From contig JAACJV010000010.1 of assembly GCA_021378535.1 (NCBI GenBank), forward strand, positions 1 through 35,742: 35,742 nt of DNA, written 5' to 3'. Source of the stretch: Ureaplasma sp. Hg1. Lineage in GTDB: Bacteria; Bacillota_I; Bacilli_A; Mycoplasmatales; Mycoplasmoidaceae. Positions 1-35,742 of the stretch are shown piece after piece; position 1 is the first letter of the stretch; every line of letters starts with the position of its first letter. A model generated the notes under the pieces. That model was not told where the DNA came from. It searched no databases and saw nothing but the letters and a program-made list of their open reading frames with translations. The translations under genes and the position numbers were made by a program.

Positions 1-318
1 TCCTAATGTAGTACCAACAGATAGCATCATCATAACAAAATAGAAAAAACAAACAATTGCTAAAAATTGATGTGGTTTGATTGTTGTTACACCAATTCTT
101 TTTAATAAGACGGATTTTTTAAATTCATAAACTGCTTGTGGTAAACATGTCAAGCCGGTGATAATCGAACACATTGTAATAATACCGGGCATCATTTCTT
201 TTGGATCTAATATTGTTCCCAAGATAAGGACAAAAATAGGTGGTAAAATAAAAGAAAAACAGGGACCGAAAATCGATTTTCAATAATATTTATTCAATAA
301 ATTCAGAATTGAAAACAT
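1..318 (-). CDS. ABC-2 family transporter permease, N-terminal part (runs off the window)
   Basis: The first 106 codons of a minus-strand gene whose remainder lies before base 1. The start ATG (318-316) follows a GGGGGA ribosome binding site. The protein opens with a short polar segment containing one UGA-encoded Trp, then hydrophobic stretches (FSFILPPIFVLILG near residues 22-35, a second near 40-60, a third near 85-105) separated by a basic loop (EFKKSVLLKRIG). That pattern, with LPPIFVLILGT after a cytoplasmic N-terminus, resembles ABC-2 type membrane subunits, which pair with a separate ATPase for export. Substrate and partner cannot be told from this piece. The family call rests on topology and general resemblance, not on a diagnostic motif. 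Confidence 0.6.
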
Positions 319-453
319 TATGAATCCCCCATTAACGAAAGGTAATTAGAAAAACAAATTACTAAATTGTTACACTATGTATTAAAATGTGAAAAAGTTA
401 GTAATAAATGATCCTACTTCCTATATGAATTATCACATACTTTTTTTTTACAC

Positions 454-499
454 GCAAATAATACATTTCACTATCGGATAAAATTATCCTATTATTTGC
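454..499. repeat. Nested inverted repeat between the ABC permease and CNNM genes
   Basis: GCAAATAATA (454-463) is the exact reverse complement of TATTATTTGC (490-499). Inside it lies a second inverted repeat, GGATA-AAAT-TATCC (476-489). A run of nine T lies at 441-449, on the wrong side for a minus-strand terminator, and there is no T run after the stem on the plus strand. The element could therefore be an operator or leader structure for the downstream minus-strand permease rather than a simple terminator. Its function is unknown. Confidence 0.45.
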
Positions 500-544
500 A
501 TAAGACAAATTTAAAATAGATTTATTACTGCCACTCAGAGCGGA

Positions 545-1834
545 CTATTCGTTGTTTTCGACGTCATCAAACTTTTTTTCAATAATAAAACGGTAAGCAT
601 TTGTTTCTCGGTCTCTTATCGTTCGCACAATAAACAAATCATTTTCCAATTGCTTATTTGTTTTAATTGTTTTGGTATTAAAAGATTGTTTCAGATATTT
701 AATCATTGATAGTTTTTTATCAGTGATTTTAACGCTTTTGAAATATCTATTAAGAAATACTTTAGCGTTTACTTGGCTACTAACATTTCAAGTGAAGTCA
801 TTAATAATCTGAATACCAGTGATGTCATCAGTTTCATCATATAATTCTCCGACCAACTCTTCAATCAAATCTTCCATAGTAACAATCCCCATATTAACAA
901 TTGATTTACTATTTTTATTTACAACTGCTATATGAACGTGGTGAAATTGCATCATTTCCAACGCTTTATCTAAAGTAGCATATTGGCTAATGAAAAATGG
1001 TTCTTCCATTATCTCTTCGACTTTAATTCGATGATTTTCCTTTTGAATGTATTCGCGCATAAATACTTTAACATTAACGATTCCAACGATATTACCTTTT
1101 TTAGTAATTGGTAATCGGGTATATTCTTCTTCAAAGAATCATTTTAATATTTTGGTAGAAGAACTATTAAAATCAAGTGATTCGACTTTATTTATTTTAG
1201 TCATCGCCGCCATTACTTGCGTATCGTCAAAATCAATTGCGTTTTGTACTAATGCCGCTTCAACGCTTTCTAAAACACCTTCTTTTCGAATTGTATCAAC
1301 TAGCACATCTAATTCATCTTCAGTTGCTGTAGGAGCAATTGATTCCTTAAAAACTAAGTTTAAAACGTAACAGATGGGATAAAAAAGATAATAGAAAAAA
1401 GCTAGAAAAATGCTAAAGTGTTTGATAAACCCAATTGCATGTTTTCGCGCTGATGCTTTAGGCGCATATTCAGCAAATAATAAAACAAGCACTGTCATAA
1501 CCCCAGTTGCTATCCCAGCTCCAACACTTTCAGCATTAGAACCACCGGCTAGATTAACAACCCCAATAAAAAAGATTGTACTTAAAGTTGACGAACCAAT
1601 ATTCATTAACGTTGATCCAATTAAAGTGGCTCCTAATGTAATGGTATAAGTCGATAACATTTTATGACCTAATCTTGAAGATAATTTATTTGGTGTTTTT
1701 TTGGTCGCATTTTCCCACTGGAATTTCGAAACAGAAGTAATGGCAGTTTCGCTTGCACTAAAAAATGCTGCGAGAATAATCAATAAAACAATAACACAAC
1801 CGTATAATGGTATCTCCCAATCGTTATCTGACAT
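545..1834 (-). CDS. CNNM/CorC (HlyC-type) membrane protein with CBS domain pair
   Basis: A 429-residue protein in one frame when two UGA codons are read as Trp. The start is MSDNDWEIP, chosen for the AAGGAG just upstream; an earlier in-frame ATG at 1927 lacks a binding site. Residues 1-190 form a CNNM (DUF21) transmembrane domain, with the typical FFSASETAITS at the end of the first helix and several further hydrophobic segments. A CBS pair follows (TRLPITKKGNIVGIVNVKVF, then VHIAVVNKNS and VTMEDLIEELVGE). The C-terminus is a short CorC-like domain. Family members are linked to Mg2+/divalent cation efflux or homeostasis. The acidic VTMEDLIEELVGELYDE end of CBS2 is well conserved. The C-terminal region diverges, so it may be a reduced CorC domain. 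Confidence 0.85.
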
Positions 1835-1858
1835 TAAACACTCCTTGTAATAAATAAT

Positions 1859-1887
1859 ATTATATATTCTATAACAATAAAGCTTAA
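1859..1887 (-). promoter_or_regulatory. Possible promoter of the CNNM gene
   Basis: On the minus strand a TATAAT hexamer (1864-1859) lies 25 bases before the start codon. The matching -35 position (1887-1882, TTAAGC) is poor. This is a -10 call only. Confidence 0.35.
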
Positions 1888-2031
1888 AATAGTTAAAAAA
1901 ATGTATTCCTTTATAGTAAAATTGCATTATTTTTCTTATTTTATAAACTAATAAATTTCTCGAATAAAGAACAACGTTGTCTTAAATAATTAATTCAAAC
2001 AAATAAGTTTCATTTAATTGTCTTGCACCGG

Positions 2032-2059
2032 TTGTACTTTATTAATTTTATTGTAAAAT
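2032..2059 (+). promoter_or_regulatory. Probable promoter of the cinA-recA operon
   Basis: TTGTAC (2032-2037) and TAAAAT (2054-2059) are 16 bases apart and lie 22 bases before the cinA start codon. A second -35-like TTGCAC lies at 2023-2028. No LexA-type operator is evident. Confidence 0.5.
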
Positions 2060-2081
2060 AAATAACAATAAGGTGGGCGTT

Positions 2082-2564
2082 ATGAATTTATCAGAAGAAG
2101 TCATTAGAAAATTAATTGAAATGGACTTATCCATTTCTGTTTGTGAATCAGCAAGTGGTGGTGCTTTAGCTAGTACGATTGTAGAAATTGCCGGGGTATC
2201 AAAGGTATTTCGCGGTGGATTTATTACCTATAGTAATGATGCTAAAATAAGAATTGCTAAGGTCCGTGAAAGCACAATAGAAAGACACGGTGCTATTTCT
2301 GAGCATGTTGCACGTGAGATGTCAGAGAATACAAACCGCTTATTTAAATCAGATATATGTATTTCAATTACCGGTAATGCAGGCCCAACGGCGCATGAGG
2401 ATAAACCAATCGGCGAATATTATATTGGCGTTACTTTAATCAATAAAACATTTGTTCAAAAAGTAACATTAGATAATAGCAACCGAACTTATAATCGCTT
2501 TAATGTAGCATGGCATGCTTTAAAAATTTTAGGTGAATTATTAGATGTTAAAATAGCTAAATAA
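2082..2564 (+). CDS. cinA: CinA C-terminal domain protein (nicotinamide-nucleotide amidohydrolase family)
   Basis: A 160-residue stand-alone CinA_C domain. The family deamidates nicotinamide mononucleotide in pyridine nucleotide salvage. The hallmarks are SVCESASGGALASTIVEIAGVSKVF near residues 19-43 (the usual form is ESxTGG, here ESASGG) with RGGFITYSNDAKI and ISITGNAGPT (usually GxAGP). The N-terminal molybdopterin-binding COG1058 domain of full-length CinA (about 400 residues) is absent, as in short PncC-like proteins. The ATG at 2082 was chosen because AAGGTGGG precedes it; an in-frame GTG at 2073 is inside that site. It is followed after 44 bases by recA, an order seen in many Gram-positives. 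Confidence 0.85.
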   Translation: MNLSEEVIRKLIEMDLSISVCESASGGALASTIVEIAGVSKVFRGGFITYSNDAKIRIAKVRESTIERHGAISEHVAREMSENTNRLFKSDICISITGNAGPTAHEDKPIGEYYIGVTLINKTFVQKVTLDNSNRTYNRFNVAWHALKILGELLDVKIAK

Positions 2565-2608
2565 GACTTTTATTATTAAATGAGTTAGGTAATGATGGAG
2601 GTATTCAA

Positions 2609-3592
2609 ATGAAGGAAACAAAACAAGATAAAAATTTACAAGAAGCCATTGATATTATGGATACAAGATTTGGTAAAGGTACATTATGCTATGGTAATTT
2701 ATCAGAACAATCTAATGGAGTTATTAAAACGGGAAGTGTTGCACTAGATCGTGCGCTCGGTGTTGGTGGTATTCCTAAAGGTCGAATCATTGAAATTTTT
2801 GGAAACGAATCATCAGGTAAGACAACAATAGCTTTACAAATTATAGCTGAATGTCAGAAGGCTAAAGGGAAAGCATCTTTTATCGATGCAGAGCATGCGC
2901 TTGATTTGACCTATGCTAATAATTTGGGAGTTAATGTTGACCAACTATTAATTTCTAAACCTGATTCCGGTGAACAAGTATTTGATTTACTTGAAGCAAT
3001 TGCTAACACTGGTAAAATTGATTTAATAGTAGTAGATTCAGTTGCGGCATTAACACCAAGTGCAGAATTAGCAGGGTCTATTTCGGATCAATCAATGGGA
3101 GCTCACGCTCGATTAATGTCGAAGGGTTTAAGAAAATTACAGGGAGTAATTAGTAAAACTAATACGACAGTTGTTTTCACTAATCAAATTAGAGAAAAAA
3201 TTGGTGTTATGTTTGGTAACCCCGAAACCACAACAGGAGGTCGAGCATTAAAGTTCTATGCCTCAATTAGAATAGAATCACGCAAGGCTGAGCTTATAAA
3301 AGACGGCATTGATAAAATAGGAATTAAAAGTAAAGTTACAATCGTAAAAAATAAGGTTGCCCCACCTTTGCAAACAGTGTATATTGATATATTCTTTGGT
3401 AAAGGATTTGATCCATCTATTGAAATGATGAATTTTGCGATTCAATATGGAGTTATATCTAAAAGCGGTTCTTGATATTATTATGGGGATAAAAAATTAG
3501 GTCAAGGCCGTGAACAACTTAAAAAGAACTTATTAGAAGATGTCAAATTATTTGATGAAATTAAGAAAGCAACCGTTGCATTTATTTCCTAA
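2609..3592 (+). CDS. recA: Recombinase RecA
   Basis: A 327-residue RecA, the ATP-dependent strand-exchange protein of homologous recombination and repair. The core is conserved: Walker A GNESSGKTT at 65-73 (usually GPESSGKTT, so Pro is replaced by Asn), DAEHALD, the Walker B-type LIVVDSVAALTP, loop 2 region FGNPETTTGG, and KNKVAPP. UGA encodes Trp in KSGSWYYYGD; stopping there would cut the protein at 288 residues and remove a conserved region. The acidic C-terminal tail of longer RecAs is essentially missing. The binding site is GATGGAGG. An intact recA is notable because several reduced mollicutes have truncated copies. Confidence 0.95.
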
Positions 3593-3642
3593 ATATACAC
3601 CAATAATAATTATTATTATGTATAATTTAATGGGTGATTTAT

Positions 3643-5067
3643 ATGGAAACAGATTCTTATGTTGTCATTGCACTATTAATTTTCTTAATATTATGTGTTT
3701 TTGGAATTATTTATTTACGTTTGCGAAAAACAAACAAAATAGGTATCGATAAAACAACCAACGATTCAAAGGGAAAAATACCATCTTCGTCTTCAAACGA
3801 AGATGGTTTCCTGATTAAAAAAAATATTTCAAAAGCTTTACAAAAAAATATGGATGAACAAATTTCCTTATATCAAGCAAAACAAATGGACTTAGATATT
3901 CTTACCAGAGAATATAATGAAAAATTAGCTCATATTGCTAATGTAAGTACATCAGAAGCCAAACGAATTATCATGGACAATATTAAAAACGAATTGAAAA
4001 GTGAAATAAATGGCGAAATTAAAGAAGCAAAAAAAGAGCTTCAATCAAAAAAAGAAACATTAGCACAAAATATTTTAGTTGAGGTTATGGAACGTACAGC
4101 AGAGCCTATGATTCAAGAGCGAACTACAACGACAATAAAATTAGGCGATGATTCAATGAAGGGGAGAGTAATAGGTAAGGAAGGACGTAATAAACGTTCT
4201 TTTGAAATTTTAACTGGTGTTGATATAATTATCGATCGGGACACACCTAGTATAACGCTTTCTTCAGCGAACCCTGTACGACGGGAATTAGCCGCACGAA
4301 TAATGCATAAATTAGTTAGTTCTAAAAATATTGAACCAAGTAGAATAGAACTAATATTTAGTGAAGAGAAAGACAAATTTGATACTGCACTAATTGAATA
4401 CGGTCGTGAAGCGTTAGAAGATAAATTAGAGATATTGGATATTGATCCAGGCATTTATAAAATTATAGGTCGGATGAAATTTAGAACAAGTTATGGGCAA
4501 AATGCTTTAGATCATTCAATTGAATGTGCTAATTACGCTAATCACATTGCAATTATTTTAAATCTAAATCCAATAATGGCAAAAAAAGCTGCGTTCTTTC
4601 ATGACATCGGTAAATCAGTTGATTTTGAAATTGATAATGATCACGTTGCTAGTGGATTAAGACTTGCTTCTGAATATAATTTAGAAGACTACATTATAAA
4701 TGCAATAGCTAGTCATCATAATCAGGTGCCGGCCGACAATATTTATGCTTCTATTGTTAAAGTTGTAGATACTTTATCAGCCGCTCGACCGGGTGCAAGA
4801 GCTGATTCGCTTGAAGAATATTTAAAACGAGTAACAGCGTTAGAAAAAATATGTAATAATTTTCCTGAAGTTATGAAATCATATGCAATAAAGTCAGGTC
4901 GACAAATTCGTATTATCGTTAAGCCTTCGTTGGTAAAAGATAACGAATTGGAATATCTAGCAAGAAAAATTCAAAAGGAAATAGAAAAAAATGATGCTAC
5001 TAAAAATAACAAAATTACAGTTGTTATACTAAAAGAATCACGTTTTCAATTGGATACTAATAAATAG
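3643..5067 (+). CDS. rny: Ribonuclease Y
   Basis: A 474-residue membrane-anchored endoribonuclease that initiates mRNA decay. An N-terminal transmembrane helix (about residues 6-25) is followed by a charged coiled coil (about 60-150), a KH RNA-binding domain around GRVIGKEGRNKRSFEILTGV (174-193) and a metal-dependent HD domain with HDIGK at 320-324. The family usually has about 510-520 residues, so the coiled coil is somewhat short. The ATG at 3643 fits the GGGTGA site better than the in-frame GTG at 3634, which is part of it. It follows recA after 50 bases, and a TATAAT at 3621-3626 may give it its own promoter. It contains no tryptophan. Confidence 0.93.
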   Translation: METDSYVVIALLIFLILCVFGIIYLRLRKTNKIGIDKTTNDSKGKIPSSSSNEDGFLIKKNISKALQKNMDEQISLYQAKQMDLDILTREYNEKLAHIANVSTSEAKRIIMDNIKNELKSEINGEIKEAKKELQSKKETLAQNILVEVMERTAEPMIQERTTTTIKLGDDSMKGRVIGKEGRNKRSFEILTGVDIIIDRDTPSITLSSANPVRRELAARIMHKLVSSKNIEPSRIELIFSEEKDKFDTALIEYGREALEDKLEILDIDPGIYKIIGRMKFRTSYGQNALDHSIECANYANHIAIILNLNPIMAKKAAFFHDIGKSVDFEIDNDHVASGLRLASEYNLEDYIINAIASHHNQVPADNIYASIVKVVDTLSAARPGARADSLEEYLKRVTALEKICNNFPEVMKSYAIKSGRQIRIIVKPSLVKDNELEYLARKIQKEIEKNDATKNNKITVVILKESRFQLDTNK

Positions 5068-5085
5068 AAAATACATTCATAAATA

Positions 5086-5952
5086 TTAATTAAAACATTC
5101 AGAATTAAAGAAATGGTTTAATTCTCAAACTACACCATTTTCATCATTACCATATTTTGTAATATGTCTAGATAATAATTTAGGAGTTTTTGTACCATTC
5201 TTCATAGCAAAACCATATTTAGCTTTTGAAAGCATTTCAACATCGTTATCACCATCACCAAAAGCAATGCAACGGTCTAGTGGGATACCATAATATGAAC
5301 TCAAGTATTTAAGAGCATTTCCCTTGTTACTATAAATTGAATTAATTTCAATTATTTCCCCTGAGATTGGAAGACTATAGTTTCTAACGACTAATGTTGA
5401 TGCTGCTTTTTTAACCTCATAAACCATTTGGTCAAATTCTTCAGCTGAAGCAACATGTAATAAAATTGAATTCAAATCGTATTTTATTTTAGATGCATCT
5501 CCATCTAAGATAGATAAATTATGTCGTTTATCAAGATGGAATCATTCACTGAATTCCTTTTTAGTAACAGGATCATCTAGGCTATATAAAATACTACCTT
5601 GATTTTCTCCTTCAACAATTGCATTCTTAATTGTTTTACGAATCACTGGATTACTAAAAATACGCTCTGCCACCTTACTACTAAAGGGTAAGTTAATTGA
5701 AGAAAAATTATTGTTTGACGGATTACAATAGTAAGAGCCATTAAAGTTCACCATTATTGTATCTAATTCCAATTCTTTATAAATATGAATTGAAGCTCTT
5801 CTTGGCCTACCTGTAGCTATGCAAAAGACATGTCCTTGTTTAGTTATTTCCTTAATTCCTTTGATAGTTTCTTTGGAAAGCTTGCTTTCAGAATTTAATA
5901 ATGTGCCATCTAAATCACACATTATTAAATATTTTTCATTATTTTTTAACAT
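5086..5952 (-). CDS. HAD-superfamily phosphatase, Cof type (IIB cap)
   Basis: A 288-residue HAD hydrolase with all four motifs: DLDGTLLNS (nucleophile D13, acid/base D15), the TGR of motif II (FCIATGRP), a lysine in SNKGNALKYL (motif III), and GDGDND in motif IV. The spacing between motifs II and III suits a IIB (Cof) cap. Such enzymes dephosphorylate sugar phosphates, flavin or other small metabolites; the substrate cannot be told here. Two UGA codons are read as Trp, and the second extends the C-terminus to a TAA at 5088-5086. The binding site AAGGAG is well placed. The gene follows trpS after 12 bases, so the two are probably co-transcribed. It is the only catalytically complete HAD protein of the three in this window. 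Confidence 0.88.
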
Positions 5953-5964
5953 AAAATTTTCTCC

Positions 5965-6972
5965 TTATTTAGTTAAGTTTATTGCTTTATGAACTTTTTT
6001 AATCATATCTTCTGCTACTGCTTCACAAACCTTAGCATTCTTATTTAATAAATTAATTAATTTATCACTCTCTTTATATTTTTCTAGTTTTTGTTGTAAA
6101 TCACTTAGGAATTCATTTAAAGCAACAATAATATCTTTTTTAAAAACACCATAGTTTGCAGCATCCTTATATTTATTTTCAATTTCAGTAAAACTCATGT
6201 TTGTTAAACAACTATAGATAGTTATTAAATTACTTATTCCCGGTTGTTTTTCAACATCGTAATGAACTTTGTTTAAACTATCAGTGACAGCGCCTTTAAT
6301 CTTTTTAGTGACTTCAGCTGTATCATCCACTAAAAATATTGTTCCGTTTGGATTAGTTGATGATTTACTCATTTTACTATTAGGGTTAAGTAAGTCCATA
6401 ATTTTTGATCCAACTTTAGGAAATATCGCTTCCGGTATTTTAAAAGTATTAGACTTATAGCGTTCATTAAATCGTTGTGCTATATTTTTAGTGATTTCCA
6501 TATGTTGTTTTTGATCAATGCCAACAGGTACAACATCAGCATTATATAATAAAATATCTGCGGCCATTAAAGCCGGATAAACTAGTAATCCAGTAGGAAT
6601 AGTATGCGTTCCATTATTCATTTTAGCCTTAGCACTTTTATCCTTATATTGGGTCATTCTACTAAGTTCTCCAATGGATGTGTGGCACATTAAGATGTAA
6701 CCTAAGTGGCCGTGTGCTTTGACATCAGATTGATTGAAAATAATCACTTTATTTTCATCTAAACCAGCAGCTAAGTAAAGTGCTGCAATATCTAGTTTAT
6801 TTTGATATAAAAATTCATTTTCAATAAAATTAGGAGTTAAAGCATGAAGGTCAGCAATAAATATAAACATCTCATAATCGTTCTGTAAATCAACAAAATT
6901 TTTAATTGCACCAAGATAGTTACCTAAGGTTAAATTATTACTTGGTTGAATGCCTGAGATTAATCTTTTCAT
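5965..6972 (-). CDS. trpS: Tryptophanyl-tRNA synthetase
   Basis: A 335-residue class Ic synthetase that charges tRNA-Trp. The HIGH-like motif is PSNNLTLGNYLG (10-21), where TLGNYLG corresponds to the usual HIGNYLG-type motif, and KMSKS lies at 200-204. GIDQKQHMEITKNIAQRFN is the conserved Trp/AMP-binding segment. In this code-4 organism the enzyme must support both UGG and UGA decoding. The protein itself contains no tryptophan: neither UGA nor UGG occurs in frame. The start is preceded by GGATAAGG. It leads a two-gene minus-strand unit with the HAD phosphatase. Confidence 0.95.
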   Translation of the reverse strand: MKRLISGIQPSNNLTLGNYLGAIKNFVDLQNDYEMFIFIADLHALTPNFIENEFLYQNKLDIAALYLAAGLDENKVIIFNQSDVKAHGHLGYILMCHTSIGELSRMTQYKDKSAKAKMNNGTHTIPTGLLVYPALMAADILLYNADVVPVGIDQKQHMEITKNIAQRFNERYKSNTFKIPEAIFPKVGSKIMDLLNPNSKMSKSSTNPNGTIFLVDDTAEVTKKIKGAVTDSLNKVHYDVEKQPGISNLITIYSCLTNMSFTEIENKYKDAANYGVFKKDIIVALNEFLSDLQQKLEKYKESDKLINLLNKNAKVCEAVAEDMIKKVHKAINLTK

Positions 6973-7127
6973 TGCCTTATCCGTTCTATTTAAATTATAT
7001 TTACTTTTAAATAATCATACCATATTTTGTTATATTTTCTTTGACATAGACAAATAATGTAAACACTTATAGTTAAATATGTGATAATTATATAAAGTGG
7101 AATTAATTAATTTAAGGTTGGGTGAAT

Positions 7128-7610
7128 ATGGTTAATATTTTATACAGTACCGGGTGTACTTCATGTAGAAAAACAATAGCTTTTTTCAGAGAAAATAGTA
7201 TTGATATTAAAAGAATAAATATTATGAAGGACAATATTGGAGTTCAATTTTTTAAGGATGTCCTATCTTTAACTGAAAACGGGTTTCATGATATTATATC
7301 AACACGTAGCAAATACTTAACTGAACACAATATAGATATTGATGATATGTCGACCAATGAAGTTATTCAATTAATTATCGACGAACCAAGTGTTTTAAAA
7401 CGACCTATTATGTTTCAATACACCGGCCAAGGAATTCCTTATCGTCTTCAAGTCGGTTATAACATTGATGATATTAAAGTTTTTCTTCGCGAAAAACGTA
7501 AACCATGTAGTTGTATTATTCCGTATGGGCGAAACACATCGAAACAAAATTGTTCTTATAAGCAAACATTAAGTGGGGAATTTAAAAGACCTACAAAGGA
7601 ACATTTATAG
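7128..7610 (+). CDS. spx: Spx/ArsC-family thioredoxin-fold protein
   Basis: A 160-residue protein of the ArsC/Spx family. The N-terminus MVNILYSTGCTSCRKTIAF carries the redox CxxC (C10, C13) of Spx, and SVLKRPIMF is the family motif near residues 86-94. In Firmicutes, Spx binds the RNA polymerase alpha C-terminal domain and reprograms transcription under thiol stress. Typical Spx has about 131 residues; here a basic tail of about 30 with three more cysteines (KPCSCII, KQNCS) is added. The ATG at 7128 was chosen over the GTG at 7122 because AAGG and GGGTG precede it. It is the first gene of a tight three-gene operon with NAD kinase (2-base gap). The exact role, regulator or reductase, is not proven. 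Confidence 0.75.
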   Translation: MVNILYSTGCTSCRKTIAFFRENSIDIKRINIMKDNIGVQFFKDVLSLTENGFHDIISTRSKYLTEHNIDIDDMSTNEVIQLIIDEPSVLKRPIMFQYTGQGIPYRLQVGYNIDDIKVFLREKRKPCSCIIPYGRNTSKQNCSYKQTLSGEFKRPTKEHL

Positions 7611-7612
7611 AT

Positions 7613-8377
7613 ATGAAATATTGAATCATTCACAAGGATGTTCCAATTGATATTGACGTAGCAAAACGCATTCGTAATAAACTAAGTGATTGAAATGAAT
7701 CTAAAGTTAAACCCAATTATATTTTTATTATTGGAGGCGACGGGACTTTTATTCGACATGCCTCAAATTATTTTGAGACAGATGTTAAAATAATTTGTAT
7801 CAACACTGGAACATTAGGTTTCTATTCAGCATTTGAAAGTGGTAGTGATTGAGATCTTAATGAAATTATCAATCCTAGTAATTACGACACTTTCACGATT
7901 TTAAAAATTCAAATTAATAAAAAGGAATTTTATGGAGTTAATGAATTTGTATTATTTAGTCATAACGCCTTCCCAATCGATATTAGATTAGATAATGAAC
8001 ATTATCAAAAATTTAAAGGGAGTGGGCTAATGATTTCAACTAGAACCGGATCAACAGGGCGCAACAAGTCTTGTGGTGGCGCCGTTATTTTTCCAGGTGT
8101 TCATGCAATCCAATTACTCGAACTTGCACCAGTCGGGCATCTTAAATACTCGACATTACAAAACCCCATTTTATTACCAAAAACAAGTCTGATCCATATT
8201 ATCAGTGAAACCCAGACTAAAGAAGCTACCTTATCAATAGATGGCAGAGAGTTAGATATGAAATTTAATAAAGGTAAAATTGATATTAGTGCAGTTGAAT
8301 CAAAATGCCAATTATTTTTGCCAAGAACCACTAAGGCATATATTAAAAAATTACATAATACATTTATTAGGGAGTAA
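7613..8377 (+). CDS. nadK: NAD kinase
   Basis: A 254-residue ATP-NAD kinase that makes NADP. GGDGTFIRHA (41-50) is the diphosphate-binding motif, NTGTLGFYSAF the following loop, and GLMISTRTGSTGRNKSCGG (138-156) the catalytic, substrate-binding region; VNEFVLF is also typical. Three UGA codons (residues 4, 27 and near 83) must be read as Trp, so a standard-code reading would recognise only the last third. The ATG follows the spx stop by two bases, and AAAGGA lies inside the end of spx, indicating translational coupling. Confidence 0.93.
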
Positions 8378-8379
8378 TT

Positions 8380-8736
8380 ATGAAACGAGAGACAAAGAAA
8401 ATATTTTTTTATGTTTTAACTTTAGGTATTGGATATTATATTATCAAGAACAAGTCTAAAACAGACCAACCAATTAATGATGCGTTAACAGTGTCAAATG
8501 ATTTTCCTTTTAAACTTGAGGATATCTACAAATGCTTAGGCGGTAAAACGAACATTGTAAATGTTAGTTCTACAATTAATATGTTGAAGGTAGAACTAAA
8601 GGAAATTAAGTCAGTTGATAAAGATGGTCTTAAAAAACTAGGTGTCAAAGGAATGATGCAATCAGAACAAACCTTATCACTTGTATTAGGTGATTATTCA
8701 AAAGCTTTAGAGCGAGCTATTACCAATAATAAATAG
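8380..8736 (+). CDS. Membrane-anchored PTS EIIB-like protein lacking the phosphorylation cysteine
   Basis: A 118-residue protein with one N-terminal transmembrane segment (about 8-22) followed by a cytoplasmic glucose-type PTS EIIB fold. CLGGKTNI (52-59) matches the family LGGxxNI motif, and GLKKLGVKGMMQ and LSLVLGDYSKAL match its second half. The active site normally reads NCATRLR, with the cysteine phosphorylated by EIIA. Here the aligned segment is VSSTINMLKV, so Thr65 takes the place of the cysteine and the Thr-Arg pair is lost. It should be unable to carry phosphate. It begins two bases after nadK and ends the spx-nadK operon, which suggests a sensory or structural role, but function is unknown. 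The sequence match is family-level only. Confidence 0.7.
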   Translation: MKRETKKIFFYVLTLGIGYYIIKNKSKTDQPINDALTVSNDFPFKLEDIYKCLGGKTNIVNVSSTINMLKVELKEIKSVDKDGLKKLGVKGMMQSEQTLSLVLGDYSKALERAITNNK

Positions 8737-8751
8737 TTACAATTATATAAT

Positions 8752-8790
8752 AAAAAATAAGCACTCAATTTAATTTGAATGCTTATTTTT
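8752..8790. terminator. Bidirectional terminator between the nadK operon and the RNase J gene
   Basis: AAAAATAAGCA (8753-8763) pairs perfectly with TGCTTATTTTT (8780-8790). The stem continues inward with TCAA/TTGA after one mismatch. A and T runs on both flanks suit use by the convergent transcripts on both strands. Confidence 0.85.
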
Positions 8791-8802
8791 ATATCTCATT
8801 TA

Positions 8803-10482
8803 TTATGCAATATCGAATACTGTTGTAAAGATGTAAGGGTTTTTCTTTTTTCATTTTCATACATAAGAGCTGGTAATACCTCTAATGATTTCTTGAATTT
8901 TAGCATCACTAATTGTTTTATTAATCCGCATTTCCTTTTCAAGGTTTTCTTTTACACTATGTGATATTCGAGCTACTAATGCACCCGATTCTTTTGCAAA
9001 GAAGCAACCTCGTGTACTTATTATTGGAGTAGTATTAACTTTAGCTTTAGAACGGTTGATGTTAACAATAACATTAACAATCCCATCGCTTGATAATACG
9101 CCTCTTTCTTTTAATAAAATAGCACTATCGGCATTAGTTGAATTACCATCAATATAAATTGGCTGAGCTGGCACGAAGGTATCAGTTAAGCTTAGTGTAC
9201 CATTTAATAATTTTAATTTTTGTCCGTTTGTTGCAATTAAAATGTGATCTTTTTGATAGCCTAAATCGGTTGCGTTTTCTTGAAGTCTTCGAAGCATTTT
9301 ATATTCTCCATGAATTGGAAAAATTCATTTCGGACTTAAAGCACGAATCATTAATTGTTGTTCACTACGAGTAGCGTGACCAGAAGAGTGAATTTTAAAA
9401 TTTGGTGAGTTTTCATAAACTTTAACACCTTGTTTATAAAGTTGATTAATTAAATTTTCGACATTAGCAAAGTTTCCGGGAATGGGATTACTTGATAAAA
9501 TGATTGTATCAGTAGGTTTTAGGGTAACTTTTGTATGCTTACCTTGTGCCATTACATTTAAAGCAGCCATTTCTTCACCTTGTGAGCCGGTTAGAATGAT
9601 TAAGATTTCTTCATCTGCGTATTTACTTAGATCTTTAGCTAAAACAAAATCTTGTTCTTTAGCATCAAGGTAACCAATTTTTCGGCTTGTCTTAACATTA
9701 GATTCCATTGATTTTCCTAGGATGCAAATTTTTCGTCCCATTTTTACACCCGCAGCAATGATTTGTTCGACTCTACCAAGGTTAGAAGCAAATGTTGATA
9801 CAAATACTCTAGCAGTTGATTTTGCAATCAAACTACGAATGTTTTGAATGATATATCTTTCTGATTCACTAAAACCATTAACTTCAGCACTAGTTGATTC
9901 ACAAAGTAAGACATCAACGCCGCGGCGTGATATTTCCATCATACGAGATAAATTTGTTTCTTGCCCACTAGTTGCAAAGTCAAATCTAAAATCTCCAGTT
10001 GAAACGATATTGCCATTAGGTGTTTGGATTCCGACAGCATGAGCATCTGGAATAGAGTGACATACTCTAAAGAAGTCAACGGTGAAGTGTTTAAATTTAA
10101 ATTCCTGTGAATCATTGTATTCAATAATTTCAGGTGGTTTAACATCACGGTTTTCAGCAAGTCGTCTTTCAATTAATTTACATGCTAGTTTTGGAGCATA
10201 AATAACTGGAACTTTAACTTGACGAAGCAAATGTGGAATTCCCCCAATGTGATCTTCATGTCCATGTGTAATAAACAATGCTTTAACTTTGCTTTGATTT
10301 TCTTTTAAATAAGCATAGTTGGCAACGATACCATTAATTCCTAATAAATCACTGTTTGCAAATTTAATTCCTGTATCAACGATAATCATTTCATCGTCAT
10401 GTTCAACTATATATGTATTCTTCCCAATTTCCTCTAAACCGCCTAAGGCGTAGATGTACGTTGGCTTTTTGTTATTTTCCAT
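8803..10482 (-). CDS. rnj: Ribonuclease J
   Basis: A 559-residue metallo-beta-lactamase/beta-CASP ribonuclease with 5'-3' exo- and endonuclease activity in mRNA turnover and rRNA maturation. The zinc-binding HGHEDHIGG lies at 73-81, with GDFRFDF and the beta-CASP segments FVSTFASNLGRVEQII, LTGSQGE and HSSGHA following. Three UGA codons are read as Trp: one in SPKWIFPIHGEY, a universally conserved region, and two close to the C-terminus, which extend the protein to the TAA at 8805-8803. The start follows GAGGT. With RNase Y and RNase III also in this window, three main Gram-positive ribonucleases are encoded within 22 kb. The 289 bases upstream (10483-10771) hold only promoter-like A+T sequence. 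Confidence 0.93.
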
Positions 10483-10771
10483 ATTTACCTCTTGTATTAA
10501 TTTCTACAACATTATTACTTACTTAAAATATGATTTCTTTTATTAAGTATAGATATTAAAATAATATTATAGATGCACTATGTCTTCATAGCTTGTTGTA
10601 TTTATTATATATTATGATACAAAAAAAGCAATTGAATTATTACTTTTTTGAGGATTGGTAACAAAAAAATATTAATTAATGATTATATTTAATAGTTATA
10701 CCTTGATTAATAACAGTGTTAGTATTATCATATATTATAATTAAATTGATTATTACACATAAGGAGTTACC

Positions 10772-11071
10772 ATGGATATTAAAAAATATAAAAGAGTTGA
10801 ATCAACACTAATCTGATTTGGAATAGTGTTGATATTCATTTCACTTGTAATGGTTTATGTTGGTGTTTCCTTTATGGTTAATGATATTCCAACTCGGAAC
10901 AATGATACGAATGATATTATCGGTATTTCAGTCTTATGTGCAAGCTGAGGAGTTTCAATTTCATACAATTCGATTGTTTGAATTATTGTTAAGTATTGAA
11001 GAAGTGTCAAGTATTACAATTTCAAGCAATCAACTGAAGAAATCAACATCAATAAAAATATGGCAAGATAA
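10772..11071 (+). CDS. Small two-helix membrane protein of unknown function
   Basis: A 99-residue protein, seen only if five UGA codons are read as Trp; the standard code breaks it into fragments. The start ATG has a strong AAGGAG. Predicted helices are at about 14-36 (IWFGIVLIFISLVMVYVG and on) and about 50-73 (IIGISVLCASWG through SIVWIIV), separated by a polar loop (NDIPTRNNDTND). The basic C-terminus contains KYWRSVKYYNFK. I do not recognise a family. A TATAAT lies at 10736-10741. The stop codon lies inside the loop of a strong terminator, so this gene is a separate transcription unit from the riboswitch and permease that follow. Confidence 0.7.
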
Positions 11072-11090
11072 AGCCATATTTTTATTTTTA
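11051..11090 (+). terminator. Terminator overlapping the end of the small membrane protein gene
   Basis: AATAAAAATATGGC (11051-11064) pairs with GCCATATTTTTATT (11073-11086), 14 bp without mismatch and an 8-base loop, followed by more T. The stop codon TAA (11069-11071) is in the loop. Confidence 0.85.
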
Positions 11091-11104
11091 GCTATTTTTT
11101 TGTG

Positions 11105-11110
11105 TATAAT
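11105..11110 (+). promoter_or_regulatory. -10 element upstream of the purine riboswitch
   Basis: TATAAT preceded by TGTG, 20 bases before the first paired base of the riboswitch aptamer. No convincing -35 is seen; the upstream bases are the T-rich end of the preceding terminator. Confidence 0.5.
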
Positions 11111-11129
11111 ATTTACATACTTAATTAAA

Positions 11130-11188
11130 CCGTATAATCCTCTAATTTGGCGAGGAGTTTCTACAAGAGACCTAATCTCTTACTATGG
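11130..11188 (+). promoter_or_regulatory. Purine riboswitch aptamer, guanine type
   Basis: The aptamer follows the purine riboswitch consensus. P1 5' strand is CCGTA (11130-11134), then TAATC, P2 with a 7-base L2 ending in TTGG, the junction AGTTTCTAC (11156-11164), P3 AAGAG/CTCTT with an L3 containing ACC for the loop-loop contact, and ACTATGG at the 3' side (11182-11188). The specificity base is C at 11183, which in this family pairs with guanine or hypoxanthine (U would mean adenine). The switch lies upstream of a purine permease, as expected. Confidence 0.93.
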
Positions 11189-11240
11189 GGAAATTACATT
11201 CGTGTAGTTTGCCCCTTCGTTGCGGACAGACTATTTTTTT
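11187..11240 (+). terminator. Riboswitch expression platform: antiterminator and intrinsic terminator
   Basis: Two exclusive hairpins can be drawn. Antiterminator: GGGG and AAATTACA (11187-11198) pair with TGTAGTTT, a bulged G and CCCC (11203-11215) around a TTCG loop (11199-11202). Terminator: TAGTTTG (11205-11211) pairs with CAGACTA (11227-11233) and is followed by seven T (11234-11240). The antiterminator takes the first two Gs from the 3' strand of P1, so ligand-stabilised P1 should free the terminator arm. The predicted logic is that purine turns the permease off. Confidence 0.85.
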
Positions 11241-11284
11241 ATACAAAAATGTCTTACTTAAGTAAAAATTTTACGGAGGTTTTT

Positions 11285-12859
11285 ATGACAAAAACAGCAA
11301 CTTTTAAAGCAAAGAGTTACCAACATTTAGACAAATGGTTTAAATTAGATGAGCGGAACGCAATTATTAAAAAAGAATTTATTGGAGGTTTGTCTACATT
11401 TTTAGCAATGGTATATATTCTAGTTGTAGAACCTTCAATTTTAGGAAATCTAGCAGATCAGAATATTGATAAAGTAGGTGACCCCCATTATGGGTTGGAT
11501 TACCATGGAGCATTATTTTTAGGGACAGCTATTTCTGCATTCATTGGGACGTTTTTAATGGGAGCCTTTGCTAACGTTCCAATTGTACTAGCACCTGGAA
11601 TGGGATTAAATGCCTTTTTTACTTATACAATTGGTTTTCAATTTGGTTTTGATTTTAGTGAAGCTTTAGTTTGTGTGTTCTTTTCAGGAGCATTATATTG
11701 CATCCTTAGTATTACACCAGCCCGACGGCACATCGCTGAAGCATTACCACATAATTTCAAAATTGGGATTGGTGCTATGATTGGTATGTTTATTGCATAT
11801 TTAGGTATTGCAACAAGTGGTATTATTACAAATCATACCAACACTCCTTTTGTTGACGCAAACGGAATAACTCATTTGATAGCAACTGCCACCCCAACAA
11901 CATTAGGTGATTTTACTAACCCTATTATTATTATTTCGATAATAGTTCTCTTATTATCGTTTGTATTATATTTCCTAAAAGTGCAGGGTTCCATTTTGAT
12001 TACAATCATTCTAGGTATTGCTATGCTCGGCATTGCTTATGCTTGCGGGGCTGGTCATGGGCTAAGTAGCGCCTTTAAGATTCAAGGTTATAATGATTTC
12101 TCATTAATGCCAAGTGCAATGAAGGAAATGTGGCAAGCAATTCCTAGGACTTTGAGTAAGCCACTTGCGTATGTAGCTATCGTCACTGTTCTATATGTTG
12201 ATTTCTTTGATACAACCGGATCATTATTTACTTTAGGTAGAGCTTCTGGTTTAATGAAAGACGGAACTTCAAAGGAAGAACTTAAATGATTGAAAAGAGC
12301 TAATCTAGTAGATGGGTTTGCAAGTATTACAAGTTCAATGTTTTTATCTTCATCTATTAATGCAACAGTTGAATCATCAGCAGGTATTGGAGTCGGTGCA
12401 AAAACAGGGTTATCATCAGTTTTTGCAAGTTTCTTTTTAATTTTAACATTGGTTTTATGACCGATCATGGGTCCTGTTTTACCAGTAGGTAAGGATGCCT
12501 TGCAGCCGGTGACGGGGCCAATCTTAATCCTCGTAGGAGCGTTAATGTTAACGCAACTTAAAGATTTTGATTGATCTAAAAAATTAGATATTCCAGTCTT
12601 AATGTCAATTCTAATATTTGGAATGTTAGGGTATTCTATTTCTGCAGGGATTGCATGAGGAACAGTAGCTTTTGTTTTAGTTCATGGTTCATATGCGGTT
12701 TCTCAATATGTGTCACCAATCTTACATCACCAAGAAAGAGTTATGTGGAAGGATACGCAAATGCGACTACTCACCATTGCAGTATGAGTGATCCTAGTCC
12801 TATCGTTACTATTTATAGTTTCTGATGCGCTAATCCGTGGTGGAGTTATAACTTCATAA
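11285..12859 (+). CDS. NCS2-family purine permease (guanine/hypoxanthine type)
   Basis: A 524-residue, highly hydrophobic transporter of the AzgA/PbuG branch of the NCS2 family. Features are GGLSTFLAMVYILVVEPSIL near the N-terminus, ANVPIVLAPGMGLNAFFTYT (the conserved APGMGLNAFF signature), FFDTTGSLFTLGRASG, SSSINATVESSAGIGVGAKTGLSS (the ExxxGIxxGxxTG motif) and PVTGPILILVGALM. Five UGA codons in the second half are read as Trp. The start follows ACGGAGG. It takes up purine bases, in keeping with a salvage-dependent mollicute. The guanine riboswitch in its leader supports guanine or hypoxanthine as the relevant purine. Confidence 0.92.
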
Positions 12860-12880
12860 CAATAAATATATTTAAATAAA

Positions 12881-12934
12881 AAAATAGTAAGTGATTATTC
12901 CTGGACGAGCCAGGATGGACTTACTATTTTTTTT
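12881..12934. terminator. Two-tier terminator between the purine permease and nrdG
   Basis: AAAATAGTAAGT (12881-12892) pairs with ACTTACTATTTT (12919-12930), followed by more T. Within the loop a second stem, TCCTGG (12899-12904) with CCAGGA (12910-12915), closes on ACGAG. It can serve both convergent genes. Confidence 0.85.
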
Positions 12935-12958
12935 AATATATTCATTCACTTACCTTAA

Positions 12959-13468
12959 TTAAGAATAAGGCAGAGTCACTACTTTGTGATGCTTTAATGA
13001 TGCTTTAACATCGACCAAACGTTGGTTACTTGAACCGCGATATTTAGTTTCTGTGCTAAATAGTTTTAAAACAAATTTTCCATCAACTAAAACATCAATA
13101 TTACTTAACAATGATTTTATATGTTTATCTGTTTCACAAATGTTTAATAATTCTTCATAGGTGTAGCCGGTATAAGATCATATACTTAGTTTTGTAGTTA
13201 CTTTAATCGCTTTTGCAAAAGTTGCGAAGGCTTCGGGTTGCTGAAAAGGGTCACCACCACTAAAGGTAATTCCTTTTAAATATGTACTCTTTTGAATATC
13301 AACTAATAAATCATCAATTTCTAGTAGTTCACCACCTTCAAAAGGTTGGGTTTCGGGATTAAAACAACCGGGACAATTATGTGTACAACCCTGTGAAAAG
13401 TAAACTCTTCGTAACCCCTTACCATTGGTTAAACTTTCATTGATCATGCCGCTTAATCTAATTTTCAT
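12959..13468 (-). CDS. nrdG: Anaerobic ribonucleotide reductase activating protein NrdG
   Basis: A 169-residue radical-SAM enzyme that installs the glycyl radical in class III ribonucleotide reductase. The [4Fe-4S] ligands are CTHNCPGC (C28, C32, C35) and the SAM-binding GGD motif is FSGGDP (69-74). One UGA (Trp after KLSI) must be read through, giving the remaining 72 residues. The start codon overlaps the end of the upstream glycyl-radical ORF by 11 bases, which indicates translational coupling with its substrate domain. Length is normal for NrdG. Confidence 0.92.
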
Positions 13469-13655
13469 TACTTTTAGATTTTATATGATAAACATTATTG
13501 TGTTTATTGTTATGATCAATTCGATCATTACGTTCTGCAGTTTTACCAACTCCAAATCTTTCGTCTAATGAAAGGTAGCCAGTGACACGGCTAATGCCTT
13601 GTGTGTTGTTGCTGCCACAGTGGGGGCAACCGTTTTTATTACATTTATTTTCCAT
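13458..13655 (-). CDS. nrdD: Separate glycyl-radical C-terminal domain of NrdD
   Basis: A 65-residue ORF that corresponds to the very C-terminus of class III ribonucleotide reductase. CPHCG (10-14) is the second CxxC of the zinc ribbon. SRVTGYLS (22-29) is the glycyl-radical loop with Gly26 as the expected radical site, and RFGVGKTAERNDR is the typical tail. It starts at an ATG with a near-perfect AAAGGAG six bases upstream, so independent translation is credible. The body of NrdD ends 11 bases upstream (stop 13669-13667) just after the first zinc CxxC. The ORF lies in the -1 frame relative to the body. It may be a genuine subunit, the product of a -1 frameshift, or the result of a one-base error in the T5 run at 13673-13669. 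Confidence 0.85.
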   Translation of the reverse strand: MENKCNKNGCPHCGSNNTQGISRVTGYLSLDERFGVGKTAERNDRIDHNNKHNNVYHIKSKSNEN

Positions 13656-13666
13656 ATTAATCTCCT

Positions 13667-15346
13667 TTAAAAATATTTATAGCATTGTTTACAATATTGA
13701 ATATGTCAGTTTATACCGAAATAACTAATGTTAGTTGTTTCATAAGCAAAACGTACAATATCTTCAATTGTTTCTGGTTCAGGATATCCATCAATTTCAA
13801 CATAGGAAATATGACCAGAGTTACATAATTTATGATAAGGTGCTTCAACATTAATTTTGTCAAAGATAGGTATTATGAAACCTACGGGAATATGAAAACT
13901 ATTAGTATAATATTCTTTATCAGTAACACCTTTAATTTTTCCAAATTTAGCTTGATCTAATTTAATAAAATAACCAGATAAACCTTCTGCTGGAGTCGCA
14001 TAACAACTAAAATTTAAATGATACTTTTTAGTTAAATCATCAGTTTTGTTACGAATGAATGAAATTATTTCCAAACCTAGTTGTTTTGCTTCTTCAGATT
14101 CGCCATGGTGTTTTCCGATTAAAGCAGTTAAAGTTTCAGCCAAACCAATAAAACCAATTCCTAATGTTCCATGCTTAATAACAGCTTCAATGGAATCATC
14201 AGGTTTTAAATTTTCACTTCCAACCATAACGTGCTGACCAATAGCGAATGGTAAATCTTTTACCCTAAGTTTTTTCATTGTATTATAACGATGAATTAAT
14301 TGTTCTTCAGATAATTTAACTTTTTCATTTAATAGTTTATAAAAAGTTTTAATATCATGTTTTGCTAAAATTCCTAAACGAACTAGATTGATGGTAACGG
14401 GTGCATTGTTGCCACGGCCGTCAACACCAGCTTCACCATTAACATTACTCAAAACATAGGTGCGACATCCCATTGTAGCAGGCAAGACGCCTTTGTCGTA
14501 TCACTCCTTATTGAAATCAGCATCTAGATTCATAAAGGTAGGGTTCATTCTTTTGCTTGTCACACGACATGCTAATTTGAATAAATAATAGTAAGGGTCG
14601 TTAATATCACGATTGACACCTTTTTTAACTCTGAATATAATGTTAGGGAAGATTGGTTGTTCTCCATTACCTAAACCTTTTTCATATTGTTCTAGAAATA
14701 TTTTGCATAATAGTGCAGCATCTTTGTTCTTAGGAATACCGATATTTAATGAGCTAAAGGGAACTTGACTCCCTGCGCGACTATGCATTGTGTTTAAATT
14801 AAAAACTATTGCCTGCATTGCTTGTCCGATTCTTTTGTATAATTTTTCTTCCACTAATTTCTCTAATAGTTTAGGATCAACTTTTAATGCTTGGTATTCT
14901 TTTCTTATTTCTTGCCTTGTTGGTTCGATATAATCTGATAAATCATTATCAAAGTTTGGGTGGGATTGACCACCAAACATATCATTTTGAGTTGCCTGCA
15001 TCAAAATACATGATAACTCAGCTGCTACTTCAATCCGTTTTGGTTGGCGGATATATCCATAACCAGTGTTGAATCCTTCGCGTAACATTTTAGCTGTCGG
15101 GATATGAAGACAATTAATAGTTAAATTATAACTATCCATATCGTGAATATAAAAGTCTCCTTCAACATGTGCTTTAACAAATTCAGCAGGGATAACGCTA
15201 CGGATGTAACATTTATTTGATTCAGAAGCAATTCTCAATAATTTAGCTGAGAAATTATTACCGACATTAGCATTATCACGATCTGTTTCCACACCCATCT
15301 TTGCGATTTTATCCATTAAAGCAGTTTCTTCTTTTTTATTATTCAA
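13667..15346 (-). CDS. nrdD: Anaerobic (class III) ribonucleoside-triphosphate reductase, catalytic body
   Basis: A 559-residue body of NrdD, which reduces ribonucleoside triphosphates in the absence of oxygen. Signature segments are YIHDMDSYNLTINCLHIP (Cys79) and PATMGCRTYVLSN (Cys294), matching the two catalytic cysteines of the T4 enzyme (79 and 290), plus DKEYYTNSFHIPVG and SYFGINWHIQYCKQC at the end (first zinc CxxC, 552-555). Two UGA codons are Trp. The TTG start at 15346 is chosen for AAGGAG ten bases upstream. An ATP-cone domain is absent, as in T4 NrdD; joined to the 65-residue ORF the total would be about 630. The frame stops at TAA before the second zinc CxxC and the radical glycine, so this polypeptide alone cannot be active. 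Confidence 0.9.
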
Positions 15347-15441
15347 TTTTATTTTTCTCCTTTTTTTAAAATTAGTTGTCAATAGATGTCCCTTAACATT
15401 CAACTTTAAGGTATGTTTCATTAATTTTAGAGACACGAAAT

Positions 15442-15489
15442 AACTATTAGAGGTTAGTTTTTAAAGCAAAACTTTTTCCTCTAGTAGTT
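15442..15489 (-). repeat. Leader inverted repeat of the nrdD transcript
   Basis: AACTATTAGAGG (15442-15453) and CCTCTAGTAGTT (15478-15489) are inverted repeats with one non-matching pair. An inner AGTTTT/AAAACT stem can also form. It lies about 100 bases before the nrdD start and just after a TATAGT that could be its -10 element (about 15491-15496), so it would be near the 5' end of the mRNA. No T run follows on the minus strand. Confidence 0.45.
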
Positions 15490-15521
15490 AAACTATACTC
15501 CATATTCAAATAAATTTGTAT

Positions 15522-15564
15522 AAATATCACTACAAAATATTAAGTAAATTTTGTAGTGATATTT
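15522..15564. promoter_or_regulatory. 17-bp perfect inverted repeat upstream of nrdD-nrdG (possible operator)
   Basis: AAATATCACTACAAAAT (15522-15538) is repeated exactly inverted at 15548-15564 around a 9-base spacer. It sits just upstream of the likely nrdD promoter region. No gene on the plus strand ends here, and the only gene it precedes is nrdD, so an operator or DNA-bound regulator site is more likely than a terminator. The half-site CACTACA resembles half of the NrdR box, but the spacing and centre do not fit that consensus. Confidence 0.5.
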
Positions 15565-15671
15565 TAATTATTTAAATTTGTATTATAAACATATCCTTAA
15601 ATAAATTAATGAAAAAAACAATACGTTGAATTTGATGTCAATTGTCCTTTTAACTATATAGTTTTGATTAA

Positions 15672-16071
15672 GATTTAGTTAGCAAACAATTAATATTATC
15701 TGATTTAACAAACGATGAATTAAGATTAGCTTTCAAACTAAATTTTTAGATCACCAACCGGAGAATTGATTTGAAATGGTTTGATGCAAGCAAAATCGAA
15801 TCTCTTAATCAAGCACCGCACAAGCTATTTGAAGGATCTTGAAGAAAGTAACATCAGTTGTATCGAAGGAATTCAATCAAACTATTATTCTCGCTTGTTT
15901 AAAGGTAAGCGACACTCCTTAGAAAAAGTAGCAAAGGTATTGCCAACATATAAAATTGTTGAATTAAATGAATGAAAATTTACTAATATTAAGAATTCAT
16001 CAATTTCAACAAACACAATGTTTGAGTCATATGATAGAACGAATAATATTAACTATTTGGAAGGGAAATAA
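15672..16071 (+). pseudogene. Decayed coding remnant of unknown origin
   Basis: Two overlapping open stretches in different frames look like one broken gene. The first (15672 to about 15850) reads DLVSKQLILSDLTNDELRLA and on, has a TAG at 15747-15749, continues with IDLKWFDASKIESLNQAP, and ends at a TAA after GSWRK. The second (15781-16071, with one UGA as Trp) reads ISCIEGIQSNYYSRLFKGKR then VAKVLPTYKIVELNEWKF and closes with TAA. Neither has a ribosome binding site. I do not recognise the family. It lies in a gene-free stretch between nrdD and the L10 promoter; transferred or phage-derived DNA is possible but unproven. Confidence 0.4.
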
Positions 16072-16237
16072 GACGTAATTTTATTTCTTCAAAAATGGGT
16101 TCCCCCACTTTATTGTTTGCGAACAAAATTTAATAGATAATGAATGGATGGTTTTTTTCATTTGATAAATAGATATGATATTAAATATTGATGTAGAAAA
16201 ATGTTTTATCTTTATTTGCATTAAAATATATCTAACA

Positions 16238-16266
16238 TTGCTTTTTATTGCTCTATTGCGTATAAT
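16238..16266 (+). promoter_or_regulatory. Promoter of rplJ-rplL
   Basis: TTGCTT (16238-16243), a 17-base spacer and TATAAT (16261-16266). The predicted start falls immediately before the L10 leader. Confidence 0.8.
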
Positions 16267-16276
16267 ACTTATACAA

Positions 16277-16332
16277 TGTACCAAAGACAGTAACGGATTA
16301 TTATTAATCTTAATTATGTTACCGAGGTTAAT
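16277..16332 (+). promoter_or_regulatory. Ribosomal protein L10 leader
   Basis: The segment contains the conserved ACCAAAGACAGTAAC (16280-16294) and GTTACCGAGGTTAAT (16318-16332) blocks of the L10 leader of Gram-positive bacteria. GTAAC and GTTAC form the closing stem. In that family the L10-L12 complex binds the leader when free and represses its own operon. It lies between the promoter and rplJ as expected. Confidence 0.85.
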
Positions 16333-16396
16333 ATCACTATAAATGTATTAATTAACCTCTAAAAAAACTTTGTTTTTTTTGAGGTTTTTGTTTACA
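16324..16396 (+). terminator. L10 attenuator with competing antiterminator
   Basis: The terminator pairs AACCTCTAAAAAAAC (16355-16369) with GTTTTTTTTGAGGTT (16372-16386), 15 positions with one mismatch, and more T follows. The end of the leader, GAGGTTAAT (16324-16332), is exactly complementary to ATTAACCTC (16351-16359), which contains the left arm of the terminator. Pairing of these two blocks terminator formation. Binding of L10 to the leader should prevent that and end transcription. Confidence 0.8.
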
Positions 16397-16427
16397 TTGT
16401 ATATTTTATATGGAGGTGAAAAGAGAT

Positions 16428-16913
16428 ATGAAACCAATCATCGTTGAAAAACAAACGCATATTAAAGAAATATCAAAATGAATTGATGAATCAAAATCAT
16501 TTGTAATCTTTGAATATCACGGTTTAACTGCTACTGAAATGGCGGGATTAAGAAATGCTTTACATAGTTCAAACTCAAAGTTATTTGTTTTAAAAAACAA
16601 TATAACAAAACGAGCTTTAAACAAATCAAGCATTAAAGATTTTGATAAATTATTAAAAGGTCCTAATGCAATCGCATTCGCTAAAGATGATGAAATCGCT
16701 GCTATTAAAGCTGTTGCTGAAATAGCTAAGAATCACGATTTCGTAACCATCAAAGGTGGCTATTTAGAAAAGAAATTCATTGATGCAGACAAAGTTAAAG
16801 AACTTTCAAGCATTCCAGGTCGTGACGGCCTATACTCAATGTTATTATCTTGCTTCACTGCACCAATCCGAAACTTCTTATATGGAGTTAAGGCTGTAGC
16901 TGAACAAAAATAA
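16428..16913 (+). CDS. rplJ: Ribosomal protein L10
   Basis: A 161-residue L10, the base of the ribosomal stalk, which anchors L7/L12 dimers. MKPIIVEKQTHIKEISKW opens the protein, with one UGA as Trp at residue 18, followed by SFVIFEYHGLTATEMAGLRNAL, the conserved N-terminal rRNA- and L11-binding region. The C-terminal helix for L12 binding is short. The start ATG follows GGAGGTGAAAAG. Expression is controlled by the L10 leader and attenuator upstream. Confidence 0.95.
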
Positions 16914-16949
16914 TAACATATAAAAATAAAACAAAATAAGGAGAACATC

Positions 16950-17312
16950 ATGGCAAAATTAAACAATAAAGATATTATCGCTAGTCTAAAAGAAATGACT
17001 ATCTTAGAACTTAACGATCTAGTTAAAGCAATCGAAGAAGAATTCGGTGTATCAGCAGCTGCTCCTGCAGCTGCTGCTGGACCAGTAGCAAACGAAGCAC
17101 CAACTGAAGTAACAATTAAATTAATGGAAATTGGAACTAACAAAGTTGGCGCTATTAAAGCTTTTAGATCAATTACTGGTTTAGGCTTAATGGAAGCTAA
17201 GAAAGCTGTTGAATCATGTCCAACAGTTATCAAAGAAGACATTAAACCTGAAGAAGCTGCTGACATCAAAAAAGCATTTGAAGAAATCGGCGCTAAAGTT
17301 GAAATCAAATAA
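16950..17312 (+). CDS. rplL: Ribosomal protein L7/L12
   Basis: A 120-residue L7/L12, which recruits translational GTPases. It has an N-terminal dimerisation helix (ILELNDLVKAIEEEFGVSAA), an alanine-rich hinge (about 44-56) and a C-terminal domain with VGAIKAFRSITGLGLMEAKK and VESCPTVIKEDIKPEEA. No frame break. AAGGAG precedes the start, 36 bases after rplJ, and a strong terminator follows. rpoB and rpoC, often next in bacteria, are not downstream here. Confidence 0.97.
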   Translation: MAKLNNKDIIASLKEMTILELNDLVKAIEEEFGVSAAAPAAAAGPVANEAPTEVTIKLMEIGTNKVGAIKAFRSITGLGLMEAKKAVESCPTVIKEDIKPEEAADIKKAFEEIGAKVEIK

Positions 17313-17329
17313 TTAGAAATAATTACAAA

Positions 17330-17376
17330 TAAAAACTACCCTTGTTATTGCTAACGGGGTAGTTTTTATTTTTTTG
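17330..17376 (+). terminator. Terminator of rplJ-rplL
   Basis: AAAAACTACCC (17331-17341) pairs with GGGTAGTTTTT (17357-17367) around a 15-base loop, followed by ATTTTTTTT. Confidence 0.9.
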
Positions 17377-17425
17377 AATTTTTATAAATAATTTATTATT
17401 TATCTATATATAGGAAAATAAAAAA

Positions 17426-17551
17426 GTGGAAAATATTTTTTTTGTAGGTTATAATGAAGTTGCGCCATCCTTTACAGTTATGTGGGAAGTGCAAGTTGTT
17501 GAAAAGTTTATCACCGTTGTATTACACCACAACAGTTATATTAATTTTTAG
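17426..17551 (+). CDS. Possible 41-residue ORF in the post-rplL intergenic region
   Basis: From a GTG (17426) preceded by AGGAAA at 17412-17417, an open frame of 41 codons ends at TAG (17549-17551). It reads MENIFFVGYNEVAPSFTVMW and ends SYINF. It resembles no family I know. Translation is not established; the same bases could be part of a non-coding RNA. It is reported because it is the only plausible ORF in this 619-base gap. Confidence 0.2.
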   Translation: MENIFFVGYNEVAPSFTVMWEVQVVEKFITVVLHHNSYINF

Positions 17552-17764
17552 GTAATTACTAGTTCAAAAAAAATTAAAATTAAATAATTACCATGAATAT
17601 AAATTATCAGTCCACTTTTGTGTATGATTGATATTATCCATTTAATATATGTTGAGTGTAAAAAATTTGCAACACTTAAATTCGAAATATATAATTCGCT
17701 TTTAAGCCTTTAACATTTCAGACTTGTCCATACTACAATTATATAAAGGATACGCAAGTTTATA

Positions 17765-17782
17765 AATTAATGATCATTAATT
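17765..17782. repeat. 18-bp perfect palindrome
   Basis: AATTAATGATCATTAATT equals its own reverse complement. It lies 89 bases before the next promoter and 8 bases before a stable hairpin. A dimeric DNA-binding protein site is possible. Confidence 0.5.
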
Positions 17783-17790
17783 CTTTATGA

Positions 17791-17833
17791 AAGCAAGATA
17801 TTCAGAACCTGGCCGGGGACGAATGTCTTGCTT
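17791..17833. repeat. Two-tier stem-loop, possible terminator or small RNA
   Basis: AAGCAAGATATTC (17791-17803) pairs with GAATGTCTTGCTT (17821-17833), 13 bp with one G-T pair. The loop holds a small GC-rich stem (CCTGGCCGGG, 17808-17817). It is followed only by TTGC, so the T run for a terminator is weak. No clear gene ends here. Confidence 0.45.
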
Positions 17834-17870
17834 TTGCACGTAACCATTAAACAATAATTTACATTTAATG

Positions 17871-17898
17871 TTGCAACGTTAATTTTATTTGATAAAAT
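17871..17898 (+). promoter_or_regulatory. Probable promoter of the acidic hypothetical gene
   Basis: TTGCAA (17871-17876), a 16-base spacer and TAAAAT (17893-17898), 34 bases before the start codon. Confidence 0.5.
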
Positions 17899-17931
17899 CA
17901 ATATATTATATTTAAGGAATGGGTAACATTT

Positions 17932-18699
17932 ATGGGATTATCAAAGTCAAAGGAAAGCGTTAATATTGGAAGTGATTATGAAGAAATCACAATTAATCGT
18001 TTATTAGGTCTAGAGAGTGCTACAAAATTTGATTTAATGTATTTGGTCACAAATTTTTTTGAACAAACTAATTCAGTGATAGATAATTTATACTTGGATT
18101 ATGAAAATAATAATGACAGTATTTTTGTTTTTCCAAATAAAAATGATTTATACACGGCAGCATGAGTTAAAAACCTATATATGGCTAATATTATGTTTGT
18201 TGATTTTTTAGAGCATGGCGGTACTTTTAAAAGAGCACAAGACATTAAGGACATTCATTATAATAAGAAATTAGTTGACCTTAAAAAATTTATTGCTATT
18301 TTTGATCGATTAACTAATATTTTAAAAGAAAATCTACCAGAAACTAGTTTTCAAGAAATAAAAAATCAGTATCAAATTAACAAACAATTAGAATCATTAA
18401 TTATTGTTGAAGAACATGTAACTCACACTGATCAGAATTTACTAAAAGTATTAGATACTGATATTAACCGTTACGATTCTTTATATGATAGTGATTTTGG
18501 AGATTTGCCTGATATCAAAGATGTTAAAGCTTATGATACTAATGAAGAAATTCATGAAGCCATCACGAAGGCAGAAAAAGATATTTCAACAATTGAAGAA
18601 CCAGAAGTTGAACAGGATGTGATGAACCATATTTCTAGCGCAACTAAAGAAATCGATGAAATCGATGTCAGTCAATTTGGTCCAAAAAAATCTAAGTAA
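17932..18699 (+). CDS. Acidic cytoplasmic protein of unknown function
   Basis: A 255-residue protein in one frame when the UGA at 18163-18165 is read as Trp. No signal peptide or membrane helix is seen. The N-terminal two thirds look globular and helical (ITINRLLGLESATKFDLMYL, KNLYMANIMFVDFLEHGGTF, KKFIAIFDRLTNILKENL). The last 80 residues are strongly acidic and probably disordered or helical (DISTIEEPEVEQDVMNHISS), ending in a basic GPKKSK. The binding site is AAGGAAT. It has its own promoter and a terminator shared with convergent rpmB. I do not recognise a family; it may be specific to this lineage. Confidence 0.8.
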
Positions 18700-18713
18700 A
18701 ATTAGAAAATAAT

Positions 18714-18750
18714 AGAAAAAACTAGGTAGTTTAAATACCTAGTTTTTTCT
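18714..18750. terminator. Bidirectional terminator between the hypothetical gene and rpmB
   Basis: AAAAAACTAGGTA (about 18716-18728) pairs perfectly with TACCTAGTTTTTT (18736-18748) around a 7-base loop, with A and T runs on both sides. Confidence 0.9.
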
Positions 18751-18776
18751 ATAATCATAAAATTATATTATATAAA

Positions 18777-18974
18777 TTATGCTAATCGATTATGCTTCTT
18801 AAGAGTTTTTAAAGTTCTTGCTGAAACTTTAACTGTTCTAGTTTTACCAGGACCATCTTTAATAGTCGCTTTTTGTAAGTTTAAATTTCATTTTCTCTTA
18901 GAATGGTTCATAGCATGTGATCTAGTGTTACCACTTAGTGGCCCTTTACCAGTAATGTCGTCTTTGCGTGCCAT
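18777..18974 (-). CDS. rpmB: Ribosomal protein L28
   Basis: A 65-residue L28 of the large subunit. [20 protein letters not shown] is the conserved N-terminus, [20 protein letters not shown] the core, with Trp29 encoded by UGA, and [18 protein letters not shown] the C-terminus. Because of the internal UGA, a standard-code reading misses it. GGAGGTG precedes the start. It is divergent from the Asp23-family gene, as rpmB and yloU are in Bacillus. It lacks the zinc cysteines of some L28 proteins. Confidence 0.95.
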
Positions 18975-19009
18975 AAATTTACACCTCCACAGTTTAATAT
19001 TGCTATATA

Positions 19010-19038
19010 ATGATACATTATATCTCTATATATTGCAA
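19010..19038 (-). promoter_or_regulatory. Promoter of rpmB
   Basis: On the minus strand TTGCAA (19038-19033), a 17-base spacer and TATCAT (19015-19010), 36 bases before the start codon. Confidence 0.6.
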
Positions 19039-19161
19039 ATACTTTCTAACATTTAGTTAAATTTTACTATTTCTATTTTAAAAGATTTATAATATAATTT
19101 ATTACTACATACTATATGTAATGCATATAAATGATTCGAGCACATGACGTGAGGGGAATAT

Positions 19162-19431
19162 ATGAAACAATCTCTAACAAAATTCAGTAATGATATTATT
19201 AGAAAATTAATTAAAGTATCTGCAAGCCAAATAGCTGGCGTGAATGAAGATATCTTAAGTGATGAAGACATTCACGTTGGTGACAATTATGTTTCCGTGA
19301 AAATAACATTATCACAAAACATCATTAATATCAAAAGTGTCACACTCGAACTCCAAAAAAAAATATATTTTGTTTTAAGCAATCAAATGGATTGTGAAGA
19401 ATTAATAGTCGATATAACAGTAAAGAATTAG
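19162..19431 (+). CDS. Asp23/Gls24-family protein (YloU-like)
   Basis: An 89-residue small Asp23/DUF322 protein. IIRKLIKVSASQIAGV matches the family start, then VSVKITLSQNIINIKSVTLE and LQKKIYFVLSNQMDCEELIV with the closing VDITV. It is shorter than the usual 110-120. In Firmicutes this gene is found immediately before fakA (yloV) between rpmB and later lipid genes, and the same order holds here. Its biochemical role is unclear; a link to fatty-acid or envelope physiology is inferred from this constant pairing. The binding site is AGGGGA; two overlapping TATAAT hexamers lie at 19088-19098. Confidence 0.8.
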   Translation: MKQSLTKFSNDIIRKLIKVSASQIAGVNEDILSDEDIHVGDNYVSVKITLSQNIINIKSVTLELQKKIYFVLSNQMDCEELIVDITVKN

Positions 19432-19444
19432 TAAGGGTGATAAT

Positions 19445-21142
19445 ATGAAAACAATAAAAGTAGAACTTTTTAAACGAATGTTGTTCGGTGGTGGAGCAAT
19501 CATTGAAAAACAATATGAATATATTAATGACCTTAATGTCTTTCCAGTGCCTGATGGTGATACTGGAACTAATATGAAAGTGACTGTGTTAGGCGCATTG
19601 GATGCTATTAAAGAAATAGAACCACTTGACCCGAGCGTGATTGGCCAAAAGTTTTCACGTGGTTTATTAATGAGTGCGCGGGGGAACTCAGGGGTTATTT
19701 TTAGTCAAATTATTAAGGGCTTTGTTAGCACTTTTAGTGAAGGCTCAAACGAGATAACGATTCCTCAACTTATTAAATCATTTGATAAGGCAAGAGAAAT
19801 TTCATATAAAGCAGTGGCAACACCCGTTGAAGGAACAATTTTAACAGTTATCCGTGTTACGAGTGAAAAGATATTAGCTTATAAAAAATTTGACAGTGTT
19901 GAAGAATTATTCGCATTAGCTTTAAAAGAAGCATTACTGATTTTAGAGAAAACTCCTGAAATGCTTGAAGAATTAAAAGAAGTTGGCGTCGTAGACTCTG
20001 GTGGTTATGGATTGTGTTGTTTCTTTGAAGGCATGAACGCTGTATTAAATAATAAGATGAATGACTTAATTAATCAAAAAATTGATAAAAAAGTTAATAA
20101 AAAGAATCCATTGGGAGACTTTGCTGTGCTTTCTAATAAACACGAAACAAATGAAGGGTTTGGTTATTGCTCTGAAATTATTATGCAAATTGGAGCAAAA
20201 ATTCAGCCCGAAGATCATGATAAGATAAAATTTGATATTGATAGTTTTCGCCATCAACTTGAAAAAATCGGTAATTCATTAGTTTGTGTTCAAGACAACG
20301 ATATTGTTAAAGTCCATATTCATAGTATCGATCCAGGCCAATTTTTAAAATTATGTCAAAAATATGGTGAATTTGCAAAGGTTAAATTTGAAAATATGAC
20401 AAACCAATTCCACGAAAATATGGAGCGTCGCGGCATTATCATTACTAAACCTAGCGACAATGCATCTTTATCTGAAAAACCTGCCATTATCATTACGGTG
20501 CCATCAGAAAAAATTGCTTCTATTATGGAAAAAGATTACTCTTTAAAATACTCGATTAATACCGAGACTAATGGGAACCCTTCCATCCAAGATTTTCTTA
20601 GAAAAATCCAAGAAACAAAATCACGTAATATATTTATTATTACCGATGATTCGAATATTATTTTAGCAGCTACACAAGCTGCTGATATTGTAAAAGAAAA
20701 TATCAATATCAATATTATTCCAGGGAAAAATATTTTTGAAGCATTAATGGCTGGACTTGCTTATCAAGCAAATGTTGATTTTAGTATAAATGCTAGAGAG
20801 ATGATAAAGACAGCTAAAAATACAGTTTCTGCAATGGTTTCAACATCAATTAAAAATGTACAATATAAACATATTACAGTTAAGAAAAACGACTATATTG
20901 GAATTCTTAATAAAAAGGTTTTAGTTAGTAATCGAGATGAAGAATCAGCTGTTAAAGAAACTGTTGATAAATTAATGATGAAGGTTAAACAACCAGATAT
21001 AGCAATGTTGTTCTATGGTCAAAACGCTAGCATGGCAGTTGTTCGAAATATTGAGAAATATATCAACGAAGTATACGGTTGTTATTGTGAAGTAAAAGAC
21101 GGAAATCAAAAAGTTTATAGTTATTATATTGGTTTACAATAA
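19445..21142 (+). CDS. fakA: Fatty acid kinase catalytic subunit FakA (DAK2/DhaL domain protein)
   Basis: A 565-residue FakA, which phosphorylates fatty acids carried by FakB (DegV-family) proteins so they can enter phospholipid synthesis. The N-terminal DhaL kinase domain has VFPVPDGDTGTNMKVT (about 32-47; metal-binding aspartates), LLMSARGNSGVIFSQI, ATPVEGTILTVIR and VGVVDSGGYGL. A middle domain (NEGFGYCSEIIMQI) and the C-terminal EDD-like domain follow. No UGA codon occurs in frame. It starts 13 bases after the Asp23-family gene. The DegV-like protein at 29504-30397 is a candidate FakB partner, and PlsX is the next gene. Confidence 0.92.
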   Translation: MKTIKVELFKRMLFGGGAIIEKQYEYINDLNVFPVPDGDTGTNMKVTVLGALDAIKEIEPLDPSVIGQKFSRGLLMSARGNSGVIFSQIIKGFVSTFSEGSNEITIPQLIKSFDKAREISYKAVATPVEGTILTVIRVTSEKILAYKKFDSVEELFALALKEALLILEKTPEMLEELKEVGVVDSGGYGLCCFFEGMNAVLNNKMNDLINQKIDKKVNKKNPLGDFAVLSNKHETNEGFGYCSEIIMQIGAKIQPEDHDKIKFDIDSFRHQLEKIGNSLVCVQDNDIVKVHIHSIDPGQFLKLCQKYGEFAKVKFENMTNQFHENMERRGIIITKPSDNASLSEKPAIIITVPSEKIASIMEKDYSLKYSINTETNGNPSIQDFLRKIQETKSRNIFIITDDSNIILAATQAADIVKENININIIPGKNIFEALMAGLAYQANVDFSINAREMIKTAKNTVSAMVSTSIKNVQYKHITVKKNDYIGILNKKVLVSNRDEESAVKETVDKLMMKVKQPDIAMLFYGQNASMAVVRNIEKYINEVYGCYCEVKDGNQKVYSYYIGLQ

Positions 21143-21162
21143 TTTATAATAGGAGGAATTTT

Positions 21163-22149
21163 ATGAAATTAGCAGTAGATGTAATGGGGTTTGAAAATAA
21201 TATTGATGAAGCTATTAAAGCGAGTCGAGAATTTATTAAAAAACATAAAAACGTATCACTTGTTCTCGTAGGTGACGATCGAATTATTAAGGATAAAATG
21301 TTTCCTACTGATCGTTTTAGCGTCGCACCAGCAAGTCAAGTGGTCTTGCCAACGGATAATTTACTAGCTGCCCGGCGTAAAACTGATTCATCAATGTATG
21401 TCGCAGCAAAATTAGTTAAGGACGGAAAAGTTGATGGTTTTTTAAGTGCTGGATCAACTTCTGCATTTGTTTCAACAGTGTATTCTGTTTTTGGATTAAT
21501 TGAAAATGTTAAAAAGCCAGGTTTTATGCCGTGGGTTCCCACAACGAATGGTATCGGATTTAATTTACTAGATGTCGGGGCTTCACCTATATGCACTGCA
21601 GAAGATTTACATAATTTTGCTAAAATGGCAAAAGTCTATGTTGAAAAAGCACGGAAGATTAATAATCCTAGAATCGGTATTTTAAATATCGGAACTGAAG
21701 AATATAAAGGTTTAGACCTTCACCGTGAAGCTCACAAGTTATTAAAAGAAGATAAATCACTTAATTACATCGGGTTTGTTGAATCTCGAAGAATTATGAA
21801 TGGCGTTGCCGATATTGTGGTAACCGATGGATACAGTGGTAATCTCGTTTTAAAAGCTTATGAGGGTACGGGTAAAGCATTAATGCATACGATTAAGGCA
21901 GCTTACAAGAAACCTATAAATTACTTAGGAGCATTATTTTCTATCGGTATGATTCATAAAATGATGCACACTTATGACTATAAAAATCATGCTGGTGCTT
22001 TTGTTTTAGGATTAGATAAAGTAGCCGTTAAAACCCACGGTTCAGCAGATTCAAAACAATTTTATAGTTCCCTACAAATGTTATACGATTGCGTCAATGC
22101 AGACGTATTGAACGATATCAAAACAATAATGGAAAATAGCAATGGATAG
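21163..22149 (+). CDS. plsX: Phosphate acyltransferase PlsX
   Basis: A 328-residue PlsX, which interconverts acyl-ACP or acyl groups and acyl-phosphate for lysophosphatidate synthesis. The start MKLAVDVMGFENNIDEAI corresponds to the usual DAMGGD region, which is altered here. FLSAGSTSAFVSTV, GIGFNLLDVGASPICTAEDL, RIGILNIGTEEYKG and VTDGYSGNLVLKAYEG are strong family matches. AGGAGG precedes the ATG. Together with upstream fakA this forms the fatty-acid incorporation route: FakA makes acyl-phosphate, and PlsX links it to ACP. The stop overlaps the start of rnc by 8 bases. Confidence 0.93.
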   Translation: MKLAVDVMGFENNIDEAIKASREFIKKHKNVSLVLVGDDRIIKDKMFPTDRFSVAPASQVVLPTDNLLAARRKTDSSMYVAAKLVKDGKVDGFLSAGSTSAFVSTVYSVFGLIENVKKPGFMPWVPTTNGIGFNLLDVGASPICTAEDLHNFAKMAKVYVEKARKINNPRIGILNIGTEEYKGLDLHREAHKLLKEDKSLNYIGFVESRRIMNGVADIVVTDGYSGNLVLKAYEGTGKALMHTIKAAYKKPINYLGALFSIGMIHKMMHTYDYKNHAGAFVLGLDKVAVKTHGSADSKQFYSSLQMLYDCVNADVLNDIKTIMENSNG

Positions 22150-22804
22150 ACAACAAGAAACTTTAAATAAAATTTTAGCGCAATATGATATTAAGATAAC
22201 TAAACCAAGTATCTACATTGAAGCATTGACGCATAATTCTTATTCCAACGAACATAATAAGAATTACAATTACCAAAAATTAGAATTTTTGGGGGATTCA
22301 ATTGTGAATTGAATCGTGAGTGAATTTCTTTATAATGAAAAAATGAGCGAAGGTGAAATGAGTAATAATCGTTCACGTATCGTTCGATCAGAAACAATGG
22401 CAAAAGCAAATAAATATTTAGGGCTTGAAGCTGCATTATATCTAGGACACGGGGTAGAAAAAGAAATTTCTCAAAAAATTTTAGAAGATACCTTTGAAGC
22501 TTTTATTGGGGCAGTAACACTTGATGCTGGAATTGAAGCAACAAAAAAAATTATTTATGGAACGATTATTCATTTTTTCAATAATCATGAATTAGACCAT
22601 ATGATAAATTATAAGACGTTGTTTCAAGAAGCTGTGCAACAAACGAGTCAACGTGATATTAACTATCGTCAGGTTGAATGCTATGATGGTAGTAAAAAAG
22701 TTGAGCTGTGATATAACAAAATGAAATATGGTGAAGGCGAAGGAAAAAAATATACTGATGCTGAACAACAAGCAGCAAGAAACGCATTAGCTAAGTTAGG
22801 TTAG
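22142..22804 (+). CDS. rnc: Ribonuclease III
   Basis: A 220-residue double-strand-specific RNase. The N-terminal catalytic domain has ALTHNSYSNE, the signature YQKLEFLGDSIVNW (usually RLEFLGDAVL) and EDTFEAFIGAVTLD with the catalytic Glu/Asp. The C-terminal dsRNA-binding domain has YKTLFQEAVQQ and DAEQQAARNALAKLG. UGA encodes Trp in IVNWIVSEF and again in VELWYNKMKYGEG. The ATG overlaps the plsX stop by 8 bases, so translation is coupled. It processes rRNA and other duplex RNAs. Confidence 0.94.
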
Positions 22805-22834
22805 AAATATATGCTATCTTGAATGGCGACAAAT

Positions 22835-22870
22835 GCAAACACCTCTAGTTTAATAGGGGTGTTTTTATTT
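22835..22870 (+). terminator. Terminator after rnc
   Basis: AAACACCTCT (22837-22846) pairs with AGGGGTGTTT (22855-22864), including one G-T pair, followed by TTATTTT. It ends the lipid/rnc unit before smc. Confidence 0.85.
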
Positions 22871-22895
22871 TCTCTTAAAAACAATAAAATACGAA

Positions 22896-22925
22896 TTACA
22901 ACACATTGATATTTTATAGTATAAT
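22896..22925 (+). promoter_or_regulatory. Possible promoter of smc-ftsY-ylxM
   Basis: TTACAA (22896-22901), an 18-base spacer and TATAAT (22920-22925), about 50 bases before the smc start codon. Confidence 0.5.
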
Positions 22926-22975
22926 AATTAACATATATACATTGTATATAAACAACAACAAATTAAGGTGATAAA

Positions 22976-25936
22976 ATGATATTCTTAAAAAAGTTCCACG
23001 CATATGGGTTTAAATCATTTGCTGATGAAGTAAATCTTGAATTCAATCATCCGATGACCGGGATTGTAGGACCAAATGGGTCAGGTAAATCTAACATCGT
23101 TGATGCATTAAAATGAGTACTAGGTGAGCAATCAATCAAAAGCTTACGTGGGAGCAACAAAACAAATTTAATCTTCATGGGTTCAAAAGGACGTCAAGAA
23201 AGTAAGTTTGCTGAAATTACATTAACCTTTGATAATTCAAATAAAGTGTTGCACTATGATGGCGACGAAATTTCAGTTACAAGAAAATTACACCGTAACA
23301 CTGGAATAAATGAATATTATATTAATGGACAACCATCGCGACTTCGCGACATCCAAGAGGCTTTTCTTGATACTGGTCTAAGTAAGGGCTCATTAGGAAT
23401 CATTAGTCAAGGAACGGTAAATTGATTTGCAGAATCAAAACCTGAAGACCGACGGAAAATGTTTGAAGAAGCTGCTGGAATTGGTCGTTACTCTAAGAAA
23501 AAAGACGAATCGCTACGACATTTAGCACGAAGTGAAGAACATTTAAACCGTATTTTAGATATAGTTAATGAATTAGAAAAAGATTTAAAGAAATTAAATA
23601 AACAAGCAGAAAAAGCTAAAATTTTTAAGGAAAAACGTAAGCAATTACAAGATATCGAAATAACTATTTTAGTTAGAGATATTAGTCATCTTAAGGTTCA
23701 AGCAACTCAATTAAGAGAAAAATTAGCTGAAGCCACAACCCAACGAACACAATTCGAACCTATCGTTAAAGAAATCAAACAAAAACTTGATTTCGCTAAA
23801 CAAAAAGAAGAATCTGCTGATCAAGATGCTACTAATTATAATAAAGATATGCATGATATAAATGAAAAAATTAACACTGCTGAAAAAAAGCAAATGTTAA
23901 TCCACTCTCGTTTAAATGATGATTTATCAAGTGACAATGAAGCTACTAAAGCAGCAGCTTATGAACAATTGATTATTTCGTTTAAGGTTGATATTAAAGA
24001 ATTAGAAGAACGTTTAGAAGAATTAGATGTTCAAATTGAAACTTATGATGAAATCGTTCAACAACTGGACACCAAACGTAATAATTTTAACGCTGAGGTA
24101 AACGCTCTAAGTATTACCCTTACTGAAAATAGAATGAATTTGAAATACATTGAAAGAGAAATGCAACGGCAAAATAGTAGCAATGCAGGAGTGCGAGCTA
24201 TATTAGATAACCGTGCTGCTTTAAACGGGATTTATGATACAGTAATAAATTATCTAAAAGTAGATAAGAAGTACGAGATGGCTATTGAAACCGCGTTAGG
24301 ACGAAGTTCGAGCAATATTATTGTTGAAGATAGCACAGCAGCAAGAAACGCAATTATGTTTTTAAAGAAAAACCGAGCAGGTAAAGCGACCTTCTTGCCT
24401 TTAAGAGATATTAAAGAAAGAAACGTTCGTGCTGAACATTTAGACGTCTTAAATGAATTAGAGGGGTTCATCGGCGTTGCTTCTTCACTTGTTACAATCG
24501 AACCGAAACTAAAACCGATCACTGAAGCTTTGTTAGGAAATACAATTGTTTCAGATGACATTGACAAAGGAATAAGACTATCTAAATATACTTATCAAAT
24601 GTATAAAGTCATTTCGCTTGAAGGTGATATTATTATGCCAGGTGGAGCAATGACTGGTGGATCAACTAATAAAGTTGGTATCAGTACATTAAATATAGAA
24701 GAGAAACGTAATGAAATGATAGCTATTGTTCAACAGCAAGAAGAGAAATTAACTACTCTTAAAGTGGAACAAGAGAAAGTTTCTGCTGAATATAATGAAA
24801 CTTATGCGAAGTTGAATCAAAAAAAATTCAGTCAGGAATCATACAGTAACCAATTAGAAAATAATAATAAAATGGTGACTAAACATATTACTGAATATGA
24901 AGCTCTAACCAAACAATCTTTTGATGATAAGAGCGTTAAATTAGATAGTAAATCATTAGCTGAAGAATTAAATCAATTAACTGGTCGTCGTGATAAAATT
25001 ATGGAAAACTTAAATGTTGCCCAACAATCTAAAACAAGTTACCGTAGTCAAGTTGTTGATTATGAAGGTCGTCTTGAAGACATGCGAATGCAATTAGATA
25101 AATTAAGAGATGCAGTTTTCAGTTTTGAACAAAATATAACTAAATGTGATAATGGAATTCTAATTAGCAAACAAAGAATTAATGAAACATACAAAATGAC
25201 TGTTGATTTTGCTTTTGAAAATTATAATAATGATTTACCAATGTCAGAACCACAAGCTCGTGAAATCATCCGAACATTAAAAGTGGAAATCGACGCTTTA
25301 GGTAATATTAACTTAGATGCTGTGCAAGAATTAGAAGAGAAGCAAGCACGCCATGATGAAATGGCAAAAGAAAAAGAACAACTAGAAAAAGCTGTTAATG
25401 ACATCAAGGCTGCGATTAATGAACTAGATAAAAAAGCAAAAGAAGATTTTGCTAGAGTAATTGATAGTGTTAACGAAATGATTCCTACGACCTTCAAATT
25501 TTTATTTGGTGGCGGGACTTGTGCAATTAGTTATTCTGACCCTGAAAATATTTTAGAATCAGGAATTGAAGTAATGGCTCACCCACCAGGAAAACGTGTT
25601 AGTAATCTAACCTTATTATCAGGTGGTGAAAAAACACTTGTAGCACTATCAGTTCTATTTGCGATTTTGAAAATATCATCTTTTCCATTAGTTATTCTTG
25701 ATGAAGCTGAAGCAGCACTAGATATCGCTAATGTTGAACGATTTGCTAACATTATTAAAACAAATACTTCTGATACGCAATTCTTAATCATTACACACCG
25801 TCCTGGTACAATGAAGGAATGTGGGGAATTATTCGGTACAACAATGCAAGTTCGTGGTGTTACAAAAATGTTTACAGTATCACTTGAACAAGCTGAAGAT
25901 TTAACAAACGAAGAAGAAACGAGCGGAGAATCGTAA
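22976..25936 (+). CDS. smc: Chromosome segregation protein SMC
   Basis: A 986-residue SMC ATPase that organises and condenses the chromosome, usually with ScpA and ScpB. Walker [10 protein letters not shown] is at 32-40 and Trp47 (UGA) is in ALKWVLGEQ. Long coiled coils flank a hinge near the middle ([20 protein letters not shown], then [20 protein letters not shown]), and [10 protein letters not shown] ends the hinge. The C-terminal head has signature LLSGGEKTL (880-888) and Walker [12 protein letters not shown]. It is shorter than the roughly 1190 residues of Bacillus SMC because the coils are shorter. Two UGA codons are used. The binding site is AAGGTGA. ftsY begins one base after its stop. 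Confidence 0.95.
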
Positions 25937-25937
25937 T

Positions 25938-26972
25938 ATGGCATTTTTTAAAAATCTAATTGATAAGATCCAAAAAAAGAAAGATACCGCAAAAGCTGTT
26001 AAAGAAAAAAATATTGAAAATCGGATAATCAAGGTTGAAAATAAACAAAAGGCTTTTGATAAGGGTTTACATAAATCTTCAACAAGTTTAAGTCAAGCAA
26101 TAAATAATTTGGCTAGCGACTTTAAGGAAGTTGACGAAACTCTTTTTGAAAATTTAGAGGAAATGTTAATTTCATATGATGTTGGTTATACTGCCACAAC
26201 TAAAATAATTGATGCAGTTAGAGCGGAAATACAATTTCAAAAAGTTAAGAATGTTAAGTTAATCAAATCAATAATAGTTGATAAGATATTTGTTTACTAT
26301 ATTCAAGACACTAACATTAACACTAATATTAATTTAGAAAACGATCGTACTAACGTGGTCCTGGTAGTAGGTGTAAACGGAGTTGGGAAAACAACATCCA
26401 TTGCTAAAATTGCTAAAAAATTCGTCGATGAAAATAAACGGGTTTTACTTGTGGCTGGAGATACTTTTAGAGCAGGTGCTGTTGAACAATTAAAAGTTTG
26501 AGCAACACGACTAAAAGTAGATATTATTATTCCAGACAAGCCAGGGCAAGAACCTGCTTCAGTAATTTATAAGGGAATTCAAAAGGCATATCAAGATAAT
26601 TATGATTTAGTTATTTGCGATACATCAGGTCGTTTACAAAATAAAGTTAATTTAATGAACGAACTAAAGAAGATACATGATATTATCCATAAGTTTGATA
26701 AGATGGCGCCACACGAAACCTTATTGGTTTTAGATGCTACTACAGGACAATCAGGGTTAAACCAAGCAAAGGCTTTTAAAGAAGCTACGAATGTAACCGG
26801 AATTGTACTTGCAAAAATGGACTCAACATCGAAAGGTGGAATAGTATTGGCAATTAAAGATTTCTTTGATATTCCGGTTAAATTTATTGGGTTAGGAGAG
26901 CAATTGGATGATTTAGCGCCTTTTGACCTTGAACAATTTGTAATTGGGATTACAAAGGATTTGGAATTATAA
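25938..26972 (+). CDS. ftsY: Signal recognition particle receptor FtsY
   Basis: A 344-residue SRP receptor GTPase that docks ribosome-SRP complexes at the membrane. A basic, charged N-terminal region (1-45) replaces the longer acidic A domain. The N domain has [20 protein letters not shown]. The G domain has G1 GVNGVGKTT (145-153), [18 protein letters not shown] (with Trp as UGA), G3 DTSGRLQNK (usually DTAGR) and G4/G5 [13 protein letters not shown] (usually TKLDGTAKGG) and [14 protein letters not shown]. Its stop codon shares one base with the ylxM start (TAATG). Confidence 0.95.
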
Positions 26973-27268
26973 TGAAGGATATTGTAAATGTTACTAAATT
27001 ATTTGATACTTATGGTATGCTCTTAAGCGCGAAGCAAGCAAAGTATATTGACTTATATTATTTTGAAGATATGTCATTAGCTGAAATCGCTAAATTATAT
27101 AATGTTTCAAGAGCAGCAATTCACGATGCAATTCACACTGCTGTCAACGAAATAACAAAATATGAATCTATCTTAATGATAGTTTTTAAGAACGATCAAA
27201 GAGCTGCTCTTTATGAAAAATATGGAACAAATGCATTAGTTGAGGAACTTAAAAAAGTTGATAAATAA
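26972..27268 (+). CDS. ylxM: YlxM/p13-like putative SRP-operon DNA-binding protein
   Basis: A 98-residue protein of the YlxM (UPF0122) family, with a sigma-70 region 4-like helix-turn-helix: SAKQAKYIDLYYFEDMSLAE followed by IAKLYNVSRAAIHDAIHTAV. In Gram-positives the gene lies directly before ffh, and the protein modulates SRP assembly or activity. Here it is translationally coupled to ftsY, but ffh does not follow. Length is normal. Confidence 0.88.
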   Translation: MKDIVNVTKLFDTYGMLLSAKQAKYIDLYYFEDMSLAEIAKLYNVSRAAIHDAIHTAVNEITKYESILMIVFKNDQRAALYEKYGTNALVEELKKVDK

Positions 27269-27279
27269 CAACTGTCTTA

Positions 27280-27308
27280 TTGACAAACAAAACGAATTGA
27301 TTTAAATT
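27280..27308 (+). promoter_or_regulatory. Promoter of the HAD-like gene
   Basis: A perfect TTGACA (27280-27285), a 17-base spacer and TAAATT (27303-27308), 38 bases before the start codon. Confidence 0.7.
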
Positions 27309-27346
27309 AAAATATCAATGGTAAATCGATATATGGAGAGATAAAT

Positions 27347-28036
27347 ATGGTTAAGTGCTTTTTTATAGAACTAAATCCCCTGATTTTAAACATGTCGCTA
27401 GTGCGAAATAGAGCATGGGAATGTGTCAAAAAGATGATGACAAACGAAAACATGAGTTTGGAAAAAATCGAACCTATTGCAATTAAACATACTAAATTTA
27501 ATTGTTGTTCTGATTTTTCGTCATACAAAGATTGGACACGTCTTAGTTTAGAAACACAAACGTGAGTTCGCGAAGCTTACAATAAATGCTATGATCAAGC
27601 AATAAGCGAAATTAAAATTGACGACATTATTATTGGCGCCAAAGAATTATTAGAAGACATGCGAGAACATGAAGTCAAAATAATCCTTTTAAGTCGTTCA
27701 AACAAAACCATCGATATTTTAAAAAAATTAAGAATTAAAGGAAACATTGATGAAGTTGTAAAAGTTGATGATTCACTATCAATTGATAGTGAATACTTCC
27801 TTGACCAGGTAACGCATTATAGTATGTTACCTAGCGAGTGTGTTTATATATCAACTGAAGAAAAGAAAATTATAGAAGCAAATACGGCTGGACTTTATAC
27901 AGTTGCAATCGGAACAGAGGATTTTGTATCATCAAAATCTAATTTGGCTTATGATTACATTGATAAAGTTAAATATGAAAATCTTGTTTATTCATTCTAC
28001 AGTACAAACAAGGATATTGAGGACGAGGAAATCTAA
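27347..28036 (+). CDS. Catalytically degenerate HAD-superfamily protein (beta-phosphoglucomutase-like)
   Basis: A 229-residue protein (one UGA as Trp) with a HAD fold resembling beta-phosphoglucomutase-type hydrolases. MVKCFFIELNPLILNMSLVR aligns with the usual FDLDGV(I/L)TD segment, but both catalytic aspartates are replaced (Glu8 and Asn10). Motif II KIILLSRSNKT keeps a Ser, and the cap helices follow. Motif IV, normally containing GDs and acidic residues, reads CVYISTEEKKIIEANTAGLY, where the second half (EANTAGLYTVAIG) is typical but the acidic core is lost. It should not be a phosphatase or mutase. It has a strong promoter and GGAGAG binding site, so it is probably expressed. Binding or regulatory function is a guess. 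Confidence 0.7.
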
Positions 28037-28045
28037 GTTATATAC

Positions 28046-28070
28046 ACATAAAATATTTATTTTATGTTTT
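28046..28070 (+). terminator. Possible A+T-rich terminator
   Basis: ACATAAAAT (28046-28054) pairs with ATTTTATGT (28059-28067) around a 4-base loop, followed by TTT. The stem is all A-T except one pair, so strength is uncertain. Confidence 0.45.
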
Positions 28071-28100
28071 AATTAAATAACTTGGTTGAAAGGAAAAAAA

Positions 28101-28760
28101 ATGAAAAGTAAAATTAAATCTACAAAATCAATCCCATGAGAAACAGTTTTAAAATTGGAAAAATTACAAATTGATCCGCAAATTTTAAAAATGCATACTG
28201 AACGTATTAACAAAGTATTTAATAATGCTCCCGAAGAAATTAGAAACCAACAAATTCATAATATTGTTGTGCGTGATAATTTATTCAACAAAGCTATGGA
28301 TGTTATTACTGCATGTTACGAATTCGAAATCAACGATGAAGATGTTAAAGCATTTGAGGATGCAGTAATCCAAAATTTCGGAGAAGAAAAACGCGATGTA
28401 TGTCACGAGATAGCTATTAAATTAGTTAAAAAGACATTAATTTTTCAGGATTTACAGGAAAAATTAGAAATCACAATGGATGATAATGAAATTAAAAAGG
28501 TACTAGACGATTACTATCAAGCAACCAATAAACCTATTCGTGGTATTCTTGAAGATAAAGAAAAATATGCTGGAGCAAAATCTACTTTATTAGAAGAAAA
28601 AATAATTGCAACGCTAATTCAAAAATTTCCTCGCGACTTAACTGTATTAGAAGCTAATATGAAAAAAGCATATGAAGAACATCAAAAGAAAGTAGCGTTA
28701 GACAAGGATAAAGAAACAACTGTAAACCCGCCAATCAAGACAAAATCGAAAAGAAAGTAG
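28101..28760 (+). CDS. Trigger factor C-terminal-like chaperone domain protein
   Basis: A 219-residue helical, charged protein (Trp13 is UGA). Residues about 55-185 resemble the C-terminal substrate-binding arms domain of trigger factor: NLFNKAMDVITACYEFEIND, then EIAIKLVKKTLIFQDLQEKL, EITMDDNEIKKVLDDYYQAT, and the closing LLEEKIIATLIQKF. The ribosome-binding N-terminal domain and the FKBP-type isomerase domain are absent. The tail is lysine-rich (KTKSKRK). The binding site is GAAAGGAAA. A GntR regulator starts 9 bases downstream. The match is by pattern only. A holdase role is plausible but unproven. Confidence 0.6.
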
Positions 28761-28769
28761 TGATATTTT

Positions 28770-29447
28770 ATGACTAATAAGAAATTTATTATTCAATATA
28801 TTTTGTTGAAAATACTAGCTAGTGAATTCGTGCTAGATGACAAATTACCATCTGAAAACAGTATTGCCAAGAAATTTAAATGTTCACGTATAACAGCAAG
28901 AACGGCTTATAGCCATTTAGAATCTATTGGTTTAATAGCAGCACAAAAAGGTGTTGGATACCATGTTAAAAAAAATGCTGATCAATTTTTATGATCATTA
29001 GGAGATTTAGCTTGTAAAAGTGATGTTAAAATCACTAAAGTGAATGACGCGAACATTAAAGTTCAATTTACTTTTAATGAGGAATGGTCGCTTTATCGAT
29101 TAGATTATTATGATAAGGAAAATAGTGGTAAATTAGTTGCCTCTTCTTATTGATCGACAACACCATTGGAAGACGAAGCTATAGATGAAAAAATAATTAA
29201 AACATTATTTAAACCTTTAGCTGAAACAGGTGCAATAATTCAAAAAATAGAAGAACAAGTTTCTTTTAAAGTTTTTCCAGAATTTAATAAAGTATCTAAT
29301 CAATTAGGATATTGTAATAATGTTTATCCAGTGTCTTCAACTTTAATTAGTACAGATAATGATGTACCAATTGCTAAAATAGTAGCAATTGCGAACAAGG
29401 AAAAATTTATATTTAGCCGAAAAACGTATATGAGTATTTTCGACTAA
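28770..29447 (+). CDS. GntR-family transcriptional regulator
   Basis: A 225-residue regulator with an N-terminal winged helix: FVLDDKLPSENSIAKKFKCS then RITARTAYSHLESIGLIAAQ and KGVGYHV, the classic GntR pattern. Two UGA codons are Trp, the first at residue 75. The C-terminal part (about 80-225) has the size of a UTRA effector domain and shows LYRLDYYDKENSGKLVASSY, similar to the start of the UTRA domain; the ligand is unknown. It is probably co-transcribed with the trigger-factor-like gene. Target genes cannot be told from this window. Confidence 0.85.
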
Positions 29448-29471
29448 CTTCAAATTATAAATTTAGATTAT

Positions 29472-29506
29472 TAAAAATAGTAAACACGGTGTGTTTACTA
29501 TTTTTA
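29472..29506. terminator. Bidirectional terminator between the gntR-family gene and degV
   Basis: TAAAAATAGTAAACAC (29472-29487) pairs with GTGTTTACTATTTTTA (29491-29506), 16 bp without mismatch and a 3-base loop. The right arm includes the stop codon of the convergent degV. Confidence 0.9.
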
Positions 29507-30397
29507 ATTTGAGGCCATTTTTACTTTTTGTTTTTTAGAACGAATTGCAACACCGTACGAACCTTTTCATGTATGGCATGAGACAGTTAATGGGGTATCA
29601 CGAAGTTGAATCATATCAATTGGAATATTAAGTTGTGTAGCCATTGCTCCAGTTATTCAATCAATTTCTTTTTTAGAAAGCCCAGTGCTATAAGCAAAAG
29701 CTTCAACGATATCTTCATTCTGTAAATTTCCAAAAACATCTTTAATATTACGAATAATTTTATCTATAGATGCATTGTAATTTTTTGCAACACCTGCTGC
29801 ATGATTTTTATATTCTGTTTTCATAATTGGAGAAACTTTAGCCATTTTCAATATTTTAACAATTGTTTTAGGAGCTCGCCCACTTTTTAAAAAGCCATCT
29901 AAAACTTTGCATGTAATGAATGTGGTGCAATACTTGTGATAATTTTCACCAATTTCTCTAAGACTAGACATATCTTCATTGCCATCATTTATTATATTTC
30001 TAATGTGAATACATAAACTTTCGATTATGACTCCAATTTCTCTAGTATCAAAAACGAATAACTTATCAGGGAATTCCTTTTCAAGGCTTTTGGCATGAAA
30101 ATATTGACTTGACATACCACCAGATATTGGTAACATAATAATTTGATCATATGTTTTAAACTCTTGAATAAAAAAATCCTTTAAAACTTCTGGTGGAATT
30201 GTGCTAGTTGTGAAACCAAAACCTTCATCAATTTGCTTTAACATAGTATCCATTGTAATTTGAGCATTGTCATCGACAAACATTTGAGAGTCACTCCGAA
30301 TTATATAAAATGGGATAATTTTAATATCGTATTTAATGGCATCATCTTGAGAAATGGTATTAGATGAATCGGTTACAATAAGTATTTTTTTAGACAT
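29504..30397 (-). CDS. DegV-family fatty-acid-binding protein (FakB-like)
   Basis: A 297-residue DegV protein. ILIVTDSSNTISQDDAIKYD and IKIIPFYII open the N-terminal domain, and FTTSTIPPEVLKDFF (usually TSxPSP) and QIIMLPISGGMSSQYFHAKS form the lipid-binding pocket motifs. GFLKSGRAPKTIVKILKMAK and VSPIMKTEY follow. Two UGA codons near the end (DWITGAM and HTWKGSYGVA) extend it to the usual length. DegV proteins bind a fatty acid and present it to FakA. Since fakA is in this window, this is a candidate FakB, although other DegV copies may exist elsewhere. The end lies within the shared terminator. Confidence 0.88.
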
Positions 30398-30545
30398 TAG
30401 TTATTCCCTTTATTATTTTTAGTGTAATTATGATTATATAACTATCTATATGTAATTATTATATATAACATAATTTTAATGTATCATAATAATATAGTAA
30501 TAGTTTAAGATTTATTATATTTTATGCATATTAGAGGATTATAAA

Positions 30546-30863
30546 ATGTTAAATAAGATAGTTTTAGAAGGTGAAGTAATTAAAACCTCATGAGGTTCAG
30601 GTGAATCAAAGGGTTTTTTTGTTACCATTAAACAAGTGCGACAATTTGGTAATTTCAAACTTACCGATCATTTCAACTTGTTTGCTAATAAACCTTTAGC
30701 AGATGAATTAGAAAAAGATGCAACCATTGGTCAAAATTTAGCGATTGAAGGAATTCTAAGAAATTATAAATCAAAAACTGGCGAAAGAAAAGTTACTGTT
30801 GAAGTAACGCAAATTATCCATGAAAATATTTCTGAGCGAACTGTTCAGTTATTATTGGATTAA
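30546..30863 (+). CDS. Single-strand DNA-binding-like OB-fold protein, first of a tandem pair
   Basis: A 105-residue protein (Trp16 is UGA) with the pattern of an SSB/PriB OB fold: MLNKIVLEGEVIKTSWGS, GFFVTIKQVRQFGNFKLTDH, then HFNLFANKPLADELEKDATI, GQNLAIEGILRNYKSKTGER and KVTVEVTQII. The lineup IVLEGEV / FFVTI / DHFNLFANKPLAD / GQNLAIEG matches SSB strands. No acidic SSB tail is present, so it is not a standard full-length SSB. The next gene encodes a second OB-fold protein. A role in DNA replication or repair is inferred from the fold. Confidence 0.7.
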
Positions 30864-30876
30864 AGAGGGTCATATT

Positions 30877-31161
30877 TTGGAATATGTAAATGCAGTGGAA
30901 TTAACTGGCGTTATCTCGCGGGTTGTTAAAACAGATAAAGAGGCAATTTTTTGTCGTATCAATCAAGATGATGAAAGGGATGGGCGAACTTATAAAAAAT
31001 ATTTTAAAATTTATGTAAGCCCTGAATCAAGCGCGATTCACAATCTTTTTGTTGATGGTAGCATTTTACATGTAAAAGGTTATTTATCAGTTTTTAAATC
31101 TCAATACGGTATTAAAACAATAGTTCAAATTGAAGAAGCAACAAGTTTTAATAATAATTAA
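30877..31161 (+). CDS. Single-strand DNA-binding-like OB-fold protein, second of a tandem pair
   Basis: A 94-residue OB-fold protein if started at the TTG at 30877, which has AGAGGG upstream; an in-frame ATG at 30820 would overlap the preceding gene by 44 bases and lacks a site. VELTGVISRVVKTDKEAIF, TYKKYFKIYVSPESSAI, VDGSILHVKGYLSVFKSQYG and KTIVQIEEATSF follow the strand order of SSB proteins. It differs in sequence from the first OB protein. It begins 13 bases after it and is probably in the same transcript. Separate ssDNA-binding subunits that act together are one possibility. Confidence 0.65.
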   Translation: MEYVNAVELTGVISRVVKTDKEAIFCRINQDDERDGRTYKKYFKIYVSPESSAIHNLFVDGSILHVKGYLSVFKSQYGIKTIVQIEEATSFNNN

Positions 31162-31197
31162 AATATTATTAACTATTTACGATAAAATAATATAGTA

Positions 31198-31223
31198 AAA
31201 TCTAATGTTCAAACATTAGATTT
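31198..31223 (+). repeat. Hairpin just before thrS
   Basis: AAATCTAATG (31198-31207) pairs with CATTAGATTT (31214-31223) around TTCAAA. Only TTTATTAT follows, so it may be a weak terminator of the OB pair or an attenuator of thrS. No T-box consensus is present. Confidence 0.5.
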
Positions 31224-31249
31224 ATTATAGTAAATTAAGGATTATGATT

Positions 31250-32983
31250 ATGGAATTTAACAAAAAATTAAACCATAGTGCAGCCCACATATTGGCATTT
31301 GCACTAACAAAAATGTACCCAGATATTAAGCTATCAATTGGCCCGGCAATTGATGAAGGTTTTTATTACGACTTTGCTTCAAATGATTCCATTTCAACAA
31401 AAGATTTTCCAAAAATTGAAAAACAAATGAAAAAAATAGTTTCTGGCGCTTATCCCTTTGAAAAAGGCGATTGAAGTAAAAAAGAAGCAATAGATTTTTA
31501 TCAAAATAACAAATATAAGAAGGAAATTATTGAATCATTGGATATAAATACTCCGATTACATATTATAAATGTGGCGCCTTTACTGATTTATGCAAAGGT
31601 CCGCATGTGGATAATACTAAAAATGTTAAATTTTTTAAACTGCTAAATGTGGCAGGTTCATATTGAAGAGGGGATGCTAAAAACGATCATTTTACTAGAA
31701 TTTATGGAATTGCTTTTTCTACCCAAAAAGATTTAGATGATTATTTAGTTTTATTACAAGAACGTAAAGAAAGAGACCACCGAAAAATAGGACAAGATTT
31801 AAATTTATTCACGTTCAATAAATTGGCCGGACAAGGCTTACCAATATGATTACCTAATGGGACTATTATAAAAAACCAAATTCAAAACTTTATAAATCAA
31901 ATGGAATTTAAATACGGTTTTAATCCGGTTCAAACACCTATTCTAGGCAGCATTGATTTATTCAAAATTTCAGGTCACTACGAACATTATAAAGATAATA
32001 TGTTTCCGCTTATGCATGTTGATAATGAAGTATTAGCACTTCGACCGATGACATGCCCACATCATATTCTAATATATAAGCATGAATTGCATTCTTATCG
32101 TCAATTACCGATTCGTCTATGCGAACATTCAATGTTACATCGTTATGAATCTTCAGGTGGTCTAACAGGCTTGGAGCGAGTTAGATCAATGACTTTAGAG
32201 GACACTCATATTTTTTGTAGAGAGGATCAAATGAATGATGAAATTTTAAATTGTTATAAAATCATTAAGGAAGTTCATGAAGGATTAGGGTCTACAATTC
32301 ATCAAATAGATTTATCGCTTCATGATCCAAAGGACCCAAAAAAATATCATCATGATCCTAAAATGTGGGAAACTGCTGAAGCTATTTTAGAAAACGCTTT
32401 AAATAATAATAATATTAAATATACAAAAATGGTAGGAGAAGCAGCTTTTTACGGCCCTAAAATTGATTTTCAAGTTAAGACAACTTTAGGAAGAATTATT
32501 ACTGTTTCAACAATCCAACTAGACTTCTTAATGCCTTCGAAATTTGACATCAGTTATATTAGTAAAAGTGGGACTGAAGCCCGACCGATTATGATTCACT
32601 TAGGTATCATCGGAACGTATGAAAGATATTTGGCTGTCTTGTTAGAACAAACTAAGGGAATTTTACCCTTATGGTTAGCACCACAACAAATTCAGATCAT
32701 TCCGATTAATAATGATTTACACTTAGCTGCAGCTGAAAAATTAGCAAAGAAATTAAAGAAAATAAATTTAAGAGTCACTATTGATAGCCGGAATGAGCGT
32801 TTAGCTAAAAAAATTAGGGAGGCTCAAATGCAAAAAATACCTTATCAATTAGTTGTAGGTGATGATGAAATTAAGAATAGTAATTTTGTGACATACCGTG
32901 AATATTCACAAAAAGATAATGTGACTATTTCTATAACAGAATTTACTAAAATGCTTAAAAAGAAAATTAAGGTTAGAAAATAA
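31250..32983 (+). CDS. thrS: Threonyl-tRNA synthetase
   Basis: A 577-residue class II synthetase. It begins almost directly with the editing domain (HSAAH at 9-13; [20 protein letters not shown] with the second editing Cys/His), so the N-terminal TGS domain found in the usual roughly 640-residue enzyme is missing. The catalytic core has [20 protein letters not shown] (zinc-binding Cys), the motif 2 [20 protein letters not shown] and [11 protein letters not shown] (usually DxHIFC). The anticodon domain follows ([20 protein letters not shown]). Three UGA codons in the first third are Trp. The ATG at 31250 is chosen over 31244 because AAGGA is then eight bases upstream. Confidence 0.94.
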
Positions 32984-33849
32984 TGGCTGATAAAAATTCT
33001 AAACTTTTTGTTTTTGATGTCGATTGTAATTCATTATTAACTAGCATTTCAAATCTTGAAAGTAAAAAGTTAGCTTTAGTAATTAAATCAATTAGTAATT
33101 CTCAATATGTTTCATTAATGACGAGATCAAATCTAGCTAATGCTAAAAAATTATCAGATGAAATAGGTCTTGAAAATGGTTACTTAATTTGTAACGACGG
33201 AGCTATTATTTACGATATTGAACTACAAAAAGTTATTTATGCTAATAAGTTATCAGAATTTCAATTAAGTGCTGCAAGCCATATAGCTAGTATTAATAAT
33301 TTTATGGTAATAGCACAATCTAATGAGCATTTAACTGCATATTCTTTAAATCGTGCTGTATCGATTATTCAAAATGATAAATTATTTAGAAATATTGAAA
33401 TATCTTCACATTACGGTTTGTATTTAGAAAGATTAAAAGAACAGGAAATATATTCAATTCAATTATGGTCTTCTGAACATAATAAACCGGATTATAGTAA
33501 AACCATAACCAGAGTAACTAATGGACTTAAAGAATATGAATTAGAGACGCGTTTATTTAACAGTTATAATATTTCAATGACAGTAGCGGGAGTGTCGAAA
33601 TATCATACTTTATCATGCTTAAGAGAATTGCGGCCAGATGGGTGGAATCATGAATTCTATATTTCAGTAAACGAATTTGATTTAGAATGTTTGGGTAATG
33701 TTAAATCAACTTTAGTTGATCAAGATCAAACTGAGGAAATTAAAAATAAAGCTTTATTTGTTAGTGCAGGTAATAGTGACAATGGAATAGAAAACTGACT
33801 TTTAGAAAATTCGTATATGTGGAAAGTAGAAACTACCAATCAAAAATAA
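32983..33849 (+). CDS. Degraded Cof-type HAD-superfamily protein
   Basis: A 288-residue protein, start codon sharing one base with the thrS stop (TAATG). Motif I is FDVDCNSLL: both aspartates are kept (D12, D14), but the GT of DxDGT is changed to Cys-Asn. SLMTRSN replaces the typical T/SGR, and LICNDGAIIYD resembles the Cof IIB segment. Motif III is uncertain. Motif IV is AGNSDNGIENW instead of GDxxND, so metal binding should be impaired. One UGA (Trp) precedes the last 16 residues. Compared with the intact HAD protein at 5086-5952 this is probably inactive or repurposed. Its coupling with thrS may reflect co-expression only. Confidence 0.75.
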
Positions 33850-33877
33850 CTCCTATTCATAATGGAGTTATTTTTTT
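33842..33877 (+). terminator. Terminator after the thrS operon
   Basis: AAAAATAACTCC (33842-33853) pairs with GGAGTTATTTTT (33864-33875), followed by TT. The left arm includes the stop codon of the HAD-like gene. It may also serve the convergent chitinase gene. Confidence 0.9.
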
Positions 33878-33890
33878 CATTTGCTTTTTA

Positions 33891-35742
33891 CTAATAATGT
33901 TTAGTAGGCAAAACATTGATTAAACCGTTCATCGTAGCTTTTAGACTTTGACTATTTGATTTATTATTATTTTTTGTTTTAGCAGGAGCAGGTCCAGACA
34001 TATTATTTTGAAATTGTTTAGATATATCATCGTGCATAATCCAAGGTGCTTTGGGCTTAGACTTGCTGCCTGTAGAGCCGTAGTATTCGTCGGCTACTTC
34101 TCAAGTTAAAATTCCAGCAATATGATATTGTTTAACTAAATTAATTTTAACTTTAATTGACGATTCTGTATCTCCGCTTCATCAGATGCCGCTCTTTGAA
34201 TTCCAAAAGTAACTTGAACCCGTGATTGGATTTTTAATCATTTTTCAATCGGGTCCGGTACATTGACTTGCGACATAGCCATAACTTGCGATACTATTAT
34301 CTAAATCACCCGAAGTACCACTCTTGTGCATTAAATATCCTGGTATTTCTTCAACTGGATATTTATATCCAGCGGCTTTAGATACTTTATACCCCCTTTG
34401 ATATGTACCAGCACCAATAACAATTTTTGCATTAGGCACACCAGTTGCTGTTCATTTATGATTAGGATCACTCGGATTTAATAAATCTAGGATAGTGTCC
34501 TTACAACTAAAAGGTAATTTACTTGGATCGCCAGGGAAGGTATTTGGTAACCCTTGTAGTTCTCAACTATTATAATATTCGGGGTGAAGGTGATATGTTT
34601 TATTATCAATGACGACTTGTTTTTGTTTTGTTGCCATCGCGTGGATTAAAGGCATATCATCCATTGGCATAGTTGCATCACCTGAAACAATATCTCAACC
34701 ACCATGCATGTCATAATTCATTGCATTAAAGAAATCAATATATTTTGATACCTCACCTAAATTAATTCGATTATATACATTTGTCATACTAGCACCAAGT
34801 GCAATCGATATTTGTGTATTTTGGACGTCCGGGTCCGGGTTGGCTAGAAAGGCTTCCTTCATATTTTTTAGTAATTTTGTAAAATTATTCATATCAGCAT
34901 TTTGAGGATATTCTCAATCCAAATCAACTTGATCAAATCCAAATTTTTCAACAAGCGCAATTATATCATTAATGAAATTATCAGTTTTCTCTTTGCTTTG
35001 AGTTATAGCAATAAACGGAGGGGAGCCAGAATTTGCACCACCAATTGATAATCCAGTTTTAGTACCGTACAAACTCTTCACAGTATTTAATTGACCAATA
35101 AAGCCACCATTATATGATTCAGAAGTATAAACCATTCCTCTCTGATTTATTTGTGCATATTGCATTCAATCTGGAAAATTATCATAACCTTTTATTTGAG
35201 TTGGTTTATAATGAGCATCTTGACTAATAACACCATAATCTTTTGGAGCCCAAGAATTTGTACCTAACAAGAAATCTGCAGTCATATCTGTGAAATATAT
35301 ATGACCACTTGAAGCTTGCGGATCCATAAACGAATAAATATAAGTACTATAATTATGCGGATTTATATCAGAAAAATCAAAGCCGTCTCTACTATAAAAT
35401 TGTGAATCAGTAGCATATCCAAATGATTCATTATATGGAAGACCATTTTTATTTAAATCTCGAATTGTGTAATTTAAATATTTACTTGGTGTTGTGTAAT
35501 TTTCAGGTGTCGTTGTACCTGCAGGTGGGATTCTTGAAATTAACTGATTAAATTGTAGAGATACTACAATTGATCCGTCTGCATCTAAAGGGTGTAGTAA
35601 AATTTTATCTATATATTGTTTTGGATTTGCAATATCACCATTAGAATTTTCAATTTTAATTAAATTATTGTAAACTCAATCATTGACAATTGAAGTAGGT
35701 AAACAATTTTTTTGGTTAGCGCTAAGGTCTTCAAATTCAATA
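33891..35742 (-). CDS. Glycoside hydrolase family 18 chitinase (5' end outside the window)
   Basis: At least 617 codons, with the N-terminus beyond base 35742. After roughly 190 residues of unassigned sequence (SIVVSLQFNQLISRIPPAGT, then YSTYIYSFMDPQASSGHIYF) comes a GH18 barrel. It has GLSIGGANSG (the SxGG motif), FDQVDLDWEYP with the DxxDxDxE catalytic signature (34911-34934; acid Glu at 34913-34911), FNAMNYDMHGG (MxYD) and GILTWEVADEY near the end. At least seven UGA codons are Trp, including the one in the active site, so the standard code would destroy the enzyme. A Pro/Ala/Asn-rich tail follows. It should cleave chitin, for example of an arthropod host; secretion cannot be judged because the signal region is outside. 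Confidence 0.9.

Follow-up and report, generated by a model that had tools for sequence, protein, structure and literature searches.

Class III Reductases, Spare Radical Domains and Reductases in Pieces

Class III ribonucleotide reductases (NrdD) have been described as enzymes of one chain, which oxygen destroys by cleavage at the radical glycine. The systems closest to the locus described here are these single-chain NrdD proteins and their activase NrdG, e.g., those of T4 (1hk8), P. copri (8p23) and Clostridium, with which the locus has in common the sequence family, the barrel, the active-site cysteines, the CxxC pairs, the RVTGYL loop and an adjacent nrdG gene. In the single-chain P. copri enzyme, the glycyl-radical domain (GRD, residues 676-739) comprises a Zn site and a buried glycine loop and is too mobile to be seen in the dATP-bound states (PMC11226230), while in the T4 and T. 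maritima enzymes the radical loop is separated from the last strand of the barrel by the Zn ribbon (PMC4493059). The locus departs from this architecture in that there are two genes, the ribbon is cut between its two CxxC motifs, the radical glycine resides on a chain of 65 amino acids, and the large chain (the body) lacks the ATP-cone.

A second likeness is to radical proteins that stand alone. The T4 protein Y06I is a stand-alone glycyl-radical protein for pyruvate formate-lyase. In a similar manner, GrcA/YfiD serves damaged pyruvate formate-lyase as the source of its glycyl radical, and whether such spare parts exist beyond this enzyme has been left open (PMC8683613). The small chain described here resembles both proteins in being a separate radical-glycine protein that serves a larger enzyme and in occurring also in a phage, but it belongs to another family (no PF01228) and carries half a zinc ribbon. 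Moreover, in contrast to the GrcA/YfiD system, the large chain has no radical domain of its own, and its partner thus looks obligatory and not like a repair part.

Reductases encoded in pieces are also found in phages, in which the enzyme is made from adjacent partial open reading frames (ORFs). These include NrdA-a/b of Aeh1, which is functional, NrdJ-a/b of phiYS40, and the NrdD of phiAS4, which is in three fragments (PMC3653736, PMC2988022). However, the phage pieces are class I or II enzymes or scattered fragments, some of them tied to homing endonucleases, whereas here the detached part is an entire functional module, present in the cellular genomes of many species and often unlinked from the body gene. 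The literature searched yielded no account of a class III reductase with a stand-alone GRD, although most subscription journals lay outside the search and an earlier mention is possible.

The Divided nrdD Locus of Ureaplasma sp. Hg1

The window, i.e., the whole stretch of 35,742 nucleotides analyzed, covers positions 1-35,742 (forward strand) of contig JAACJV010000010.1 of Ureaplasma sp. Hg1 (GCA_021378535.1, hereafter G000), a draft genome of 1.16 Mb in 42 contigs from a bacterium in which TGA encodes Trp (genetic code 4). The NrdD body is encoded on the reverse strand at 13667..15346 and has 559 amino acids, from a TTG start at 15346 with AAAAAAAGGAG immediately 5' of it to the C-terminus ...NWHIQYCKQCYKYF-TAA (also written IQYCKQCYKYF-TAA); a reading by table 11 interrupts it at two TGA codons (W282 and W547). 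It contains the catalytic barrel, Cys79 and Cys294, and the first half of the zinc ribbon, CKQC (13682..13693, reverse strand), four residues ahead of the stop. A run of five T (13673-13669) directly precedes the TAA (13667..13669, reverse strand), which overlaps the Shine-Dalgarno sequence AAAGGAG of the next ORF (13662..13668, reverse strand). This ORF, at 13458..13655 on the same strand, has its own ATG at 13655, begins with MENKCNKNGCPHCGSNNTQGISRVTGYL... (also given as MENKCNKNGCPHCGSNNTQGISRVTGYLSLDERFG...) and encodes the putative stand-alone glycyl-radical subunit of 65 amino acids. The second CxxC (CPHC, 13617..13628, reverse strand) and the predicted radical glycine, Gly26 within RVTGYL (codon 13578..13580, reverse strand), are invariant in 23/23 small proteins. 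The 3' end of the small ORF overlaps by 11 bases the gene for the radical-SAM activase NrdG (12959..13468, reverse strand; TIGR02491, 152.9 bits, cut-off 126.1), which is thus encoded alongside both NrdD parts, as in class III systems. The description in an earlier note on this DNA, of a body that stops after the first CxxC at a T5 run and of a 65-residue ORF with the second CxxC, RVTGYL, an AAAGGAG and an ATG of its own, is correct in coordinates and motifs.

Both chains belong to the class III family. Over the catalytic domain, the body matches PF13597 at model positions 1-515 (E 4e-166, 554.5 bits) and TIGR02487 with 561.6 bits (cut-off 326.35), and the small ORF continues PF13597 at model positions 522-562 (E 8e-9). 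Among the NCBIfam models, only those for class III reductases match the small ORF strongly, and only with their end regions; as a stand-alone protein the GRD is covered by no NCBIfam or Pfam model. The analogy with GrcA drawn in the earlier note is apt for the mechanism but does not extend to kinship, as the small protein gave no match to PF01228, the glycine radical domain of the pyruvate formate-lyase type, at E values up to 1. The radical-glycine motif RxxGY is present solely on the small chain. With two genes, the locus lacks the single-polypeptide architecture that is usual for NrdD although not defining. Cys79 and Cys294 of the body, invariant across 21 homologues and aligned with T4 NrdD, are the equivalents of the T4 active-site cysteines C79 and C290, whose roles are taken from established knowledge. 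The 559 amino acids of the body, without an N-terminal ATP-cone, compare with about 650-730 in its Clostridium relatives and in those of the two genera g4 and g9 treated below, all of which possess this cone.

Elsewhere in the window, a long inverted repeat, ATATCACTACAAAAT...ATTTTGTAGTGATAT, lies upstream of nrdD at 15524-15562 and is perhaps a terminator or a regulatory site, and a large protein with a DLDWEYP motif, by eye similar to family 18 chitinases, is encoded at 33891-35741 on the reverse strand.

Distribution of the Two Chains and of Other Reductases

The same division was found in a survey of 95 genomes of the family, most of them drafts from metagenomes. In genera g4 and g9, the NrdD bodies stop just past the first CxxC, and the GRD, which has its own gene, shows the consensus M..KVTYLxPxxxxCPVCGS..IQxxSRITGYLSLDERFGxGK; the metagenome-assembled genomes (MAGs) 'Mycoplasmataceae bacterium' Cc175_bin15 and Hs463_bin28 are divided likewise. 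With a profile built from the 23 small proteins, a stand-alone GRD gene was detected in 2/2 g1, 6/6 g4 and 34/36 g9 genomes, and in neither of the two g9 genomes without it was a body seen. Over the 95 genomes, body and GRD occur together in 41, the GRD alone in one, the body alone in none and neither in 53 (p 3e-26, a value that ignores kinship and so overstates independence). Where the two halves are linked, nrdG lies between them in most cases, at times together with a 730-aa ORF or a gene resembling those for glycosyltransferases; in one genome (G072) the small gene is placed upstream, and in 17 g9 genomes body and small gene are on different contigs. The distances among bodies and among GRDs correlate (r 0.88 overall and 0.90 in eight unlinked pairs), which indicates that the two parts are inherited together.

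Class I/II reductases (PF02867), present in 46/95 genomes of the family, were not found in any g4 or g9 genome, and full-length NrdD is absent from g4 and from nearly all g9 genomes, a few g9 drafts (G071, G078 and G101) also showing a fused NrdD. Without a class I/II reductase, the two-piece NrdD must work in these genera. Judged from gene content, it is the reductase of g4 and g9, barring the few g9 drafts with fused NrdD. In G001, a second species of the window's genus, the split NrdD is the only NrdD found. In G000 itself, contig 5 carries a gene for a class I reductase and contig 1 a further nrdD (C1:2003-4067; L018, L225), which is divergent, encodes a fused protein and is immediately preceded by an nrdG of its own. 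With these two enzymes present, no claim is made that the split NrdD is essential in that genome.

These distributions bear on the possibility that the small protein is a non-obligate, GrcA-like part that repairs oxygen-damaged full-length NrdD. Such repair of pyruvate formate-lyase by GrcA/YfiD is known (PMC8683613), two genomes (G187 and G188) each encode a stand-alone GRD in addition to a fused NrdD, and the second nrdD of G000 could in principle be a client. However, g4 and nearly all g9 genomes offer no full-length NrdD to repair, only the split enzyme was found in G001, and the occurrence of the stand-alone GRD follows that of the truncated body. We therefore regard a mere repair function in these bacteria as unlikely. 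Enzymes with an alanine, serine or threonine radical (PMC11528403) were also considered as a model for the bodies without a GRD and were rejected, since the split genomes have a regular RxTGY in trans.

Two Genes Under Purifying Selection

The comparison with G001 shows that the two halves are maintained as separate genes. The bodies of the two species are 92% identical in amino acids and 84% in bases, and G001 keeps the T5 run, the TAA, the Shine-Dalgarno sequence and the ATG, with one additional base between the latter two. Because of this base, the small ORF of G001 lies in the frame of the body, behind an in-frame TAA, whereas that of the window lies in the -1 frame. The recurrence of the stop, Shine-Dalgarno and ATG series in a second species, and of the division in dozens of relatives, where the earlier note had proposed to look for it, is not attributable to chance. 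Both body and small ORF are under strong purifying selection, with dN/dS of 0.039 and 0.046, respectively, similar to the 0.050 of nrdG, at a dS of about 1.1, which is near saturation. That nrdD was recently broken and is decaying as a pseudogene, a suspicion that the two further reductases in the window's genome might raise, is thus very unlikely: all three genes show this constraint with synonymous sites near saturation, the small ORF retains its Shine-Dalgarno sequence and ATG, and sister genera depend on the same arrangement.

The frame relations also dispose of the two readings in which the halves form one protein, both of which the earlier note had left standing. In the window, the T5 run directly ahead of the TAA would permit a programmed -1 frameshift that fuses both frames into one NrdD. 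However, the identical slip cannot join halves that share a frame, as they do in G001, and no slip site that would join the frames is conserved in relatives, which in other genera have nrdG or other genes between the halves or carry them on separate contigs. Moreover, the slipped product would have a linker of 18 residues as compared to 9-10 in the fused Clostridium proteins, and frameshifting is in our view excluded for practical purposes. As no one slip or missing base can join the halves in both species, the loss of one T from an intact nrdD, conceivable at a homopolymer in a draft assembly, can be set aside altogether: in G001 the T5-TAA is identical but the spacer differs in length, an extra T there opens no single frame, and dozens of further assemblies, in which the genes are ordered differently, keep the division. 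The third reading in the earlier note, that of two subunits, is the one supported by the frame relation in G001, the separated halves in relatives and the purifying selection.

The Zinc Ribbon and the Proposed Two-Subunit Enzyme

The AF2 model of the window body is a complete barrel (pLDDT 87.5, pTM 0.88) that agrees with the core seen ordered in the dATP form of the P. copri enzyme (8p27; TM 0.86/0.88, rmsd 2.3) and also with T4 NrdD. The small chain carries what the body is missing, namely the radical loop and the remainder of the ribbon. YCxxC is found at the end of 38/38 split bodies and of three divergent ones, and CxxC in 23/23 small chains, and both motifs of the ribbon are thus present and conserved, although on two chains. 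If the ribbon were not rebuilt, lone CxxC pairs should have been let drift, and it is therefore probable, in the absence of zinc-binding data, that a Cys4 zinc site is shared between the chains with two Cys from each. In the small chain of the window, the KVTYL stretch present in the others is missing and there is an additional cysteine, Cys5, so that the details of its ribbon may be different.

From these data, we consider it highly probable that the locus encodes a class III (anaerobic) ribonucleotide reductase of two separately translated chains to which the glycyl radical is supplied in trans, a proposal made without expression, structure or activity data. At the level of the genomes, the existence of two independent genes, their conservation, selection and co-occurrence, and the lack of class I/II enzymes in two genera are established; it is inferred that the chains dock, that they share a zinc site, that activation takes place on the complex and that ribonucleoside triphosphates are reduced. 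In the proposed mechanism, the body would provide the barrel, the active-site cysteines and the sites for substrate and effector, and the small chain half of the ribbon (CxxC) together with the loop that bears the radical glycine. Docked on the body, the small chain would probably complete the Cys4 site, and NrdG would set the radical on the small-chain glycine, presumably on the complex, after which the docked loop would hand the radical to the active-site cysteine in trans. A speculative benefit is that a small chain cleaved by oxygen could be replaced.

The split NrdD is hence a natural, maintained reductase with its radical predicted on a separate small protein, and in two genera no class I/II enzyme stands beside it. 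It represents a test system for the recognition of the glycine by the activase, for GRD exchange after oxygen damage and for a two-chain zinc site. Annotation would label such bodies as truncated and overlook a partner of 60-105 amino acids.

A Radical Domain on a Phage Contig

A stand-alone GRD (MLTYLKPGETKCPVCGSTHICEISRITGYLSFDERFCESK..., 4968-5126), with 82% identity to the G030 small chain, is encoded on the 43 kb IMG/VR contig 3300001598_000013 (L212) of a mollicute phage, in which TGA also encodes Trp. No NrdD body was found on this contig, which may be partial, and the GRD fits a part acting in trans on a host body, in parallel with the phage-carried radical protein Y06I of T4 and pyruvate formate-lyase. 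The contig further encodes a large protein with weak likeness to a tail protein and a reverse transcriptase (phrog_1423, E 1e-87, 3457-4515), with a possible diversified target gene upstream (1724-2683), and the two together look like a diversity-generating retroelement. Phage NrdDs of the Clostridium type are fused proteins and did not point to an origin of the split. In a phage NrdD (L208, 2763-5153), about 280 bases, possibly an intron, interrupt the gene near the GCR finger loop.

Origins and Parallel Splits

The nearest fused proteins are those of Clostridium (C. hydrogeniformans, C. paridis and C. mobile), with 65-68% identity. In a tree of the body columns, the window together with G001, the Clostridium group and g4/g9 form a clade with 100/100 support, the inner order of which is unresolved, and a single clade for all split sequences is not rejected (AU p 0.38). 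The ribbon reads CRSC-GTYLQSGESK-CSKC in the fused proteins; in the window it is cut as CKQC-YKYF (stop) and MENKCNKNG-CPHC, and in g4/g9 as CxxC (stop) and KVTYLxPxxx-CPVC. The differing break points and gene orders favor two splits, and the sequences thus suggest, without proving it, that NrdD was divided twice within the mollicute family; a single event remains compatible with the tree.

Detached GRDs also occur outside this family. Separate GRDs, of about 90-105 amino acids, were found in 52/53 Selenomonadaceae and 12/13 Acidaminococcales genomes with a truncated body. In these two groups and in one Bacilli family the break lies after the zinc ribbon, unlike in the mollicutes, where it is inside. 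In Tenericutes/Bacilli MAGs (L090/L104 and G305/G346), the break follows the complete ribbon and a GRD of 60-odd amino acids adjoins. In surveys of Bacilli, nearly all NrdDs among the matches listed are fused, with few splits in one family. The GRD-less bodies of the Selenomonadaceae, Acidaminococcales and Bacilli types fall in three places of the tree apart from the mollicute split, from which the detachment of the GRD probably happened repeatedly. A broader proposal, for and against which we see equal chances, is that the GRD is a detachable, exchangeable subunit that has been cut off repeatedly in Bacillota (within the ribbon in mollicutes, and after it in Selenomonadaceae, Acidaminococcales and a Bacilli family) and that a phage also carries. 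It would dock in mollicutes through an inter-chain zinc site and be replaced once cleaved by oxygen, acting as a cheap carrier that spares a costly body.

The GRDs of Selenomonadaceae (L214-L218, L220 and L221) and Acidaminococcales (L144, L146 and L148) have a similar-looking N-terminal stretch of ~60 amino acids before RIRRITGYL, which gave no Pfam match in the two proteins tested. The extra stand-alone GRDs of G187 and G188, which belong to the order of G118 and have a fused NrdD, are about 100-114 amino acids long and are candidates for true spare parts like GrcA.
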